Source: an uncultured Oscillospiraceae bacterium
GTDB taxonomy: Bacteria; Bacillota; Clostridia; Oscillospirales; Oscillospiraceae
Reading direction: 5' to 3'
NCBI GenBank assembly: GCA_947588955.1
Contig: CANPYX010000002.1
Span: 124,001 to 188,000, forward strand
DNA length: 64,000 bases
The notes beneath the pieces were generated by a model. That model saw only the letters and a program-made list of their open reading frames with translations, searched no databases and was not told the origin of the DNA. Positions 1-64,000 of the stretch are shown here, in pieces (the stretch's first letter is position 1; each line of letters starts with the position of its first letter). Made by a program: the position numbers and the translations under genes.

Positions 1-1
1 T

Positions 2-2173
2 GTGATATCCTTTAATTCAAGCGGCAAACGGGTGGAGGGCTATACCCTTGAGACCACCGCGGGAGGGGACGTATATCCCATTGTAATGGCGGAGGACATG
101 ATATACTCTGCCATGAACATCGAGGAAATGGTGGCGTACGCCGAGAGCACGGGGCTCAACGTTTTGGGAGCTGTCAACGCCGACTTCTTTTACAGCAGCA
201 TGAGCCTGCCACTGGGCGGAGTTATCCAGGACGGCAGGTATATTTCAGATATGAACGGGGAGAATATGCTGGCGTTTACCGACTCCGGAGCCTTTTGCTC
301 CGTTAAGCCCGATGTGACCATGACCCTGGACAACAAAGGCGGCGGCAGATATTTTGACTATGATACAGGGGAGTTCATAGATAATCAGGGCAAGAGTGTC
401 ACCGTTGACCATTACAACAAGGTACGCACCAACGCGGGTGGGTTATTTCTGTATAACAGTGCCTTTCACAGTGAGTCCACAAACACCAGTCTCCCCGGCT
501 GGGCGGTTATCTTCCGGATTATTTCGGGCGAGATCACGGTCTCCGGCACCGTGGAGCTTCAGGTCGAAAAGGTGATACCCTCTGGCACGGACTATCCCCT
601 GGAGGAGGGGCATATGGTGCTGACCTCCCAGGCTAACGGGAGGTATCCCGATACATATAAGGATTTCAGCGCGGGTGACAGGGTGACGCTGACGACGGTG
701 TGCTCCGACGAAAGGCTTTCCAACGCCGTTTGGGGCACGGGCTGCGGCGATATGCTTGTTGAAAACGGGGAGATGACGGACCCAGAGGGCTGGGATCAGG
801 ATCTTATAAAATCACACCCTCGGACCGCCATTGGAATCAAGGACGACGGCTCCGTGGTGGCCTATGTGGTGGACGGGAGGAGCAGCACACATTCAAACGG
901 GGCGCTTATGGAGGAGATCTCCGCCGACCTTATCGCAAAGGGCTGTAAAACCGTTGTTAACCTTGACGGCGGCGGCTCCTCGGCAATGGTTGTGAAGCTC
1001 CCAGGCGATGATACCTGCACCGTGGTGAACCGACCCTCCGACGGAAAGCCCCGAGACTGCTCAACCTACATACTTTTCGTATCCGACAGGAAGCCGGACG
1101 GCATTCCCGCAAGGCTTGGGATTGAAAACGACGGGGCGTTTGTTCTGGCTGGCTCACCCATGGGGCTTGAGTTCACCTGCACCGACAGGTCCGGCAATCC
1201 CGCGCCGGTGCCAGAGGACATTGATGTATCCTGTGAGCTTGGGACATATGATGACGGAGTTTATTTTGCCGGCGGCGAGCCGGGCGTGGATAAGCTGAGC
1301 CTCCGGTCGCACTCGACGGGAATTACGGGTACGGCGACGGTACACATTACTGACACTGTTGATTCCCTGACGGTAACAGACGCCGAGACCGGTGAAAGAC
1401 CGGTGCTCAGCGACCTTGAGGACGGGGCTGTGCTTGAGCTTAATGTGTCCGCGACTTACCTCACAAGGCCCGTAAGCATAAGCAGGGACAACGTTGAATA
1501 TGAGCTGACAATGGGTCTGGGAGATGTGACGGAGGGCGTCATTACCTTCCGCAAGGGCGAGGTCACCGAGGGGGAGCTTACAGTCTCCGCAGGAGGGCAG
1601 ACATTGACCTATCCCGTCACCTTTGAGGCACCCGTGGGCTTTGAGGACGCTGCCGGTCATTGGGCGGAGGAGAGCATAAACAGGCTTTACGCCTTGGGCG
1701 TTGTGACAGGAAACGACGACGGGCTCTATCATCCCGACGGGCAGATGACACGCGGCGGGTTTGTCATGATGATATGGAACGCGCTGGGAAAGCCCACAGT
1801 GGACGGCGTGTGTCAATATACCGACGTTCCGGAGGGAATATGGTATTATGATGCCGTGAATTGGTCGCAGGCTGTGGGGCTCACCTCCGGCAGCGGCGAC
1901 GGAATATTTAATCCTGATGGCAGCCTGACCAGGCAGGACGCCTTCACGCTCATATATAAGCTTCTGGATATGATGCGTCTGGAGCTTCCCACAGGGGATG
2001 AAACGACGCTTGCGGACTTTTCTGACGCCGGCGATATATCCGATTACGCGCTTGCCCCGGTTACGTCGCTTGCCGCGTATGGGCTTGTCAGCGGCAACGA
2101 CAATATGCTTATGCCGAAAAAAGGTTTGACAAGGGCGGAGATGGCGATGCTTCTTTGTAAGGCGTTATTCTGA
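2..2173 (+). CDS. Phosphodiester glycosidase (NAGPA) domain protein with three SLH domains, 5' partial
   Basis: The reading frame is open from the window edge, and the first codon in frame is GTG at 2. No signal peptide is visible, so the true start is probably upstream. Residues ~1-360 match the phosphodiester glycosidase (NAGPA-like) family: the signature NLDGGGSSAM lies near residue 320, with an upstream AVNADFF block. A beta-rich linker (~370-540) follows. Three S-layer homology repeats come next (~546, ~606, ~671 to the end), each with the typical GHWAEE / DVPEGIWYYDAV / F-PDG-LTR pattern. SLH repeats normally bind a secondary cell-wall polymer, so this is probably a surface enzyme removing a capped sugar from a phosphodiester; the substrate is unknown. 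A second NAGPA-type protein lies at 38990-40282. Confidence 0.85.
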   Translation: MISFNSSGKRVEGYTLETTAGGDVYPIVMAEDMIYSAMNIEEMVAYAESTGLNVLGAVNADFFYSSMSLPLGGVIQDGRYISDMNGENMLAFTDSGAFCSVKPDVTMTLDNKGGGRYFDYDTGEFIDNQGKSVTVDHYNKVRTNAGGLFLYNSAFHSESTNTSLPGWAVIFRIISGEITVSGTVELQVEKVIPSGTDYPLEEGHMVLTSQANGRYPDTYKDFSAGDRVTLTTVCSDERLSNAVWGTGCGDMLVENGEMTDPEGWDQDLIKSHPRTAIGIKDDGSVVAYVVDGRSSTHSNGALMEEISADLIAKGCKTVVNLDGGGSSAMVVKLPGDDTCTVVNRPSDGKPRDCSTYILFVSDRKPDGIPARLGIENDGAFVLAGSPMGLEFTCTDRSGNPAPVPEDIDVSCELGTYDDGVYFAGGEPGVDKLSLRSHSTGITGTATVHITDTVDSLTVTDAETGERPVLSDLEDGAVLELNVSATYLTRPVSISRDNVEYELTMGLGDVTEGVITFRKGEVTEGELTVSAGGQTLTYPVTFEAPVGFEDAAGHWAEESINRLYALGVVTGNDDGLYHPDGQMTRGGFVMMIWNALGKPTVDGVCQYTDVPEGIWYYDAVNWSQAVGLTSGSGDGIFNPDGSLTRQDAFTLIYKLLDMMRLELPTGDETTLADFSDAGDISDYALAPVTSLAAYGLVSGNDNMLMPKKGLTRAEMAMLLCKALF

Positions 2174-2205
2174 AATTTCAGATAAAAAATAGAGGAGGAG
2201 TTTAA

Positions 2206-3480
2206 ATGGCTGTTCATGTCGTAAACGAGGCGCGCAGGTGCCTTCACTGCAAAAACCCCATGTGCCGGACGGGCTGTCCCATCAACACCAACATCCCGGA
2301 GATGATAGAGCTCTTCCGAACGGGTCACAAGAAGGAAGCGGGGGAGATGCTCTTTGAGAACAATCCGCTCTCAGTGTTCTGCTCTCTGGTATGCAACCAT
2401 GAGAACCAGTGCGAGGGGCACTGCGTACTGGGGAGGAAGGGCGCGCCGGTGCAGATCTCCAGCATTGAAAACTACATATCCGACGCCTACCTTGACGACC
2501 CGGAGCTGAAGCGCGCGCCAAGGGTAGGGCAGAGAGTGGCGATCATCGGCTCTGGTCCCGCGGGGCTCACCATCGCCGTCAAGCTCGCCCAAAAGGGGTA
2601 TGACATCACCATCTTTGAGAGCAAATATAAGATAGGCGGCGTTCTGCGCTACGGAATACCCGATTTCCGCCTGCCAAAGACGGTGATCGAGCGGTACAAG
2701 AAGCAGCTTTTGCGGCTGGGCATAAAAATAAGACCCAACGCCGCCATCGGACTCGCCCTAACGGTGGACGACCTTCAAAGGGACGGCTACGAGGCTATAT
2801 TTATCGGCACCGGCGTTTGGAAGGCAAACAAGCTCAATGTGCCCGGTGAGAGTCTGGGACATGTCCACTACGCCATCGATTATCTGGTGGACCCGGACGT
2901 ATTTATAATCGGCGAGAGGCTTGTGGTCATCGGCGCGGGCAATTCCGCCATGGATGTGGCGCGTACGGCGCTGCGCAAGGGCTCGCGTCATGTACACGTT
3001 TTCTGCCGCGAGCCAAAGGCGGCGGCCAGCGAGAGGGAGCTGGACTACGCCATAGCCGACGGGGTGGACATGATGTACGGCATTGAGACCGTGGAGATAC
3101 GCGACGACGGCGTGGTGTACCGCCAAAGGACCTTTGATGAGGATGGGAACGTTACGGCGGTTTCCGACCCCATGCTTTTCCCCTGCGACAATGTTATCGT
3201 CGCCATAAGCCAGGGCGCACAGAGCCGCATTGTCAACACCACCACGGGGCTGCAGATGAACGAGCGCGGACTTCTTGCCACGGACGAGCACGGGCGCACC
3301 ACCCGCGAGGGCATTTTTGCCGCGGGGGACGTATCTCTGGGCGCCAAGACGGTGGTGGAGGCGGCGCGCAGCGCCAAAATTGTGGCGGATGAGATGGACC
3401 GATACCTCACCCAAAAACGTGAGGGCAGAGAGCCCAAAAAGCTTGAGGACCTGCCTGTGACCAACAGGGCTGAGGACTGA
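2206..3480 (+). CDS. GltD/SudA-like NAD(P)H flavin oxidoreductase
   Basis: This is a 424-residue flavoprotein of the glutamate-synthase small-subunit family (also SudA/NfnB-like). The N-terminus carries two Fe-S cysteine groups: Cys12, 15, 20 and 24 in CLHCKNPMCRTGCP, then a second CSLVC-x-CEGHC group near residue 65. A FAD dinucleotide fold follows (VAIIGSGPAG near residue 111), then an NAD(P) fold (VVIGAGNSA near 240). The C-terminal GIFAAGDVSLG matches the FAD-contacting end of these enzymes. The start ATG follows GAGGAGG closely. No gltB-like large subunit or NfnA-like partner is adjacent, so it may act as a stand-alone electron-transfer subunit (NAD(P)H to ferredoxin or sulfur compounds). 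The exact reaction cannot be told from sequence. Confidence 0.85.
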   Translation: MAVHVVNEARRCLHCKNPMCRTGCPINTNIPEMIELFRTGHKKEAGEMLFENNPLSVFCSLVCNHENQCEGHCVLGRKGAPVQISSIENYISDAYLDDPELKRAPRVGQRVAIIGSGPAGLTIAVKLAQKGYDITIFESKYKIGGVLRYGIPDFRLPKTVIERYKKQLLRLGIKIRPNAAIGLALTVDDLQRDGYEAIFIGTGVWKANKLNVPGESLGHVHYAIDYLVDPDVFIIGERLVVIGAGNSAMDVARTALRKGSRHVHVFCREPKAAASERELDYAIADGVDMMYGIETVEIRDDGVVYRQRTFDEDGNVTAVSDPMLFPCDNVIVAISQGAQSRIVNTTTGLQMNERGLLATDEHGRTTREGIFAAGDVSLGAKTVVEAARSAKIVADEMDRYLTQKREGREPKKLEDLPVTNRAED

Positions 3481-3504
3481 GAGAGTAAGACCACATTTCA
3501 AATT

Positions 3505-3573
3505 GCCGGCAAAGACCAACGGTCTTTGCCGGCAGGCTGAGCCGGACAGGTGTAAGATCCTGTCCGGCTTTTG
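3505..3573 (+). terminator. Tandem hairpins after the GltD-like gene; the second is a rho-independent terminator
   Basis: Two perfect hairpins sit in the gap. The first pairs 3505-3517 with 3521-3533 (13 bp, AAC loop) and has no T-run. The second pairs GCCGGACAGG (3541-3550) with CCTGTCCGGC (3559-3568) and is followed by TTTT, a normal intrinsic terminator for the upstream gene. Confidence 0.75.
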
Positions 3574-3643
3574 TCATTCCGCCGTCCTCCGTCATAGTAT
3601 GTATCGGACGCCGGGCGTCCAAAAAAATATGGAGGACAATAAA

Positions 3644-4105
3644 TTGGAAAATATGAAGCCCGATATGGGCTCTGATTGCGGCTATATGTGCGGCATGCTG
3701 CCAATGTGCGCGCCCCTTGCCACCTCCTGGGTACCGCCCCAGGGCGAGAACCCGCCCATGTACGCTCCTCAGGAGGCGCTTACTCGCGGGACCCTGTTCC
3801 CAGGTCTTGACCTTCCCTTTATGAACATGGTCAACAAGACCAACCCCTACGCCGGAACTCCCCTCGGCGAGCTCATGGCGCTTGCCTTCATGGCGAAGGA
3901 GCTCCAGCTCTACCTTGATACCCACCCCGACGACAAGGAGGCGTTCAAGGCGCTGAGGGACACTCTCGCCCTGAAGCGCGAGGGCATGGCGAGGTACGTG
4001 AAGCTCTACGGTCCGCTTACCTTCGACCAGGTAGAGGACTGTGAAAAATATACCTGGCCCGATGGTCCGTGGCCCTGGGAATACAGCGAAAGGATGGGCA
4101 AATAA
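3644..4105 (+). CDS. Spore coat protein, CotJA-CotJB fusion
   Basis: The protein is about 153 residues. Residues ~35-55 (MYAPQEALTRGTLFPGLDLP) match CotJA. Residues ~70-153 (ELMALAFMAKELQLYLDTHP through YTWPDGPWPWE) match CotJB, which is normally a separate ~80-residue protein. Both domains are in one uninterrupted frame, so the two cotJ genes are fused here. The best start is TTG 3644, eight bases after GGAGG (3631-3635); ATG 3629 overlaps that site and ATG 3653 is 17 bases away. A Cys/Met-rich N-terminus (CGYMCGMLPMC) precedes the CotJA box. CotJC follows after two bases, the classic cotJ order. CotJ proteins are sporulation proteins of the inner coat made in the mother cell. Confidence 0.85.
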   Translation: MENMKPDMGSDCGYMCGMLPMCAPLATSWVPPQGENPPMYAPQEALTRGTLFPGLDLPFMNMVNKTNPYAGTPLGELMALAFMAKELQLYLDTHPDDKEAFKALRDTLALKREGMARYVKLYGPLTFDQVEDCEKYTWPDGPWPWEYSERMGK

Positions 4106-4107
4106 GT

Positions 4108-4704
4108 ATGTTTTCGTATACAAAAAGTCTTCAGTACCCCGTAAAGATACGCAACACAAACCCCGCGCTGGCAAAATTCATAATCAGTCAATACGGAGGA
4201 CCCGACGGCGAGCTCGCCGCGTCGCTCAGGTATCTGAGCCAGCGATACTCCATGCCCTATCCTGAGCTTCGGGGGCTCCTTACCGACATCGGCGTTGAGG
4301 AGCTGGGGCACTTTGAGATGGTCGCTGCCGTCGTCCATCAGCTCACCCGTGATATGACGCCCGAGGAGATTAAGAAGGCTGGCTTTGATACCTACTTCGT
4401 GGACCACACCGCCGGTATTTACCCCCAGTTCGCCTCGGGAACCCCTTGGACCGCCGCCACTATAGGCGTCAAGGGCGACGTTATCACTGACCTTACGGAG
4501 GATATGGGCGCGGAGCAGAAGGCACGTACAACCTATGACAACATCCTCAGGCTCTCCGACGACCTCGACGTGAACAACGTCATGAAGTTCCTCCGTGAGC
4601 GCGAGGTAGTACACTTCCAGCGCTTCGGCGAGGCTCTGGGCAATACCCTGCAAAAGCTTGATCAGAAAAACGTCTACTACATGAATCCGTCGTTCGACAA
4701 ATAA
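4108..4704 (+). CDS. cotJC: Spore coat protein CotJC (manganese catalase family)
   Basis: The protein is 198 residues, close to the usual CotJC length (~190). It has the four-helix manganese-catalase fold; helix motifs such as DIGVEELGHFEMV and REREVVHFQRFGEAL carry the Glu/His pairs that would ligand a dimanganese centre. ATG 4108 is chosen because it follows the CotJA-B stop directly and has AAAGGATGG upstream; the longer frame from 4069 overlaps the previous gene. In Bacillus CotJC is a coat protein; catalase activity is plausible but unproven here. An intrinsic terminator follows at 4711-4745. Confidence 0.92.
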   Translation: MFSYTKSLQYPVKIRNTNPALAKFIISQYGGPDGELAASLRYLSQRYSMPYPELRGLLTDIGVEELGHFEMVAAVVHQLTRDMTPEEIKKAGFDTYFVDHTAGIYPQFASGTPWTAATIGVKGDVITDLTEDMGAEQKARTTYDNILRLSDDLDVNNVMKFLREREVVHFQRFGEALGNTLQKLDQKNVYYMNPSFDK

Positions 4705-4710
4705 AGGAAA

Positions 4711-4745
4711 CGGGAGGTCCTAAAGCTTGGGACCTCCCGATTTTT
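4711..4745. terminator. Intrinsic terminator between cotJC and the LacI gene
   Basis: CGGGAGGTCC (4711-4720) pairs perfectly with GGACCTCCCG (4730-4739), followed by ATTTTT. It lies between convergent genes. Confidence 0.85.
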
Positions 4746-4770
4746 AATGTAAATTCAGACTTTCGCGCGG

Positions 4771-5769
4771 TCAGGTGGATTGGCGTTCTACGATTTCCGA
4801 ATAGATCATGACCTTGCGGCTTATATGCTCACCCTGCAGGACGCTGTAAACATCCTTAGCCACAGTCATGCTCAGATCGTACAGCATGTTGTCAAGGGAG
4901 GTGAGTGTGGGGGTGCACATCTCAGTGTAGCTTGAATTGTTTATGCCGATGACCGCCACGTCCTCAGGTACGCGCAGGCCCATTTCCTTCAGCGCGCGTA
5001 TGCCGATGACGGCAAGCATATCCTCGGAAAAGATCATTCCGTTGGTGTCGGGGTGACTTCGCATGAGCTCCTGGGTCGCCTGATATATCAGAGGTATACC
5101 CGTACCGGTCTCAATGACCAGAGGCTCATTACCGGAACACCAGCGCGCAACGCCCTCCTCGTAGCCTTCGCGCTTTAAAAGGTTGCTGGGGGTATAGTGG
5201 TTCACAATAAACGCCGTGTTTTTCCTGCCCTTGTCCGAAAGAAGCCTGACACATTCCGAGACGCCCCCGCGCTCGTCAGCTACAATGCTGAAAACGTTGG
5301 GCAGGTCGATAACACCGTTGCATATGAAAACAGGAATGTCGGTAAGGTACTTTTTTAATGCGCGCTTGACATTCTCGGTCTGGTAGACGGAACCCATAAG
5401 CACAGCCGCGTCAACCTTTTTCTGCTGGAGCACCTGTATGTATTGAAGCTGCTCCTCGTCACCCGATCCGGTGTTGTAGATGAGGCAGGAATAGCCGTGC
5501 TTTGAAAGCTCACGCTGGAGGTAAAATACGCCGTCAGTGTGGTGAGTGGTGCGGATGTCGGATATGAGAATGCCCACCATTCGCGATGATTGCGTGACAA
5601 GGCTCCGCGCCGTCTCGTCAGGAATATAGCTGTATTCCTCCAAAAGCTTTATGATTCGCGCGCGGGTTGACTTCTTTACGTTTGGCTGGTTATTGACGAC
5701 GCGGGACACAGTACTGGGGGAGACGTTGGCGATTTTAGCGATGTCATATATCGTGACTTTCTGCGGCAA
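4771..5769 (-). CDS. LacI-family transcriptional regulator
   Basis: This is a LacI/GalR repressor of ~332 residues. The N-terminal helix-turn-helix is clear (VTIYDIAKIANVSPSTVSRVV), followed by the hinge helix (PDETARSLV) and a periplasmic-binding-protein-like effector domain (GILISDI..., VIGINNSSYTEMCTPTLTSL). The chosen start is TTG at 5769, eight bases after TTAGGGG; no ATG is suitably placed, and the longer frame adds an unrelated hydrophobic stretch over the promoter. It is divergent from the catabolic operon starting at 6173. Two LacI-type operators (5881-5894, 6077-6090) lie between them, so it very probably controls that operon and itself. The ligand is probably a small carbohydrate-like or acidic molecule handled by the operon, which is inference. 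Confidence 0.92.
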   Translation of the reverse strand: MPQKVTIYDIAKIANVSPSTVSRVVNNQPNVKKSTRARIIKLLEEYSYIPDETARSLVTQSSRMVGILISDIRTTHHTDGVFYLQRELSKHGYSCLIYNTGSGDEEQLQYIQVLQQKKVDAAVLMGSVYQTENVKRALKKYLTDIPVFICNGVIDLPNVFSIVADERGGVSECVRLLSDKGRKNTAFIVNHYTPSNLLKREGYEEGVARWCSGNEPLVIETGTGIPLIYQATQELMRSHPDTNGMIFSEDMLAVIGIRALKEMGLRVPEDVAVIGINNSSYTEMCTPTLTSLDNMLYDLSMTVAKDVYSVLQGEHISRKVMIYSEIVERQST

Positions 5770-5821
5770 GCGATCAGCCCCTAAGTGGATAAATCCAAGT
5801 TTGATATAAATGTACATATTT

Positions 5822-5849
5822 ATTTTACATGTTTTATTAAAAATGTCAA
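5822..5849 (-). promoter_or_regulatory. Promoter of the LacI gene
   Basis: On the minus strand TTGACA (complement of 5844-5849) and TAAAAT (complement of 5822-5827) are 16 bases apart, about 50 bases upstream of the TTG start. Confidence 0.6.
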
Positions 5850-5880
5850 GGCGTAGTAATAACAAAAGAAAAATAAAATT

Positions 5881-5894
5881 TGAAATCGATTGCA
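5881..5894 (+). promoter_or_regulatory. LacI-type operator O1
   Basis: TGAAATCGATTGCA is a near-palindrome (TGnAATCGATTnCA) with the central CG typical of LacI-family operators. It sits just upstream of the operon -35 box (5903). An exact inverted copy is at 6077-6090. Confidence 0.8.
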
Positions 5895-5902
5895 AAAATG
5901 TG

Positions 5903-5930
5903 TTGACATTTGAAAATATTGTGTTACAAT
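5903..5930 (+). promoter_or_regulatory. Promoter of the catabolic operon
   Basis: TTGACA (5903-5908) and TACAAT (5925-5930) are 16 bases apart. The leader to the first gene is about 235 bases and contains operator O2. The rest of the 5770-6172 gap holds the two operators and the divergent LacI promoter; I see no gene in it. Confidence 0.75.
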
Positions 5931-6076
5931 AGGAATATCAAAACAATTGGCGGTTATATTTTCTCCAGCTGTCAATTGACCCAATGTGCTTTGAGGAAAA
6001 ATCGCATATTTGGTCATTATTGCCCAAACCGGTTATTTGCGGCGCTGTGAGAGGAGGGGATTTGTACTTTTAAAAA

Positions 6077-6090
6077 TGCAATCGATTTCA
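6077..6090 (-). promoter_or_regulatory. LacI-type operator O2 (inverted copy)
   Basis: TGCAATCGATTTCA is the exact reverse complement of O1. The centre-to-centre distance is 196 bp, downstream of the promoter, an arrangement compatible with repression by DNA looping or a roadblock. Confidence 0.8.
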
Positions 6091-6172
6091 GCATATTGCT
6101 GAACCTATTGGAACTGCGGCGCCACGGTCCGCAGCGGAAGAATGAATCACACGATCGGAAAGAGACAATAAC

Positions 6173-7087
6173 ATGAAAATTTCTATTCTTGGCGCCGGCG
6201 CTATGGGGATGCTGTTTGGCGCATACCTTTCCCGCAGAAATCAGGTTTGGCTGGTTGATGTTGACGAGGGCAGGGTAAACAGGATACGGTCCGACGGCGT
6301 GTCTGTGAGGGAGAAGGACGGAAGCGAGGAGCACTTTTTTCCACAAGCTGTGACGGATACTGCCGCACTTGGGGAAATGGACCTTGTCATTGTGTTCGTA
6401 AAATCCATGTACACTCTGTCTGCGCTTGAGAGCAATCGCCGCCTTTTGGGAAAGGACACATATTTGATGACACTGCAAAACGGCGCAGGTCATGAGGAAA
6501 AGCTGCTTCGCTTTACGGACCCGGATCATGTAGTCATCGGGACGACGCAGCACAACGCGTCGGTTCTGGGCGACGGATACACATTCCACGGAGGGTCCGG
6601 GCACACGTCCATCGGGTCATCCGGCAGCGGAGGACAAGACCTTCGGGAGATCGCGGAGGAATTTACAAGGTGCGGCATTGAGTGCTCGGTGTGTGACGAT
6701 GTTAAAAAGCAGATATGGATGAAGCTCTTCACCAACGCGTCGGCAAGCGCTCTGACGGCGGTGCTCCAGGTGCCGCTGGGGTATATTTACGACGACCCAG
6801 ACGCCCGTGCAGCAATGCACGCCCTGTGCCGCGAGGCTGTGGAGGTGGCAAACGCCGAAGGAGGCGCACGCTTTGATGTCCCGGAAGCGATAGAGTCGGT
6901 AGAGAATGTTTGCAAGGGCTCCGGAGGCGGCTATACCTCGATATACGCCGACATCAAAAACGGACGGCGGACAGAGGTGGATTCCATAAGCGGAGCGGTG
7001 GTCGATACGGCAAAGCGCCTGGGGGTATCCGCCCCGTGCCACGAGATGATCGTCCGTCTCATCCACGCGATGGAGCGGCGGCCATAA
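6173..7087 (+). CDS. Ketopantoate reductase (PanE/ApbA) family oxidoreductase
   Basis: This 304-residue protein has an N-terminal Rossmann fold with GAGAMG (residues 7-12), typical of NADP-binding PanE/ApbA enzymes. The helical C-terminal domain includes KKQIWMKLFTNASASALTAV and the GGGYTSIYADIKNGRRTEVD segment, which corresponds to the family's catalytic-domain signature (active-site Lys, Asn and Glu). True PanE makes pantoate for coenzyme A, but many paralogues reduce other 2-oxo acids. As the first gene of a LacI-controlled uptake operon it more likely reduces a 2-keto acid or oxidises a 2-hydroxy acid from the imported compound. That role is inferred from context only. Confidence 0.82.
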   Translation: MKISILGAGAMGMLFGAYLSRRNQVWLVDVDEGRVNRIRSDGVSVREKDGSEEHFFPQAVTDTAALGEMDLVIVFVKSMYTLSALESNRRLLGKDTYLMTLQNGAGHEEKLLRFTDPDHVVIGTTQHNASVLGDGYTFHGGSGHTSIGSSGSGGQDLREIAEEFTRCGIECSVCDDVKKQIWMKLFTNASASALTAVLQVPLGYIYDDPDARAAMHALCREAVEVANAEGGARFDVPEAIESVENVCKGSGGGYTSIYADIKNGRRTEVDSISGAVVDTAKRLGVSAPCHEMIVRLIHAMERRP

Positions 7088-7113
7088 TATTTACGGAATG
7101 ATAAGGAGGAGAA

Positions 7114-7794
7114 ATGAGCGTATATGAACTTGGAGGGCTGAGGGTGATCGACCTGACAAAGCCGCTGGACCCGGCAACGGAGACGCGCCGCTGCCATATG
7201 TATCGCTTCAACACCGGGGGACCAATCCCCGACTTCCACACGATCATGGACCTGACAAGTCACCTGGGGACCCACTGCGAATGCCCGTATCACCACGACG
7301 ACACCTGGCCGGACGTTGCCTCGCTGCCTCTGACAAGCTTTATTGGCCGGGGAATTTACGCCGTGATTGAGGGAGCGGAGCCGAACAGCCACATTACGGC
7401 GCAGATCCTTGACCGTGCGCTGGGAGACAAGGTGAGACCGGAGGACGTGGTCATACTTGATTCGCCCTATAAGCTGCCTCCGTTTACGGACAAGACCAAC
7501 ACACCGGAGGATAAGAGGCTTTTCGTTAACGGAGAGACGGCAAAATGGATGGTGGAACACCGCGTCAAGTCCGTAGGGTTTGGCGATGGGGTGTCCATCG
7601 AAAACAGCAACGAGGACGTAAAGCCCTTCCACGACATCTGCATGGCGGAGAACATCACATTCCTTGAGGTCCTGAAAAACCTGGACAAGCTTGAAAAGGA
7701 GACCTTTTTTATCTCATTTGCCCCGCTTCCCATAAAGGGCCTTGATTCCTGCCCTGTTCGTGTTTACGCAATAGAGGGGATAGAGGGGTTCTGA
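7114..7794 (+). CDS. Cyclase / kynurenine-formamidase-like metal-dependent hydrolase
   Basis: The 226-residue protein belongs to the cyclase family (PF04199 type). The metal-binding signature HxGTHxDxPxH appears as HLGTHCECPYHH from residue 50, with Glu in place of the usual Asp. Members include kynurenine formamidase and isatin hydrolase, which open cyclic amides, lactones or formamides using Zn or Mn. AAGGAGGAG precedes the ATG. It is 26 bases after the ketopantoate-reductase-like gene and in the same operon, so it probably opens or hydrolyses an intermediate of the imported substrate. Confidence 0.82.
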   Translation: MSVYELGGLRVIDLTKPLDPATETRRCHMYRFNTGGPIPDFHTIMDLTSHLGTHCECPYHHDDTWPDVASLPLTSFIGRGIYAVIEGAEPNSHITAQILDRALGDKVRPEDVVILDSPYKLPPFTDKTNTPEDKRLFVNGETAKWMVEHRVKSVGFGDGVSIENSNEDVKPFHDICMAENITFLEVLKNLDKLEKETFFISFAPLPIKGLDSCPVRVYAIEGIEGF

Positions 7795-7838
7795 GGTGAG
7801 TAAATTGCCGATCCACAAATGTATGCTTTGAACTAATT

Positions 7839-9830
7839 ATGATTATGAGAAATAAATACCGATATGAGAGGCTGTTTTCAGAAGGAAATATAGGATCGCT
7901 CCGCGTAAAGAATCGTATCATAATGGGTCCAACGGAAACGCTGTACGGTTCCGCCTGCGGGGAGGTGACCGGCGAGGTCATTGAGTATTACAGGCGTCGT
8001 GCCGCGGGCGGTGTTGGAATGATATTACTCCATTCGGTCCAGTGCAATACGGCTGTGGATAAGCTTGACCCGTATGCCGGTTCTCTGCGCCTGGATAACG
8101 ACGCGTTCATTCCCAGGTTGAGCGACCTTGCGGAGGCTGTACACCGTGAGGGCGCCAAGCTCGCCGTGCTATGCTCGATAGGCGGAGGAGCGAAAGGCGC
8201 CGGGGAGGACTACCTGACAAATGGTCCGGGAGGCGCCGAACGCGTATCCCCGTCGAATATTTCCGGTGATGGCGGAAAGCTTGCGTCACGCGCTATGGAC
8301 ACCGAGGAGATCAAAAGGACCGTAACGGAGTATGGCCGGTGTGCCGAACGCGCCAGGGACGCCGGAATCGACGCGTTCTTTATACACGCCGTTGGAAGCT
8401 ATCTGCTCGCCGAATTCCTTTCTCCGATTTACAATAGGCGGACAGATGAATACGGAGGATGTGCGGAAAACAGATGGAAGCTTCTCTTTGAGCTTGTAGA
8501 GGAGTGCAGGAAGCGGGTGGGCAGGAATTACCCTATCGCCCTGCGGATCTCCGCTGATGAACTGACTCCGGGCGGACGCGGGCTTGACGAGACAAGAGCG
8601 TTTTTGCCAAGGCTCGCCGCCGCAGGTGTTGACGCGTTTGACATTGCTGTTGGGCTGAAGGAACCGCTGCACCAGACGATTCCAAATATCTATATGCCTG
8701 TCGGAGGAAACCTCGGGATCGTCTCGGAGATAAAAAGATCTGTTGACGTACCTGTGATCTGTTCCGGACGACTTTCCGAACCCGGTAGTGCCGAAAGGGT
8801 ACTTGAAAGCGGAACGGCTGATTTTATCTCAATTGGAAGGGGCCTTATTGCCGACCCGGATCTGCCGGTAAAGGCAATGTCCGGAAAGGAAGACAGCATA
8901 CGTAGGTGCCTTTCATGCAACTACTGCATAGGTCAGCGGATAATAAAAAAGCTTCCGCTGCGATGCGCAATAAATCCATACGCCGGACGGGAAGCCTTTG
9001 AAAAAGAAAATGTGGAGCCTGCTGACAAACCACGGCAGATCGTGGTTATCGGCGGCGGTCCTGCCGGACTGGAGGCGGCGAGATATCTGGGGCTGCGCGG
9101 TCATACGGTTGATCTTTACGAGGCAGGTGGTTCCCTTTGCGCCGGGCAGCTTGCGGCGGCAACAGTGCCGCCGTGCAAAGAGGGCCTGCGGAACATACCG
9201 CGCTATTATCTTGAACTGCTTGAACGCATGGATAATGTACACATTCACCTGAATACTGCGCTTGACAGCCAAACGGCGGCCGGCCTTGGGGCAGACAGTT
9301 ATATCGTTGCCACAGGTGCCAAACCTGTTGTTCCACATATTGAGGGTATTCATGGGAAAAATGTTTTTACCGCTGAGGAATCGCTGCATAACGGTCTCGG
9401 TGTTGGAAAGAACGTTGTGATACTTGGAGGGGGACAGGTTGGCGTTGAAGCCGCGCATTATTACTCTGAAAAGGGAAGGAATGTGACGGTCGTTGAACAG
9501 CTGCCACGTGTCGCGGACAGGGAGGAACCCATGACAAGAGCTGCGTTGATGGAGCTTCTCGCGAAAAACAGCGTCAGGCTCCTGGTTTGTCACCGAGTAG
9601 TTCGGCTGACGGACAACAGCGTGGAGCTTATTGATACAGTATCCGGTAGGCAAGCAACCGTTCCGTTTGACACCGCCCTGATAAGCTTCGGCTCAACACC
9701 GGACAGAACACTTGCGGATGAGCTTACGGAAATGGGACTTGATGTTTACACCGCAGGTGACTGCGAAAGTGTTTGGGATATTGCTTCCGCCATCGCACAG
9801 GCGCACTATAAGGCGGTGAAATATTTTTAA
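7839..9830 (+). CDS. Old-yellow-enzyme type NADH:flavin oxidoreductase with Fe-S cluster (2,4-dienoyl-CoA reductase-like)
   Basis: The 663-residue protein has three parts. Residues 1-345 form an FMN-binding TIM barrel of the old yellow enzyme family, with HAVGSYLLAEFLSPIYNRRTDEYGG as landmark. Cysteines 357, 360, 363 and ~376 (CLSCNYC...C) would hold a 4Fe-4S cluster. FAD (VVIGGGPAG near 402) and NAD (VVILGGGQVG near 526) folds follow. This is the layout of 2,4-dienoyl-CoA reductase, trimethylamine dehydrogenase and the clostridial BaiCD/enoate-reductase enzymes, which reduce activated C=C bonds. An in-frame ATG at 7845 is an alternative start. Its position in the LacI-controlled operon suggests reduction of an unsaturated intermediate; the substrate is unknown. 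Confidence 0.88.
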   Translation: MIMRNKYRYERLFSEGNIGSLRVKNRIIMGPTETLYGSACGEVTGEVIEYYRRRAAGGVGMILLHSVQCNTAVDKLDPYAGSLRLDNDAFIPRLSDLAEAVHREGAKLAVLCSIGGGAKGAGEDYLTNGPGGAERVSPSNISGDGGKLASRAMDTEEIKRTVTEYGRCAERARDAGIDAFFIHAVGSYLLAEFLSPIYNRRTDEYGGCAENRWKLLFELVEECRKRVGRNYPIALRISADELTPGGRGLDETRAFLPRLAAAGVDAFDIAVGLKEPLHQTIPNIYMPVGGNLGIVSEIKRSVDVPVICSGRLSEPGSAERVLESGTADFISIGRGLIADPDLPVKAMSGKEDSIRRCLSCNYCIGQRIIKKLPLRCAINPYAGREAFEKENVEPADKPRQIVVIGGGPAGLEAARYLGLRGHTVDLYEAGGSLCAGQLAAATVPPCKEGLRNIPRYYLELLERMDNVHIHLNTALDSQTAAGLGADSYIVATGAKPVVPHIEGIHGKNVFTAEESLHNGLGVGKNVVILGGGQVGVEAAHYYSEKGRNVTVVEQLPRVADREEPMTRAALMELLAKNSVRLLVCHRVVRLTDNSVELIDTVSGRQATVPFDTALISFGSTPDRTLADELTEMGLDVYTAGDCESVWDIASAIAQAHYKAVKYF

Positions 9831-10024
9831 CGCGGCGATTACGAGGCGTGCCGCGGAGATATTGAACGCCTGTTTAACTTATTGCTCAAGACCGCTGACG
9901 CGGGATGGGACACGTACATATTTTGAAGGAGGTGGACCGAGAACATATATATGACCGGCACGGCTTGCCGATCCCGACGGATAGACAGACCGGAAAAAAA
10001 GAGAGTTTTTATAGGAGGTTTAAT

Positions 10025-11653
10025 ATGAAAAAAGTAATTTGTCTGATTCTTGCACTTATTATGGTCCTGTCACTTGCCGCCTGCACCAAGGGTCAGGGGG
10101 GTAACGACAGCGAAAACAACAGCAGCAATGAAAACAAGGTCCCGAATGAGCAGGGGAACCAGTCAGGTCAGGGAGACAGTGAAAATGTCGATGACAGCAA
10201 GAAGGGCGGAACGCTAAACATTGCGATTGAGTCTGACTGCACCGGAATCGCCGCATGGACAACGAACGGAAATACCACCGACCTTATCTGCTCTTGGCCA
10301 ATGCTGGAGAGTCTTTTTACCCTTGATTCAGAGGGAAAAATCGTCTGCCACCTGGCTGAGAGCTATGAAGCCGATCCGGATGCGCTCACATATACAATAA
10401 AGCTGAGAGACAACATTTATTTCTCCGACGGCTCTAAGCTGAACGCTGAGACCGCAAAATGGAACCTTGAATTTACCCGTGAGCGTAGCAAAAAAGCACC
10501 AAACCTTATCGGAGAGCTTGAATCCGTTGATGTGGTTGATGACCTGACCGTCAGGCTTAACCTTTCCTCGTGGAATTCCTGCCTGCCTTACGGTCTTGCG
10601 AGAGAGTGCGGCTTTATGTATTCCAAGGAGTCCTATGACAAGATGGGCGAGGCGGCCTTTGAGGTCAATCCCGTCGGTACAGGTCCGTTCATTCAGACTT
10701 CATGGGAGCGCGACATAAAGCACGAATATGTCAGAAATGATAATTACTGGAACGGCAGTGTCAACCTTGACGGTGTGACGATCTCCATATACAAGACGGC
10801 TCTTGTGGCGCAGGCGGCACTGGAAAGCGGAGAGATCGACGTATGGCACAACAGCGATTTTTCCCTCAACGAAATGATGGCGGAAAAAGGCTTCACCATT
10901 GCCACCGGCTCCATCTACAACACCACGCCGCTGCTTTGCTTCAACAGCGTAAATGAAGACGAGCCTTTCAGCGACATACGTGTTCGCCGCGCCATAAGCT
11001 ATGCTATTGATACACAGACACTTATGGACACGGTTTATTACGGACTTGGCAGGAGCGGAAACCAGTTCTGCGTCGGTGATTACTACCACACTGATGAGGT
11101 CAAGGGCTATCCCTATAACCTTGAGAAAGCAAAGGAGCTCCTTGCGGAGGCAGGCTATCCCAACGGCTTTGACACGACCTTGACGGCGCTTCCTTCTCAG
11201 ACAGCCGCGGTTACCATCATAAAGGATCAGCTCAAGAATGTGGGAATCAATGTTGAGCTCAATATCATGGAGCTTTCCACATATGCCGTTGAGCTTATCG
11301 GTTGGAAGAGCGGCATGCTTTACCATCCGTCCTCCTGCACACCGTGCGTTCCCACGCAGCTTGCGAGCATGTTCTGCCAGGGGCTTTCCGGTCAGGTGCT
11401 TGGTCTGACGTCAATGGATCACCCGGACAGCGTTGACCAGTACCTCAAGGCGTGCCTTGCTGCTAAGAACGATGAGGAGCAGCTTGAGAACCTCAGACTC
11501 GCACAGGTAGAGATGATAGATACCTATTGCATGTATGTTCCCGTAGGAGAGGCGCCCCTTGTATTTGTTAAGAGTCCGAAGCTCCACGATGACGGAATCA
11601 ACGACGCCTGCTTCTATTCGGCAACGCTTGCCACAGCATGGAAGGAAAAATAA
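10025..11653 (+). CDS. ABC transporter substrate-binding lipoprotein (SBP family 5)
   Basis: This is a 542-residue extracellular solute-binding protein of the oligopeptide/nickel/glycan class. A lipoprotein signal peptide ends at LSLAAC with Cys20 as the lipidated residue, followed by an Asn/Ser/Glu-rich tether and the mature domain (KKGGTLNIAIESD..., YTIKLRDNIYFSDGSKLNA, FSDIRVRRAISYAID). ATG 10025 follows ATAGGAGG and gives the signal peptide at the N-terminus; the longer frame from 9905 does not. It should deliver substrate to the permease/ATPase genes at 13869-17725. The 194-base gap before it holds no gene that I can see and may contain an internal promoter. Confidence 0.9.
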   Translation: MKKVICLILALIMVLSLAACTKGQGGNDSENNSSNENKVPNEQGNQSGQGDSENVDDSKKGGTLNIAIESDCTGIAAWTTNGNTTDLICSWPMLESLFTLDSEGKIVCHLAESYEADPDALTYTIKLRDNIYFSDGSKLNAETAKWNLEFTRERSKKAPNLIGELESVDVVDDLTVRLNLSSWNSCLPYGLARECGFMYSKESYDKMGEAAFEVNPVGTGPFIQTSWERDIKHEYVRNDNYWNGSVNLDGVTISIYKTALVAQAALESGEIDVWHNSDFSLNEMMAEKGFTIATGSIYNTTPLLCFNSVNEDEPFSDIRVRRAISYAIDTQTLMDTVYYGLGRSGNQFCVGDYYHTDEVKGYPYNLEKAKELLAEAGYPNGFDTTLTALPSQTAAVTIIKDQLKNVGINVELNIMELSTYAVELIGWKSGMLYHPSSCTPCVPTQLASMFCQGLSGQVLGLTSMDHPDSVDQYLKACLAAKNDEEQLENLRLAQVEMIDTYCMYVPVGEAPLVFVKSPKLHDDGINDACFYSATLATAWKEK

Positions 11654-11727
11654 TTTCTCCGGCCTACCGGTATACAGCGACAACGGCTGTGCCGTGAGGC
11701 AAAGGACAGAGAAAGGACAGACGCAGA

Positions 11728-12744
11728 GTGGAAAAAAAGAAAAAGACAATGCGCGAGCTTTTCGCGGAGGAAAAAACCATAATACTTCCGGAGGTGTATG
11801 ATTTCCGGTCCCAGCGCGCGGCAGAGTTTTGCGGATTCAAGGCAACGCTCCTCAGCAGTACAGAATTTGCCTGCGCATATACAGGTATTCCCGACCTCGG
11901 GATACTGTCTCCGGATGAGGAGGTCTACATCAGCGAGCGCATCTCCAGGGCTTCAACGATACCTCTGCTTATTGACGCGGAGGATGGCTTCGGAAGTCCG
12001 CTCAACACATATTACACCGCGCACCGCCTGACCCATTTGGGCGGTGCAGCGGGATTGCTTCTCACCGACGAGATTACAGCATGTCCCGCCACGCGCGACG
12101 AGGCAAAGCACCGCGTCACAGACATCAAAGTTGCCCTTGCCAAGATTCGCGCAGCCGCCGAGGGTGTTGCCGGCACAGACGGCATCATCATTGCGAGGAC
12201 CGACCTGAATGTGCTACGTGATTTCAACGAAGTTGTCGAGCGCTGCAACAGGTTTTATGAGGCCGGCGCAGATGTCACGCTCACTCTTACGCTCAATGAC
12301 ATCAAGGGAAGCCAAGAGGAACGCCACGAATTCCTGAAAAAATTCTCCGAGCAGGTCCCCGGCTACAAGTGGTATCCCGATCTCTCCTACACCGACGGTC
12401 AGCCGGATGTGGACCTTGATGTGATCGCCGATATGGGCTTCAACATGATAGGTGTCCATTATTTGCTGGAATCGGCAATGCTGTTTATGATCGATGTGGG
12501 ACTCAATGTCATGAAGAACAAGGACAACTGTTATGTCCGCACATACCCGGAAAGGTTCCCCGAGGCGTGCAGGCTTATGGCCGGTAAAGACGTGTCGCAG
12601 CTGCATGAAGGCGGAAAATGGTGGGAGCTTGAAAAGCGTATCTGGGGCGCGGAAAACATGGACGAATCCACCACGTACAGAGTCCGCGGCATGTATGACA
12701 AGCTGGGAGATATATTTACCGGTCTCAGGAAGGAGGGAAAGTGA
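11728..12744 (+). CDS. Isocitrate lyase / PEP mutase superfamily protein 1
   Basis: This is a 338-residue TIM-barrel protein of the ICL/PEP-mutase superfamily with a GTG start. The metal-binding motif is DAEDGFG (family DxDxGYG, with Glu for the second Asp), followed by IIIARTDL and YPDLSYTDGQPDVDLD. The isocitrate-lyase active-site motif KKCGH is absent; the equivalent loop reads TDEITACPATRDEAK. Known relatives without KKCGH include PEP mutases, phosphonopyruvate hydrolase and oxaloacetate decarboxylases, all acting on 2-oxo acids. A close paralogue starts two bases after its end, and the pair may form a heteromer or act on two steps. Confidence 0.82.
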   Translation: MEKKKKTMRELFAEEKTIILPEVYDFRSQRAAEFCGFKATLLSSTEFACAYTGIPDLGILSPDEEVYISERISRASTIPLLIDAEDGFGSPLNTYYTAHRLTHLGGAAGLLLTDEITACPATRDEAKHRVTDIKVALAKIRAAAEGVAGTDGIIIARTDLNVLRDFNEVVERCNRFYEAGADVTLTLTLNDIKGSQEERHEFLKKFSEQVPGYKWYPDLSYTDGQPDVDLDVIADMGFNMIGVHYLLESAMLFMIDVGLNVMKNKDNCYVRTYPERFPEACRLMAGKDVSQLHEGGKWWELEKRIWGAENMDESTTYRVRGMYDKLGDIFTGLRKEGK

Positions 12745-12745
12745 C

Positions 12746-13738
12746 ATGTCCATGGAAAAAAGCTTTAAGGATCTGATGAAGACAAACAAGATGATCCTTC
12801 TACCGGAGACGTATGACTTTGCCTCGACAAGATGCGTTGAGCTGTGCGGCTTTGACGGCGCAATAATCAGCAGTACGGAGCTTACAATGGCAATGAACGG
12901 AGATCCGGATATGGGTCTTCTGACAATTGACGAGTCTGTATGGCTGTGCGAACGCCTTTGCAGAGCGGCTCGTATACCGATAATAATGGACGCGGAATCG
13001 GGCTTTGGTCGTCCGCTCAACGCTTACAAAACTGCAAGGCGGCTGGCGGACTGCGGTGTCGGCGGGATCATAATGACAGATGAGTCACAGACATACCTGA
13101 GCTACCGCGACCCGGAAAACGGCGTTTGCTCCCAAAAGGAGGCGGTCGCGAGAATGAGGGCGGCGGCGATCGGTCTTGAGGAGTCGGACGCAATACTGAT
13201 TTCCCGCACCGACGTGGATATGCGGAAGCACTTTGACGAGGTGGTTGAACGGTGCAACAAATTCCTTGAGGCCGGCGCAACCACAACTATGGTGCTCTCG
13301 CTCAACGAATACAAGGACCCTGACGAGCGTATGGACGCTGTACGCAGGCTTGCTGCCCAAGTACCCGGTTCAAAATGGTATCCGGATCTCGGCTCCCAAA
13401 AGGGAAGGCCGGAGATCGATCTTGATTCCATCGCGGAGCTGGGCTTCAACATGGTGGGTATCCACTATCTCATTCTGGCGGCTACCTACGGTATGGTGGA
13501 GGCAGGAAGGCACATTGCCGAGGAAAGGAATAACCTTGTTCTTGGGCGAAACATGGAGGCAATGCCTGAAGCTGCGAAGGTCATGAAGGGGACCATACCG
13601 AAGGCGGCGTTCCTTGACTCCTTTGGTCTCACAGACGATACCTGGACCGGGCTTGAAAGGAAGTTTTTTGACGAGGACCATATGTTTGCCTCCAGATCAC
13701 ATAAGGTATCAAATATGATGCGCGGCATCCGCGAGTGA
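12746..13738 (+). CDS. Isocitrate lyase / PEP mutase superfamily protein 2
   Basis: The 330-residue paralogue of the preceding gene has the same architecture: MILLPETYDFASTR (compare IILPEVYDFRSQR in protein 1), DAESGFGRPLNAY, ILISRTDVDM, WYPDLGSQKGRPEIDLD. KKCGH is again missing; the loop reads TDESQTYLSYRDP. ATG 12746 lies one base after the upstream TGA and is preceded by AAGGAGGG, indicating translational coupling; the longer frame from 12533 overlaps the first paralogue. The two genes probably arose by tandem duplication and divergence. Confidence 0.82.
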   Translation: MSMEKSFKDLMKTNKMILLPETYDFASTRCVELCGFDGAIISSTELTMAMNGDPDMGLLTIDESVWLCERLCRAARIPIIMDAESGFGRPLNAYKTARRLADCGVGGIIMTDESQTYLSYRDPENGVCSQKEAVARMRAAAIGLEESDAILISRTDVDMRKHFDEVVERCNKFLEAGATTTMVLSLNEYKDPDERMDAVRRLAAQVPGSKWYPDLGSQKGRPEIDLDSIAELGFNMVGIHYLILAATYGMVEAGRHIAEERNNLVLGRNMEAMPEAAKVMKGTIPKAAFLDSFGLTDDTWTGLERKFFDEDHMFASRSHKVSNMMRGIRE

Positions 13739-13777
13739 CGAGGCGCCGCGCCGGCAGGACTTATTGAACGTATCAGT

Positions 13778-13802
13778 GGAGGACCGGCCCCGCCGGTCCT
13801 CC
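13778..13802 (+). other. Strong intercistronic hairpin
   Basis: GGAGGACCGG (13778-13787) pairs with CCGGTCCTCC (13793-13802). No T-run follows, so this is not a standard terminator. It may be an mRNA-stabilising or processing element separating the enzyme genes from the permease genes. Confidence 0.55.
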
Positions 13803-13868
13803 GGGTACAACCCGGTCGTGCAGTACATTAAAACGTTGTGATAAATCAAAACACAGCGAGGGCTCGAT

Positions 13869-14822
13869 ATGTTTTCTTATTTTATTAAGAGACTGCTCAT
13901 GTCGCTGCTGACATTGGTGCTTGTCTCGATTTTTGCCTTTTCAATAATGAAAATTCTGCCCGGAGATCCTGTCAGGCTCGCCCTTGGCGAGGCTGTCCCG
14001 GAAGAGAAGGTCCAGGAGCTGCGGGAGGAATACGGGCTTAATGACCCGTTTTTTGTCCAATACTTCAATTGGGTCAAGGGAATTGTCACAAAGTGGGACT
14101 TTGGCCGCTCGATCCTTACAGGCGAGGAAATAACTGATCTAATTGCCCAACGCCTTCCTGTCACCTTTTCTCTGGGGCTCCCCGCGTTTATACTTGGGAT
14201 CGTGCTCGGCCTGCTCCTTGGCATAGTGAGTGCTGTAGACCGGGGAGGGATAGTTGACAATATTGTCTCCTTCTTTGCAAACCTTTCCCTCGGCGTGCCG
14301 CAGTTCTGGATCGCCGTGATGGGAGTATATGTCCTCTCGTTAAAATGGAAGCTGATACCTCTGCAGGGATATGTCTCCCCAAGCGCGAGCATATCCGGCT
14401 TCCTGAGCCACGCTGTCTGGCCGGTGATCTGCATCAGCACCTTCATTTTCGCGGTAATAGCCAGACAAACACGCTCAAATATTCTTGAGGTGATACAGCA
14501 GGATTATGTCAGGACCGCTCGGGCAAACGGAATAAAAAACAGCAGTATTCTTTTCCGGCATACTTTGAAAAACGCGCTGATACCCGTTGTTACGATAATC
14601 GGCGTTCAAATGCGGATGCTTGTATGCGGCTCGATAATTATCGAGAGCGTGTTCAATATCGCCGGCCTTGGCAATCTGCTCTTGCGCGGCGTTACCAGCC
14701 GTGACTATTTCATCGTACAGGCATGTGTGCTGCTCATTTCATTTGTGACGGTCATTGCCAATTTCCTTGTGGACATCGCTTACGGATTTTTTGACCCGCG
14801 TATCAGAAAGAGTTGGAGGTGA
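13869..14822 (+). CDS. ABC transporter permease (OppB/DppB type)
   Basis: The 317-residue membrane protein starts with the typical SYFIKRLLMSLLTLVLVSI segment and the conserved GDPVRLALGE block, followed by several further membrane helices. The inner-membrane-component EAA loop, which contacts the ATPases, is visible near the C-terminal half (DYVRTARANGIKNSSILFRH). It is the first of four contiguous transporter genes and works with the lipoprotein at 10025. In this family substrates are peptides, nickel or glycosides, so the ligand is not fixed by sequence. Confidence 0.9.
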   Translation: MFSYFIKRLLMSLLTLVLVSIFAFSIMKILPGDPVRLALGEAVPEEKVQELREEYGLNDPFFVQYFNWVKGIVTKWDFGRSILTGEEITDLIAQRLPVTFSLGLPAFILGIVLGLLLGIVSAVDRGGIVDNIVSFFANLSLGVPQFWIAVMGVYVLSLKWKLIPLQGYVSPSASISGFLSHAVWPVICISTFIFAVIARQTRSNILEVIQQDYVRTARANGIKNSSILFRHTLKNALIPVVTIIGVQMRMLVCGSIIIESVFNIAGLGNLLLRGVTSRDYFIVQACVLLISFVTVIANFLVDIAYGFFDPRIRKSWR

Positions 14823-14826
14823 GCTT

Positions 14827-15717
14827 GTGTCGAATGATTTGGTATTAAAAAGGAACAGGAGACGCGCGAACCTCAAGCAGACGGCCTCCGTTTTTTTCGG
14901 GCGTGGACCGATAGTCGTCATAAGCTTTGTCATACTTCTCGTGTTTCTGTTTGTTTCAATATTTGCTCAGCTGATAGAGCCTTATGATCCATTGGCGCTG
15001 GATTACACCATTGACGGAAAGCTTCAAAGCCCGTCGGCAGAGCACCCATTCGGTACAGACGCGCTGGGACGTGACGTACTGAGCCGAATCATCTCAGGCG
15101 CGCAGATATCACTTGTAACAAGCGTACTGTCAGGCACACTTGCGGCGGTGATCGGCATACTGATTGGGCTGATCGCCGGATATTTCGGAAAAGTGGTAAA
15201 TGTCGTTATTATGCGCCTGGTGGATATGATGCTGAGTATACCTTCACTTGTTTTCGCGATGATCATATCCTTCGTGCTTCAGGGCGGTGTTTTGGGAATA
15301 GTGGTCGGAATAGGCTTCACGATGATTCCGACATACGTCAGAATGGTTAACGGACAGGTTGCGGCGTTGAAGGAGAACGATTATATCACCGCGGCTGAGA
15401 TCGTTGGACAGAAAAAAAGGAAGATAATCCTGAAGCACTTGTTTCCTAACTGTTTCCCGTCCCTGATAGTTTTGTACACAATGAATCTGGGGAGCGCCAT
15501 AATGACCGAGTCATCTCTCAGTTATCTTGGCGTTGGCATAAATCCGCCGCAGGCGACCTGGGGCGGCATGGTGGCTGACGGATACAACTGTATGACAACA
15601 AGCCCATGGCTTTGTTTCCTTCCGGGCGTTTGCGTGATACTTGTCGTCATCGCATTTAATGTTGTGGGCGACAGCCTGCGTGACGCCCTTGACCCGAGAC
15701 TGAGGGGGAAGCTGTGA
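14827..15717 (+). CDS. ABC transporter permease (OppC/DppC type)
   Basis: This 296-residue partner of the OppB-type permease carries the DppC signature HPFGTDALGRDVLSRIISGA, five to six membrane helices and an EAA loop (DYITAAEIVGQKKRKIILKH). The start is GTG 14827, seven bases after GGAGG; the longer frame from 14755 overlaps the upstream gene and adds no membrane signal. The N-terminal ~25 residues are basic and cytoplasmic. It is coupled to the ATPase gene by a TGATG overlap. Confidence 0.9.
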   Translation: MSNDLVLKRNRRRANLKQTASVFFGRGPIVVISFVILLVFLFVSIFAQLIEPYDPLALDYTIDGKLQSPSAEHPFGTDALGRDVLSRIISGAQISLVTSVLSGTLAAVIGILIGLIAGYFGKVVNVVIMRLVDMMLSIPSLVFAMIISFVLQGGVLGIVVGIGFTMIPTYVRMVNGQVAALKENDYITAAEIVGQKKRKIILKHLFPNCFPSLIVLYTMNLGSAIMTESSLSYLGVGINPPQATWGGMVADGYNCMTTSPWLCFLPGVCVILVVIAFNVVGDSLRDALDPRLRGKL

Positions 15718-16724
15718 TGGAAGATAATAACCTTGATAATAGGCTTTTGACTGTTGATGACCTGCACACTTCATTTTTCACGCCGTCCGGCGAGGTGAAG
15801 GCGGTAAACGGCGTCTGCTATTATGTTGACAGGGGAGAGGTCGTAGCGGTTGTCGGTGAGAGCGGCTGCGGTAAGTCGGTGACACAGCTGTCTGTAATGA
15901 AGCTGGTCCAGTCCCCGCCGGGAAAAATAACAAAGGGACATGTCTGGTTTGAAGGGCGTGACCTTTTGACCCTAAAGGACAAAGAGATGCGGCAGGTGAG
16001 AGGAGCGGAGATTTCCATGGTATTCCAAGAGCCTCTTACAAGCCTGAACCCGGTTTTAAAGGTGGGTACGCAGATCTCTGAGGTCATAATGACGCATAGC
16101 AGGTGTTCAAAGAAGGAGGCGTGGGAGAAGGGAACACACGCCCTTGAGGAGGTCGGTATACCCGATCCGGCAAGAAGGATGCACAATTACCCGTTTGAGA
16201 TGAGCGGAGGAATGCGCCAGCGTGTAATGATAGCAATTGCGGTGGCGTGCGACTCAAAGCTGATAATTGCCGATGAGCCGACAACTGCGCTTGATGTGAC
16301 TACTCAGGCGCAGGTAATGGAGCTGCTGATGTCGCTTGTGCAAAAAAGGGGCATTTCGCTTATTATCGTAACGCACAACCTTGGTTTGGTCACGAGGTAC
16401 GCGGACAGGATTTACGTCATGTACGCCGGAAAGGTCGTGGAGTCGGGTACTGCCAGAGATATTGTCACTTATCCAAAGCACCCGTATACAGTCGGTCTTC
16501 TCCAGTCCGTACCTAAGCTTGACGAAAGGAAGGACACGGATCTTATCCCCATTCAGGGGGCGCCTCCAAGCCTTCTGGACCTGCCGAAGACGTGCTCATT
16601 TTTGCCGCGCTGTCCGTATGCAAATGAGCTTTGCGGGAAGCTGTGCCCTCCCGACTTGAGGGAGGTAGGGGACAACGGACACTTCTCGGCATGCCATCTT
16701 GATATTGGTGAGGTAGAGGAATGA
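15717..16724 (+). CDS. ABC transporter ATP-binding protein (OppD/DppD type)
   Basis: This is an ABC ATPase of ~335 residues. Walker A is GESGCGKS, the ABC signature is MSGGMRQR and Walker B is LIIADEPTTALD. The C-terminal oligopeptide extension with cysteines (CSFLPRCPYANELCGKLCP) is typical of OppD/DppD and often binds an Fe-S cluster. ATG 15717 overlaps the previous stop (TGATG); a GTG at 15714 is also possible. Confidence 0.9.
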   Translation: MEDNNLDNRLLTVDDLHTSFFTPSGEVKAVNGVCYYVDRGEVVAVVGESGCGKSVTQLSVMKLVQSPPGKITKGHVWFEGRDLLTLKDKEMRQVRGAEISMVFQEPLTSLNPVLKVGTQISEVIMTHSRCSKKEAWEKGTHALEEVGIPDPARRMHNYPFEMSGGMRQRVMIAIAVACDSKLIIADEPTTALDVTTQAQVMELLMSLVQKRGISLIIVTHNLGLVTRYADRIYVMYAGKVVESGTARDIVTYPKHPYTVGLLQSVPKLDERKDTDLIPIQGAPPSLLDLPKTCSFLPRCPYANELCGKLCPPDLREVGDNGHFSACHLDIGEVEE

Positions 16725-17725
16725 GCAATATGATTAATGCCGGAGTATCTCTGCTGGAGGTCAAAGGCTTAAAAATGTACTTTCCGGTGAGAAAAGGCGT
16801 TCCAGGCAAATCGGAAGCCTGCGTAAAGGCTGTTGACGGCATAAGCTTCAATATTCCCGCGGGAGAAACATTTGGACTTGTCGGCGAATCGGGCTGCGGT
16901 AAAACGACTGTCGGAAAATGCGTTCTTCGAATTATCAGACCGACAGACGGCACCGTATTGTACAACGGCACAGATATTACCGGAATGAGCGACAGGCGCT
17001 TTTCGAAGTTCCGCCGCGATTTGCAGCTCATTTTCCAGGATCCCTATGGTTCACTTGACCCGCGCCAGTCGGTGTCCTCCATACTGCGTGAGGCGCTTGT
17101 GTCGGGCAATAAAAAGTTTTCCTCAGTTGAAATCAAGGAACGAATTGCCGAGCTTCTTGCGTTGGTTGGGCTTGACCCTGACATTGGCGGCAGATTTCCA
17201 CACGAAATGAGCGGTGGACAGCGGCAGCGACTCGGAATAGCAAGGGCTCTGGCGTGCGAGCCGAAGCTTATCGTTTGCGATGAACCGGTATCCGCGCTGG
17301 ATGTCTCCATTCAGGCGCAGATCATAAACCTGTTTAAGGAGCTACAGAAAAAGCTTGGGCTTACGTATCTGTTTATCGCGCACGATCTTGCTGTGGTACG
17401 GCATATCGCCGACAAGATAGGCGTGATGTATCTTGGTCACCTTGTTGAAATGATTGATTCCGAGGAGCTGTTTACAAATCCCGTCCACCCATATACAAGG
17501 GCATTGCTTTCTGCTGTTCCGATAACCAGTTATGACGTGGAAAGGGTGCGGCAAAGGGAGGTGCTTCAGGGAGAGGTGCCAAGCCCGATAAACGCCCCAT
17601 CAGGCTGTCCCTTCCATCCCAGGTGCAAGTATGCCACCGGGGTATGTTCAGAAGCAGTACCGGAGCTTTGTGACTGCGGTGGCGGCCACTTTGCCGCATG
17701 TCATCACCCGTTGGCAGGATGTTGA
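16721..17725 (+). CDS. ABC transporter ATP-binding protein (OppF/DppF type)
   Basis: The 334-residue second ATPase has Walker A GESGCGKT, signature MSGGQRQR and Walker B LIVCDEPVSALD. A Cys-containing C-terminus follows (CPFHPRCKYATGVC). The ATG overlaps the previous stop by four bases (ATGA). With the lipoprotein, two permeases and OppD-like protein it completes a type-I importer of the peptide/opine/nickel class. Confidence 0.9.
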   Translation: MSNMINAGVSLLEVKGLKMYFPVRKGVPGKSEACVKAVDGISFNIPAGETFGLVGESGCGKTTVGKCVLRIIRPTDGTVLYNGTDITGMSDRRFSKFRRDLQLIFQDPYGSLDPRQSVSSILREALVSGNKKFSSVEIKERIAELLALVGLDPDIGGRFPHEMSGGQRQRLGIARALACEPKLIVCDEPVSALDVSIQAQIINLFKELQKKLGLTYLFIAHDLAVVRHIADKIGVMYLGHLVEMIDSEELFTNPVHPYTRALLSAVPITSYDVERVRQREVLQGEVPSPINAPSGCPFHPRCKYATGVCSEAVPELCDCGGGHFAACHHPLAGC

Positions 17726-17773
17726 TGCCGTACACGAATGGTGTTGAGATGATATAATATTGGAGAGATAAAT

Positions 17774-18232
17774 ATGTTTAACGTCAAACTTGGAAATGAA
17801 AAAATATATGACATAAGTCTGCCGGGGTTTCGGACGGCGATGGATTTTTTAAGTAGACCGGGGCTGGCGGAGCTGCCGGAGGGTTGGATTGAGCTTGCCG
17901 GCGGCGTGCGGGCAAGCGTACAGCATTACACCACAAAGCCCGCCGCTGAACTGAGCTTTGAGTCACATGAGAAATATTATGATGTCCAGTATCTTGTTGA
18001 AGGAGAGGAGCTTATAGGCGTTATAAGTCGCTCAGGGCTGATCCAAAAGACATGCTACGACGCGGGCGAGGACATTACCTTTTATGAGGAGCCTGAGGTA
18101 TCAGGCGGTGTGCTCCTGCGCAAGGGTGAGTACGTCATCCTTGCTCCTGAGGACGCCCACAAGCCACGGTGCTCTGCGGGAAAACCAGAGGCAGTCATCA
18201 AGATAGTTGTAAAGGTCCCCGTGCGGGCTTAG
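17774..18232 (+). CDS. YhcH/YjgK/YiaL family protein (DUF386, cupin-like)
   Basis: The 152-residue protein matches the YhcH/TabA/EbgC family: LPEGWIELAGGVRASVQHYTTK, the SHEKYYDVQYLVEGEE block with metal-binding His/Glu, and the APEDAHKP metal-binding end. Family members bind a divalent metal in a cupin barrel; NanQ (YhcH) acts as a sialic-acid anomerase, and others occur in sugar-uptake operons. As the last gene of the operon it may open or isomerise a cyclic form of the imported compound. It is the best hint here that the substrate is sugar- or sugar-acid-like, which is inference. Confidence 0.85.
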   Translation: MFNVKLGNEKIYDISLPGFRTAMDFLSRPGLAELPEGWIELAGGVRASVQHYTTKPAAELSFESHEKYYDVQYLVEGEELIGVISRSGLIQKTCYDAGEDITFYEEPEVSGGVLLRKGEYVILAPEDAHKPRCSAGKPEAVIKIVVKVPVRA

Positions 18233-18252
18233 ACAGAGAAATTAATAATACG

Positions 18253-18276
18253 CGGGACAGCCGAAAGGCTGTCCCG
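18253..18276. terminator. Hairpin between the catabolic operon and the antiporter operon
   Basis: CGGGACAGCC (18253-18262), GAAA loop, GGCTGTCCCG (18267-18276). It lies between convergent transcription units; the T-run is weak. Confidence 0.6.
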
Positions 18277-18281
18277 TACTG

Positions 18282-20255
18282 TCATTTCGATATGAGTATG
18301 ATTATCAGGTACACCATCGCAGCGCAAAAGCCGGCGCCGAAGAGGAGGAGAGAGTAGGATATGCTGCCGGAGATCCGCTGGAGGGTGTAGCTGCGCTTGA
18401 TCTGGGGGGTAAAATCCCCAGGCTCAAAGTCCGCGTCACTGCTGGGCGGTATGGGCTTGCGGCGAAGGACTGTATTGTTCAAAAGCGCCACGGTCCAATC
18501 TGTGAGGTTGTCAAGCACGCGGCACACCAGCGCGCCGAGGAAGGGGAGGAGCCTTTGAATCAGCGGGCGGTACAGGATCTCCTCCAGGTCGAGGCGGGTT
18601 GGCCAGCGGTTTACATAATATTTCACTCCCTTTTCGTCCCTGCGCATGAGAAGCGTCCTGACGACGAGGAAATACACGGCAGCGCCAATGGTCAGAGAGA
18701 CAGCGGCGCCCCGGAGGTTTGTGAGGGAGAACCATTTTACTGCCGCGTCCGGGGATTCCCAATCCATGAAGCCCTGCATGTGCCTTGCAATGCCCTCCAT
18801 CAAGGGCGAGGGGAACATACCCATCACCGGCAGGCAAAGGGCGGGTATGCCGATGGCGAGCGCGGACTTTGTGCCGATATACCACTTTTTGGGCTCCTCA
18901 AAGGGCTTTACGGGCTTTTCAACGAAGATGGCTATATAGAGCTTTGCCATATAAGCCGCCGTCAGGCCGCCGGATATGAGGAAAAGCCACTCAACGGCAC
19001 GGTAAATACCGGGGGACGGGGCGAGGGCGATATACTCGACGATGGACTCGTGGAGCAATGTCTTACTGACGTAGCCGTTCCAAAGGGGTACGCCGGTAAT
19101 ACCCAGAGTGCCCATAAGGAAGCAGAAATTGAGGAACGGCTTGTTCCTGCCCCAGCCACGTATGTCGTTGAGGTCCAGCTTGTGGAGGTTCATATAGACG
19201 ACGCCGGCGCACATAAAGAGTACAAGCTTCAGCATGGAGTGGTTTACCATGTGAAGTCCGGTGCCCCAGAGGGCAAGGGTGTTGTGGTGCCCCAGGAGCG
19301 CCTGCACTCCTATGCCTATCAGGATGAAGCCTATCTGGGACATGGAGGAGCAGGCGAGGGTGCGTTTAAGGTCAACGGAGAACACCGCCAGGACCGCGCC
19401 CAGGACCATTGTGACGACGCCCAGGGCGAGAATGATATTTCCCCAGAGAGCGTCATGGAGAAAGACGCCGCTTGTGAGTACTATGATACCGAATACTCCG
19501 GTTTTTGTGAGTATCCCCGACAGGAGCGCGGAGGCGGGGGCGGGGGCCACGGGGTGCGCCTTGGGGAGCCAGATGTGCAATGGGAACATACCCGCCTTGG
19601 CGCCGAAACCAAAGAGAATGAGCGCGCCGGGGAGGTACAGCTCAGAGACATCGGCCATAGTTGTAGCTTCCGTGTGGAGCTCGTCAAAATACAGCGTCCC
19701 CAGGCGGTTTTCCAGCAGTAAAAGACCCATGAGCATCACCATGCCGCCTATGACCGCAACGGCGATATATGTCTCTCCCGCGCGCATAGCTCCGGGCTTT
19801 TCGTCCTGTACAACCATCACGTAGCTGGTGAAGGACATTATCTCAAAGAAGATGAAGGTGGTGAAAAGGTCATTGGAGAGGAGCACTCCCACGGTTGCGC
19901 CGCAGGTGAGGAGGGTGAAAAGGTAATATCTGTTCCGGTTCCTGTAATGGGCGAGGTACTCCCGCGAGAACAGGGTCGTCATCATCCACATGAGGGCGGC
20001 GATCAGGGCGTAAATGGCGCGGAAGCAGTCAAGCTTCAGGTATATGCCGCGACCGCACACGTTGGGGATTGCGAGGGTGAGCTCATTGCCGCCGAGAGCA
20101 AGGGCGAGGAGAATGGCGCATGCGGCAAACTCCGCACAGCCCGCTGTTTCGGCGAGGATGTCGCGTGTCCTCTTAGACCTTCTACCCACGATGTATATTG
20201 GGAATGCGGAGAAAAAGGGCAGGAGAATGGGAACAAGGAGGATATAATCATTCAT
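18282..20255 (-). CDS. NuoL/MrpD-like proton-translocating antiporter subunit, long form
   Basis: The 657-residue polytopic membrane protein is of the proton-conducting NuoL/M/N and MrpA/D family. The landmark WLPKAHPVAPAPASALLSGILTKTGVFG contains the conserved transmembrane Lys region. About 150 residues beyond the usual core (YYVNRWPTRLDLEEILYRP and onward) resemble the tail of NuoL-like or HyfB-like subunits and end in another membrane helix. It is the last of ten genes in a minus-strand operon. AAGGAGG lies inside the end of the upstream gene, eight bases before the ATG. Confidence 0.88.
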   Translation of the reverse strand: MNDYILLVPILLPFFSAFPIYIVGRRSKRTRDILAETAGCAEFAACAILLALALGGNELTLAIPNVCGRGIYLKLDCFRAIYALIAALMWMMTTLFSREYLAHYRNRNRYYLFTLLTCGATVGVLLSNDLFTTFIFFEIMSFTSYVMVVQDEKPGAMRAGETYIAVAVIGGMVMLMGLLLLENRLGTLYFDELHTEATTMADVSELYLPGALILFGFGAKAGMFPLHIWLPKAHPVAPAPASALLSGILTKTGVFGIIVLTSGVFLHDALWGNIILALGVVTMVLGAVLAVFSVDLKRTLACSSMSQIGFILIGIGVQALLGHHNTLALWGTGLHMVNHSMLKLVLFMCAGVVYMNLHKLDLNDIRGWGRNKPFLNFCFLMGTLGITGVPLWNGYVSKTLLHESIVEYIALAPSPGIYRAVEWLFLISGGLTAAYMAKLYIAIFVEKPVKPFEEPKKWYIGTKSALAIGIPALCLPVMGMFPSPLMEGIARHMQGFMDWESPDAAVKWFSLTNLRGAAVSLTIGAAVYFLVVRTLLMRRDEKGVKYYVNRWPTRLDLEEILYRPLIQRLLPFLGALVCRVLDNLTDWTVALLNNTVLRRKPIPPSSDADFEPGDFTPQIKRSYTLQRISGSISYSLLLFGAGFCAAMVYLIIILISK

Positions 20256-20268
20256 TTACCGCACCTCC

Positions 20269-21738
20269 TTAGAGCTGCCCCGCGGCAACGCGGGAGAGAA
20301 GCGACAAAAGCCCCTTGGAGCCGACGCCCAGCGCAAGCATGGACGCCATAAGGATAAAAAGCGGGAGCTTCATGTAAAGATTGGGGTCCCGCGCCTGCTC
20401 CAGCCCGTGGGAGCCCTCGCCGGCAGGGGGGAAGAAGGCGTTTACAACGGGGGTAAAGAGGTACGCGGCGGTGAGTATGGCGGAGATAAGAAGAGCCGCC
20501 ACGCCCAATAGCGGAAGAACGCCTCCCGCCTCAAGCGCGGCTGTCGCGAGGCGCCATTTGCTCAAAAAGCCCGGAAGCAGCGGGACGCCCACAAGCGCCG
20601 CGGAGCCCAGGGTAAAGGCGGCAAAGGTCACGGGCATGTACCTGCCAAGCCCGGTAAGCTCCGGCACAAATTCCCTGTGGGTCATATACATTATGGCGCC
20701 GGCGCAGAAGAAAAGCGTTATCTTCATTACGCCGTGGAAAACCATGTGGGACAGAGCGCCGGTAAGACCCGCCGGCGTCATGAGCGTGACACCGAAGACT
20801 ATATAGCTTAAATTGCTGACGGTGGAATAGGCAAGGCGCCGCTTCAAATGCTGCTCCCTCAGTGCCATCGCGGAGCCGAACAGAATTGTGAACACGGCGA
20901 AGCCCATGGCAATATCCTGCGCCCAGGTGCCGCGAAGCATAGCCGTTCCGAAGCAGTAAAAGGTCACCCGCATTATTGCGAAGGCGCCTGCCTTGACCAC
21001 CGCCACGGCGTGGAGAAGCGCCGTTACGGGTGTCGGCGCAACTCTGGCTGAGGGGAGCCAGGAGTGGAATGGGAACACCGCCGCCTTCACTCCGAAGCCG
21101 AAGAAGCAGAGAAGGTAGGCGGTGAGTATCAGCGTCCTTTCGGAGGCGTTGTCCGATACGAAGCCGCCGTAGACAAAGCTCAGGGATGTGTCGCCCAGGT
21201 GATAGAGCACCATCATCCCCACAAAGGCGCAGGCGGCGCCCCCAATGGAGAAGCCCAGATACTTCATACCGGCTCTCACGGACCGTTTATCACGGGTGTG
21301 CATGACAAGGGGGAGGGTGACAAGGGTGAGGAGCTCGTAGAAAAGATAAAGCGTCAAAAGATTTCCGCTCATGGCGATACCCAGCGTTACGCCGTAGGTC
21401 ATGGTGTAAAAGGCGAAGAATCTGTCGTCGCCGCCCTCGTGCTTTATATACTCCAGGGCATATAGGGACGACAGTGGCCAGAGGAACGCCACAAGCCCCG
21501 AAAACACGCCTGAGAGCCCGTCAAGGCGCAGGGTTATATCCAACGTCGAGGTAAGCGGGAAAAGCCTCATGGAGCCCTCAGGACGCTTCAGGAGCAGGGT
21601 AAGGACGAGCAGGGACGTGGCGCAGACGCAGGTGAGAACATACGCTTCCCTTGACCGGCGGACCTTGAACCTCCACAGGGGAAGCGCCGCGCCGGAGAGG
21701 ATGGGAAGGAGTACGGATAATAGCATAAGGTATTTCAT
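20269..21738 (-). CDS. NuoM/MrpD-like antiporter subunit
   Basis: The 489-residue protein has about 14 predicted membrane helices of the NuoL/M/N family. Landmarks are FPFHSWLPSARVAPTPVTALLHAVAVVKAGAFA (with the conserved Lys) and ALREQHLKRRLAYSTVSNLSY. Thirteen bases separate it from the downstream paralogue. One of four such subunits in tandem, it would form one of the antiporter-like proton or sodium channels of the membrane arm. Confidence 0.88.
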   Translation of the reverse strand: MKYLMLLSVLLPILSGAALPLWRFKVRRSREAYVLTCVCATSLLVLTLLLKRPEGSMRLFPLTSTLDITLRLDGLSGVFSGLVAFLWPLSSLYALEYIKHEGGDDRFFAFYTMTYGVTLGIAMSGNLLTLYLFYELLTLVTLPLVMHTRDKRSVRAGMKYLGFSIGGAACAFVGMMVLYHLGDTSLSFVYGGFVSDNASERTLILTAYLLCFFGFGVKAAVFPFHSWLPSARVAPTPVTALLHAVAVVKAGAFAIMRVTFYCFGTAMLRGTWAQDIAMGFAVFTILFGSAMALREQHLKRRLAYSTVSNLSYIVFGVTLMTPAGLTGALSHMVFHGVMKITLFFCAGAIMYMTHREFVPELTGLGRYMPVTFAAFTLGSAALVGVPLLPGFLSKWRLATAALEAGGVLPLLGVAALLISAILTAAYLFTPVVNAFFPPAGEGSHGLEQARDPNLYMKLPLFILMASMLALGVGSKGLLSLLSRVAAGQL

Positions 21739-21751
21739 GCCGCGCCTCCCT

Positions 21752-23227
21752 TCAACAAAGCGTCCCGGCGACGGTCGAGGCGACGCTTGTTATGATACCG
21801 GGAAAGAGACCTGTGATGAGGGTCAATGCCGTGAGTATAAGCAGGGGAACCGTTATCCACCGGGTAGGCTCACGCCTTTGAACTGCGGAGTAGTCAAAAT
21901 TCGAGCCCGGAAGGAAGGCGGAGACGGTGATGGGGAAGAGGTAACCCGCCGTGAGAAGGGCGCTCACAAGAAGCGTCACAGGTCCCAGCCAGGAGAAAAT
22001 GGGAATACCGGAGGCGAGGGAGCCCTGGGCGAGATACCACTTGCTGACAAAGCCGCCCAGGGGAGGTATGCCCACAAGCCCCAGGGAGCAGAGGGTAAAG
22101 CACCACATGGTTATGGGCATTTCCTTGCCAATACCGCGAAGCTCCCGCACGTCCTTTTTGCCGGTTTTGAGTATCACTGCGCCGGCGGTGAAAAAGAGGC
22201 AGTTTTTGATAGCGGAGTGGACAACTACATGGAGGACGGCACCCGTAAACGCCGTGGGCTCCAAAAGCGCAAGCCCGAAAAGGATATAGGACACCTGGCT
22301 CACCGTGGAATACGCCAGGCGCTTTTTGAAAAGCTTTTCCTTATACGCCAGCATGGACCCCAGGAATACGGTGATGAGCGTGAGCGCCAGCCAGGTATAC
22401 TGCGCCCAGGTGCCACGCAGGAAATCCGCGCCGAACTGGTAATAGACAACGCGTATTACGCTGAGAACTCCCGCCTTTGTGATAACGCCGGACAGCAGAG
22501 CCGACGCCCCGGCAGGAGCCTCGGGGTGCGCGGCGGGCAGCCAGGCATGGAGGGGGAACATGCCCGCCTTGGCGCCGAAACCAATTACGGAGAGGAAAGC
22601 GGCGGCGGTGATAAGCCCCTCGTGACCCACGGTCCTTGCCGGGTCAAGAACGCCGCCGGGGGTAAAGACGGTGGAAAGACCGTAGGTGTGGAGCACAAAG
22701 AAGCCAAAGAGCCCCAGACAGGCTCCGAATACGGAATAAAAGAGGTACTTAAAGCCCCCGCGCCTTGCCGCGTCGGTCTGAGTGTGAAGCGCCAGGGGAG
22801 CGGAGAGCAGTGTCATGAACTCAAAGCCCAGGTACATGGTGAGGTAATTGGCGGCATATGTGAGGAGCATCAGCGCCCCCTGGGAGAGGAGCAGGAAGAC
22901 ATAGTACCTGCCCGTGTTTTCCTCATGCGCCATATATTCCTGGGAGAAAAGCCCGGAGAGGAGCCACATGACCGCCACAAGGAGGGAGAATATCCTTCCC
23001 AGACCGTCTATTCGGAAGCTTACGGACAGGCTTTCGTCAAGCGCGAATAAGGTCACCGTACCCCTGACGGCAAAGGCGCTGACGGCGGTGAATATGAGCT
23101 CAAGGACCAGCACGGACACCAGGAAAAAGCGGCGCGGGCCGGTGCTTTTCAGCGGTTTTGCGTTCATTGTCAGGGCGGCGGCAAAGGGGAGTAGGGCGGG
23201 TATGAGGAGGATGTAATCAATGTCCAT
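21752..23227 (-). CDS. NuoM/MrpD-like antiporter subunit
   Basis: The 491-residue NuoL/M/N-family protein carries FPLHAWLPAAHPEAPAGASALLSGVITKAG and YKEKLFKKRLAYSTVSQVSYI, both typical. It has the same length class as its neighbours but differs clearly in sequence, so the duplications are old. GAGGAGG precedes the ATG at 23227. Long open frames on the opposite strand here are codon-bias shadows. Confidence 0.88.
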   Translation of the reverse strand: MDIDYILLIPALLPFAAALTMNAKPLKSTGPRRFFLVSVLVLELIFTAVSAFAVRGTVTLFALDESLSVSFRIDGLGRIFSLLVAVMWLLSGLFSQEYMAHEENTGRYYVFLLLSQGALMLLTYAANYLTMYLGFEFMTLLSAPLALHTQTDAARRGGFKYLFYSVFGACLGLFGFFVLHTYGLSTVFTPGGVLDPARTVGHEGLITAAAFLSVIGFGAKAGMFPLHAWLPAAHPEAPAGASALLSGVITKAGVLSVIRVVYYQFGADFLRGTWAQYTWLALTLITVFLGSMLAYKEKLFKKRLAYSTVSQVSYILFGLALLEPTAFTGAVLHVVVHSAIKNCLFFTAGAVILKTGKKDVRELRGIGKEMPITMWCFTLCSLGLVGIPPLGGFVSKWYLAQGSLASGIPIFSWLGPVTLLVSALLTAGYLFPITVSAFLPGSNFDYSAVQRREPTRWITVPLLILTALTLITGLFPGIITSVASTVAGTLC

Positions 23228-23239
23228 GTAAGAGCCTCC

Positions 23240-24739
23240 TCACATTCCGAAAAGCTCAAGCCCACGCCGCACGGCGCCCACCAGACTGTCGGAAAAGGCT
23301 CCGAAGCCCAGATTCAGCGCGATGAAGGTTACAAGGGAAATGGCGTAGTCCGGCCGGCAGTGAAGGCGGATGTCGGAATACTCGCTTTTTTCCGGGCGGG
23401 TGAACAGGTTGAAGATAATGGGGACGTAGTAAAGGGCATTCAAAAGCGTGCTGACGGCGATGGCGGCAAGGGCGATCGCCATAGTTGCCGTGCCCGACTC
23501 CAGCGCCGCCTGGGTGAGCTCCAACTTTGTGACAAAGCCGGCAAAAAAGGGTATGCCTATCATGGACAGGGCGCCCACGGTGAAGGCTGCGCCGCCCAGG
23601 GGGTCGCGGAGCCCAGCGCCCTTGATGGCGGACATGCTCTTGTGCCCGCCTGACACGTCCATGAAGCCGCCGGCGGAGATAAAGAGCATTGGCTTTGTTA
23701 TGGCGTGTGCAAGTATCTGGACGCACGCCGCAGTTATGCCAAGGCGCGAGTGGAGACCTATACCCAAGTAAATGTAGCCCACCTGCGCAACGGAGGAGTA
23801 GGCAAGCATACGCTTAAGGTCACGCTCACGAAGTGCGCCGACAGAGCCGAATATCATGGCGAGGACGCCAAAGAGGAAGAGGAACTGGCTCACCCGCTCG
23901 GAGACGATGACGCGCAGACCTAAGACACGGTAGAATATCTTTATGAGCACGATGATGTAGCCCTTCAGCACAAGACCGGAGAGTATGGCGCTGGAGGATG
24001 GGGTGGCGCTGCCGTGGGCGTCGGGGAGCCAGGAGTGGAAGGGGAAAAGGGCGCTTTTCACGGCAAGCCCCACTGAGAAAAGCCCGATTATCACGGTGAG
24101 CGGTAGTGAATATTCGCCGGAGGCGAAAAGCTCGCCGACCCTTTCGCTTATGCTCTCCATCAAAAGCTCGCCGGTGATGCCGTAAAGTATCACGATGCCC
24201 AGGAGAAAAAGGCCCGATCCCAAAAGGCTCATTATGAGGTAACGGGTGGTAGCCACCAGTGTCTTAGAGGAGTTTTTCAGCATCACCAGCGCGCAGGAGG
24301 CGATGGTGTTGATCTCCACGAACACGTAAGCGGTAAAAAGGTCGTTGGTGTAGATGAGGGCAAAGAGGGAACTCATAAGGAGCGAGCACATTGTAAAATA
24401 AAGGTTTGTCTTCTCGCTCTCGCAGTCCACGAATATGTGGTGCATACCGCCCAAAAGCGACAGCACCATGACGCCGGAGAATACCGTCGCCATCAGCGCC
24501 TCAAGCACGCCGACACGTATCTCGTTGCCCCAGGGGGCGTTCCACTTGCCCATGCGGTAGATGTAATATCCGTCGCTCCTCAGTGTGTACAAAAGCACGG
24601 AAAAGCTCATAAGTGTTGTAAGAGTAAGCCACGCAAGGCACAGGTTCCGTGCTGTCCTTCCCTTCAGCACGGCGCAGAACACGCCGCAGGTGAGGCTGAA
24701 AACGATGGTTATGAACGGAAAATTCTGAACAAGCTCCAT
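23240..24739 (-). CDS. NuoM/MrpD-like antiporter subunit
   Basis: This 499-residue member is the first of the four NuoL/M/N-like genes and directly follows the MrpC-like gene (TGATG overlap), so it occupies the normal MrpD/MbhH position. Landmarks are FPFHSWLPDAHGSATPSSSAILSGLVLKGY and LRERDLKRMLAYSSVAQVGYI. It is expected to carry the primary cation/proton antiport channel. Confidence 0.88.
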   Translation of the reverse strand: MELVQNFPFITIVFSLTCGVFCAVLKGRTARNLCLAWLTLTTLMSFSVLLYTLRSDGYYIYRMGKWNAPWGNEIRVGVLEALMATVFSGVMVLSLLGGMHHIFVDCESEKTNLYFTMCSLLMSSLFALIYTNDLFTAYVFVEINTIASCALVMLKNSSKTLVATTRYLIMSLLGSGLFLLGIVILYGITGELLMESISERVGELFASGEYSLPLTVIIGLFSVGLAVKSALFPFHSWLPDAHGSATPSSSAILSGLVLKGYIIVLIKIFYRVLGLRVIVSERVSQFLFLFGVLAMIFGSVGALRERDLKRMLAYSSVAQVGYIYLGIGLHSRLGITAACVQILAHAITKPMLFISAGGFMDVSGGHKSMSAIKGAGLRDPLGGAAFTVGALSMIGIPFFAGFVTKLELTQAALESGTATMAIALAAIAVSTLLNALYYVPIIFNLFTRPEKSEYSDIRLHCRPDYAISLVTFIALNLGFGAFSDSLVGAVRRGLELFGM

Positions 24740-25122
24740 CAGCCCCGCTCCTTTCGGGCAAGATACGTTATCTCGTCGATGTCCAGCGTGTGGAACCTGT
24801 CATAGAGGCGACAGGTGAGGGCGAGCATGAACGCCGTTACGGATACGGAGACGACTATGCCCGTAAGAACAAGACCGGTGGGTATGGGGTTTACGTACTT
24901 TGATGGGTCGGTATCGCCGTTTACAATTATGGGCGCGAGCCTTCCTCGAATGTAGCCCTTGGAGGCGAGAAAGAGATATATGGCGGAGTCCATAAAGTTG
25001 AAGCCGACGATCTTTTTTATCATGTTCCGGTGCATGAGGAGGGTAGTGAAGCCTATTCCGAAAAGTATCATCGCGGCGGTCTCATAGTAATTTGTGAAAA
25101 GGTTTCCGAAAAACTCCGGCAT
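24739..25122 (-). CDS. mrpC: MrpC/MbhG-like (NuoK-type) antiporter subunit
   Basis: The 127-residue protein has three membrane helices and the MrpC/NuoK pattern (YETAAMILFGIGFTTLLMHRN, NPIPTGLVLTGIVVSVSVTAFMLAL). ATG 25122 is chosen because it is preceded by a Shine-Dalgarno (GGAGG complement near 25131) and fits family length; the longer frame reads into the previous gene. It overlaps the next gene by one base. Confidence 0.85.
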   Translation of the reverse strand: MPEFFGNLFTNYYETAAMILFGIGFTTLLMHRNMIKKIVGFNFMDSAIYLFLASKGYIRGRLAPIIVNGDTDPSKYVNPIPTGLVLTGIVVSVSVTAFMLALTCRLYDRFHTLDIDEITYLARKERG

Positions 25123-25123
25123 A

Positions 25124-26092
25124 TCAAAGTCCTCCCTTCCTGAAAAGAGCGTAGAAGCAGTACATGGTGCACGCCACCTCAAAGCCCACGGCGATATTTA
25201 TCGGCAATATGAGCCCGCCGCTCACGATCCCGCCGGGATTCCCAAGCCAGACATGGTCGTAAAGCCCGTTGGCGCCCATGTAGATGAAGTATGCCATCAA
25301 AAGGGCGTAGACGGTGAGGCAGACGGTTTTTATAAGGTGGTACATCTCGTCCCCGAAAAATCTCTCGGTGCGCTTGAAGCCGAAGGCGACGGAGCTGAGT
25401 ATAAGCCCGGCTCCCATCAGCGCGCCGCCGGAAAAGCCACCTCCGGGAGAGGAGGTGCCGTTCAGTATCACATAGAGCCCAAAGATGAACGCCAGGGGAA
25501 CAAGGAGCTTCGCCGCCTTGCGGAGTATGAGGTCACCATTGGGCTCAAAATCCATGTCCTCGCCGACAAGGTCGGGATTTATAAGCCTGCCGCGCTTGCG
25601 CTCGGAGGGGTCCACCCGCAAAAGGACGATGACGCTGCACGCCGCCACAAAGAGTACGTGCGCCTCGCCGAGAGTGTCGAAGCCGCGGTAGGCGGAGATC
25701 ATGCCCGCCACGGCATTAGTGGTGCCTGTCTCCTCGATCGACTTGGACACGTACCTCGCCTCCACCTCGTTCACAGCCGGGTTGTCGGCTCCTCCGAAGG
25801 CGGGGAGAAAGGAGACGACAGCCAGCAGAACGCCGATGAGGGTGAAGCATATTAGCACCGACGCCACCCGGTAGAGGCTGTTGAAAACCTCCACGCCCTT
25901 GTGGGAAAACCAGGCGACGAATCTTGCGGCAACGGGCTTTTCGGAGTGCTGTACCGAGCTGAGCCAGCGGTTCTCGGGGTTGTCAGTGTCTATTTTTTTG
26001 GAACCGGAAGGGGAGAGGGTGTAGTTTTCCTCCCGGAAGGTCCCGTTTTCAACAAAGCCTTTGAGCCTTGATATGAAGCCGTCACTTCTCAT
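25124..26092 (-). CDS. Fused MbhE/MrpA-C-terminal and MrpB-like antiporter subunit
   Basis: This 322-residue protein joins two usually separate modules. After a hydrophilic N-terminus (~75 residues), residues ~80-180 (LGEAHVLFVAACSVIVLLR) resemble the MbhE or MrpA-tail unit. Residues ~195-322 are MrpB, with NGTSSPGGGFSGGAL as signature. The ATG overlaps the preceding gene by 11 bases. It links the MrpEFG part to the MrpCD part of the complex, matching the Mbh gene order. Confidence 0.82.
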   Translation of the reverse strand: MRSDGFISRLKGFVENGTFREENYTLSPSGSKKIDTDNPENRWLSSVQHSEKPVAARFVAWFSHKGVEVFNSLYRVASVLICFTLIGVLLAVVSFLPAFGGADNPAVNEVEARYVSKSIEETGTTNAVAGMISAYRGFDTLGEAHVLFVAACSVIVLLRVDPSERKRGRLINPDLVGEDMDFEPNGDLILRKAAKLLVPLAFIFGLYVILNGTSSPGGGFSGGALMGAGLILSSVAFGFKRTERFFGDEMYHLIKTVCLTVYALLMAYFIYMGANGLYDHVWLGNPGGIVSGGLILPINIAVGFEVACTMYCFYALFRKGGL

Positions 26093-26363
26093 CGCCGCTG
26101 TCGTCCTCCCGCTTTTTGTCGTCCTCCGCCTTTATCGCGTGGATCTTTTTGAGAGTGGCGAAGAACAAAAGGCTTGTGACCCCGGCTCCAACGGCGGCCT
26201 CGGTTATGGACAGGTCCGGCGCCTCCAGCGTCAGCCATATCACCGACATTATGAGCGAAAAGCACATGAAGATAATGATGGACGCCAGCAGGTTCCTGGT
26301 GACGCTCACGGATATGGCGCAGATCAAAAGAAACGCGAGAAGTATGCCTTCAAGCAGTGTCAT
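26082..26363 (-). CDS. MbhD-like (DUF4040) antiporter subunit
   Basis: The 93-residue protein has two to three membrane helices and the sequence SLIMSVIWLTLEAPDLSITEAAVGAGVTSLLFFATLKK, broken by a basic/acidic tail. The APDLSITEAAVGAG motif is the hallmark of MbhD and the C-terminal domain of MrpA. It overlaps both neighbours (ATGA with mrpG, 11 bases with the mrpB-like gene), indicating tight coupling. Confidence 0.85.
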   Translation of the reverse strand: MTLLEGILLAFLLICAISVSVTRNLLASIIIFMCFSLIMSVIWLTLEAPDLSITEAAVGAGVTSLLFFATLKKIHAIKAEDDKKREDDSGDEK

Positions 26364-26761
26364 TCTCCCTCTTCCTCCTTATTGCTCTCCTCAAGGGCAT
26401 GGCGATTGATCTCCACGCTGCTGCGCTCAAGTCCCTGCTCGTCGTCGGGCTCCCGGTTGGCAGCGGTGTATTTTCCGTTTGAAAGCTCCATAAGCATTAT
26501 GAGGTGACTTGCCACGGGGCTTGTTATCCACACCAGCGCCACGATAACAAGGAGCTTTACGGTGGTGGCGTTGAAGCCGTGGTAAAAGCAGGTACCCAGG
26601 ACAATGCCCAAGAGCCCCAGGGTGTCCCCCAGGGCGGCGGAGTGCATACGGTTCAACACAAATTTGAATCTGAAATTGCCCACCACGGAGCTTACGATGA
26701 AGAAAAGCCCGAAGGCGAGGCAGAGGGTGCCGAATACGAACCTTATCCAGTGCATTGTCAT
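26360..26761 (-). CDS. mrpG: MrpG-like antiporter subunit
   Basis: The 133-residue protein has three membrane helices. The MrpG/MnhG signature RFKFVLNRMHSAALGDTLGL is clear and is followed by ITSPVASHLIMLM. The hydrophilic C-terminus (~45 residues, Glu-rich) is longer than usual. Its start overlaps the mrpF stop (ATGA). Confidence 0.87.
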   Translation of the reverse strand: MTMHWIRFVFGTLCLAFGLFFIVSSVVGNFRFKFVLNRMHSAALGDTLGLLGIVLGTCFYHGFNATTVKLLVIVALVWITSPVASHLIMLMELSNGKYTAANREPDDEQGLERSSVEINRHALEESNKEEEGE

Positions 26762-27141
26762 GTTCCGTTCCTCCTGTGGCGGCGTTCAACGTGGGCGCTG
26801 CGGACGGCCTCGCTGTTTTCCCGGCTGCGTCTGCGGCTCTTTAGCTGGTCGGCGCGCCACTGCCTGTATACTCCTATGTCCATCTTTGTAAGCACCGCCA
26901 CCGCCAAAAACGAGAACATGGCGTAGACGATGGCGATATCCACAAGCCAGTCCTCGCGAAGCCTCAGCACAAGGCACGCGATGAGGCATATGGACTGCGT
27001 GCCGACCATGTTAACGCCAACTATTCTGTCGGACATCCGAGGCCCCACAAAGGTGCGAAACAGCATAACAAGTGCGCAGGCGGCAAGCACCACCATAGCG
27101 CCCGTGAGTACCCTAGGCGCCAAAGCTGTCAAGGGGTCCAT
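26758..27141 (-). CDS. mrpF: MrpF-like antiporter subunit
   Basis: The ~127-residue protein has three membrane helices and the MrpF pattern FVGPRMSDRIVGVNMVGT and DIAIVYAMFSFLAVAVLTK. ATG 27141 overlaps the mrpE stop (TGATG) and lies seven bases after GGAGG; an upstream ATG at 27156 overlaps that ribosome site. A basic, Arg-rich tail follows the last helix. Confidence 0.87.
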   Translation of the reverse strand: MDPLTALAPRVLTGAMVVLAACALVMLFRTFVGPRMSDRIVGVNMVGTQSICLIACLVLRLREDWLVDIAIVYAMFSFLAVAVLTKMDIGVYRQWRADQLKSRRRSRENSEAVRSAHVERRHRRNGT

Positions 27142-27602
27142 CAGCCTTCCTCCCATCTTTCAAGCTTTTCCACAAAAACGCTTTCGTCGAGTCCCTCCGC
27201 CATGCTCCTGTCCAGGCAGTGGACCAGGTATTCCCCGTCCTTGAGGCTTCCCGTTATTGTACCCGGAGTCATGGTAATGGCGTTTGCCAAAAGAACTCTG
27301 CCCGTCTCGGTCTTGACCCTCTCGGTTTTGAACCCGGCGACAACGGGGTCCGGCTCCTTATGTGAGTAGATGTATGGGAGAAGGGCGAAGGCGGAGCGGA
27401 ATATCTCGCCGACGACCGTCAGAAAGAAAGCAAAGAGCTTTGGGAGCCGCTTGAAATTATACATGTCGCGCTTTGGGCTGTAGTGCATAAAGCGGCAGCA
27501 GAAAAGGTAGAGCAGAGCGGAGATCACCGCCCCGAATATCGCCACCTCCCAGTTGAGCTTGCCGTTCAAAAGGACCCAAACCGCAAAAAACAAGATAAAC
27601 AT
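27141..27602 (-). CDS. mrpE: MrpE-like antiporter subunit, first gene of the antiporter operon
   Basis: The 153-residue protein has MrpE hallmarks: two N-terminal helices, then LLANAITMTPGTITGSL near the C-terminal half. ATG 27602 follows GGGAGG. The operon order E-F-G-(MbhD)-(MbhE+B)-C-D-D-D-D follows Mbh rather than the standard Bacillus mrpABCDEFG order. The divergent cwlD gene lies across a 185-base AT-rich gap. Confidence 0.87.
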   Translation of the reverse strand: MFILFFAVWVLLNGKLNWEVAIFGAVISALLYLFCCRFMHYSPKRDMYNFKRLPKLFAFFLTVVGEIFRSAFALLPYIYSHKEPDPVVAGFKTERVKTETGRVLLANAITMTPGTITGSLKDGEYLVHCLDRSMAEGLDESVFVEKLERWEEG

Positions 27603-27787
27603 CTGTACGCCTCCCACTGTATATAGTGATATTTTAGTAAAAACCGGCGCAATTGTAAACATTCAGAATCAATGAAAATCAGGCTGAAAAAAATAAAAAT
27701 TAGTGATTTTTTTAAAGTCTGTGTTATAATCAGTATAGAGCGCCCTTTTGACGAATACTCTGGAAACGTGAAAGGGGAGCTGAAAGC

Positions 27788-28498
27788 ATGAATAAAGCCT
27801 TTGCCATACGCCTCGTCTGCGCCGCTGTCGCGGTTTGTCTTGTGGCGGGTGCGGCAGTGAATATTTGCCTGAGCTTGCGCCCCGGGACGGCGGCGAGGGT
27901 GCGCGTACCGGGCAGGAACATCGCGACGCTTGTCCTTGACCCCGGACACGGCGGAGCGGACGGCGGAGCCGTATCTGTCACCGGGACAAGCGAAAGTGCT
28001 ATAAATATGGAGATTGCCGAAAGGTGCCGGGCGTTGGCGGGGCTATTCGGCGTCACGGCGGAGATGACAAGGGACAGCGAGGAGCTTCAATATCCCGATG
28101 ACGCGTCCACCATACGCGCAAAAAAGGTCTGGGACACAAAGCATAGGACGGAGTTCATTAATTCCACGGAAAACGCGGTGCTCATAAGTATTCACCAGAA
28201 TAAATACACCACTGCCGGACCCCACGGCTGTCAGGTATTGTACGCTCCCACCGTGGGCAGCCGGGAGCTTGCGGAGGGCCTTCAGGAGCTTTTGCGTCAG
28301 GTGGCAGGGGAGGACAAGAGGAACGCCGCGCAGATAGGGAAGGAGATCTATATAATGAACCACGTCACTTGTCCCGCGGTACTGGTGGAGTGCGGGTTCG
28401 TATCAAACGTTGTGGAAGCGAAAAGGCTTGAGGACCCAAAGTATCAGCTCAAGTTGGCAGCGATGATCGTCGGCGGATACCTTGAAGGCATAAGTTAA
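27788..28498 (+). CDS. cwlD: N-acetylmuramoyl-L-alanine amidase, CwlD-like
   Basis: The 236-residue amidase_3 protein has an N-terminal signal anchor (~residues 5-30). Zinc-binding and catalytic motifs are present: VLDPGHGGADGGA (His, near residue 56), NMEIAERC (Glu), LISIHQN (His) and VLVECGFVSN (catalytic Glu). Length and motif spacing match CwlD, which removes peptide side chains from spore-cortex peptidoglycan to make muramic-delta-lactam with PdaA. TATAAT at 27725-27730 is a possible -10 box. Other small amidases share the fold, so the cwlD name rests on size, signal anchor and the sporulating context. Confidence 0.8.
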   Translation: MNKAFAIRLVCAAVAVCLVAGAAVNICLSLRPGTAARVRVPGRNIATLVLDPGHGGADGGAVSVTGTSESAINMEIAERCRALAGLFGVTAEMTRDSEELQYPDDASTIRAKKVWDTKHRTEFINSTENAVLISIHQNKYTTAGPHGCQVLYAPTVGSRELAEGLQELLRQVAGEDKRNAAQIGKEIYIMNHVTCPAVLVECGFVSNVVEAKRLEDPKYQLKLAAMIVGGYLEGIS

Positions 28499-28522
28499 CA
28501 TAATGTCGCAAATTCATATCAG

Positions 28523-28583
28523 GTTTACATAACATTTAAGTTTACATAATTTATAGGTTTACATAATACTAGAGTTTACATAA
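28523..28583 (+). repeat. Four GTTTACATAA direct repeats with a 17-bp period upstream of radA
   Basis: Exact copies of GTTTACATAA begin at 28523, 28540, 28557 and 28574, each exactly 17 bp apart. The seven-base spacers differ (CATTTAA, TTTATAG, TACTAGA). The last copy ends 16 bases before the radA ATG. This suggests an array of binding sites for a regulator or an iteron-like element; the same motif recurs upstream of spoIIM. Confidence 0.9.
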
Positions 28584-28599
28584 CTGGAGGCACTAAAGA

Positions 28600-29967
28600 A
28601 TGAAGGCTAAGACCACCTATTTCTGTACCGAGTGCGGCAACGAATTTCCAAAGTGGAGCGGACAGTGCGCCGTTTGTGGGGCGTGGAACTCGCTGGTTGA
28701 GCAGGCGGTGGAAAAGAAGGACAGCCGAAAGCCCTCCGTAAGCTCCGGTAAGCTGCCAAAAAAGGTCCCTGTGACACTGAAAGAAGTGGATGTCACCGAG
28801 GAGCTGCGGTTTGATACAGGGCTCGGTGAGCTGGACAGGGTGCTCGGCGGAGGAGGCGTCAGGGGCTCGCTTGTACTTGTGGGCGGCGCGCCGGGTATAG
28901 GAAAATCCACGCTTTTGCTTCAAATATGCCAGCATATCGGTGAAAAATACCGTATTCTATATGTGACAGGCGAGGAATCGGAGCGTCAGCTTAAAATGCG
29001 CGCGCAGAGGTTGGGTGTGAACAGCCCGAACCTACTGGTGCTGTCCGAGACCAACATCACCGATATTCTTGAGGCGGTGGACGAATCCGCGCCGGAGATA
29101 CTGATAATCGACTCCATCCAGACATTGTATTCGCCTGATCTCACAAGTGCTCCCGGAAGTGTGGGGCAGGTCAAGGATTGCACCATGACGCTCATGCAGC
29201 TTGCCAAAAGCTCAGGCATTACCGTATTTGTGATAGGTCACGTCAACAAGGAGGGCGCCATCGCGGGTCCCAAGGTTTTGGAGCATATGGTGGACTGTGT
29301 ACTGTATTTTGAGGGTGAACAGTCAGCCAACTACCGTATATTGCGTGCCGCGAAAAACAGATTTGGCTCAACCAATGAGATCGGCGTATTTGAGATGGCT
29401 CAGCGCGGGCTTGTGGAGGTTCCGAATCCCTCGGAGCTGCTGCTTTCCGGAAGGCCAAAAAATACGCCCGGCACGTGCGTTGCCTGTATCATGGAGGGCT
29501 CCAGACCGGTGTTGGCGGAGATTCAGGCGCTTTTGACGCCATCCAGCTTTAACGTCCCAAGGCGCACGTCAAACGGGCTTGACTACAACCGGGCGATGCT
29601 TTTGATGGCCGTTCTGGAAAAGCGCGGTGGGCTGAGGGTCGGCGGAGCCGACAGTTATGTGAACGTGATAGGCGGACTTTATATAAATGAGCCGGCGGCG
29701 GATCTGGCGGCAATGCTGGCAATGGCGTCAAGCTACCGGGACATACCGATACCTGACGATCTTGTGGCAATCGGAGAGGTCGGATTGACCGGAGAGCTGC
29801 GCCAGGTTACACAGCTTGAACAGAGACTCTCGGAAATTGCGCGTCACGGCTTCAAAAGCGCGATCATACCGAAACAGCACAAGGGAAAGCTCGCGGCGCC
29901 CACGGGGCTCAAGCTTTGGGAGGCGGCAAGCATAAGAGACGCCATGGAGCTCATCCTGGCAAAATAG
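28600..29967 (+). CDS. radA: DNA repair protein RadA
   Basis: The 455-residue protein has the full RadA layout: a C4 zinc finger (CTECGNEFPKWSGQCAVCG, residues 8-26), a RecA-like ATPase with Walker A GGAPGIGKST near residue 95, the RadA-specific KNRFGS motif, and a Lon-protease-like C-terminal domain (GGLYINEPAADLA onward). RadA is a hexameric helicase promoting branch migration in recombination. ACTGGAGG precedes the ATG. The repeat array at 28523-28583 lies in its leader or promoter. Confidence 0.97.
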   Translation: MKAKTTYFCTECGNEFPKWSGQCAVCGAWNSLVEQAVEKKDSRKPSVSSGKLPKKVPVTLKEVDVTEELRFDTGLGELDRVLGGGGVRGSLVLVGGAPGIGKSTLLLQICQHIGEKYRILYVTGEESERQLKMRAQRLGVNSPNLLVLSETNITDILEAVDESAPEILIIDSIQTLYSPDLTSAPGSVGQVKDCTMTLMQLAKSSGITVFVIGHVNKEGAIAGPKVLEHMVDCVLYFEGEQSANYRILRAAKNRFGSTNEIGVFEMAQRGLVEVPNPSELLLSGRPKNTPGTCVACIMEGSRPVLAEIQALLTPSSFNVPRRTSNGLDYNRAMLLMAVLEKRGGLRVGGADSYVNVIGGLYINEPAADLAAMLAMASSYRDIPIPDDLVAIGEVGLTGELRQVTQLEQRLSEIARHGFKSAIIPKQHKGKLAAPTGLKLWEAASIRDAMELILAK

Positions 29968-30127
29968 GTTCCAAAAACGAATATGGGCTTTTTTGCCCGT
30001 TTTCCCCTCCCCCACATTAAACAAAATTTTTATTTTGTTCAATTACGTATGGATTTTTCAAGAGCAGTATGCTATAATGCTTTTTGGGCTTTCCGCCACT
30101 TCCCCGGCTTACAAAGGAGATTTTAAA

Positions 30128-31171
30128 ATGGACTACCGTACCGAGGCGCCTGAGATCATCAGGAGCTTTCTCAATTACCACGAGAATATCGTCGGACATT
30201 CACGCAAAACCGTGGACGAATACTATCTTGACCTACGGACCTTTTTCAGGTACATGAAGCTTGTAAAAAACGGCTTGCCCAGGGACACTCCCCTTGACAA
30301 TATCTCCATAGCCGATGTGGACCTGGAATTTGTAAAGTCGGTTAACTTATCCGACGTCTACGACTATCTGGGCTATATGTCCCGCGACCGGGTGAAAAAT
30401 CGGAACGCCAATGACCCGGAGTTTGGTCTAAACTCCGCTTCCAGAGCGCGCAAGGTATCTACAATTCGCTCCTTTTATAAATATCTCACGCTGAAAACAC
30501 ATCAAATTGAGTCAAATCCAATACAGGACCTTGATTCGCCGAAAATTATGAAATCCCTGCCTAGGTATCTGAGTCTTTCCGAGTCCGAGCGGCTCCTGGA
30601 CAGTGTTGACGGGAAAAACAAGGAGAGAGATTACTGTATCCTGACGATTTTCCTCAACTGCGGGCTTCGTATTTCAGAGCTTGTGGGGCTCAATCTCAGC
30701 GATGTGCGCGCCGACCACCTGAGAGTGCTGGGCAAGGGCAACAAGGAGCGTGTGGTATACATCAACGACGCTGTCGCCGAGGCGATAAACGACTATCTCC
30801 AGGTGCGCAAAACCGTTGCGCCCCTAAATAAAAACGCTCTTTTCCTCTCCTCGCGCAGAGAGAGGATATCAAAGTCCACCGTCCACGCCCTGGTGAAGAA
30901 GCACCTGGGAGAGGCCGGGATCGACGAGACGAAATACTCCGCCCACAAGCTCCGCCACACGGCGGCGACGCTTATGCTCCACTCCGGCGTCGATGTCCGC
31001 ACGCTCCAGGAGCTTCTGGGTCATGAGCACCTGAACACCACGGAGATCTACACCCACGTGGAAAACGAGGGCCTGCGCGAAGCCGCCATGCTCTCTCCCC
31101 TGTCCGGCCACAAAAAGCCGTCAAAACCCGCCGCCCAGAACGATACCCTTGATGACGTTGACGAGGAATGA
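30128..31171 (+). CDS. Tyrosine recombinase, XerC/XerD-like
   Basis: The 347-residue tyrosine recombinase has an N-terminal SAM-like core-binding domain (residues ~5-130) and a catalytic domain containing GLRISELVGL (Arg), HKLRHTAAT (His, Arg), LGHEHLNTTEIYTH (His, Tyr). All five catalytic positions are visible. ATG 30128 follows AAAGGAG; an extended -10 (TATGCTATAAT, core 30073-30078) precedes it. It is ~50 residues longer than typical XerC/D, with an extra stretch near residues 85-110 and a hydrophilic tail. A second, standard-length XerD is 4 kb away, so this may be the XerC partner or a specialised integrase. No element ends are visible around it. Confidence 0.85.
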   Translation: MDYRTEAPEIIRSFLNYHENIVGHSRKTVDEYYLDLRTFFRYMKLVKNGLPRDTPLDNISIADVDLEFVKSVNLSDVYDYLGYMSRDRVKNRNANDPEFGLNSASRARKVSTIRSFYKYLTLKTHQIESNPIQDLDSPKIMKSLPRYLSLSESERLLDSVDGKNKERDYCILTIFLNCGLRISELVGLNLSDVRADHLRVLGKGNKERVVYINDAVAEAINDYLQVRKTVAPLNKNALFLSSRRERISKSTVHALVKKHLGEAGIDETKYSAHKLRHTAATLMLHSGVDVRTLQELLGHEHLNTTEIYTHVENEGLREAAMLSPLSGHKKPSKPAAQNDTLDDVDEE

Positions 31172-31220
31172 AGGGTATGGGATACAAACGGTGAAATCAC
31201 GTAATAAAAACGGGAAAATT

Positions 31221-31247
31221 CGTCAAGTTGCCGTTGCCAACTTGACG
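31221..31247 (+). promoter_or_regulatory. 27-bp palindromic operator in the nadBC promoter
   Basis: CGTCAAGTTG (31221-31230), seven bases, then the perfect inverted copy CAACTTGACG (31238-31247). It covers the -35 box (31234-31239), so a bound repressor would block RNA polymerase. Gram-positive NAD genes are often repressed by NiaR or NrtR proteins; which one binds here is not known. Confidence 0.8.
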
Positions 31248-31262
31248 TAATGTTGATATAAT
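31234..31262 (+). promoter_or_regulatory. nadBC promoter
   Basis: TTGCCA (31234-31239) and TATAAT (31257-31262) are 17 bases apart, with a short leader to nadB at 31304. Confidence 0.8.
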
Positions 31263-31303
31263 ACAGTTTACTATTCTTCTGCTGTACGAAAGAGGGTCAT
31301 GAT

Positions 31304-32845
31304 ATGCTTCGTTATGCCATTGACGGCTCGGTGGTTGCTGAGAGGCACTCAAATTATGACGTGGTCATTGTCGGCGCGGGGATCGCGGGGCTTTATTGCG
31401 CGCTGAACCTCTCCCCTTCCCTCAAGTGCTGTGTCTTTGCCAAGGAGACCATTGACATCTCCAACTCCTGGCTCGCCCAGGGCGGAATCGCCGTTGTCAC
31501 GGCGCCTGACGACGACCCGGAGCTGCACTTCAAGGATACGATCGTTGCCGGCGCCGGGCTTTGCGACGAGGCGGCGGTACACGTGCTTGTGGACGAGGGA
31601 CCGATGGACATACGCACGCTCATAAAAATGAACGTGCCCTTTGACCTCAACGAGTACGGCGAGCTGGACAGGACCCGTGAGGGTGGGCACCACAAGAACC
31701 GCATCCTCCACGCCGGCGGAGACGCCACGGGACGCGAGACGGTGAAGACGCTGGCGTACATCGCCTCACAGCGGGACAATATAATCTTCCGGGACAACAC
31801 CTTTTTTGTGGACATACTCACCGACGGCAAGGGCGTCGCGGGGCTCATCGTCAAAGACGACGACGGCGTTTATGAGACCGTAGCCACCCGCCACCTTGTG
31901 CTGTGTACCGGCGGCATAGGGCAGGTTTTCTCGACCAGCACAAACCCGGCTGTCGCCACGGGAGACGGTCTTGCCGCCGCCATACGCGCCGGCGCGGAGC
32001 TGCGGGGCATGGAGTTTATCCAGTTCCACCCCACCGGTCTATGGTCGCAGGACCCGGAGGGCAGGGCGTTCCTCATCTCCGAATCAGTTCGCGGCGAGGG
32101 TGGGCTTCTCAAAAATTCCGAGGGCGTCCGCTTCATGGTGGGCAAGCACGAGCTTGCGGAGCTGGCTCCACGGGATATTGTCGCCAGGGGCATTTATAAC
32201 GAGATGAGACGTACCGGCGAGAGCCACGTCTTCATCGACATCACCTCCCAGCCCGAGGAGGAGCTGGCGCACCGCTTCCCCACCATCTACAACGAATGCC
32301 TGCGCCGGGGCATAAATATTGCCCACGATTTCATCCCCGTCTGTCCCGTTCACCACTACATGATGGGCGGCGTAAAGACGGACCTCTATGCCCGCACCTG
32401 CGTCCCCGGGCTCTACGCCTGTGGAGAGACGGCATCCACGGGCGTACACGGCGCAAACCGCCTCGCCTCCAACTCTATGCTGGAGTGCCTTGTATTCGGC
32501 CGCCGCGCGGCGGAGGACATAAACGCCACCTTCTCCCCTGCCCTTTCAAGCTCCGAGGAGCTTATGCCCGCCCTTCCCGTAAGACCTGAGCTTGACATCG
32601 ACTTCATGGAGCTGCGCCACAAAATGCAGCGCATAATGAGCGAAAACTGCTTTGTTGTCCGCACAAGGGAGGGACTTGAATCGGCGCTGGCTCAAATGAA
32701 GGAGATACTCGGAGCACTTTCCGCCGGCTTCTCCGGCTCAAAGAAGTATGACGAGGACCTGAGCCTCGCCATCATATCCGTGGCAATAATCGAATCCGCC
32801 CTGGCGCGCCGTGAGAGCATCGGCGCCCACTACCGTGAAAGCTGA
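31304..32845 (+). CDS. nadB: L-aspartate oxidase NadB
   Basis: The 513-residue flavoprotein of the succinate dehydrogenase/fumarate reductase family converts L-aspartate to iminoaspartate, the first step of de novo NAD synthesis. It shows the FAD motif VIVGAGIAGLYCAL (near residue 25), SNSWLAQGGIA, the substrate-binding QFHPTGLW and HHYMMGG segments, and GANRLASNSMLE. AGAGGG precedes the ATG. It forms an operon with nadC. The quinolinate synthase nadA, usually beside nadB, is not in this window. Confidence 0.95.
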   Translation: MLRYAIDGSVVAERHSNYDVVIVGAGIAGLYCALNLSPSLKCCVFAKETIDISNSWLAQGGIAVVTAPDDDPELHFKDTIVAGAGLCDEAAVHVLVDEGPMDIRTLIKMNVPFDLNEYGELDRTREGGHHKNRILHAGGDATGRETVKTLAYIASQRDNIIFRDNTFFVDILTDGKGVAGLIVKDDDGVYETVATRHLVLCTGGIGQVFSTSTNPAVATGDGLAAAIRAGAELRGMEFIQFHPTGLWSQDPEGRAFLISESVRGEGGLLKNSEGVRFMVGKHELAELAPRDIVARGIYNEMRRTGESHVFIDITSQPEEELAHRFPTIYNECLRRGINIAHDFIPVCPVHHYMMGGVKTDLYARTCVPGLYACGETASTGVHGANRLASNSMLECLVFGRRAAEDINATFSPALSSSEELMPALPVRPELDIDFMELRHKMQRIMSENCFVVRTREGLESALAQMKEILGALSAGFSGSKKYDEDLSLAIISVAIIESALARRESIGAHYRES

Positions 32846-32856
32846 GAGGAGAAAAC

Positions 32857-33690
32857 ATGGATTTCATAGGACTTGACAGGCTAATTCTTGACGCCCTTGC
32901 CGAGGACCTGGGCACCGGCGACATAACTACCCAGAGCTGTATTCCAGAGGACGCCGTATCCTCCGGAACCTTCAGAGCAAAGCAGGACGGCGTTTTCTGC
33001 GGCATGGAAGTGCTCACAAGAGTGTTCCGTCTGGTGGACGAAAAGGTCACCGTCACTCCCCTGGTAAAGGACGGGGATGAGGTGAAAAAGGGAGACGGCA
33101 TCGCCGACATAACCGGCCCCTCGCGCTCCGTGCTCTACGGTGAGCGTGTGGCGCTGAACCTGGTCCAGCACATGTCCGGCGTCGCCACAGCCACGAGACG
33201 CGCTGTGAACGCCGTGGAGGGCACCGGGGCGATAATCGTGGACACCCGCAAGATGACGCCCGGTCTGCGCGTCCTGGAAAAGTACGCGGTGAAGGCGGGC
33301 GGCGGCAACAACCACAGGTTCAACCTCGCCGACGGCGTTCTCATCAAGGACAACCACATCGTCGCGGCGGGCGGCATCGCTCAGGCGATCTCGGCGGTGC
33401 GTCGCAACGCTCCCCACACCCTCCGCGTGGAGATCGAGGCGGAGACGGTGGACCAGGTACGCCAATCGCTTGACGCCGGAGCGGACATTATCATGTTGGA
33501 CAACATGACCAACGAGATGATGGCGGAGTGCGTCAGGCTCATAGGCGGGCGCGCCATCACCGAGGCAAGCGGCAACATGGGCGAGCGGGACCTTCGCGCC
33601 GTCGCCGAAACAGGCATTAACTACATCTCCATCGGCGCCCTCACACACTCCGTCACGGCACTGGACATAAGCCTCAAGTTTTCAAAATAA
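32857..33690 (+). CDS. nadC: Nicotinate-nucleotide pyrophosphorylase (carboxylating) NadC
   Basis: The 277-residue quinolinate phosphoribosyltransferase makes nicotinate mononucleotide from quinolinate and PRPP. The family signatures are complete: LNLVQHMSGVATATRR, VDTRKMTPGLRVLEKYAV, GGGNNHRFNLADGVLIKDNHI, VEIEAETVDQ and MLDNMT. It starts 12 bases after nadB with GAGGAG upstream, under the same operator-controlled promoter. Confidence 0.96.
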   Translation: MDFIGLDRLILDALAEDLGTGDITTQSCIPEDAVSSGTFRAKQDGVFCGMEVLTRVFRLVDEKVTVTPLVKDGDEVKKGDGIADITGPSRSVLYGERVALNLVQHMSGVATATRRAVNAVEGTGAIIVDTRKMTPGLRVLEKYAVKAGGGNNHRFNLADGVLIKDNHIVAAGGIAQAISAVRRNAPHTLRVEIEAETVDQVRQSLDAGADIIMLDNMTNEMMAECVRLIGGRAITEASGNMGERDLRAVAETGINYISIGALTHSVTALDISLKFSK

Positions 33691-33697
33691 CGGAAAA

Positions 33698-34800
33698 ATG
33701 GACAATAAAGACATTTTCCGCCTCTTTACGCCGGTTGAGCCTATTAAAATTGAAAGCCGGGATTCCTGCCACGGGGACGCGGACTTCCGCCGGACGCTGA
33801 TCGGCGAGTTTCCCGACGGGGCGCTTCCCGGAGGGGCGGGAAACAGGCTGGTGGTGAAGCTCGCCGCCAACGGGTTTACGGACCCGGAGCACCTTGCGAT
33901 GTGGGAGCGGCTTGCGCGGGAATATCGGGCGCTTGGGTACTACTGCCCGGAGATATTGCGTGACATCGCCGGGAATTTCCCTCAAGCAGACTACGAGGGC
34001 CGGCGGTGCGTTGTTTGGGCGGAGGAATTTGCCCGCTATACGCTGGCTGACAACGTAGAAGTAACCATCACCCTCCCTGACGGGCGGTACACCTACTACG
34101 ACGACGCGCTCCTTATGGACGCTCGGGTTGCCGCAAAACGCTTTGACTTCTCCCCTCTCCCCTCCGCCTACGCCTTATTTGACATCTTTGACAAAAACGA
34201 CGCAGAGCCCGAGGTTCTGGAGGTTGCCCACGACTGGCTAAAGGCGGCACTGGCGCTGCCTGAGCGTTTCCGTAAGCGCGCACTGGGGATCTGGGATCGC
34301 TGGGAGGACAACCGGGCGTATGTACGCGCAGCCGCTACGGTGAGATACCCACCTCCATCTTCCAGTCGGACATCAACAGATCCAACATCCTTTTGGACGA
34401 GGCGGGCGCCTTCCGTGGCGTCATAGACTTCAATATCGCGGGGCGCGACACGCTTTTGAACCTCATCATGCGGGAGGCTCCCTTCACTTATGGCGACACC
34501 GGTGAGAGCACGGAGGACCTGACACCCGGCGAGCTTGCGCGGCGTGAAAACGACGAAGCAGTCAGGTACATAAAGTACGCCCTCTCAGTCGCCGGTCGGG
34601 AGTACTGTTTCTCGGACGCCGAGCGTGAGCTTGCCCTGCCCCTGTTCCGCTGTGTCAAGCCGCTATGGTGGACCAACAGGGAATGTCTCGATGCCGCGAA
34701 GACAGACGATGATATTGTCGCCGCCCTTGACGAGGCGGAGCGCCTTTTGACGGAGGACTTTGCGTTTGCGTCGGAGATGGAAGGATCTAAGGAGCTTTAA
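33698..34800 (+). pseudogene. Phosphotransferase/kinase-like gene broken by a frameshift
   Basis: Frame 1 (33698 to ~34335) and frame 3 (~34320-34800) together give one ~367-residue protein of the aminoglycoside phosphotransferase / small-molecule kinase fold. The first half ends in RFRKRALGIWDRWEDNR. The second half continues with YGEIPTSIFQSDINRSNILL, the catalytic-loop region, then GVIDFNIAGRD, the metal-binding Asp region. The switch lies at about 34318-34336 and fits a one-base deletion. The usual His of the HxD catalytic loop reads Gln-Ser-Asp here. The gene begins seven bases after nadC, so it may once have belonged to the NAD operon. It could be a real pseudogene or a sequencing error. 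Confidence 0.75.
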
Positions 34801-34896
34801 AAGGAAATTATTTTCTCAAATAATGTGTTATTTTGGGACAGTCAAACGAAACCGCTCCGGCATTTCTGTCGGGGCGGTTCCATTTTTATTAAGGAG

Positions 34897-35787
34897 TTAT
34901 GCCCTTGGGTGGGCTTTGTTGTATACGTCTTTCAGCTGCTTCTTGACAACCTGTGTGTAGACTTGGGTGGAGGAGATGTCCGCATGACCGAGCATCTCCT
35001 GAATGGAGCGCAGATCGGCACCGTTTTCAAGAAGATGCGCCGCGAAGGAGTGGCGAAGGGTGTGCGGTGTTATGTCCTTCTCTATTTTAGCCGTCTCCTG
35101 ATAGTGCTTCAGAACCTTCCAAAAGCCCTGGCGGGTCATGCGCTGTCCGTTTACGTTGACAAAGAGAGCCTGCTCTGTGGGCGATGCCACCATTTGACCG
35201 CGGACAAGGTTGATATAGTCGGAAACAGCGCGTATGGCGGTGGAGTACATGGGAATATAGCGTTCCTTGCCGTGAGTAGAGCACTTGATGATACCGGCAG
35301 AGAGCTTCACATCGTCAACGTCAAGGCTTATGAGCTCGCTCACGCGTATGCCGGTGGCATAAAGCAGCTCCAGCATTGCCCTGTCACGGTAGCCCTTCAT
35401 GTCGGTACACTTTGGCTGGTCAAGCAACAGCTCCACCTCGGCGCTGGTGAGTATCTGCGGCAGCTTTTTTTCGGCTCTCTCCACTGAAATATCAAAAACG
35501 GGGTTCTCTTCCACAACTCCCTGACGGACGAGGTACGTATAAAGGCACTTGATGGAAGCAAGGCACCGGGCAATAGTCGCGTTTGACTTCCCCTCGCTCC
35601 TAAGCCAGGCTACATAGCCCCTGACAGTGTCCTGATTAACTTCTGACAGGCTGAGTCTTAAATAACGTGTGAGATAATCCGCAAATTGATGGACATCCCT
35701 CATATATGAGAGAAGGGTATTGGACGACACATGCCTCTCATCGTTTAAGTACCTTTCAAAGCTCTTTATATAATTTTCTTCAGGCAC
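34897..35787 (-). CDS. xerD: Site-specific tyrosine recombinase XerD
   Basis: The 296-residue length matches XerD exactly. The core-binding domain comes first (SFERYLNDERHVSSNTLLSYMRD), followed by the catalytic residues in GIRVSELISL, HTLRHSFAAHLLENG, LGHADISSTQVYTQV. The start is GTG 35787 with GGAAGGTGG upstream; the much longer open frame runs into spoIIM. XerD with XerC resolves chromosome dimers at dif. It lies 25 bases downstream of spoIIM, recalling the spoIIM-fur-xerD order of Bacillus subtilis. Confidence 0.9.
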   Translation of the reverse strand: MPEENYIKSFERYLNDERHVSSNTLLSYMRDVHQFADYLTRYLRLSLSEVNQDTVRGYVAWLRSEGKSNATIARCLASIKCLYTYLVRQGVVEENPVFDISVERAEKKLPQILTSAEVELLLDQPKCTDMKGYRDRAMLELLYATGIRVSELISLDVDDVKLSAGIIKCSTHGKERYIPMYSTAIRAVSDYINLVRGQMVASPTEQALFVNVNGQRMTRQGFWKVLKHYQETAKIEKDITPHTLRHSFAAHLLENGADLRSIQEMLGHADISSTQVYTQVVKKQLKDVYNKAHPRA

Positions 35788-35812
35788 ATGGCCACCTTCC
35801 TTCGTGATTGGG

Positions 35813-36427
35813 TCAAAAAACCGGAAGCTCAAGAAGCCCCGAAAGAATGAGGGCTCTCTCCCCCGCGGATGTGAGGATAAGCAAAAAGATTGCCAACAGG
35901 AACTTAATGAAATACGCTCTCGAATAAATGCCAGGTCCCGCCGGCGGCGCTCCTGTAAGTCCGGTTCTGGCAAGCTGAGCCGAGCACCACATGGCGTCCA
36001 CGGCGAGGACAAAGAAGACAGGTACGGAAATGATCGCCGTAAGACCGAGAAGCACAAGACCGGCGACGGCGCCGCTAAAGGAATAGAGCCTGACAAGAGT
36101 CGCCATGGCGAAGGTCAGGGTAAAGCCCCTCAGCGCGGAAACCGCTGGAATGCCGATTGCACCGAAGACCGTAAAGCCCAGGAGGAATACGGCGACATGA
36201 TAGGCGCCGGTCTCCCAGAACAGGCGCCCCGTACCCGATGACTTCACGGCGCCCTCAAGGGATAAAAGATACCCCTTCAAAAATGCGCTGGCGGAATCCT
36301 CACCGGCAAAGCCGGAAGACATGACAAAGCCCGCCGCCGAACCGAGTAGGAAGGATACAGCCAACAGCACAAATGCCGGAAGCCACGCCCGTGAACCGGG
36401 ACCTAACGCAAGCTTTCTTTTGTTCAT
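35813..36427 (-). CDS. spoIIM: Stage II sporulation protein M
   Basis: The ~204-residue membrane protein has about five helices and the SpoIIM family pattern (AVFLLGFTVFGAIGIPAVSALRGFTLTFA, VPVFFVLAVDAMW). In Bacillus SpoIIM works with SpoIID and SpoIIP to degrade septal peptidoglycan during engulfment of the forespore. ATG 36427 is chosen because GGGTGAG lies seven bases upstream; ATG 36445 has no ribosome site. The upstream gap carries GTTTACATAA-type motifs in the coding orientation. Confidence 0.88.
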   Translation of the reverse strand: MNKRKLALGPGSRAWLPAFVLLAVSFLLGSAAGFVMSSGFAGEDSASAFLKGYLLSLEGAVKSSGTGRLFWETGAYHVAVFLLGFTVFGAIGIPAVSALRGFTLTFAMATLVRLYSFSGAVAGLVLLGLTAIISVPVFFVLAVDAMWCSAQLARTGLTGAPPAGPGIYSRAYFIKFLLAIFLLILTSAGERALILSGLLELPVF

Positions 36428-36760
36428 TTCAAATCTCACCCGCATAAGACTATGCCGGAGGATTTAAAATAATACGCGAAAAATCCAAAAATCGAAAGCT
36501 CTTATATAATAATACAACTGGAATAAATAATCAATAGAAAATCGAAAATTTGTTGATTATGCACATAAATTATGTTAACAGAATTATGTAAACCGTGTAA
36601 ACTATGTGCCACTTTAGCACTATAAAACCCCTGTATTTATGCTATATTTAGGCGCTGTGGCGTTTTGTAATCGCAATATATAGGTTATCTACTGATGTTT
36701 ATGTAAACTAACCCCTGTGATTACAAATTGTAATCACAGGGGTCGTCAAATTGCCGATAT
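36428..36760 (-). promoter_or_regulatory. AT-rich intergenic region upstream of spoIIM with GTTTACATAA motifs
   Basis: This 333-base stretch has no gene. On the spoIIM coding strand it holds exact GTTTACATAA at 36584-36593 and 36699-36708, plus variants GTTAACATAA (36570-36579) and GTTTACACGG (36593-36602), the last three close together. The exact motif is that of the radA repeat array. Near 36711-36743 there is a long hairpin described separately. Confidence 0.65.
36711..36743. terminator. Perfect 16-bp hairpin downstream of the yajC-side operon
   Basis: 36711-36726 (ACCCCTGTGATTACAA) pairs perfectly with 36728-36743 around a single base. It follows the end of the minus-strand gene at 36761. 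The T-run is poor, so it may be an imperfect terminator or a protein-binding palindrome. Confidence 0.55.
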
Positions 36761-37165
36761 TTACCTTCTACGGCGGCGCTTCACGGCACCGGTTGCGCCC
36801 ATGGCTACTCCGCCACACAATATGCTGAGCATTACCGCCACATCGACCCCGTCAAAGGCGGCGCTGTTTCCCGATATGAGCGTTACGAGCAATCTCACCA
36901 AAATGACAATAAGCGCCGACATTAACCCGGACAGCAGTGCCGCGCCCCGGTTTTTTATTCTTGCTGTCAGCGCGCCCAGCGCGGAGGCAATGAAGGCGGA
37001 TACAATGACCACCGCCTTTCCGGCGCTCTCCCCTACCCTGCCCGATGCAATGAACAGCGCCATAAACATCGTCATCGCCGTGGCGATCGCCAATGTTACC
37101 GCCGCTCCCAGAAACGCTCCCGCGGCGACTCTCTTGATGTCGTTTTTTGATACGTTTTTCGGCAT
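36761..37165 (-). CDS. TIGR04086-like small membrane protein
   Basis: The 134-residue protein has four predicted membrane helices (residues ~14-34, 45-65, 75-97, 105-125) and an Arg-rich end (AVKRRRRR). The pattern and position beside yajC and tgt fit the TIGR04086 family of Firmicutes membrane proteins of unknown function. ATG 37165 is nine bases from AAGGAGG; an upstream ATG at 37189 overlaps it. No catalytic residues are evident. Confidence 0.7.
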   Translation of the reverse strand: MPKNVSKNDIKRVAAGAFLGAAVTLAIATAMTMFMALFIASGRVGESAGKAVVIVSAFIASALGALTARIKNRGAALLSGLMSALIVILVRLLVTLISGNSAAFDGVDVAVMLSILCGGVAMGATGAVKRRRRR

Positions 37166-37238
37166 GAAAAAATCCCTCCTTGAGAACAAGCCTTGATAAG
37201 GCTTATTCCCGCGGAGGGAAAAAAATTACTTATTTTGC

Positions 37239-37670
37239 TCAGTTGGCAGCCTTATCGTCAGGCTCCTCGGCGTCCTTGCCGGTGGAGGAGACGCCCCACT
37301 TGGCTATCTTGATACGTACCCGGTCCTCGCCGGTCTCAAAGGTGATGAAGTCACCGGAGACGTTGACTATCTTGCCCACCATACCGCCGATGGTGGTGAC
37401 GTTGTCACCAACGGAAAGGGAATTGCGCATTTCCTCGTTCTTTTTCTTGCGCTTCTTCTCAGGGCGAATCATGAAGAAGTAGAAGACCGCGATGATCACC
37501 ACAAGATAGATGACCATTGTGCCTATGCCCAGTCCTCCGGCAGCGGCGGCAGAGGCGTCGTCCGATCCGGCGCCGTCAGCGGGCGCGGCCATACAGCCGG
37601 TGAGGGCTGTGAGGAGAAGCGTTACGCACACAGCGGCGATGGCTATGCGCCTTATGATCTTTTTGTTCAT
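37239..37670 (-). CDS. yajC: YajC-like preprotein translocase subunit with lipobox
   Basis: The 143-residue protein has the YajC core: a single membrane helix (MVIYLVVIIAVFYFFMIRPEKKRKKK) then SVGDNVTTIGGMVGKIVNVSGDFITFETG. YajC associates with SecDF at the translocon. Unusually, the N-terminus is a lipoprotein-like signal (LLLTALTGC, Cys at ~26) with an Ala/Ser/Asp-rich tether before the YajC helix, making it longer than typical YajC (~90-110 residues). ATG 37670 follows GGAGG. Confidence 0.88.
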   Translation of the reverse strand: MNKKIIRRIAIAAVCVTLLLTALTGCMAAPADGAGSDDASAAAAGGLGIGTMVIYLVVIIAVFYFFMIRPEKKRKKKNEEMRNSLSVGDNVTTIGGMVGKIVNVSGDFITFETGEDRVRIKIAKWGVSSTGKDAEEPDDKAAN

Positions 37671-37752
37671 TGGTTTACCTCCGTTTGAAAATGGACTTTT
37701 TAGTATTATAACCTCATTCTTCCGCAATTGCAAGAAGAATTTGCCTTTTGCG

Positions 37753-38883
37753 CTATATTCTTGTTCCAAGCGTGCCGGAATAGCGGGCGCGGAGCTCGTT
37801 GAAGGTCCCCTCGTCGAGGCTAAGGCGTATTTTTTCCATAAGCTTGTTGTAAAAATAGAGGTTGTGGGCCACGGCGAGGCGGAGCCCAAGTATCTCACCT
37901 GAGGCAAAGAGATGGCGCAGGTAGCTTCTTGAATATGTCCGGCAAACCGGGCAGCCGCACTCAGGGTCAATGGGGTCCGGGTCGCGGGCGTACTTTTCGT
38001 TCTTGATGTTTATGACACCGTTCCATGTGAAAAGATGACCGTGACGGCCGTTGCGCGCCGGCATCACGCAGTCGAAAAAGTCGATCCCCCGGTGGACGCC
38101 CTCAATTATGTTTGACGGTGTGCCCACGCCCATAAGGTACCTGGGCTTGTCCTTTGGCATGTGCTCCTCAGTGGCATCGATGGTGTCGTACATCTCCTGA
38201 GTGGGCTCCCCCACCGCCAGGCCACCGATGGCGTAGCCGGGTAGGTCCAGCTCAGCGATGGCGTCCATGTTGTCGCAGCGTATGTCAATGTACGTGGCGC
38301 CCTGGTTTATTCCGAAAAGCACCTGCCCCGGATTTAGCGTGCCGGGAAGCTCTCTGAGGCGTTCCAGCTCCGCCTTGCAGCGGACAAGCCAGCGGCGGGT
38401 ACGATCTGCCGAGGCCTTCACGTAGTCATAGGGCGCGGGCAGTCCGATACACTCGTCAAATGCCATGGCTATATCCGAGCCGAGGTTGGACTGTATCCCT
38501 ATCGAGTCCTCCGGCGACATGAATACACGCCGCCCGTCGATGTGAGAGTTGAATTCCGTACCCTCCTCCGTTATCTTCCGCAGCTTTGCAAGAGAAAATA
38601 TTTGAAAGCCGCCGGAGTCGGTGAGTATCGGCCCGTTCCAATTCATAAACCGGTGGAGCCCGCCCATATCATGTATAAGCCCGTCGCCGGGGCGCAGGTG
38701 CAGGTGATATGTGTTTGAAAGCTCGATCTGACAGCCCAGCTCCGTAAGGTCCCGCGCCGAAAGTCCGCCCTTTATCGCCGCCTGTGTCCCCACGTTCATA
38801 AACACAGGTGTCTCCACAGTGCCGTGGGGCGTTGTGAACCTGCCACGGCGCGCCCGCCCCTCGGTCTTGAGAATCTCAAACAT
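37753..38883 (-). CDS. tgt: Queuine tRNA-ribosyltransferase (tRNA-guanine transglycosylase)
   Basis: The 376-residue Tgt exchanges guanine-34 for preQ1 in GUN-anticodon tRNAs. Visible motifs are LTDSGGFQIFSL (nucleophile Asp region), GIQSNLGSDIAMAFDEC, GGLAVGEP, DCVMPARNGRHGHLFT, and the zinc site C-x-C-x2-C...H (CGCPVCRTYSRSYLRHL). ATG 38883 follows GGGAGG. tgt next to yajC is a conserved bacterial order. Confidence 0.96.
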   Translation of the reverse strand: MFEILKTEGRARRGRFTTPHGTVETPVFMNVGTQAAIKGGLSARDLTELGCQIELSNTYHLHLRPGDGLIHDMGGLHRFMNWNGPILTDSGGFQIFSLAKLRKITEEGTEFNSHIDGRRVFMSPEDSIGIQSNLGSDIAMAFDECIGLPAPYDYVKASADRTRRWLVRCKAELERLRELPGTLNPGQVLFGINQGATYIDIRCDNMDAIAELDLPGYAIGGLAVGEPTQEMYDTIDATEEHMPKDKPRYLMGVGTPSNIIEGVHRGIDFFDCVMPARNGRHGHLFTWNGVINIKNEKYARDPDPIDPECGCPVCRTYSRSYLRHLFASGEILGLRLAVAHNLYFYNKLMEKIRLSLDEGTFNELRARYSGTLGTRI

Positions 38884-38989
38884 AGCGTCCTCCCAAATCG
38901 ATTTTTGGTACATTATAGCCTAAGTGCCGCAAATAATCAACCTCGGTGTGTAATTTACAAAAAATTTACCGTAGATTGAGGTTACCGTA

Positions 38990-40282
38990 TTGAAAAAAAC
39001 GTCGGGATTTGATAATATAGCGAATATGGACGATTTAAATAAAAACTCAAAAATGTTCGGCGGCTCTTCAGGAGCGCACAGCACAAGCGACACCGGTTTG
39101 AGCCGGGGTATGCGTGTGCTTATTTGCGTTGTTGTCATCCTCGCGGTGCTCATGGGCTGTTACTTTACGGCGGTTTATTCAAACATCCCCTTCATCGCCC
39201 GTTTAAGGACCCTGTACATCGAGACTGCCATGTCCACCCTTAGCCACCAGTGGCTTGCGACAGCGTTTATTCCCCGGAGCGTCATTGACGGGGTAATGGA
39301 CGACATAGACAGGCAGCTTGAGGACAACATGCTCTCCGAGAGCACCCTGCCCCCGGGTCAATCCTCCAATTCGGGCAGTTCGCCCTCAGTCCCGCCCTCC
39401 GTCACGGACGCGGAGGACCCAAAGCGCGCGGCTGACCTTGCCGCGCTTTTGGAGATGTTCCCGCAAATCGACGCCGCCACGATCCCCGGTGACCTGGAGC
39501 TTGAAAATATTCAGGTCAAGGACATTGAGAGCCTTGGCATCATGACCACCGCGGGCGACCCGGTGTGGGCGATAGATATGCCAAACGAGATCCTCATAAT
39601 GACAATAGACGGCACCGACGGTGGCTTCAGCTACAACGGCAAGCTTGCCCTGTGCAAGGACAGCTCCCGGACCATCCTCGGTGTATCAAAGTACGAAAGC
39701 CGCGGGCAGACCGTGGTGGAATACTGCAAGAGATACGACGCGCCAATCTCCATCAACGCCAGCGCCTTCTATGACCCTGACGGAAAGGGGCGGGGTGAAA
39801 AGGTTGTCGGACTTGTCCTTTCAGACGGTGAGATGATCAGCGACGTTATCGGCAGTCCCTACCAGATAGCCGGCTTCGATTATGAGGACAACCTTCGCGT
39901 TGGCTACAAGGTGGACACAGCCATGCTCCGCTGCGGGATACAGTTCTACCCAATACTCATCGCCAACGGCGAGAAAAAGGTGGGCGAGGGCTCCTACGGA
40001 ATGGGTATACAGCCGCGAAGCTGTATAGGTCAGACCTCCACAAAGGACACGCTTCTGCTGGTCATTGACGGGCGGCAGGTCCACAGCGCCGGCACCACGG
40101 TGTCCGTTTGCGCCGATGTCCTGCTGCGGTACGACTGCTACACCGCCATGCACAACGACGGCGGCTCAAGCGCGCTTATGTGCTACCTGGGCGAGACCAT
40201 CACCAAGACCTCAAGCCCCAATCCCACCGGCCGCTACCTCCCCGACGCTTGGGTGGTTTTAAAGCCGGGCGAGATTGAATAA
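38990..40282 (+). CDS. Membrane-anchored phosphodiester glycosidase (NAGPA) domain protein
   Basis: The 430-residue protein has one N-terminal membrane helix (MRVLICVVVILAVLMGCYF, ~residues 40-58), a Ser/Pro-rich spacer (~120-145), and a C-terminal NAGPA-type domain with SINASAFYDPDG, RSCIGQTSTKDTLLLVIDGR and HNDGGSSALMCY. Such domains remove sugars from phosphodiesters or act as exopolysaccharide-modifying enzymes. TTG 38990 is the preferred start (GAGG eight bases upstream); ATG 39026 is an alternative. It resembles the enzyme domain of the SLH protein at the window start but is anchored by a helix. Confidence 0.82.
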   Translation: MKKTSGFDNIANMDDLNKNSKMFGGSSGAHSTSDTGLSRGMRVLICVVVILAVLMGCYFTAVYSNIPFIARLRTLYIETAMSTLSHQWLATAFIPRSVIDGVMDDIDRQLEDNMLSESTLPPGQSSNSGSSPSVPPSVTDAEDPKRAADLAALLEMFPQIDAATIPGDLELENIQVKDIESLGIMTTAGDPVWAIDMPNEILIMTIDGTDGGFSYNGKLALCKDSSRTILGVSKYESRGQTVVEYCKRYDAPISINASAFYDPDGKGRGEKVVGLVLSDGEMISDVIGSPYQIAGFDYEDNLRVGYKVDTAMLRCGIQFYPILIANGEKKVGEGSYGMGIQPRSCIGQTSTKDTLLLVIDGRQVHSAGTTVSVCADVLLRYDCYTAMHNDGGSSALMCYLGETITKTSSPNPTGRYLPDAWVVLKPGEIE

Positions 40283-40292
40283 AGAGCTGAAT

Positions 40293-40320
40293 TTAAAGCC
40301 GGACATTTGTCCGGCTTTAA
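40293..40320. terminator. Bidirectional terminator
   Basis: TTAAAGCCGGACA (40293-40305), TT, TGTCCGGCTTTAA (40308-40320): a perfect 13-bp stem with A- and T-rich ends between convergent genes. Confidence 0.8.
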
Positions 40321-40323
40321 TAA

Positions 40324-40791
40324 TCATTTTATCGCGCCCTCAAGTTTTAATAGGCGTTCCTTGACTTCGATTCCGCCGCCAAAACCGGTGAGGGAACCGG
40401 AGGAGCCCACGACCCTGTGGCAGGGAATTATCACGGCGATGGGGTTTGCGTGGCAGGCTCCGCCCACGGCGCGGGCGGCCTTTGGGCTTCCGATGTACTC
40501 CGCCAGCTCACCGTAGGTGCGCGTCTCACCGTAGGGTATGTCGCGCAGGGCGTCCCATACGCGCGTTTGGAACGGTGTTCCGGAGTATCTGAGCGGCAGG
40601 TCAAATGCCTGTCTGCGTCCCATCACATACTCCTCAAGTTGACCCCTGACCGCGCTCCAAAGGGCCAATGCCTCCCCCGTCGGGTTCGGGGTCTCCTCCC
40701 CTGACCCAAAGGATACGGACACGACGGCGCCGTCCTCGACAGCGCAGGTGAGCTCCAGCCAGTCAAAGCGTTCACTGAATCTGTAAATCAT
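40324..40791 (-). CDS. ogt: Methylated-DNA-[protein]-cysteine S-methyltransferase
   Basis: The 155-residue protein repairs O6-alkylguanine. The active-site PCHRV carries the acceptor Cys near residue 124, preceded by PFQTRVWDALRDIPYGETRTYGELA (helix-turn-helix with the Arg finger) and GGACHANP. Length fits Ogt, without an Ada N-terminal domain. GGGGTG lies just before the ATG. Confidence 0.95.
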   Translation of the reverse strand: MIYRFSERFDWLELTCAVEDGAVVSVSFGSGEETPNPTGEALALWSAVRGQLEEYVMGRRQAFDLPLRYSGTPFQTRVWDALRDIPYGETRTYGELAEYIGSPKAARAVGGACHANPIAVIIPCHRVVGSSGSLTGFGGGIEVKERLLKLEGAIK

Positions 40792-40850
40792 TTTTCACCC
40801 CGATAATTCTCGCCTCTTTTGCCGATAATAAGGCAAAAGGGGTGTTTTTC

Positions 40851-42155
40851 ATGGAAACGATATGGACAAAGGGCATTGAGGCGCCGGTATATCCAAAGCT
40901 TATGAACGACATAAGCGCAGACGCGCTTGTAATAGGCGGGGGCATGGCGGGGATACTCTGCGCCAAAAGGCTGACGGACGCCGGAATAGACTGCGTGGTG
41001 CTGGAGGCGGACCGGGTGGGGCGGGGAATAACCTCCGGCACCACAGCGGTGATCTCCGCGCAGCACAGCGTACTTTATTCAGACCTCATATCCCTGTTCG
41101 GCAGGGAGCTCGCGAAGGGATACCTGGACTCCAACCTCAAAGCTGTACGGGAGCTTTCTGAGCTTGCATGGGGCGTGGACTGCGACTTTGAAATGCGCCC
41201 ATCGCTCATGTATTCCCCGCATAGCAAGGCAAGGATGGAGTGTGAGGCGGCGGCTGTGCAAAGCCTGGGCTTCCACGCGGAATTTACCTCCGGGGCTCCC
41301 CTGGGCATAAGCTCCGCCGGCGGGGTGCTGTTCCCGGATATGGCGCAGTTCCATCCGCTGAAGTTTTTGATGAGTGTGGCAAAGGGTGTGAAAATTTATG
41401 AGCACTCCCCTGTCCTGTCAGTAAAAAATATGTCCGCCAGAACTGACTCCGGGAGCGTCACGGCGAGGAACATCATCATCGCCTCACACTTCCCGTTCAT
41501 CGACCGGCGCGGGCTTTACTTCATGAAAATGCGCCAAAAGCGCGAGAGCGTTGTGGCTGTGGAAAATATTCCCCCGCTGCGCTGTACCGCCGTGGAGGAC
41601 GCGGAAAAGGGCTTCTTTTTCAGAAGCATTGGAAATGTGACACTTATAGGCTGCGGCAACCACGACCCAGGTCATGAGGAGGACGACTTTTCAAAAATTG
41701 CCCTGTTTCTCAAAAACCACGCGCCTGAGGCAAGGGAGGTATGCCGGTGGGTTAATCAGGACTGCTTCACCCTGGACGAGGTGCCGTATATCGGCAGATA
41801 TTACCCCGCCAGCACCAATATTTTCGTCGCCACCGGCTTCAACGCCTGGGGTATGACGACGTCCATGGTGGCGGCAGACATCCTCACAGACGCGATCCTG
41901 GGGTGCGAGAACACATACGCCAAGGTTTTCTCCCCCGACAGGAAAATGCTAGCTATGCCGCTTTTGGAAAATTCGCTCCACAGCGCGGCTAATCTCTTAA
42001 CGCCCACCCTCCCCCGCTGTACTCATCTGGGATGCGCGCTTAAATATAACAAGCGGGAGCACACATGGGACTGCCCCTGCCACGGCTCAAGGTTTGCCGA
42101 TGACGGCTCGGTAATCACAGGACCCGCTGTAAAGGATCTGAATATCAAGTCGTAA
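40851..42155 (+). CDS. FAD-dependent oxidoreductase with C-terminal Rieske domain
   Basis: The 434-residue protein is a DAO-type flavoenzyme (ALVIGGGMAGILCAKRL near residue 25; FVATGFNAWGMTTSMVAADIL near 330) joined to a Rieske 2Fe-2S domain (CTHLGCALKYN, then CPCHGSRF; two Cys/His pairs). The same fusion occurs in Bacillus YhfW-like proteins, whose reaction is poorly known. ATG 40851 lies eight bases from AAGGGG; GTG 40842 overlaps that site. Two hairpin terminators follow. Confidence 0.88.
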   Translation: METIWTKGIEAPVYPKLMNDISADALVIGGGMAGILCAKRLTDAGIDCVVLEADRVGRGITSGTTAVISAQHSVLYSDLISLFGRELAKGYLDSNLKAVRELSELAWGVDCDFEMRPSLMYSPHSKARMECEAAAVQSLGFHAEFTSGAPLGISSAGGVLFPDMAQFHPLKFLMSVAKGVKIYEHSPVLSVKNMSARTDSGSVTARNIIIASHFPFIDRRGLYFMKMRQKRESVVAVENIPPLRCTAVEDAEKGFFFRSIGNVTLIGCGNHDPGHEEDDFSKIALFLKNHAPEAREVCRWVNQDCFTLDEVPYIGRYYPASTNIFVATGFNAWGMTTSMVAADILTDAILGCENTYAKVFSPDRKMLAMPLLENSLHSAANLLTPTLPRCTHLGCALKYNKREHTWDCPCHGSRFADDGSVITGPAVKDLNIKS

Positions 42156-42170
42156 CGCCTTCACAGAAAC

Positions 42171-42229
42171 GCCCCGACATAAAGGGTCGGGGCGCATCAG
42201 AACGCAAAAAAGGGCACAGCCCTTTTTTG
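42171..42229. terminator. Two hairpins between convergent genes
   Basis: GCCCCGAC (42171-42178) pairs with GTCGGGGC (42186-42193). CAAAAAAGGGC (42205-42215) pairs with GCCCTTTTTTG (42219-42229), a bidirectional terminator with T-runs on both strands. Confidence 0.8.
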
Positions 42230-42230
42230 A

Positions 42231-42971
42231 CTATATCTCCAGCTTCCCCATGAAATACGGGAGCTGTTTTTGCCACCAGCACCAGTCGTGGTTGACGTCA
42301 AATCCCCAGTAGTCGAACCAGGCGGGGATGGCCTTTTGGCGGCAGACGGCGTCCAGCGCGCGGGTGCCGGCAAGCAAATCGTCCTCCCATGCGCCCTGCC
42401 CCACGCAGAAGATGAGCTGGGAATTGCGGTAGAGCTCCATGTACGGGTGGTCAAAGGGCATGTTGGCAAGGAAGTACACCGGGGAGTTGTCGTATATGAG
42501 GTCGTCGGTGTAGTCTCGGATGAAGTCGTTGGCGTTGTAAGTGCCGCTGAGGGCTACAACGGTGTCGAAAAGGTCCGGGCGGCGGAAGAAAAGTATTCCG
42601 GAGTGAAAGGCGCCCATGGAGCAGCCGGTGACCATCCCCTTGCCGTGGGTTTCTCCCAGCTGACGGACCCTGCCCTCAAGCTCCAGGGTTATGTAGCGGA
42701 AATAACGCTCCTGCATCTCAATGCGGTGGCGGGGGCTGTCGTTTTTGGCCGACCAGCTCTCCGCGTCTACGCTGTCGGGCGTCACCAGCATTATGCGTCC
42801 GTCCTCTATCCATGGGCGGATGCTCTCCACCATGCCGAAATTTTCAAAGTCAAAGAATTTGCCGTCCTGGGGCGGGAACGCGAAGCACACCTTGCCCCTG
42901 TTGCCGTAGACCTTGAATTCCATCTCCCGGTCCAGCTCCCGGCTCCACTCCTTAAAATACCTGACTTCCAT
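42231..42971 (-). CDS. Esterase-family alpha/beta hydrolase
   Basis: The 246-residue protein is related to putative esterases (PF00756 type). The nucleophile elbow is GCSMGAFHS (Ser ~117), with a candidate Asp and the terminal His in FDVNHDWCWW (~225). The Trp-rich C-terminus is typical. It follows the ATP-grasp gene by 14 bases on the same strand, so the two probably act on the same product. There is no signal peptide, so it is cytoplasmic. Confidence 0.78.
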   Translation of the reverse strand: MEVRYFKEWSRELDREMEFKVYGNRGKVCFAFPPQDGKFFDFENFGMVESIRPWIEDGRIMLVTPDSVDAESWSAKNDSPRHRIEMQERYFRYITLELEGRVRQLGETHGKGMVTGCSMGAFHSGILFFRRPDLFDTVVALSGTYNANDFIRDYTDDLIYDNSPVYFLANMPFDHPYMELYRNSQLIFCVGQGAWEDDLLAGTRALDAVCRQKAIPAWFDYWGFDVNHDWCWWQKQLPYFMGKLEI

Positions 42972-42985
42972 GGCTCAAGCTTTCC

Positions 42986-44185
42986 TCACTTTGATTTTTT
43001 CTTTGCGGTGACGAATTTGATGAATTCCTTCGCCTCTCTCGCGCTGCCGGCGTGGGCGATAAAGGTCTCGTTGCCCATCTGGTCTTCCCAGATCGCGGGA
43101 AGGCGCTCGTATCTCACGATCTTTTCGCCGTACTTTTCGTAGATCTCATCCACGGTATGTACATACTCATACATATCCCGCCGGTCAGCGGTGACGCAGA
43201 AGTGGTCCTCGCCGCTCTCGGTGAGGCGTCGCTCGTCGAATGCCACCATCTCCGCCCAAATCTCATAGACGTCAGTGGAGTGGGCGTAGTTCATCATGTC
43301 GGGGGTGTAGCTCCCGGCGGGGCGCATGTTCACCTCAAGACCAACAAAGTCGCCCACCTTGCCGAGCCCCTCCTTCGCCACCTTCAGCTTGAAAAACTCC
43401 AGGTGGATAAAGCGGCTGCGGGCTCCGAATGCCTTTGCCGTCGCCCTGCCCAGCTTTTTAAGGGAGGCGGGCATTCCGGCTTCCACGTAATATGCCAGGT
43501 CCAGCTTATCGTTGACGATGTCCATGATGGACGGGGGCCAGGCGGTCATGGATTCAAACAGCGGCTCGCATTTTGAGTCGGTTATGGCGTCGTAGGAGTA
43601 GATGTCGCCGGTGATGAACTCCTCCATCACGTACTGCACCGGCGGGAGCTCGTCAAAGAAGGCGTTGAAATCCGCGTCGTTTTCCAGCTTGTAGGTGGCG
43701 TTGGCGCCGACGCCGTTGTCGGGCTTAACTATAACGGGGTAGCCCACAAGCTTGATAAAGTCGCGCGCCGCCTTTTTTGTGGTTATCCTGTGGCACCGCG
43801 CCGTGGGTACTCCCGCCCTTTTGTAAAACTCCTTCATTCCCCACTTGGACTTGAAGCACTTGACCTCCTCGGTATTTACGCCGGTGGTGACGTTGAAGTC
43901 GGTGCGCAGACGGGCGTCCTGCTCCAGCCAATATTCGTTGTTGGACTCGATCCAGTCGATCTTGCCGTACTTGAAAGCAAAAAACGCCACGGCACGGTAC
44001 ATCTGGTCGTAGTCCTCCATGTTCTCAACCCGATAATACTCGGTGAGCGCGCCCTTGAGCCCGTCGGAGAGCGAATCGTAAGGGCTGTCCCCTATTCCCA
44101 GAACGTTTACGCCGTTCCTCCTGAGCCTGTCGCAGAAGCTCCAGTATATGGGCGGGAACTGGGGAGAAATAAATACAAAGTTCAT
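42986..44185 (-). CDS. ATP-grasp family ligase
   Basis: The 399-residue protein has an N-terminal pre-ATP-grasp fold (MNFVFISPQFPP) and a central ATP-grasp domain: VKPDNGVGANATYKL (phosphate loop), YVMEEFITGDIYSYDAITD, and VGLEVNMRPAGSYTPDMMNYA with the metal-binding Glu/Asn. These enzymes couple a carboxylate to an amine via acyl-phosphate, making peptide-like compounds. ATG 44185 is chosen from AAGGTGA eight bases upstream; two earlier starts (GTG 44197, ATG 44194) are weaker. Its substrate is unknown; the adjacent esterase suggests a small two-gene pathway. Confidence 0.82.
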   Translation of the reverse strand: MNFVFISPQFPPIYWSFCDRLRRNGVNVLGIGDSPYDSLSDGLKGALTEYYRVENMEDYDQMYRAVAFFAFKYGKIDWIESNNEYWLEQDARLRTDFNVTTGVNTEEVKCFKSKWGMKEFYKRAGVPTARCHRITTKKAARDFIKLVGYPVIVKPDNGVGANATYKLENDADFNAFFDELPPVQYVMEEFITGDIYSYDAITDSKCEPLFESMTAWPPSIMDIVNDKLDLAYYVEAGMPASLKKLGRATAKAFGARSRFIHLEFFKLKVAKEGLGKVGDFVGLEVNMRPAGSYTPDMMNYAHSTDVYEIWAEMVAFDERRLTESGEDHFCVTADRRDMYEYVHTVDEIYEKYGEKIVRYERLPAIWEDQMGNETFIAHAGSAREAKEFIKFVTAKKKSK

Positions 44186-44282
44186 ATGTGACATCACCTT
44201 ATATGTAGATTTAGTGAAATAAATCGCTCACGTGTATTATATCCCCATTTCCCCCGGTTGTCAATCAAATAGGCGAAATAAA

Positions 44283-44315
44283 CGGCAGGCGGCTCTTATG
44301 ATGAGCCGTCTGCCG
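44283..44315 (-). terminator. Terminator of the sigma/anti-sigma operon
   Basis: A 13-bp stem with one mismatch (44283-44295 with 44303-44315) is followed on the minus strand by TTTATTT, directly after the anti-sigma stop. Confidence 0.7.
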
Positions 44316-44316
44316 G

Positions 44317-44976
44317 TCATGTCATATCGAGCGCGGTATTTTTGACAAAAAGGTAAAAGACGATCCCGGCGGCGGCGGTGGACGCGATGCCGGCATAGAA
44401 TGCGGGAAGGGCATTTTGAAGGCTTTCTATTATGCTGAACCGTTCAAAGCACGGGATGTCGATGTTAATAGGTCCCCAGGATATGCCGACTGAGTACCCC
44501 ATTGGGATCGTCAGAAAGTAGTAGAGCTCAAAAAATAACCACAGCCCAATGCCGGTTAAGCCGCATATCCTGCGGTGGCGCGAGGCTTTGAAATTATACC
44601 ACACAGCGGTAGTGAAAAGCACGACGCCGGTGAGGGCAAAAGGATTTCCCAGGACCGAGACGCCCTTGATCTCGGTTATTCCGGGGTAACCGAACCAGGG
44701 GAAAATCATGGTAAACATGGCTGCGGCGGCGGTGAAAAAGGTCCCCAGCTGCCAGGCACGGTATACGGTTATCCTCTTTCCCAGGCTGACGTCCCGCTTA
44801 GTCTCAGCGCTGTCCTCCAAAACGGGGGCGGGCTCATTTGAAACGGAATCATAATACGTCCGGCAGTCCTTACACCCCGACAGGTGCTCCTTTACAGCCG
44901 CGGCTCCGTTTTCGCTGAGAGCGCCGTCCTTGTAAAGCGGGGCAACGTCACGAATCAGGTCACATTCATATTTCAT
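44317..44976 (-). CDS. Anti-sigma factor with zf-HC2 zinc finger and membrane helices
   Basis: The 219-residue protein starts with an anti-sigma zinc-binding domain: His31, Cys35 and Cys38 in KEHLSGCKDCRTYY. About four membrane helices follow (residues ~75-95, 103-125, 133-153, 185-210). Its start overlaps the ECF sigma gene by 11 bases, the normal translational coupling of sigma/anti-sigma pairs. It should hold the sigma factor at the membrane until an envelope signal arrives. Confidence 0.85.
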   Translation of the reverse strand: MKYECDLIRDVAPLYKDGALSENGAAAVKEHLSGCKDCRTYYDSVSNEPAPVLEDSAETKRDVSLGKRITVYRAWQLGTFFTAAAAMFTMIFPWFGYPGITEIKGVSVLGNPFALTGVVLFTTAVWYNFKASRHRRICGLTGIGLWLFFELYYFLTIPMGYSVGISWGPINIDIPCFERFSIIESLQNALPAFYAGIASTAAAGIVFYLFVKNTALDMT

Positions 44977-45484
44977 ATCCGTATTCCTCCTTTAGCTTTT
45001 TTCGCAGAAGCTCCTTTCCCCGATGAAAGAGGACCTTCGCAGAGCCTTCCGATATTTTAAGCAGCGCGGCTATCTGCGCGTAAGGCAGATCCGAATATAT
45101 CCGGTACAGCATGACCTCGCTCATATTCGGAGACATACCGTCTATTATCTGCCTTGCCCGTAAAAACAGCTCACATTGAATGACTTTATCCTCCATGCCG
45201 TTTTCGGAGCCATTGGCCGGCGGGTATGTATCCTCCGGCGGCGCCTGTTCAGGCTTTCGCCTTCTGAGGGACATATAGAAGCGGTTTTTCGCTATCTGAA
45301 TGAGCCATGTGCCGAGCTGACAGCCTCCGCGGAAGCTCCCGATGGAGAGATACGCCTGAAAGAAGGTCTCCTGCGCCAGCTCCTCTGCAAGCTCCATGTT
45401 GTAATCGCACATTTTCAGCAAAAAACCGTAGATCCGGGAGTAATAGCCGCGAAAAATCGCGTCGAAGTCTTCCAAATTTACCAC
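44966..45484 (-). CDS. ECF-type RNA polymerase sigma factor
   Basis: The 172-residue sigma-70 family protein has region 2 (YYSRIYGFLLKMCDY... AEELAQETFFQAYLSI, GTWLIQIAKNRFYMSLRRRK) and region 4 (DLPYAQIAALLKISEGSAKVLFHRGKELLRKKL). The GTG at 45484 is used; TTG 45475 is nearly as likely because GAGG is nine bases upstream of it. It is followed by its anti-sigma gene. Upstream sequence resembles an ECF promoter, hinting at autoregulation. Confidence 0.9.
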   Translation of the reverse strand: MVNLEDFDAIFRGYYSRIYGFLLKMCDYNMELAEELAQETFFQAYLSIGSFRGGCQLGTWLIQIAKNRFYMSLRRRKPEQAPPEDTYPPANGSENGMEDKVIQCELFLRARQIIDGMSPNMSEVMLYRIYSDLPYAQIAALLKISEGSAKVLFHRGKELLRKKLKEEYGYEI

Positions 45485-45502
45485 CCTCTTACATAAGCTT
45501 AG

Positions 45503-45527
45503 TTGCGTAAAACGGCAAAAGGTTACA
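45503..45527 (-). promoter_or_regulatory. Possible ECF-sigma-dependent autoregulatory promoter
   Basis: On the minus strand TGTAACC (complement of 45521-45527) is followed 13 bases later by CGCAA (complement of 45503-45507), about 20 bases before the sigma gene. The AACC core is typical of ECF -35 elements. Spacing is short, so this is tentative. Confidence 0.35.
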
Positions 45528-45565
45528 CCATTGGCGGGTTTTTGTAAATTGGCTTTACAAAAAAT

Positions 45566-45587
45566 CCGCCCCCGAATCAGGGGGCGG
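45566..45587 (-). terminator. Terminator of hppA
   Basis: CCGCCCCC (45566-45573) pairs with GGGGGCGG (45580-45587); on the minus strand the stem is followed by ATTTTTT. Confidence 0.8.
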
Positions 45588-45605
45588 TGGGTTATGGGGT
45601 TTGAA

Positions 45606-47750
45606 TCACTTTATGAGGGCTATGTTTTTGAGGACGGGGGCGAGGGTATTGGCGACGGTGGACATGAGCTTTATGAAGATGTCGAGAGCCACGCCGACCA
45701 CGTCCTTGCGGGTGTCGCCGATGGTGTCGCCGGTGACTGCCGCCTTGTGCGCGGGCGAGCCCTTGCCGTGTCCGGGGATGTTTTCGCCCTCAATGTACTT
45801 CTTGGCGTTGTCGAAGGCGCCGCCGGAGTTGCCCATGAAGATTGCGCGGGGTATCGCCACAACGGTGGCGCCCACGAGGATGCCTCCCACGAACTGCACG
45901 CCGAAAAGGAGCCCGCCTACTACCGGAATGAGCAGGGCGAGGACCGAGGGCAGGACCATCTTGCGGATGGCCTCCTGAGCGGCGAGGCGTATCATCTTGT
46001 TGTAGTCGGGGCGCACCTTTCCCTCCAAAACGCCGGGAATGGACATCATCTTGTCGCCCTCGTCAGCCATTATCTTGGCGGAGTCGATGGTGTTGTCCGT
46101 GAGCATGGCGGAGAAATACTCCACCAGCGCGCCGCCCAGAATACCTCCGGCGACCACGAAGAAGGAGGCGAAGTTGAGCTGGAGCTCGGAGCCGATGGCG
46201 GTGTAGTTGCCCACGTAAGCCACGATGAGGGAGACGGTGGCAAAGGCGGCGGAGCCGATGGCGAAGCCCTTGCCTATGGCGGCGGTGGTGTTGCCCACGG
46301 CGTCAAGCTTGTCGGTTATCTTCCTCACGTCGGGGTCTAAGTGGCAGGACTCGGCAAGCCCGCCGGCGTTATCGGCGATGGGACCGAAGGCGTCAATGGA
46401 GACGGTGGCGCCAACGAACGCCAGCATCCCAAGGGCTGAGATGGCTATGCCGTAGGTGCCGCAGACCTTGCCGGAGATGAGAAGCGCAATGGCGATTATG
46501 AGCACAGGCAGAAGGCAGGAGCGGGAGCCGATGGCGTCGCCCTTTGTGACGACAAACGCCTCGCCCTCCTCGCATATCTCCGCAAGCTCCTTTGTGGGCT
46601 TGTGGTCGGTGCTGGTGTAATACTCGGTTATGACGCCGATGGCGACGCCGGAGATTATGCCCATGACCGCGCTGACCCAGGGGGAAGCCCAGCCTATGAT
46701 GAAGTCCTCATAGAGATTCCCGGCGGAGCCGAGCTTCGCGAAGATTACGTATGACGCGGCGCCGCCCAGTATCACGGTGAGTCCCGCGGAGATCCAGGTG
46801 GACATATCGAGCTCGTGGGAGGGGTTGTCGCCCATCTTCTTAATGTTGGCGATGATGAGCCCCACAAGGCACCCGATAAGCCCGCAGGCGGCGAGGATTA
46901 TGGGGAACATGACTGTGGCGTTGAAGGTGGCGTCGGTGATGGCGTCCTTGGAGCCGTGGGTCTGGTAGAGGGTAACGGCTATCATGATGGACGCGGACAT
47001 TGTGGCGACGAAGCTCTCAAGAAGGTCGGAGCAGTTGCCGGCGATGTCGTTCACGTTGTCGCCGATAAAGTCGGCGATGGTGTTGGGGACGCGGCTGTCG
47101 TCCTCGGGAAGGTCGTGGCGTATCTTGCCGAGGATGTCGGAGGAGATGTCCGCCGCCTTGGTGTAGTTGCCGCCGGCGACGCGGTTGAACATGGCGACGA
47201 TGGAGCACCCCAGGGAGTACGTGGAGATGCGCATGACGGTGGGATTGCAGGCCATTGAGCCCAGCTTAATGAGCCCGGTGCTCACGCTCGTGTGGTCCAC
47301 GCCGCCCTGGAGGAGCATGATGACGATGAGCCCCAGCATACCGAAGGTCTGCACCGCGAGACCGGAGACGGAGCCGCCGCACAGGGCGACCTTGACGGTC
47401 TCCCCTATCGACAGGCTCTCACGGGCGCGGTTGGCCGTGCGCACGTTGGCGTATGTGGCGCTCTTCATTCCCAGTACGCACACCACGGAGCTCATGGCGC
47501 CGCCCAGCAGGAAGGAGAGGCCAGAGGTCTTTTCGATAAACAGTGTGAAGATGACAGCGACAGCCACAAGCACAAGGCAGATGCTCTTGTACTCCGTGAG
47601 CATGAACGTGTTGGCGCCGGAACGGATAATTCCGGCCATTTCCACCATGTCCGCCGTCCCCTCCTTCATCTTCTTTATCCTCATGTAGTTAAAGAAGACG
47701 TAGGCGATACCGAGGACGACCAGGCACAGCACAAGGTACCATGCGGTCAT
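45606..47750 (-). CDS. hppA: Membrane-bound ion-pumping pyrophosphatase HppA
   Basis: The 714-residue protein has ~16 membrane helices. Pyrophosphate-binding loops show NRVAGGNYTKAADISSDILGK, DFIGDNVNDIAGNCSDL and ADNAGGLAESCHLDPDVRKITDKLDAVGNTTAAIGKG. The Ala in GNTTAAIGKG (not Lys) marks the K+-dependent subfamily, many of which pump Na+. The last loop reads GDTIGDTRKD where GDTVGDPxKD is commoner. It conserves energy from biosynthetic pyrophosphate and fits with the Mrp-type antiporter in the window. ATG 47750 follows GGAGG. Confidence 0.95.
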   Translation of the reverse strand: MTAWYLVLCLVVLGIAYVFFNYMRIKKMKEGTADMVEMAGIIRSGANTFMLTEYKSICLVLVAVAVIFTLFIEKTSGLSFLLGGAMSSVVCVLGMKSATYANVRTANRARESLSIGETVKVALCGGSVSGLAVQTFGMLGLIVIMLLQGGVDHTSVSTGLIKLGSMACNPTVMRISTYSLGCSIVAMFNRVAGGNYTKAADISSDILGKIRHDLPEDDSRVPNTIADFIGDNVNDIAGNCSDLLESFVATMSASIMIAVTLYQTHGSKDAITDATFNATVMFPIILAACGLIGCLVGLIIANIKKMGDNPSHELDMSTWISAGLTVILGGAASYVIFAKLGSAGNLYEDFIIGWASPWVSAVMGIISGVAIGVITEYYTSTDHKPTKELAEICEEGEAFVVTKGDAIGSRSCLLPVLIIAIALLISGKVCGTYGIAISALGMLAFVGATVSIDAFGPIADNAGGLAESCHLDPDVRKITDKLDAVGNTTAAIGKGFAIGSAAFATVSLIVAYVGNYTAIGSELQLNFASFFVVAGGILGGALVEYFSAMLTDNTIDSAKIMADEGDKMMSIPGVLEGKVRPDYNKMIRLAAQEAIRKMVLPSVLALLIPVVGGLLFGVQFVGGILVGATVVAIPRAIFMGNSGGAFDNAKKYIEGENIPGHGKGSPAHKAAVTGDTIGDTRKDVVGVALDIFIKLMSTVANTLAPVLKNIALIK

Positions 47751-47917
47751 ATTTGATTACCTCCATGTAAATAAAATGTGAATAAAACCATTATAGCGTC
47801 CAAAGGGTCCGTTGGCAAGAAATATTTTTCCCACGCACAGCAAAATGCCGAAAACGGCACAATTTTGCGGCAGCGAACCGACATTACGCGGTTTTTGTAG
47901 GGCGGTATGTCGTCGAT

Positions 47918-47924
47918 TGTCGAA
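47918..47924 (+). promoter_or_regulatory. Possible Spo0A box
   Basis: TGTCGAA matches the Spo0A consensus and lies ~95 bases upstream of the DUF6514-like gene. A single heptamer is weak evidence; the rest of the 266-base gap shows a small GCCG/CGGC hairpin and no gene. Confidence 0.25.
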
Positions 47925-48016
47925 ACATTAAGAACGAAATTTATGGAAAAAAGTCTCAGAATGTAGGATAATGTGACTATCGTAAAAAAAACATTTACAT
48001 TCACGGAGGTATTTTT

Positions 48017-48301
48017 ATGGACGTCAAATATACTCATACCCACAGCGCCCGCCTGAAGGGGCAGGAGATCGGCTACTACGTCACGGAATGTGAGGTCCCT
48101 GTTGAGGGTCGGGCATACACGCGCTTCGGCGTGGCGGTCAGGATGTCCGGCGGAGACGAGGGGGAGCTTCTTGACATCTACGGCGACAAAAGCCGCGCCG
48201 CCGCCCTTGCGGACACCCTCTGCCGGTGCCTCGTCACCCCGACAACGCTGAAGGACGTGGTGGAGGACACGCTGTACAAGGAGGAGACGGTGTACATTTA
48301 A
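48017..48301 (+). CDS. Small DUF6514-like protein
   Basis: The 94-residue soluble protein has a strong CGGAGG site. The sequence (GYYVTECEV, GVAVRM, LLDIYGDKSRAAALADTL, TLKDVVEDTL) fits the short clostridial DUF6514 family by memory. No enzymatic motif or membrane segment is visible. It is single-gene, divergent from hppA, with a possible Spo0A box upstream. Confidence 0.55.
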   Translation: MDVKYTHTHSARLKGQEIGYYVTECEVPVEGRAYTRFGVAVRMSGGDEGELLDIYGDKSRAAALADTLCRCLVTPTTLKDVVEDTLYKEETVYI

Positions 48302-48349
48302 ATTTCCCTCATTTTCTTCTCCCAAATTGCGCGAATTTATGTGAAAAGC

Positions 48350-48378
48350 TTGTGTTAATTTCACGCGAATGCTATAAT
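48350..48378 (+). promoter_or_regulatory. Promoter of the 48416 gene
   Basis: TTGTGT (48350-48355) and TATAAT (48373-48378) with a 17-base spacer, ~40 bases upstream of the ATG. Confidence 0.6.
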
Positions 48379-48415
48379 ATTGTAAAAAGCGCGACAGCGA
48401 AGGAGGAGATACGGC

Positions 48416-49141
48416 ATGAAAAAGCTTTTGATACCCGTCTGCGTTCTGGTCGTCATTGCCTGCGCCATAGGAGTTTTTTTCCTGACGCGGCAGGAGGAGG
48501 AGAGCGAGCCCGCGCTCCTGGCTGATTTCGTGGACAACGGGCTGGGGGAGCCATATTCCCAAAATGTACCGGTGGATGAGATGCACTTTTTGGACTATGG
48601 CAAGTATTTTGGCAAAATGTATACCCTTATTGATGATGGAATGCGGTTTGTGAAGACCGTTGCACTACCATGCGATGTGCATTACTATGCGCACCCAGGG
48701 GATTGGTGGCCTGTGCTGACGCTGAAAAAGGGTCAGGAGGTCTATGTGCTGTCCTTCTACGGGTGGTATGACGATTTCGTCGATAACTACGATCTCGGTT
48801 ACGGTCCCAGGTGTTGGCCTGACTATCGGGAGGGCTGGCGGTACGGGCTGCCCTTCGCCACGGACGACAGACGTGTGGACGGATTCTTCGGTGACGACAC
48901 AATGTACTATGTGAAGACCGAGGAGCTGGAGGCGGTTGTCGGCGCGTTCTATGACGTAAACGAGGATATTGCCGAGAAGAAGAGCTTAGCTGGAACCGGA
49001 TTTACCATGTTCTCTAAAGATTTTTCCGAGTGTCCCTACGATGATGACGATACACGTGAGAGATTCGTGTGGTGCGTCACGCGGTATATCGACGAGCGCC
49101 TGTTCCAGAACGGCGTGTTCTGCTCGAGGGATATGCCATAA
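48416..49141 (+). CDS. Hypothetical secreted or membrane-anchored protein
   Basis: The 241-residue protein has one N-terminal helix (LLIPVCVLVVIACAIGVFFL, residues 4-23) without a clear lipobox. The rest is acidic and rich in aromatic residues (Tyr, Trp, Phe), with several Cys (e.g. CWPDYREGW, CPYDDDD, CSRDMP). I do not recognise a family. GAAGGAGGAG precedes the ATG. The structured repeat copy 1 begins four bases after its stop. Confidence 0.7.
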   Translation: MKKLLIPVCVLVVIACAIGVFFLTRQEEESEPALLADFVDNGLGEPYSQNVPVDEMHFLDYGKYFGKMYTLIDDGMRFVKTVALPCDVHYYAHPGDWWPVLTLKKGQEVYVLSFYGWYDDFVDNYDLGYGPRCWPDYREGWRYGLPFATDDRRVDGFFGDDTMYYVKTEELEAVVGAFYDVNEDIAEKKSLAGTGFTMFSKDFSECPYDDDDTRERFVWCVTRYIDERLFQNGVFCSRDMP

Positions 49142-49144
49142 TAT

Positions 49145-49321
49145 TTATTCCAAAAGGGCTTTGCCCTTTTGGAATAAGGGGAAACGTGCGAAAAAGGATT
49201 CTGAAATGTCTGCGGACATTTCAGAATTCTTTTTCTGCTGTCACGGTTCGCGCACTCGCTGCGCTCGCACACTCACCGTGACAAGAGGTGATTTTTCCGA
49301 CGTACATGCCGTCGGAAAAAT
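49145..49321. repeat. Structured intergenic repeat, copy 1
   Basis: The ~177-bp element has four hairpins. H1 is 49145-49159 with 49163-49177. H2 is a ~20-bp stem around loop TGCG at 49211-49214. H3 is TGTCACGGT 49239-49247 with ACCGTGACA 49275-49283. H4 is 49291-49301 with 49311-49321. Linkers GGGGAAACGTGCGAAAA and GGTGATTTTTCCGACGTACA are shared with copy 2 at 59916-60087, while the H1, H2 and H3 stem sequences differ but still pair. It lies between convergent genes. Confidence 0.9.
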
Positions 49322-49343
49322 ATTTGAATTTGGGGTTCTCAGA

Positions 49344-50192
49344 TCAAATCAAGCGCAGGAGGAGGGAGGCGGCGGTGAAGATTGTTAGGGTTGCGAGGGC
49401 GGTCATGGCGCGGTTGTGGGGGCGGGATGCGCCTGATTTGCAAAGGCGCTCGCGCATAAGGTCGGTTCCAACGAAGAGGGCGGCGATCAGTGCCGCGCAA
49501 ATCGCGGGGGCAAGAGTGCCGGCGGTGATTATCGGGGCGAGGGAGAATATCAATGTCTCCGCAAGCGCCAGCGCCGACAGGACGCGTAGGAGGCGGCTGC
49601 GGGAGGGCGACCGGGTCCACTCCCCTTTTTCCGCCGCTTTCACGGCGCGCCGGTACCAGGTGAGGTACGTAAGCGTCTCAAGGGTGTAATAGACTGCCGT
49701 CTGCGCGAAAACAGCGGCGTAGACGGCGGCTGTCAGCGGCGGGACGGATACGGCTCCCCACAGGACGGCGAGGAGGCAGAAAACCATACAGGGTACAGCA
49801 AACGCGCAAAATGGCAGCAGGCTTTTCATTGCCGCGTTGTGAACGCTCCAAACCCTCAGCGCCGGGTCTGTGTCAATAGGCGCGCTGTCCTTGCCGGCGG
49901 AATAAAATATCTCCGCGCTCCCCCAGGACGCCGCGTGACGCCAGCCGGTGTGGTCGCACAGGTCCGTGTATTCCGCCCTCCCATGCGAGCTTAACGGGTC
50001 GTAGGGCGACACGCCGGGCAGGTAGGAGACATGGAAGGTGAGCCTTGTCGGGTCTATTCGACGGTAGGTCCAAAAAATGGGACGAGTTCTCTCCACCATC
50101 CAGCCCCTTGCCGCCATTTCCTCAAGGCGCTCCGCTATGCCGTCAAAGTCAAAGGGCGAGAACGCCTCCGGGCGTATGAGGATATTTTTCAT
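49344..50192 (-). CDS. DUF2812 domain membrane protein
   Basis: The 282-residue protein has an N-terminal soluble DUF2812 domain (LEEMAARGWMVERTRPIFWTYRRIDPTRLTFHVSYLPG), then about four membrane helices (residues ~125-170 and 205-280). Family function is unknown; such proteins are commonly paired with PadR regulators in Firmicutes. It lies one base after the longer DUF2812 paralogue, with AAAGGAG inside that gene's end. Confidence 0.82.
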   Translation of the reverse strand: MKNILIRPEAFSPFDFDGIAERLEEMAARGWMVERTRPIFWTYRRIDPTRLTFHVSYLPGVSPYDPLSSHGRAEYTDLCDHTGWRHAASWGSAEIFYSAGKDSAPIDTDPALRVWSVHNAAMKSLLPFCAFAVPCMVFCLLAVLWGAVSVPPLTAAVYAAVFAQTAVYYTLETLTYLTWYRRAVKAAEKGEWTRSPSRSRLLRVLSALALAETLIFSLAPIITAGTLAPAICAALIAALFVGTDLMRERLCKSGASRPHNRAMTALATLTIFTAASLLLRLI

Positions 50193-50193
50193 T

Positions 50194-51579
50194 TCAATCT
50201 CCTTTCACGTTCCCTAGCCTTTGGGCGATGAGGTCCATCTGCTCCGGCGTGGGCTCGGAGCCGAGCTTCAGGCTTACAACCATGCCGCCGTAGTCAAGGA
50301 ACCAGCAGGACATATACTCCGCCTCTTCCCCGTCGCTCATCCAGCTTATGAGCCGCCTGTAAGCCCTGTGGGCGTGCCAGGGCGACGGGTCCACGGGCTC
50401 GTAGTGGTCAATGTACAAGTAACCGTCCTCAATGCCGTCCTTCATGTTTTTCTCCAGAAGCTTGCGTATCGCAAGGTCCGTGAGCGCGGGAAAGCGCGAG
50501 GCGTACACGGTATACTCCAGCGTCTCGTCGCTGTGCCAGGTTGACCTGTCGGGGCGCTGGTAGCTCTCCAGGCGTGTCATGAGGAGCGATCCGTCCCGGC
50601 GGGTCACGGTGTACATATCCCCCTCCTCCCCGCCGCAGAGCTCCGAGAGCTCCAGCGGGACGCCGCCGGCATCGTGTAGCCACGGGAGCCTGTCGCTGAA
50701 GCCCACAAGGGTGAACACGGAAAAGCTCACGATCACAACGCTGAGCACCACCGCCGTCAAAAACGTGACGGTCCTGTTTACGCGTCCGGGCACGCCCAGG
50801 CGCTTCATAAGCGCCTTCACGCCCAAGGTCACGAGGACGGACACCAGAATAAGAGACGTCATCAGCAGCATTGCCGCGAGCAGGAGGCGGTTGCCGCTGA
50901 CCGCCATATCAATTAGATACACCGCCAAATCCACCAGCAAAACGGCAAGGAACGCCTTTTGGAACCTCCGGTGGCTCACCGAGGGCGTCCACTCCCCCAC
51001 CCGCGCCGCCTTCCGAGCCCTTCGCAGCCACAGAAAGTAGGAGGTCATCTCCACCAGACTCACCGCCAGAAGGATGACTGCCGTCGTGACGGTAAAAAGG
51101 GAGCTTGCCCGTGAGAGAAAATCCACCGCATCAGTAAACAGCCTCCAGCCCATGGTCAGCAGCTCAAAAATCGCCACCGCCAGCAGGAAGAGGTGCGTGG
51201 GCAGATAGCTTTTCCACGCGGCGCGGTTTATCGTCTCCACCTCCAGCGCCGGGTCCGTCTCGATGGGCACGGGGTTTTCGCTTTCGTTGTAGAATACCTG
51301 CATCTGCGCCGCTGTGCCGGCAAGACGCCAGCCGGTGCGCCGGCAGAAATCCGCGAACTCCTGCTGCTCCTCGCCTAACCCCGGGTCAAATTCCGACGCC
51401 TTGGGGAAATAGGAGATATAGAAGCTCCGGCGCTTTGGCTCCACGCGAGAGTATATCCGATAGAAGGGCCCAGAGCCCTCGAACAGCCAGCCCTTTTCAG
51501 ACATCCTTCCAAAGTGGGCCGCCAGACCGTCGTAGTCCAGGAAAGAATATATCTCATACTGCCGCTTTTTGTCCTTCAT
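50194..51579 (-). CDS. DUF2812 domain membrane protein, long paralogue
   Basis: The 461-residue protein has the same DUF2812 N-terminus (MSEKGWLFEGSGPFYRIYSRVEPKRRSFYISYFP) and four membrane helices (~130-190, 220-275), plus an extracellular-like C-terminal domain of ~170 residues (LSELCGGEEGDMYTVTRRDG...) absent from its neighbour. Its start overlaps the PadR stop by four bases. It probably senses or responds to an envelope stress controlled by the PadR protein, which is inference from context. Confidence 0.8.
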   Translation of the reverse strand: MKDKKRQYEIYSFLDYDGLAAHFGRMSEKGWLFEGSGPFYRIYSRVEPKRRSFYISYFPKASEFDPGLGEEQQEFADFCRRTGWRLAGTAAQMQVFYNESENPVPIETDPALEVETINRAAWKSYLPTHLFLLAVAIFELLTMGWRLFTDAVDFLSRASSLFTVTTAVILLAVSLVEMTSYFLWLRRARKAARVGEWTPSVSHRRFQKAFLAVLLVDLAVYLIDMAVSGNRLLLAAMLLMTSLILVSVLVTLGVKALMKRLGVPGRVNRTVTFLTAVVLSVVIVSFSVFTLVGFSDRLPWLHDAGGVPLELSELCGGEEGDMYTVTRRDGSLLMTRLESYQRPDRSTWHSDETLEYTVYASRFPALTDLAIRKLLEKNMKDGIEDGYLYIDHYEPVDPSPWHAHRAYRRLISWMSDGEEAEYMSCWFLDYGGMVVSLKLGSEPTPEQMDLIAQRLGNVKGD

Positions 51580-51899
51580 TTTGTGTCCTCCTTCCCGAAA
51601 ATCCTTCTGTAATCCTCCGCCTGGCGGATGATGCGCCGGTACTCCCTCTCCAAAACCTCCCTGCCGGAGGCTGTGAGGATATAGCTGCGCCGTCTGCCCT
51701 CCACGCGCGTCTCCCTGATAAATCCCTCCTCAAGGAACTGCTCAAGGAGCGTGTAAAGCGTGCCGGAGCCCACGCGCACCCGCCCGCCGGTCATCTCCGG
51801 CACACGGTCCAGAATGTCTATGCCGCAGCACTCGGTATCCAGGCACAGGAGCGTATAAAACATCTGCTCAGTAAGCGTTTGCAGCCTCGCCCTGGGCAT
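51576..51899 (-). CDS. PadR-family transcriptional regulator
   Basis: The 107-residue winged-helix protein of the short PadR type carries TEQMFYTLLCLDTECCGIDILDRV, RVGSGTLYTLLEQFLEEGFIRETRVEGRRRSYILTASG and a C-terminal dimer helix. GGGGAGG precedes the ATG. It heads an operon with two DUF2812 genes. Two near-identical palindromes in its own promoter (51944-51956, 51976-51988) indicate autorepression. Confidence 0.92.
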   Translation of the reverse strand: MPRARLQTLTEQMFYTLLCLDTECCGIDILDRVPEMTGGRVRVGSGTLYTLLEQFLEEGFIRETRVEGRRRSYILTASGREVLEREYRRIIRQAEDYRRIFGKEDTK

Positions 51900-51943
51900 T
51901 TTACCGCCTCCCCTTTCGTCGGCGGAGCGTCCCCCGCCGTTTT

Positions 51944-51956
51944 CTCGATAATCGAG
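51944..51956 (-). promoter_or_regulatory. PadR operator 2
   Basis: CTCGATAATCGAG is a palindrome in the leader, with centre 32 bp (about three helical turns) from operator 1. Confidence 0.75.
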
Positions 51957-51967
51957 TTTATGTGCTC

Positions 51968-51996
51968 ATTATAATCTCGATATTCGAGAATGTCAA
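51968..51996 (-). promoter_or_regulatory. Consensus promoter of the PadR-DUF2812 operon containing operator 1
   Basis: On the minus strand TTGACA (complement of 51991-51996) and TATAAT (complement of 51968-51973) are exactly 17 bases apart. The spacer contains the palindrome CTCGATATTCGAG (51976-51988), so the repressor would sit between the two boxes. Confidence 0.9.
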
Positions 51997-52038
51997 CAGT
52001 AAAAAAGCGGGAAAATGAAAAATTTTCCCGCCATAGAG

Positions 52039-53946
52039 CTATTTGATTTTTGTGTTGTACAGCGAAAAGCCGTGAAGGGCGAACATGACGAGGACGGAGC
52101 CCCAGAGTGGCAAGACGCCCGTAAGCCCCAAAATTGCCGTGAGGAGCCTTGCGGCGGCGGAGGCGAAGAAGGTGACGGTGGCGTTCTTACGGACCCTTGC
52201 GGACACCCTTATGAGGCGGGATAGGCGCGATACGCCGCCGTCGGCTATTATGACGTCGGGGAAATGGGCGGTGGTGTCCTCCCCCACCCCGATCGTGACG
52301 GAGACGTTGGCGAGCTCCAAAAGCTCCCTGTCGCACCCGGCGCGGCTGACAAACGCCGTGCGGTCGCCGGGGTCCTGAGTATCCTGGATGTAACGGAGGC
52401 GCTCCAGCTTGTCCTTGGGGCGGCAGTCGGAGTAGATCTCGGTGATGCCAACCCTGCGCGCCACATTTGTGGCGGAAAGGGCGTTGTCGCCGGTCATTAT
52501 AGCCACGTTCGCCACTCCCGCGCGCCGCAGGTCGCCGGCGGCGTTGACGCTGTCCGGCAAAATACTGTCGGTAAAATCTATCCGCCCGACGCATACCTTG
52601 TCCACGCACACGAAGGCGCAGGTACAGCCGGGGACGTACATATTCCCCTTGACGCCCAGCGTCTCCATGAAGTCGATGTTGCCGATTCCCACAAGCTGCC
52701 CGCCCTCCAGTCGGACCATGCTGCCGTAGCCAGGAATTACCCGCTGATTCGTTATGAGGGACCTGTCGGGAACAACGCCGCTGGCGGCGCGGACCGCCTT
52801 GTTTATGGGGTGCTCGGAGTAAACTCCGGCGTAGGCGGCAAGGTAGAGGAGCTGATCATGGCTTATCCTCACGGGGTCGGTGTCCGCCACGGTATACACC
52901 CCGTCGGTGACGGCGCCGGTCTTGTTGTAGAGCACGGAGCCTATGTCAGCCGCAGCCTCGATGACGCCGGTGCCGCCTATCCAAAGACCGTTGTCAAAGA
53001 CGTCCTCCACCGCTTCGGAGCAGCCCAGAAGCGCCCCAAGCTCACCGCTGTATACGCACACGGAAACGAGCACGGAAGCCCTGGCGAGCCACTTCAAAAA
53101 GTCAAACCCGTCTAAGAGCGCCGGGATAAGGGCAAAGAAGACGGCGGCAGCGGCGGCGCCGAAAAAGATGTACTTTTCCAAAAGCCGAAGCTCCGAGACG
53201 GCCCCGATTTTCCCTGTCCTCAGCTCGGTAAGGCACTGGGAAAGGCGCATGTCCCGGTTGGGGTCTATTCCGTCGCACTTATCGTCAAGCCTGTCCAGCA
53301 CATTTCCCGTCAAACGCGCGGACACTCTTTCCAGAATAAGAAACAGTATGTCAAATATTATCGCGGCGATACCCGCCTCGGCGGGCTCCACCGCCGCAAC
53401 GCACATAACCACGGAGACGAACATCACCGCGGGGGCGCGGGAGCGGGACGGGTCCTTGATGTGCGCCCAGCTCCAGGCTATGAGCGGAAGGCAGGCGAGG
53501 AGCATCCCGGCAATCACAAGTATGCTCCACGCCATGTCGGACATTTGGAAGATGAGGGCGCTTGCCGTCAGCGCGGCGGCAGGGACGCACGCGGCGGCGA
53601 CGCCGATGAGCTCCGTGTCGGGCTTTCTCACCCTCGGCTTACGGCTTTTGCCGACCTTCTCCTGGACGCCGGAGTTTTCCGGCTCGCCGTCTGGCTCCTC
53701 CGGCTCCGGCTCAAAATCGCTCCGTTCCGGCTCAGATTCGGGCTCGGACTCTAACTCAGAAACGGGCTCAAGCTCCGGTTCGGGCTCGGTTTCCGGCGCC
53801 GTCTTGATGTCAGGCGCAGCCGCGGGCTCAACGTCCTCTAATTCCGGCGCGGGAGCGTTCTCCGCGTCCGAGTAGTAATCCTTTATGATGTCCTCCACGG
53901 TGTAACCGGTATCCTCCGGTTCTATACGGGGGTCCTTTTCGTCCAT
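52039..53946 (-). CDS. P-type ATPase-like membrane protein, probable pseudoenzyme
   Basis: The ~635-residue protein has P1-type ATPase architecture but altered catalysis. A Glu/Pro/Ser-rich N-terminus (~20-105, repeats such as EPEPELEPV and ESEPESEPE) precedes membrane helices. The phosphorylation motif DKTG reads NKTG (Asn341), the hinge GDGxND motif is replaced by VSRAGCDRELLEL, and the membrane CPC/CPx motif is replaced by GCSEAVEDV. Retained features include EHPINKAV (the His-Pro region of heavy-metal ATPases), MTGDN and RPKDKLERL. A transport cycle through aspartyl phosphate therefore seems impossible. ATG 53946 is preferred over a TTG at 53970. A regulatory or nucleotide-sensing role is possible; the function is unknown. 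Confidence 0.8.
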   Translation of the reverse strand: MDEKDPRIEPEDTGYTVEDIIKDYYSDAENAPAPELEDVEPAAAPDIKTAPETEPEPELEPVSELESEPESEPERSDFEPEPEEPDGEPENSGVQEKVGKSRKPRVRKPDTELIGVAAACVPAAALTASALIFQMSDMAWSILVIAGMLLACLPLIAWSWAHIKDPSRSRAPAVMFVSVVMCVAAVEPAEAGIAAIIFDILFLILERVSARLTGNVLDRLDDKCDGIDPNRDMRLSQCLTELRTGKIGAVSELRLLEKYIFFGAAAAAVFFALIPALLDGFDFLKWLARASVLVSVCVYSGELGALLGCSEAVEDVFDNGLWIGGTGVIEAAADIGSVLYNKTGAVTDGVYTVADTDPVRISHDQLLYLAAYAGVYSEHPINKAVRAASGVVPDRSLITNQRVIPGYGSMVRLEGGQLVGIGNIDFMETLGVKGNMYVPGCTCAFVCVDKVCVGRIDFTDSILPDSVNAAGDLRRAGVANVAIMTGDNALSATNVARRVGITEIYSDCRPKDKLERLRYIQDTQDPGDRTAFVSRAGCDRELLELANVSVTIGVGEDTTAHFPDVIIADGGVSRLSRLIRVSARVRKNATVTFFASAAARLLTAILGLTGVLPLWGSVLVMFALHGFSLYNTKIK

Positions 53947-54004
53947 TGTATCACCACCCGAAAATTTCAAAGGAGGCGAGCAAAGCGCGCCTCCTTAATG
54001 GCTT

Positions 54005-54973
54005 TTAGGCTTTGCCGGCGCAGCCAAGGACGTCTATGAGCTTGTGGGTGACGATGGCCTTGATGTTGGCGCGGGCGGGAGTGAGGTACTGGCGGGGGTC
54101 AAAGTGGTCGGGGTGATCCGCGAAATACTTGCGGATGGAGCCGGTCATGGCAAGGCGGAGGTCGGAGTCAATGTTTATCTTGCACACGGACAGCGTGGCC
54201 GCCTTTCTGAGCTGCTCCTCGGGGATACCCACGGCGTCGGGCATTTTGCCGCCGTTTTCGTTGATCATCTTCACAAACTCCTGTGGAACGCTGGAGGAGC
54301 CGTGGAGCACGATGGGGAATCCGGGCAGGCGGCGGGATACCTCCTCAAGGATGTCGAACCTCAGGGGAGGCGGAACGAGGACGCCCTGCTCATTGCGGGT
54401 GCACTGGGCGGCGGTGAACTTGTAGGCACCGTGGCTGGTGCCGATGGCGATGGCGAGTGAGTCGCAGCCGGTCTTGGAGACAAACTCCTCAACCTCCTCA
54501 GGGCGGGTGTAGCTGGAATCCTCGGCGGAGACGTTGACCTCGTCCTCCACGCCGGCCAGGGAGCCGAGCTCCGCCTCGACGACGACACCGTGATCGTGGG
54601 CGTACTCCACCACCTTGCGGGTGATGGCAATATTCTCGGCGAAGGGCTTGGAGCTGGCGTCGATCATCACGGAGGTAAAACCGCCGTCGATGCAGGACTT
54701 GCAGGTCTCAAAGTCGGGACCGTGGTCAAGGTGCAGGGCGATGGGTATGTCGGGGCACTCTATGACAGCCGCCTCCACAAGCTTCACAAGGTAGGTGTGG
54801 TTGGCGTAGGCGCGGGCGCCCTTGCTGACCTGGAGGATCAGCGGCGCGTGCTGCTCCCGGGCGGCCTCGGTGATCCCCTGGACGATCTCCATGTTGTTTA
54901 CGTTGAAGGCGCCCACGGCGTAGCCGCCGTCATAGGCCTTCTTAAACATCTCGGTGGTGGTTACTAAAGGCAT
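54005..54973 (-). CDS. fba: Class II fructose-1,6-bisphosphate aldolase
   Basis: The 322-residue zinc aldolase of glycolysis shows LHLDHGPDFETC (catalytic Asp and zinc His), VVVEAELGSLAG, SYTRPEEVEEFV, AIAIGTSHG, FPIVLHGSSSVP and VCKINIDSDLRLA. ATG 54973 follows GAGGAG; the longer frame reads through the promoter. It reversibly cleaves fructose-1,6-bisphosphate to dihydroxyacetone phosphate and glyceraldehyde-3-phosphate. Confidence 0.96.
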   Translation of the reverse strand: MPLVTTTEMFKKAYDGGYAVGAFNVNNMEIVQGITEAAREQHAPLILQVSKGARAYANHTYLVKLVEAAVIECPDIPIALHLDHGPDFETCKSCIDGGFTSVMIDASSKPFAENIAITRKVVEYAHDHGVVVEAELGSLAGVEDEVNVSAEDSSYTRPEEVEEFVSKTGCDSLAIAIGTSHGAYKFTAAQCTRNEQGVLVPPPLRFDILEEVSRRLPGFPIVLHGSSSVPQEFVKMINENGGKMPDAVGIPEEQLRKAATLSVCKINIDSDLRLAMTGSIRKYFADHPDHFDPRQYLTPARANIKAIVTHKLIDVLGCAGKA

Positions 54974-55103
54974 ATATGTCACTCCTCGGTAGAAAGATTG
55001 GGTTTTCGACTGTTCCATTATACCATATCGGTCCGCCAATTCAAGTATAAAAATAGCAAAAAATAACGCGGCACGTCTTTTCAACGTACCGCGTTTTGAT
55101 TAT

Positions 55104-56303
55104 TTACGCAAGGGGCTCGTTGTTGAGGAATTTTTCCAGCCTGTCAAGACCCTTTTTGATGTTCTCAAGGCTCGTGGCGTAGCTCCAGCGGATGTGCTCG
55201 TTGGACCCGAAGGCGGCGCCGGGGACCGTGGCGACAAGGCCGTGCTTCAAAAGCGCCTGGGCAAAATCCGAGGAGTCGCGTATCTCCTCCCCGCATATGG
55301 TGGAGCCGAAGGTTTTGGAGACGTTCATGAATATGTAGAACGCCCCGTCTGGGGGAAGGCAGCTCACCTTGTCAATGGCGTTTACGCGGCTGACGAAATA
55401 CTCCCGCCTCTCGGCAAATTTTTTGCGCATCTCCTCCACGCATGTCTGGTCGCCGCTGTAAGCCTCGATCGCGGCGTACTGGGCGATGTTGCAGGCGTTG
55501 CCGGTGGAGTGGCTGAGGTAGGTGTCCATGAGCTTTATGATCTCCGCGGGTCCCGCGGCAAAGCCTATCCTCCAGCCGGTCATGGCGTAGGTCTTGGATA
55601 CGCCGTTGACGACCACGGTGCGCTTATAAAGCTCCGGGTCAATGGCGGCGGCGGAGACGAATTTGCCCTCGTAGACAAGCGTGGCATAGATCTCATCGTC
55701 GATGAGGTAGAGGTCGTTTTCAACAATTACCTTTGACAGGGCGCGAAGCTCCTCCTCGGAGTAGAGCATTCCCGTGGGGTTGGAGGGGTTTGTGAGGATG
55801 ACGGCCTTGGTCCGGTCCGTGACCGCGGCGGCAAGCTGCTCCGGGGAGACCTTGAACCTTGTGGACTCGTCGGTTTTGAGGATCACGGGCTTCGCCCCGC
55901 ACATCCTTATCGCCTCCTCATAGGTCACCCAGTAGGGCGCGGGGAGAATGACCTCGTCGCCGGGGTTGAGCATGACGCGCATAGCGACGTACAGCACGTG
56001 CTTCGCGCCGGAGGTTACGCAGATGTTCTTGTTTTCATATTTGACGCCGAAGGTCCTGTCAAGATAGCCGCATATGGCGGCCTTTAGGGGCGCCACGCCC
56101 GAAGAGGAGGTATAATAGGACTTGTTCCCTTCGATGGCGGCGATGCCCGCCTCCTTGATGGGGTCCGGCGTGAAGAAATCGGTCTCCCCCGCCCCGAAGC
56201 TGACCACGTCCACACCCTGGGACTTGAGCTCCTGGCTGAGGGCGTTGATTGCGAGTGTCGCCGAGGGCTTTATCGCCGAGGCGGCGTTTGACAGGCTTTT
56301 CAT
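55104..56303 (-). CDS. Pyridoxal-phosphate-dependent aspartate-type aminotransferase
   Basis: The 399-residue class I/II aminotransferase (AspC-like, subgroup Ib) carries SFGAGETDFFTPDPIKEAG, the NPSNPTGMLYS substrate loop, LIDDEIYATLVY and the PLP-Lys motif GVSKTYAMTGWRIGF; the C-terminal EHIRWSYATS holds the carboxylate-binding Arg. It most likely transaminates aspartate and 2-oxoglutarate. ATG 56303 fits family length; the longer frame crosses the promoter. Confidence 0.9.
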   Translation of the reverse strand: MKSLSNAASAIKPSATLAINALSQELKSQGVDVVSFGAGETDFFTPDPIKEAGIAAIEGNKSYYTSSSGVAPLKAAICGYLDRTFGVKYENKNICVTSGAKHVLYVAMRVMLNPGDEVILPAPYWVTYEEAIRMCGAKPVILKTDESTRFKVSPEQLAAAVTDRTKAVILTNPSNPTGMLYSEEELRALSKVIVENDLYLIDDEIYATLVYEGKFVSAAAIDPELYKRTVVVNGVSKTYAMTGWRIGFAAGPAEIIKLMDTYLSHSTGNACNIAQYAAIEAYSGDQTCVEEMRKKFAERREYFVSRVNAIDKVSCLPPDGAFYIFMNVSKTFGSTICGEEIRDSSDFAQALLKHGLVATVPGAAFGSNEHIRWSYATSLENIKKGLDRLEKFLNNEPLA

Positions 56304-56581
56304 GATGGTATATCCCCTATCTGCAATTGATTTTACAGTCATTATATGCTCAATCCTGCATTTTGGCAAGAGTATAAGGTCATTTTCATATGAATATGAA
56401 TTTTTCGCTTGCATCAACATTCATAATTTGTGCATTTTAACACCAACCTGACCTAAGCAAGCGAGGATACAGCTTAAAATATGCAAAATTCGGAAACGCG
56501 CCGAAAACGTATCAAACAGCGCGGCGGTGCAAATAATAGCTTACGCAAAGCTTTATGGTCAAGGACCGACAAGGAGGAAAT

Positions 56582-56935
56582 ATGAAAAAAGCGTTATATA
56601 TCGTTCTGGCGCTTATAATGGCGCTCTCACTGGTCTCCTGCGGCAGCTCCGACGCCGACAGGAGCGACAACACCAAGGACGGAGTTATCGGCGACGGGCT
56701 TGACGACCTCAAGGACGACCTTCGCGACATGGGCGAGGACATCACCGGCAGCATGGGCACCGGCGGAAACAACGGCACCACCGGAACCAACAACGGCACC
56801 GGCACGAACGGCACCACCGGCACAAACAACGGCACCGGTACGAACGGGAACAACGGAACCAACGGTACTAACGGCACTGCCGGTACAGGCAGCGCAAACA
56901 ACGGCTACGTGCCCGGCAACGGAATGAACCGGTAA
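56582..56935 (+). CDS. Small lipoprotein with Asn/Gly/Thr-rich repeat tail
   Basis: The 117-residue protein has a lipoprotein signal ending LSLVSC (Cys20). A short acidic part (DGLDDLKDDLRDMGEDITGSMG) precedes ~50 residues built of GTNG/TTGTNN units before NGYVPGNGMNR. AAGGAGG precedes the ATG. The repeat tail looks like an extended wall-spanning spacer. It is single-gene, with no recognised domain. Confidence 0.78.
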   Translation: MKKALYIVLALIMALSLVSCGSSDADRSDNTKDGVIGDGLDDLKDDLRDMGEDITGSMGTGGNNGTTGTNNGTGTNGTTGTNNGTGTNGNNGTNGTNGTAGTGSANNGYVPGNGMNR

Positions 56936-57060
56936 GCAAACCTTACAGCAAAACACAAACATACCCACACCGTGCGGTCAACCGCGGGTGTGGGTATGCT
57001 TGTGTTGTAAAAGACTCAGCCGTCTCAATTTGATGAAGTCGAGGCGGCATGTACGATTCT

Positions 57061-57597
57061 TTATTGCTGCTCAATACTCCGGTCAATTTCTCCGTAGATC
57101 TCTCTGAACGTATCCTCTGATATTGCCGCTTTTGGCATCCAGAATGAATATAGCGCGCGCAATTCTGGAGAATCACCAAGTAATGAACTCACTTCTTCGT
57201 AGGCAAATGTGTTTGCGTCCGTCTCATAAGGCTGTCCCAGATAAACCTCTGTAAAAAAGTCCTCGTTCACATCCAGTTTGCAGGTTTTCCATTCGCCGTC
57301 TACAAGCTTATGGCAAACGCCATCATACATAATGACATATTGCCGGCTTTTAATTATCATCTCGTCAAATCGGTCCGGTTGGAGGTATTGGGATGCGTGG
57401 CGCAATTCATGAAACAGATAAAACAATTTTTCATAATCAGGACGCCTGTCAAGCCTCGTCAGGTTGATATAAACGGTCCCGCTGTCCGGGTCAAATGTCC
57501 CATTTGCGTTTTCATATCCAACCGGCATAGCAAAAGACAGGCAGACATCTAAACCGTTTTCGTGGCAATATCTGTTAAAATAAGTGTGATAGTTCAT
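57061..57597 (-). CDS. Putative zinc metallopeptidase, HEXXH type
   Basis: The 178-residue protein has HELRHASQY near residue 68, a zincin HEXXH motif, with a candidate third ligand Glu/Asp downstream (YETDANTFAYEE). There is no signal peptide. The pattern resembles ImmA/IrrE-type or phage-associated metallopeptidases, but I cannot assign a family. ATG 57597 follows AGGA. Confidence 0.6.
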   Translation of the reverse strand: MNYHTYFNRYCHENGLDVCLSFAMPVGYENANGTFDPDSGTVYINLTRLDRRPDYEKLFYLFHELRHASQYLQPDRFDEMIIKSRQYVIMYDGVCHKLVDGEWKTCKLDVNEDFFTEVYLGQPYETDANTFAYEEVSSLLGDSPELRALYSFWMPKAAISEDTFREIYGEIDRSIEQQ

Positions 57598-57820
57598 CGT
57601 ATGTTTCCTCATAGAGATACAAAGGAAATGTTTTTTGAATTGTCCTTCTCCAGTCCACTCAATTTAACATTATATCATCCAAATGCGAAGAAATCTACTG
57701 TCGGCTAAGACGGTTAATTAATTTTTTTACAAAATTTCTGCCATCGAATTGGGACTCAAAAAATATGTGGACTATTACGCCGGAATGTGATACAATATAT
57801 CCGCAGAAAGGGATAAAAAT

Positions 57821-58798
57821 ATGGACATAGAGACAACTGTAGCTCAGGCGATACATTCCGCCGACGACAAAGCCAGATATGACGCCGCGTGCAAAAGGCT
57901 TTTATCCGAGAAGTCTATTCTCGCCAGGATCATGCGGCGCTGTGTCCCCGAATACTTAAATTGCAGTGTCGAGGATATTGAGAAGCGTTACATCGAAGGA
58001 ACGCCGCAGGTCGGCGAGGTGCCGGTTTTCCCAGACGGGCAGTCCCCGATAATTCGCGGTCAGGATACCAGCGACAAAAGCGTGAGCGAGGGAACGGTCA
58101 CCTACGATATCCGTTTTCAAGCCTTGATCCCTGGCACGGATGACAGGCTGAGCCTTATCATAAATATCGAAGCCCAGAACAAGTATAACCCAGGGTATCC
58201 GCTGACCATGCGCGGAATATACTACTGCGCCCGCATGATCTCCTCCCAGTACGGACAGGAATTTGTGTAATCGCACTATGAGCGGCTGAAAAAGGTATAC
58301 TCGATCTGGATCTGCATGGACCCGCCTAAGGAAAAGGCGAACACGATCATGCAATACGCCATACAAAAAAGAGACGTCTTCGGCAGGACCGTCGAGCCGG
58401 TCGAGCATTATGATCTGCTGACGGTCATCATGCTGAATATCGGCAATCCGGAGGAACCGGGCGCGGATAAGCTCCTGAGAATGTTGGGAGTTCTTCTGTC
58501 GGGGAAAATGAAGGAAAATGAGAAGCGGGATATTCTGACAAATGAGTACAATATCCCTATGACGCGTGAAGTTGAAAAGGAGGTTACAGCAATGTGCAAC
58601 TTGAGCCAGGGAATCGAAGACCGCGGGATTCAAATAGGCAGGCAGGAAACTCATATCGATCTGTACTGGTCAATGCTAAATGAACACCATTGGACATCAA
58701 AAGAAGCCTTGGACTTTCTCAAAATACCTGTCAACGAGCGTGAAAGCTTCCTGAAGGAAGCGCAAAAGGCAAACATGGCACAGTGGCAACGAGGTTAA
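57821..58798 (+). pseudogene. Rpn/PD-(D/E)XK nuclease family (putative transposase) gene with nonsense mutation
   Basis: One frame runs from 57821 to 58798 except for a TAA at 58268-58270. Before it are the catalytic regions YDIRFQALIPG and IINIEAQNKYNPGYPLTMRGIYYCARMIS (PD-(D/E)XK core), and after it SHYERLKKVYSIWICMDPPK, a usual continuation of this family. The C-terminus (IEDRGIQIG, SMLNEHHWTSKEALDFLKIP) is partly duplicated downstream. These proteins are RecA-independent recombination-promoting nucleases or transposase relatives, often decayed in gut Firmicutes. Confidence 0.8.
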
Positions 58799-58799
58799 A

Positions 58800-59042
58800 G
58801 TGATGTGTAATTTGAGTCAAGCTATTGAAGACCGCGGAATTCAAATAGGGTTTCAACAAGGCTTTAAAGAAGGCTTTAAACAGGGATATAAACAAGGCAG
58901 GCGGGAATGCTTTATCAACGTGTACTGGTCAATGCTAAATGAACTCCATTGGACATCGGAAAAGGCCTTAGACTTTCTCAAAATACCCGTCGACGAGCGT
59001 GAGAGTTTTCTTAAGGAAGCGCAAAAGGCAAACAACGCGTAA
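58800..59042 (+). pseudogene. Tandem partial copy of the Rpn-type C-terminus
   Basis: About 80 codons repeat the end of the preceding gene (CNLSQAIEDRGIQIG, YWSMLNELHWTSEKALDFLKIPVDERESFLKEAQKAN), with a 14-residue insertion of FKEGFKQGYKQG repeats. It is in a different frame from the upstream copy and starts right after its stop. It may be translated from GTG 58800 but lacks the nuclease domain. Confidence 0.7.
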
Positions 59043-59074
59043 CATAAAATATTACTTAAAAAGTGGGGCTGAGG

Positions 59075-59941
59075 ATGGCAGAGCTTTTGAAGGGCGCGCC
59101 GGTGGCGGCGAGGATGAATGAGGAGACGCGCGCGCGTGCAGGGGCGCTTCGGGAAATGGGCGTCGTGCCGACGCTGGCGCTGGTGCGCGTGGGTGAAAAC
59201 CCCGCGGACATCTCCTATGAGCGTGGGGCGGTGAAGCGTTGCGCCGGAGTGGGGATAGAGACGAGGAGCGTCGTACTGTCCGAGGACGTGAGCGAGGCGG
59301 AGCTTATTGACACCATCCGCTCCCTGAGCGGGGATAAGTCCGTTCACGGGATACTCATCTTCCGTCCCCTGCCCAGGCACATCGACGACTCCGCCGTCTG
59401 CGCCGCGCTGGACCCGGCCAAGGACGTGGACGGAATAACCGACGTCTCCCTCGCCGGGGTGTTTACCGGCAGCGGGCGGGGCTTCTGCCCCTGCACAGCC
59501 GAGGGCTGCGCCCGGATACTCGACCACTACGGTATTGACTGCGCCGGAAAGCGGGCGGTGGTCATCGGCAGGAGCCTGGTCATCGGCAAGCCCGTGTCCC
59601 AGCTGCTCCTCGCCCGCAACGCCACGGTCACAGTATGCCACACCCGCACACGGGACCTTGCCGGCGAGACGCGCCGCGCTGACATAGTCGTCTCCGCCGT
59701 GGGACGCCTCGGCTCCCTCACCGCCGGCCACGTCTCTCCCAGACAGGTGATAGTGGACGTGGGGATAAACGAGCTCCCCGACGGCGGCATATCGGGCGAC
59801 GCGGACTTTGAGGCGGTGGAGCCCATCGTCTCCGCCATCACTCCCGTACCCGGCGGCGTCGGAAGCGTCACCACCGCCGTCCTCGCCCGCCACACAGTTG
59901 AATCTGCTGAGAATCCAAAAAATGGCAAAGCCATTTTTTGA
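59075..59941 (+). CDS. folD: Bifunctional methylenetetrahydrofolate dehydrogenase/cyclohydrolase FolD
   Basis: The 288-residue FolD has SYERGAVKRCAGVGIE (catalytic Tyr and Lys), PLPRHID, KDVDGI, VVIGRSLVIGKPVSQLL (NADP site) and ITPVPGGVGSVTTAVLARHT. It interconverts 5,10-methylene- and 10-formyl-THF. ATG 59075 follows GGGG. The last codons and the TGA lie inside hairpin H1 of repeat copy 2, so the end of the protein (NPKNGKAIF) comes from the repeat. Confidence 0.94.
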   Translation: MAELLKGAPVAARMNEETRARAGALREMGVVPTLALVRVGENPADISYERGAVKRCAGVGIETRSVVLSEDVSEAELIDTIRSLSGDKSVHGILIFRPLPRHIDDSAVCAALDPAKDVDGITDVSLAGVFTGSGRGFCPCTAEGCARILDHYGIDCAGKRAVVIGRSLVIGKPVSQLLLARNATVTVCHTRTRDLAGETRRADIVVSAVGRLGSLTAGHVSPRQVIVDVGINELPDGGISGDADFEAVEPIVSAITPVPGGVGSVTTAVLARHTVESAENPKNGKAIF

Positions 59942-60087
59942 TGGGGAAACGTGCGAAAAGCCCTTGCGAAAGGTCTGCGGACCTTTCGCAAGGGCTTTCC
60001 TGCTGTCGCGCTGCGCGCGTGACCCGAAGGGTCACACACTTGCGTGACAAAAGGTGATTTTTCCGACGTACATGCCGCCGGAAAAAT
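59916..60087. repeat. Structured intergenic repeat, copy 2
   Basis: The ~172-bp element is homologous to copy 1. H1 is CAAAAAATGGC 59916-59926 with 59930-59940. H2 is a 19-bp perfect stem (59957-59975 with 59980-59998) around the same TGCG loop. H3 is 60004-60011 with 60042-60049, enclosing GTGACCC/GGGTCAC (60019-60035). H4 is 60057-60067 with 60077-60087, with one mismatch. It lies between convergent folD and the hydro-lyase gene and supplies the folD stop codon. Confidence 0.9.
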
Positions 60088-60133
60088 ACTGGATTTTGAG
60101 CTTTTTAGTCTAAGTCAGGGGGGCCTGCCTCTT

Positions 60134-60688
60134 TCACATTTTATATTGTTCTATCCCCTGCCGGAATATGTCTCCGCCTGTGGGGTCGATTCCCACTGTC
60201 AGGGGCATTTTTTCTACGTACAGGCGCTTTACGGACTCGCAGCCCAGCTCCGGGAAGGCTATCTCCTCCATCTCCTTTATGGACCTTGCCACGAGAGCCC
60301 CGGCGCCTCCCACGGCGCACAGGTAGACGGCGCCGTTTTTCACGATGGAGTCCCGGACATCGTCGGACCTGAGCCCCTTGCCTATCATCGCCGCGAGCCC
60401 CAGATCCAGGAGCCTTGGCGTAAAGGCGTCCATGCGGCTCGATGTGGTGGGACCGCAGGCGCCGGTGGGCATACCGTCGTGCCCCGGCGTGGGTCCGGCG
60501 TAATATATGACGGCGTCCTTTATTTCAAAGGGCGTCCTCTCCCCCGCGTCAAGGAGCCGGAATATGGCCATGTGCGCCTGGTCGCGGGAGGTGTAAACCG
60601 TCCCTGTGAGCAGTACCCTGTCCCCGGCGCGCATTTGCGGAGCGAAACTCCTTATCTCCTCTGACCTTATATCGAATATCTTCTGCAC
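60134..60688 (-). CDS. Fe-S hydro-lyase beta subunit (fumarate/tartrate dehydratase type)
   Basis: The 184-residue protein matches the C-terminal/beta part of class I fumarase or L-tartrate dehydratase: GPTTSSRMD, YYAGPTPG, IGKG and GIDPTGGDIF. The beta subunit supplies substrate-binding residues; the alpha subunit carries the 4Fe-4S cluster. No alpha gene is in this window, so the partner is encoded elsewhere or lost. GTG 60688 lies inside the upstream coiled-coil gene (22-base overlap) with GAGGAG upstream. Confidence 0.85.
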   Translation of the reverse strand: MQKIFDIRSEEIRSFAPQMRAGDRVLLTGTVYTSRDQAHMAIFRLLDAGERTPFEIKDAVIYYAGPTPGHDGMPTGACGPTTSSRMDAFTPRLLDLGLAAMIGKGLRSDDVRDSIVKNGAVYLCAVGGAGALVARSIKEMEEIAFPELGCESVKRLYVEKMPLTVGIDPTGGDIFRQGIEQYKM

Positions 60689-61056
60689 CGTCTTCTCCTC
60701 TTGTCAACGCCCGATGTCCTGTATACCCTCACGCGGGCATGTCTCACAGGCTTTGCGGTCTCCTCGCCCTCGCCGGCGGCGTCACCGGTCACAGCTTCGG
60801 CTTCGCCCGTCTCCTCCGGCAAGACGCTTTCGGCGCCGTCTGTCCCCGCCTCCGGGTTCTCAAGCTCCCATATGCGCTCGCGGAGCTTTTGGTTCTCCCT
60901 CTCCAGCTCCCCGCGTTCTCCCGCGAGGACCTCGATGTAGTCGATGACGTCGCGCCTGTTGAACCCGCCGAACAGCCGTCCGCGGAAGTTGCCCTTCTCC
61001 TGCTCCAAGAGCTCCACCGTCCTCTCACGTCTGAAAATTATCGCTGTATCAGTCAT
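60667..61056 (-). CDS. Small coiled-coil, DivIVA-like protein
   Basis: The 129-residue protein has a short N-terminal segment FGGFNRRDVIDYIEVLAGERGELERENQKLRERIWELE that resembles the DivIVA/GpsB membrane-targeting start plus coiled coil. An acidic Gly/Glu/Ala-rich middle and a very basic end (VDKRRRRCRRYSI) follow. GGAGG precedes the ATG. It overlaps the downstream hydro-lyase gene. A cell-division or scaffold role is only a guess. Confidence 0.65.
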   Translation of the reverse strand: MTDTAIIFRRERTVELLEQEKGNFRGRLFGGFNRRDVIDYIEVLAGERGELERENQKLRERIWELENPEAGTDGAESVLPEETGEAEAVTGDAAGEGEETAKPVRHARVRVYRTSGVDKRRRRCRRYSI

Positions 61057-61242
61057 TATACTACAACCTCCGCCATATTACAACCAAAATCCCCGCGAAA
61101 TTTTTTTGCCCTTTACGCCCCTTTTGTCAGCTTTGTCACGGACAAAAATACGTGCGCCGTGTCCCGAACCCCTTGCGGCGCAAGGTACTTCGCGATTTGT
61201 CAAAATTTCATGCAAAAGCTTAAAAATATTTTAAACTAAGTA

Positions 61243-61271
61243 TTGCAAAGCTGAGGGATGTGTGCTATAAT
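61243..61271 (+). promoter_or_regulatory. Promoter of the DUF3987 gene
   Basis: TTGCAA (61243-61248) and TATAAT (61266-61271) have a 17-base spacer, 60 bases upstream of the ATG. The rest of the 61057-61330 gap shows no gene. Confidence 0.7.
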
Positions 61272-61330
61272 CAAACCATACCAAAGCATACGAATACTTC
61301 GGTGCGGAATAAATTCAAGGAGGAGACACG

Positions 61331-62842
61331 ATGCAGGAAGCAAAAGTAAAGGATATGGAAACGGCTCCGGCGGAGGTTCGGGAGATTTGGGAGCTGCCCT
61401 GGCCGAAGCCAACTCCCTTTGAGGAGGAGCGGAAGACGTTCTTTCCCACCGATTCCCTGCCGGGGGCTGTGCGGGAATACGTCCGGGCACTCTCCGAATC
61501 CACTCAGACAAGCCCTGAGATGGCGGGGACGCTGGCGCTTGGCGTTCTCGCAACGGCGGGGCAGTCAAAGTACCGCGTGGAGGTGACCCCCGACTGGCGT
61601 GAGCCCCTTTGCCTCTACACACTCGCCTCGGCGGAGCCCGGAGAGAGAAAGAGCGCCGTCATCTCGGCGCTTCTGGAGCCCGTGAGGGAGTACGAGCGGG
61701 AGGTCAGGGAGCTGGAGGCGGCGGAGGTGGCCTCCAGCGCGGGGCTCAAGGCGGCGCTGGACAAGAGCCTTCAGTCCGCGCAGCGGCGGATGGGCGAATG
61801 TACTCCGGGCTCGGCGGAATTTGAACGTGCGGCGGAGAAGGTCAGGCTCGCCGCGCAGGAGGCGGCGTCATTTAAGGAGAAGACCCCCTGCCGCCTGCTG
61901 GTGGACGACACCACCCCGGAGAAGCTTGTGGACATCATGTCCTCCAACGGCGGCAGCGTCACAGTCGCCTCCTCCGAGGGCGGTATATTCAGCTACATAT
62001 CCGCCGGAAGGTACGACTCCTCCGGTGGGCTTGACATTTACCTCAAGGGTCACGCCGGAGACGACATAGCCGTGGACAGGATAGGAAGAGGCGCGAATTT
62101 CGTGCGGGAGCCGAGGATAACCGTGATGCTCACGGTCCAGCCTGGGGTGCTTGGCGCGATCATTGGCAACAGGGATTTCAGGCAGCGCGGGCTGACGGCG
62201 AGATTCCTTTACGCCCGCTGCCGTTCTATGCTGGGAGCGAGGAAGACAGACCCCGCGCCCATACCCGACGAGGTCAGGGACGCCTATCGGGACCACGTCA
62301 GGTTCCTCCTCTCCTCCCCCTACGCCGGTACGATCCGGCTCAGCGAGGAGGCACAGCAGTACAGGAGGGAGTTCCAGGAGATCGTGGAGTCATACTTCCC
62401 CAAACGCTGGGCAAACATGCGCGACTGGGGCGGGAAGCTCACGGGGGCGATGGTCAGGATCGCCGCGCTGCTGCATATAAGCTCCGCCCGGAGCGACCCC
62501 ACCGAAACGCCCATAAGCGGGAAAACAATGGCGAACGCCGGGTCCGTCGCCGGCTTTTTCGCCATGGAGGCGGAGGCCGTTTACGACGTCTCCGAATGCT
62601 CGGAACTTTCCAAGGACGCGGAATATATCTGGAACAGGCTGGTCTCGGAGAGGTTCATGTCTCTGCCGAGAAGGGACCTGTACAGAATGTGCACCTCCCG
62701 CTTCTCCTCCGTCCGGGAATTTGACAGGGCGCTGGGATATCTGGGCGACCGGGGCTATATCCGGGAGGTCACCACCCACCCCATAGGCGTGCGCGGCACG
62801 CGCTACGTCGTCACAAATCCCTCGTCCGCCATGACATACTGA
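61331..62842 (+). CDS. DUF3987 (YfjI-like) protein
   Basis: The 503-residue protein of the DUF3987 family is common on phages, plasmids and integrated elements and is thought to be primase/helicase associated. Family blocks are LALGVLATAGQSKYRV, YTLASAEPGERKSAVISALLEP (the P-loop-like region, with GERKS in place of GKS), ASSEGGIFSYI and DIYLKGHAGDDIAVDRIGR. AAGGAGG precedes the ATG and a clear promoter lies upstream. No primase, integrase or phage structural gene is next to it, so it may be an isolated remnant. Confidence 0.82.
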   Translation: MQEAKVKDMETAPAEVREIWELPWPKPTPFEEERKTFFPTDSLPGAVREYVRALSESTQTSPEMAGTLALGVLATAGQSKYRVEVTPDWREPLCLYTLASAEPGERKSAVISALLEPVREYEREVRELEAAEVASSAGLKAALDKSLQSAQRRMGECTPGSAEFERAAEKVRLAAQEAASFKEKTPCRLLVDDTTPEKLVDIMSSNGGSVTVASSEGGIFSYISAGRYDSSGGLDIYLKGHAGDDIAVDRIGRGANFVREPRITVMLTVQPGVLGAIIGNRDFRQRGLTARFLYARCRSMLGARKTDPAPIPDEVRDAYRDHVRFLLSSPYAGTIRLSEEAQQYRREFQEIVESYFPKRWANMRDWGGKLTGAMVRIAALLHISSARSDPTETPISGKTMANAGSVAGFFAMEAEAVYDVSECSELSKDAEYIWNRLVSERFMSLPRRDLYRMCTSRFSSVREFDRALGYLGDRGYIREVTTHPIGVRGTRYVVTNPSSAMTY

Positions 62843-62921
62843 CAAATCCCCAAACCCCGCTCCCTCCGGCGCTTTTCCGCCCTTCCAAATCCCTGCCGCT
62901 CCGTGACACACCCGACAAACC

Positions 62922-63116
62922 TCACCGGGCGGTGATCGTTTCGGTGACCGACGGCGGTCGGTCATCATCGGGCTTGACGGACGGCAGACCTCGAATAAGC
63001 GGGTCCGGTTCGGCGGTATACATTTCCTCACATTCCCGCTGGGCGGCTATCAGGATATTGACAGCTTTCTCGGAAGCACGGAACATTTTTAAATACATCT
63101 CCTTATAATCCGGCAT
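62922..63116 (-). CDS. Small hypothetical protein, Xre-controlled
   Basis: The 64-residue protein begins MPDYKEMYLKMFRASEKAVNILIAAQRECEEMY: an amphipathic helix often seen in small phage or mobile-element proteins. ATG 63116 follows GGAGGTGAG. Its consensus promoter contains a palindromic operator, and it is divergent from a single-domain Xre regulator. No function is known. Confidence 0.65.
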   Translation of the reverse strand: MPDYKEMYLKMFRASEKAVNILIAAQRECEEMYTAEPDPLIRGLPSVKPDDDRPPSVTETITAR

Positions 63117-63135
63117 ATTCTCACCTCCAAGGCAA

Positions 63136-63164
63136 AGTATAGGACATATTGTCCAATTTGTCAA
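63136..63164 (-). promoter_or_regulatory. Promoter of the small gene with embedded operator
   Basis: On the minus strand TTGACA (complement of 63159-63164) and TATACT (complement of 63136-63141) are 17 bases apart. The palindrome GGACATATTGTCC (63142-63154) fills the spacer. Related TTGTCAA half-sites occur at 63159 and 63189. Confidence 0.85.
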
Positions 63165-63194
63165 TATAAACCTCTTCGCCGGTGTATATTGTCA

Positions 63195-63419
63195 ATGGTG
63201 ATGAATATGCGTCTACGGATACGCGATTTGCGGGAGGATGCCGACCTGACACAGCGCCAGGTGGCGGAAGAGCTCATGTGCGACCAATCCCTGTACTCTA
63301 AATACGAGCGCGGCGAGCGGCCGCTCCCCCTGGAGGCGGCGGTGAAGCTGGCGGTCTTTTACAAGACGAGCTTGGACTATTTGGTGGGCCTCACAGACGA
63401 TCCCGTACCGCGAAGCTGA
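63195..63419 (+). CDS. Xre-family HTH regulator
   Basis: The ~74-residue protein consists almost only of an HTH_3 domain: LRIRDLREDADLTQRQVAEELMCDQSLYSKYERGERPLPLEAAVKLAVFYKTSLDYLVGLTD. It is divergent from the small gene at 62922 and probably represses it and itself through the palindrome between them. The start could be ATG 63195, 63201 or 63207. A strong terminator follows. Confidence 0.9.
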   Translation: MVMNMRLRIRDLREDADLTQRQVAEELMCDQSLYSKYERGERPLPLEAAVKLAVFYKTSLDYLVGLTDDPVPRS

Positions 63420-63423
63420 CTTT

Positions 63424-63463
63424 GAAAGCGGCAGGAGATGGATCTCCCGCCGCTTTCTTTTTT
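63424..63463 (+). terminator. Intrinsic terminator after the Xre gene
   Basis: GAAAGCGGC and GGAGAT arms pair with ATCTCC and GCCGCTTTC (63424-63457, one A-C internal mismatch), followed by six T residues. Confidence 0.9.
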
Positions 63464-63514
63464 ATGAACATTTTTCACGGAGGTGTTAATTGCAACAACG
63501 GTGAGGCGTGGGGG

Positions 63515-63543
63515 TTGCGTGATGGGGGCGGCGGGGGTATAAT
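63515..63543 (+). promoter_or_regulatory. Promoter of the macrodomain gene
   Basis: TTGCGT (63515-63520) and TATAAT (63538-63543) with a 17-base, G-rich spacer. Confidence 0.6.
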
Positions 63544-63625
63544 AGAGGACAAACAACACTCCGATAGAGGAGGTCCGGGGCTCCGGTAATACGGGAAGGC
63601 GGAACAAAAAAGCGGAGGTGACGCC

Positions 63626-64000
63626 ATGACGCAGGCGGAAAGGCGGGAGTTTTTGATACGGTATCTTCTGCGGGAGGAGCGCGGGGTGTGGCCGGCGGAG
63701 CTGCCGGACGGGAGCGCGGAGCAAAAAAAGCTCCTACGATCTTTGATGAACGTCCGCCCGCCGCGCCCCATCGGGGAGGATTTTCTCGCGGTTCAGGACG
63801 AATACCTGCGGGAGGAGACGGCGCGAAAGGGCGTCACGGACATAGCGGATCTCACGCCCGTGGAGCCGGGAATATATCTTTGGCAGGGCGACATCACCGC
63901 CCTCAAATGCGGCGCCATCGTCAACGCCGCCAATTCCGGTCTCACCGGCTGCTATGTCCCATGCCACGGGTGTATCGACAACGCCATACACACCTACGCC
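63626..64000 (+). CDS. Zinc macrodomain protein-ADP-ribose hydrolase, 3' partial
   Basis: An open frame of 125 codons runs off the window end. After a helical N-terminal ~75 residues comes the macrodomain start: GDITALKCGAIVNAANSGL, then GCYVPCHGCIDNAIHTYA. The Cys-His-Cys pattern is that of the zinc-containing macrodomain class often linked to SirTM-type ADP-ribosylation systems, which removes ADP-ribose from proteins. GGAGGTGA precedes ATG 63626. Partners such as GcvH-L, LplA2 or SirTM would be beyond the window. Confidence 0.88.
   Translation, partial: MTQAERREFLIRYLLREERGVWPAELPDGSAEQKKLLRSLMNVRPPRPIGEDFLAVQDEYLREETARKGVTDIADLTPVEPGIYLWQGDITALKCGAIVNAANSGLTGCYVPCHGCIDNAIHTYA

Follow-up and report, generated by a model that had tools for sequence, protein, structure and literature searches.

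The window analysed here, a stretch of 64,000 nucleotides from an uncultured Oscillospiraceae bacterium, contains two copies of what is probably a family of interspersed mosaic repeats, non-coding, belonging to a single bacterial order, probably Oscillospirales, and recognised through a folded single strand and not through the sequence of its stems. Many copies are present per genome, at the ends of genes; each consists of four hairpins, whose stems covary and whose unpaired bases stay constant. Between close species the copies are present or absent, inverted, or have their hairpins replaced; the hairpins assort independently, and the copies fold better as the minus strand.

The element spans about 180 bases, followed by a conserved tail of 19 bases, and is organised as H1, GGGGAAACGTGCG, H2 with its TGCG apex, CTGCTG, H3, AAAAGGTGA, H4 and the tail (Table 1). 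H3 is itself composite, with an outer stem, constant internal strands and an inner hairpin. The family consensus of the tail is TATTTRATTTKGGGTTTTT, and the information drops to about zero from about position +20 (65 copies of the own genome and 81 others). An earlier note, made from the window, had described two copies of a three-hairpin unit. Both were located where it placed them, and they have in common the linkers and the GTC-TGCG-GAC apex, while the stems of H1, H2 and H3 differ, with pairing kept in H2. Other parts of that description had to be revised: there are four hairpins, the presumed linker GGTGATTTTTCCGACGTACA entering the 5' arm of H4, and conservation extends some 19 bases beyond H4, where the unit was thought to end. 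The stem of H1 has 15 bp in copy 1 and 11 bp in copy 2. In copy 1, H1 starts directly past the stop of a plus-strand ORF (48416-49141); in copy 2, it overlaps the final codons and the stop of the folD ORF (59063-59941). By inspection the sequence of H1 fits an intrinsic terminator, although a terminator scan listed H4 and H2 and not H1; H3, H4 and the tail lack the terminator shape, H4 having T before it and A after it. When copies were parsed with no requirement on the apex of H2, it was TGCG in 89 of 92 and CGCA in none. Both window copies fold far better than their shuffled versions as plus-strand RNA (z = -10.75 for copy 1 and -8.10 for copy 2, none of 200 shuffles each being as good), and copy 2 reaches z = -11.87 against 200 shuffles on the minus strand.

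Table 1. Positions of the parts of the two element copies in the window.
Feature	Positions	Strand	Description
Copy 1, whole	49145..49340	minus	orientation inferred from better minus-strand folding in the family
Copy 1, H1	49145..49177		perfect 15-bp hairpin, A-run/GGGC-TTT-GCCC/T-run, shaped like an intrinsic terminator on either strand
Copy 1, linker	49178..49190		GGGGAAACGTGCG, kept across the family
Copy 1, H2	49191..49234		conserved TGCG apex
Copy 1, H3	49240..49282		GTCACGG..CCGTGAC type, conserved internal strands
Copy 1, H4	49291..49321		least variable hairpin of the four
Copy 1, conserved tail	49322..49340		
Copy 2, whole	59916..60105	minus	RNA MFE of 59916-60087: -97.0 minus, -88.3 plus
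Copy 2, H1	59916..59940		11-bp hairpin CAAAAAATGGC-AAA-GCCATTTTTTG
Copy 2, linker	59941..59955		ATGGGGAAACGTGCG
Copy 2, H2	59957..59998		19-bp stem, TGCG apex
Copy 2, H3	60005..60048		GTCGCGC..GCGTGAC type, inner GTGACCC-GAA-GGGTCAC hairpin
Copy 2, H4	60057..60087		
Copy 2, conserved tail	60088..60105		

Some copies (L021, L022, L026, L028, L031, L056 and others) carry a second structured module of about 110 bases inside the arm of H3. By eye its stems have also changed and remain paired, and it also occurs outside the H3 arm; a similar sequence is found in contig C4 of the related genome G019, near the equivalent of own C14:16644. Two further ideas on the structure were dropped. A pseudoknot between linker 1 (CGTGCG) and an internal strand of H3 was abandoned as copies with CGTTCAG keep their H3 loops unchanged (by eye), and a short ORF from the ATG in the loop of H4 was abandoned as most of the G042 relatives have ACACG there.

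The family goes well beyond the two copies of the earlier description. A 20-base linker/H4 word occurs, with at most three mismatches, at 107 places in the own genome (2.56 Mb in 58 contigs), and the reversed word at none; a covariance model returned 148 matches, a figure that includes antisense and split matches and is no copy number, which makes 107 the safer count. The earlier note had proposed a covariance-model search of this genome and its relatives. The model R1, built from 42 intact copies of the own genome, recovered further copies there and in 31 of the 34 same-genus genomes within a draw of 60, with at least 40 matches in 18 of these 34, at most 55 candidates being scored per genome. 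Across the order, R1 matches 34 of 394 sampled genomes, in 19 of 168 genera. A second model, R2, was made without any sequence of the own genome, from nine sequences of other genera and two of low-copy species in the own genus (11 in all). It has matches in 46 of 388 genomes of the order, distributed over 22 of 167 genera, and finds copy 1 of the window at E 1.4e-9; five families (f1, f3, f7, f13 and f19) are represented in both order-wide draws. In a class-wide draw R2 matches six of 391 genomes; three of the six do not belong to the order (E 1.4e-9 to 6.4e-7). These distributions rest on strict filters and sampled genomes, and assemblies of MAGs may misplace repeats. Among the matches listed for the exact 20-mer, 64 of 68 named stretches come from the rabbit-gut MAG Oscillospiraceae Lapin-032 bin87. 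The 20-mer also matches MAGs of Bacteroidia and Hydrogenedentota (L072, L077), with no element match around it, and two Acetatifactor MAG contigs with a similar Lapin sample name (L081, L100) carry elements, perhaps by a binning error.

Pairing is maintained throughout this collection, and neither of the outcomes named beforehand as refuting the structure, a lack of further copies or stems that do not stay paired, occurred. In the 42 own copies 94.2% of the cells are paired, against 41.6-59.0% when the partners are displaced by one to three columns. Changes on both sides are seen in 24 of 44 pairs, and the covariation score is reached by none of 500 shuffles, while a measure of further pair types does not rise above them (492 of 500 reach it). 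For 95 matches from eight species, the own and seven others, in an alignment fitted to the model, the values are 94.7% paired against 39.7-56.0%, 40 of 44 pairs changed on both sides, and no shuffle of 500 reaching any of five measures. The copies are related, and these permutation numbers do not equate to probabilities of independent events. Among 11 sequences, nine from other genera, 90.1% of the cells pair against 35.2-50.4%, and 17 of 26 pairs are two-sided, the inner helix of H3 being paired in only 64.3% of its cells. The structures of the 42-copy and 11-sequence sets were drawn from single rows and are therefore favoured over the slid versions. Several columns of H2 hold all four Watson-Crick types. 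Across genera, the constant unpaired bases are the GC and CGCA internal to H3, the AC..T opposite, the GAG before H4 and the CA.G in its loop. Several readings of aligned sequences in this analysis were made by eye. The description of the element as structured and repeat-like thus stands, with pairing maintained as stems change in many copies and several genera.

The hairpins assort independently. Their types were compared in 45 copies of the own genome and 47 from loci L069-L136 (46 from the MAG of G019 and one from an Acetatifactor MAG contig). The type of H2 is independent of that of the outer H3 stem, with mutual information no higher than in shuffled data (p 0.89 in the own set and 0.42 in the G019 set), and of that of the inner H3 hairpin (p 0.54 and 0.49). 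The outer and inner parts of H3 are linked (0 of 2000 shuffles in the own set, p 0.0015 in the G019 set), and so is linker 1 with H2 (0 of 2000 shuffles in both sets). An orthologous site in G019 was obtained for 33 of the 62 own copies tried, with flanks 89-99% identical, mostly around 95%. Both copies can be parsed at 27 of these 33 sites, in the same orientation at 24 and in opposite ones at three; the other six pairs are partial, unparsed or lacking the element in one species. Of the 24 pairs with matching orientation, 13 have almost identical H2 hairpins, nine have a replaced H2 and two are intermediate; H3, comparable in 17 pairs, is nearly the same in seven, replaced in six and intermediate in four. 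The insert of about 110 bases in the H3 arm was gained or lost in seven pairs, and H4 diverges by no more than 7% between own and G019 orthologs. Copy 1 of the window exemplifies hairpin replacement, and copy 2, outside the 33 sites, is inverted in G019.

Between orthologs, H1 shows a paired change (TTATTCC/GGAATAA in the window, TTATCTC/GAGATAA in its ortholog), as does a gene-end hairpin at L049/L122. The spacer is inverted in three of 33 matched ortholog hairpins (19 are the same and 11 otherwise different), and once more, by eye, at C36:12835; these flips were set aside as proof of template switching, being too few and also explained by a swap with a flipped copy. Because whole hairpins swap between copies, and template switching can produce compensation by mutation, covariation is weaker proof of selection on structure than the earlier note assumed, even if pairing is indeed kept across many copies and genera. 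Two other kinds of sequence differ between the same genomes. An insertion of about 160-180 bases with inverted ends near GGAACCTCTGAA..TTCAGAGGTTCC, at own C14:1612 and C7:9143 (L200, L209), is absent in G019 and is likely a classic MITE, and a repeat of about 120 bases that contains TATAATATCCGC and related hairpins, at own C7:12762 and in G019 C4 near own C14:7260, is carried by one of the two species and missing from the other.

All 101 distinct parsed copies are more stable as minus-strand RNA, by a mean of 11.25 kcal/mol, and the consensus energy is -61.8 for the minus strand against -50.4 for the plus strand. H3 favours the minus RNA in 99 of these copies and H4 in 98 (with three ties); counting unique hairpins only, the minus strand is favoured in 72 of 74 H3 and 11 of 12 H4. 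It folds better because conserved A·C clashes turn into G·U pairs. On the plus strand, 32 of 42 copies contain an A·C clash in H4, and G-C alternates with C·A in the internal strands of H3, whereas on the minus strand the clashes are G·U wobbles and one-sided variation passes through G·U (GU 32 and AU 10; GU 21 and GC 20). The preference is found in other species too: taking H3 and H4 together, 11 of 12 copies favour the minus strand (10 of the 12 belong to other genera, the remaining two to low-copy species within the own genus), and H4 alone does so in 13 of 18, with two for the plus strand and three ties, these 18 being the 20 found in 33 loci minus two identical to the L291 hairpin. H2, however, opposes it, favouring the plus strand in 81 of 101 copies, with 18 G·T and five A·C among its non-Watson-Crick pairs. 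Counts of G·U against A·C, used as a strand test, gave an answer mixed by helix (plus for H2, minus for H4), and folding energies were compared afterwards. DNA parameters give the same preference (97 of 101 copies), so RNA is not singled out. Function thus more likely resides in the minus strand, as RNA or as single-stranded DNA, between which these energies do not distinguish, and the strand read in the earlier note is probably not the functional one.

The genomic neighbourhood was assessed on 66 H4-type hits from the window and 60 own loci, of which 58 had both neighbours called by a codon-usage script; one of these, at window position 60207, was a false hit, which leaves 57 copies. Both window copies lie between convergent genes, as the earlier note observed, and this holds for only 26 of the 57; 21 lie between genes in the >E> arrangement, 10 in the <E< arrangement and none between divergent genes. 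For 47 of the 57 copies the gene on the side of H1 points towards the element, with a stop 18-34 bases before the fixed point of the core, about where H1 starts, in 21 cases; in the other 10 of 57 it does not end at the element. The right-hand gene heads away in 21 of 57, so that no read-through would make a minus RNA there. Copy 1 is flanked by an ORF with no Pfam match and a DUF2812 ORF, and copy 2 by folD (THF_DHG_CYH domains) and the ORF of a fumarase C-terminus. Genomes with about 75% identity mostly do not have their sites in common. At the folD site the element lies between the two genes in three of the 14 genus genomes that have both in one locus (own, G019 and G024), the one in G024 with a different H4 stem; two further genomes have an element elsewhere in the locus, and the end of folD in a relative differs from that at copy 2, where it is overlapped by H1. 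By eye, TTATGTNAAC, on either strand, recurs, often several times, in the folD-fumarase intergenes of many species of the genus (L219, L220, L223, L225-L229, L232, L233). Upstream, at 57821-59042 of the window, three consecutive plus-strand ORFs resemble a broken, partly duplicated gene; they contain a repeat of 140 bases, at 58636 and 58895, with 85% identity.

Such placement would be expected of two-way transcription terminators or stabilisers of mRNA 3' ends selected by the host, and the A-run, GC-stem and T-run of H1, together with the orientation of the H1-side genes and the stops next to H1, speak for them. The idea of a dual terminator nevertheless accounts for H1 only: H1 alone would suffice, H3, H4 and the tail are not terminator-shaped, and sites are mostly not common to the genomes, as at folD. 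We consider this explanation unlikely. The elements could also be non-autonomous transposons (MITE-like or REP-like) moved by a single-strand transposase, in which only the folding of single-stranded DNA is selected and RNA has no role. The bias of copies towards gene ends, their absence from divergent intergenes, their gain, loss and inversion between close species and the minus preference with DNA parameters fit this idea. The Y1 transposase (PF01797) is present in 18 of 34 genus genomes, more often in those of high copy number, with at least 40 matches (13 of 18), than in the others (5 of 16), counts possibly confounded with genome size. The own genome (G000, 96% complete) has no match to it, nor do five of the 18 high-copy genomes; Y1 may thus help somewhere but is not needed now, it was rejected as the sole mover for the own genome, and the REP label fails there for the same reason. 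As for a MITE, no terminal inverted repeats were seen, inspection showing that the tail does not repeat H1 in inverted form; at four sites with the element present or absent, own against G019, no target duplication was seen by eye and none was a clean empty site, and no larger autonomous copy was noticed by eye in the long insertions between these genomes. We consider such a transposon rather unlikely.

A terminator-targeting element that is reverse-transcribed, such as remnants of group IIC introns, would likewise settle behind terminator-like hairpins, and the linker ends in GTGCG, which resembles the 5' end of a group II intron. This origin is very improbable. No group II intron matches the surroundings of copy 1 up to E = 1, the window has no match in Rfam 15 at the gathering threshold, and relatives in other genera lack GTGCG at that place (by eye). 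Reverse transcriptase is absent from nine of the 18 high-copy genomes, G019 included; it was rejected as the mover, and one maintained in cis is already refuted. Mutation alone might also be invoked, the elements being neutral debris whose palindromes are kept perfect by a polymerase that switches template and copies one arm onto the other. Such switching between palindrome arms yields compensated changes, by the accounts of the mechanism given in PMC8794818 and PMC8604942, and the paired changes in H1 and at L049/L122 and the inverted spacers are of the kind it predicts. Three observations make it decidedly unlikely as the whole explanation: unpaired linker and internal-loop bases are constant across genera whose stems differ, the apex of H2, which the mechanism would flip, is CGCA in none of 92 copies, and pairs of the G·U type have fixed positions on one of the strands. 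The bases kept across genera already suggest a conservation of linkers that does not rest on recent transfer, which would speak against mutation alone.

Searches of the open-access PMC literature showed no description of this family. Rfam gave only four tRNAs and a fluoride riboswitch in 10 element loci, all in L160, and below the gathering threshold the surroundings of copy 1 gave nothing but hits to unrelated families of the kind expected by chance. The phage collection contains no match to copy 1, and the plasmid collection none to copy 2; the H4 word is present on three viral contigs, two of which (L287 and L288) have an equally scored divergent match of 57.8 bits, and the element may ride on phages there or these contigs may be misassigned host DNA. 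The family is multi-copy, non-coding, covarying and inconsistently orientated relative to genes, as are structured interspersed repeats, of which BOX elements and the MRSC category are, judged by their descriptions, the nearest kinds. BOX of Streptococcus pneumoniae is portrayed in PMC3049150 as a modular interspersed repeat with an optional inner module, over-represented between convergent genes, hairpin-rich if transcribed and thought to be mobile and parasitic. Both are modular, interspersed and rich in hairpins; by that description, ours is set apart by stems that vary and covary, hairpins that assort independently and an order-wide range. MRSC-65-2 is presented in PMC11109978 as a multi-copy structured motif of strong covariation, judged selfish and left open as to RNA or DNA, but it consists, as far as its description goes, of a single long stem carrying UYCCGG repeats and occurs in diverse phyla, against four hairpins with internal loops essentially in one order here; H4 contains TTCCGG on the minus strand.

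Recognition by structure on one strand has its nearest case in the attC sites, which PMC2727003 describes as variable in sequence and conserved in structure, with only one folded strand reacting. The likeness to the folded-strand preference found here (97 of 101 copies minus as DNA) is an analogy only, and, in contrast to integron attC, no cassette array was noticed. REP elements with TnpA-REP, described in PMC8266576 as high-copy palindromic repeats that are possibly non-autonomous, differ from four hairpins in about 180 bases in a genome with no Y1. Intrinsic terminators and SPRITE, the latter as given in PMC3049150, have the shape of H1, but only one of the four hairpins is clearly of this kind.

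We return to a mosaic repeat recognised through its folded strand, which we consider probable. Its functional strand would be the minus one, read 5'-tail-H4-H3-H2-H1-3', most likely as an RNA that ends at the H1 terminator and possibly as single-stranded DNA. A putative protein that spreads or maintains the element would contact the constant loops and linkers, and if so, any stem that pairs would do. The variety of stems could then come from the exchange of whole hairpins between dispersed copies across their common linkers, and from paired changes inside hairpins, which selection and perhaps also template switching from arm to arm would bring about. To the host a copy would probably be tolerable and sometimes useful as a two-way terminator at the end of a gene. 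Against this stand the searches of genus genomes for Y1 and reverse transcriptase, which did not find the mobilising enzyme, the comparison of the own genome with G019, in which no empty site was clean enough to define the ends or a target duplication, the plus preference of H2, the weaker preference of H4 alone in other species, the equal result with DNA parameters, the measure of further pair types that stays within its shuffles, the 10 of 57 copies where the H1-side gene does not end at the element and the 21 of 57 where the right-hand gene heads away. More tentatively, and with less than even confidence, one may see here order-wide mobile elements recognised by structure and carrying exchangeable hairpin cassettes, where a factor of the host or the element would read only the loops, junctions and linkers of the folded minus strand and stems would be replaceable wholesale. 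Copies would then stay in place as their content is shuffled, inverted and given new stems.

Each of these genomes offers around 100 natural replicates in which pairing was kept and sequence was not, at matched sites in close species. Such replicates make it possible to test whether compensated stem changes originate by selection, by template switching or by the exchange of whole hairpins, and how small structured repeats that lack a transposase are moved. They also call for caution, because the covariation of multi-copy hairpins may stem from the exchange of cassettes and not only from slow compensation.
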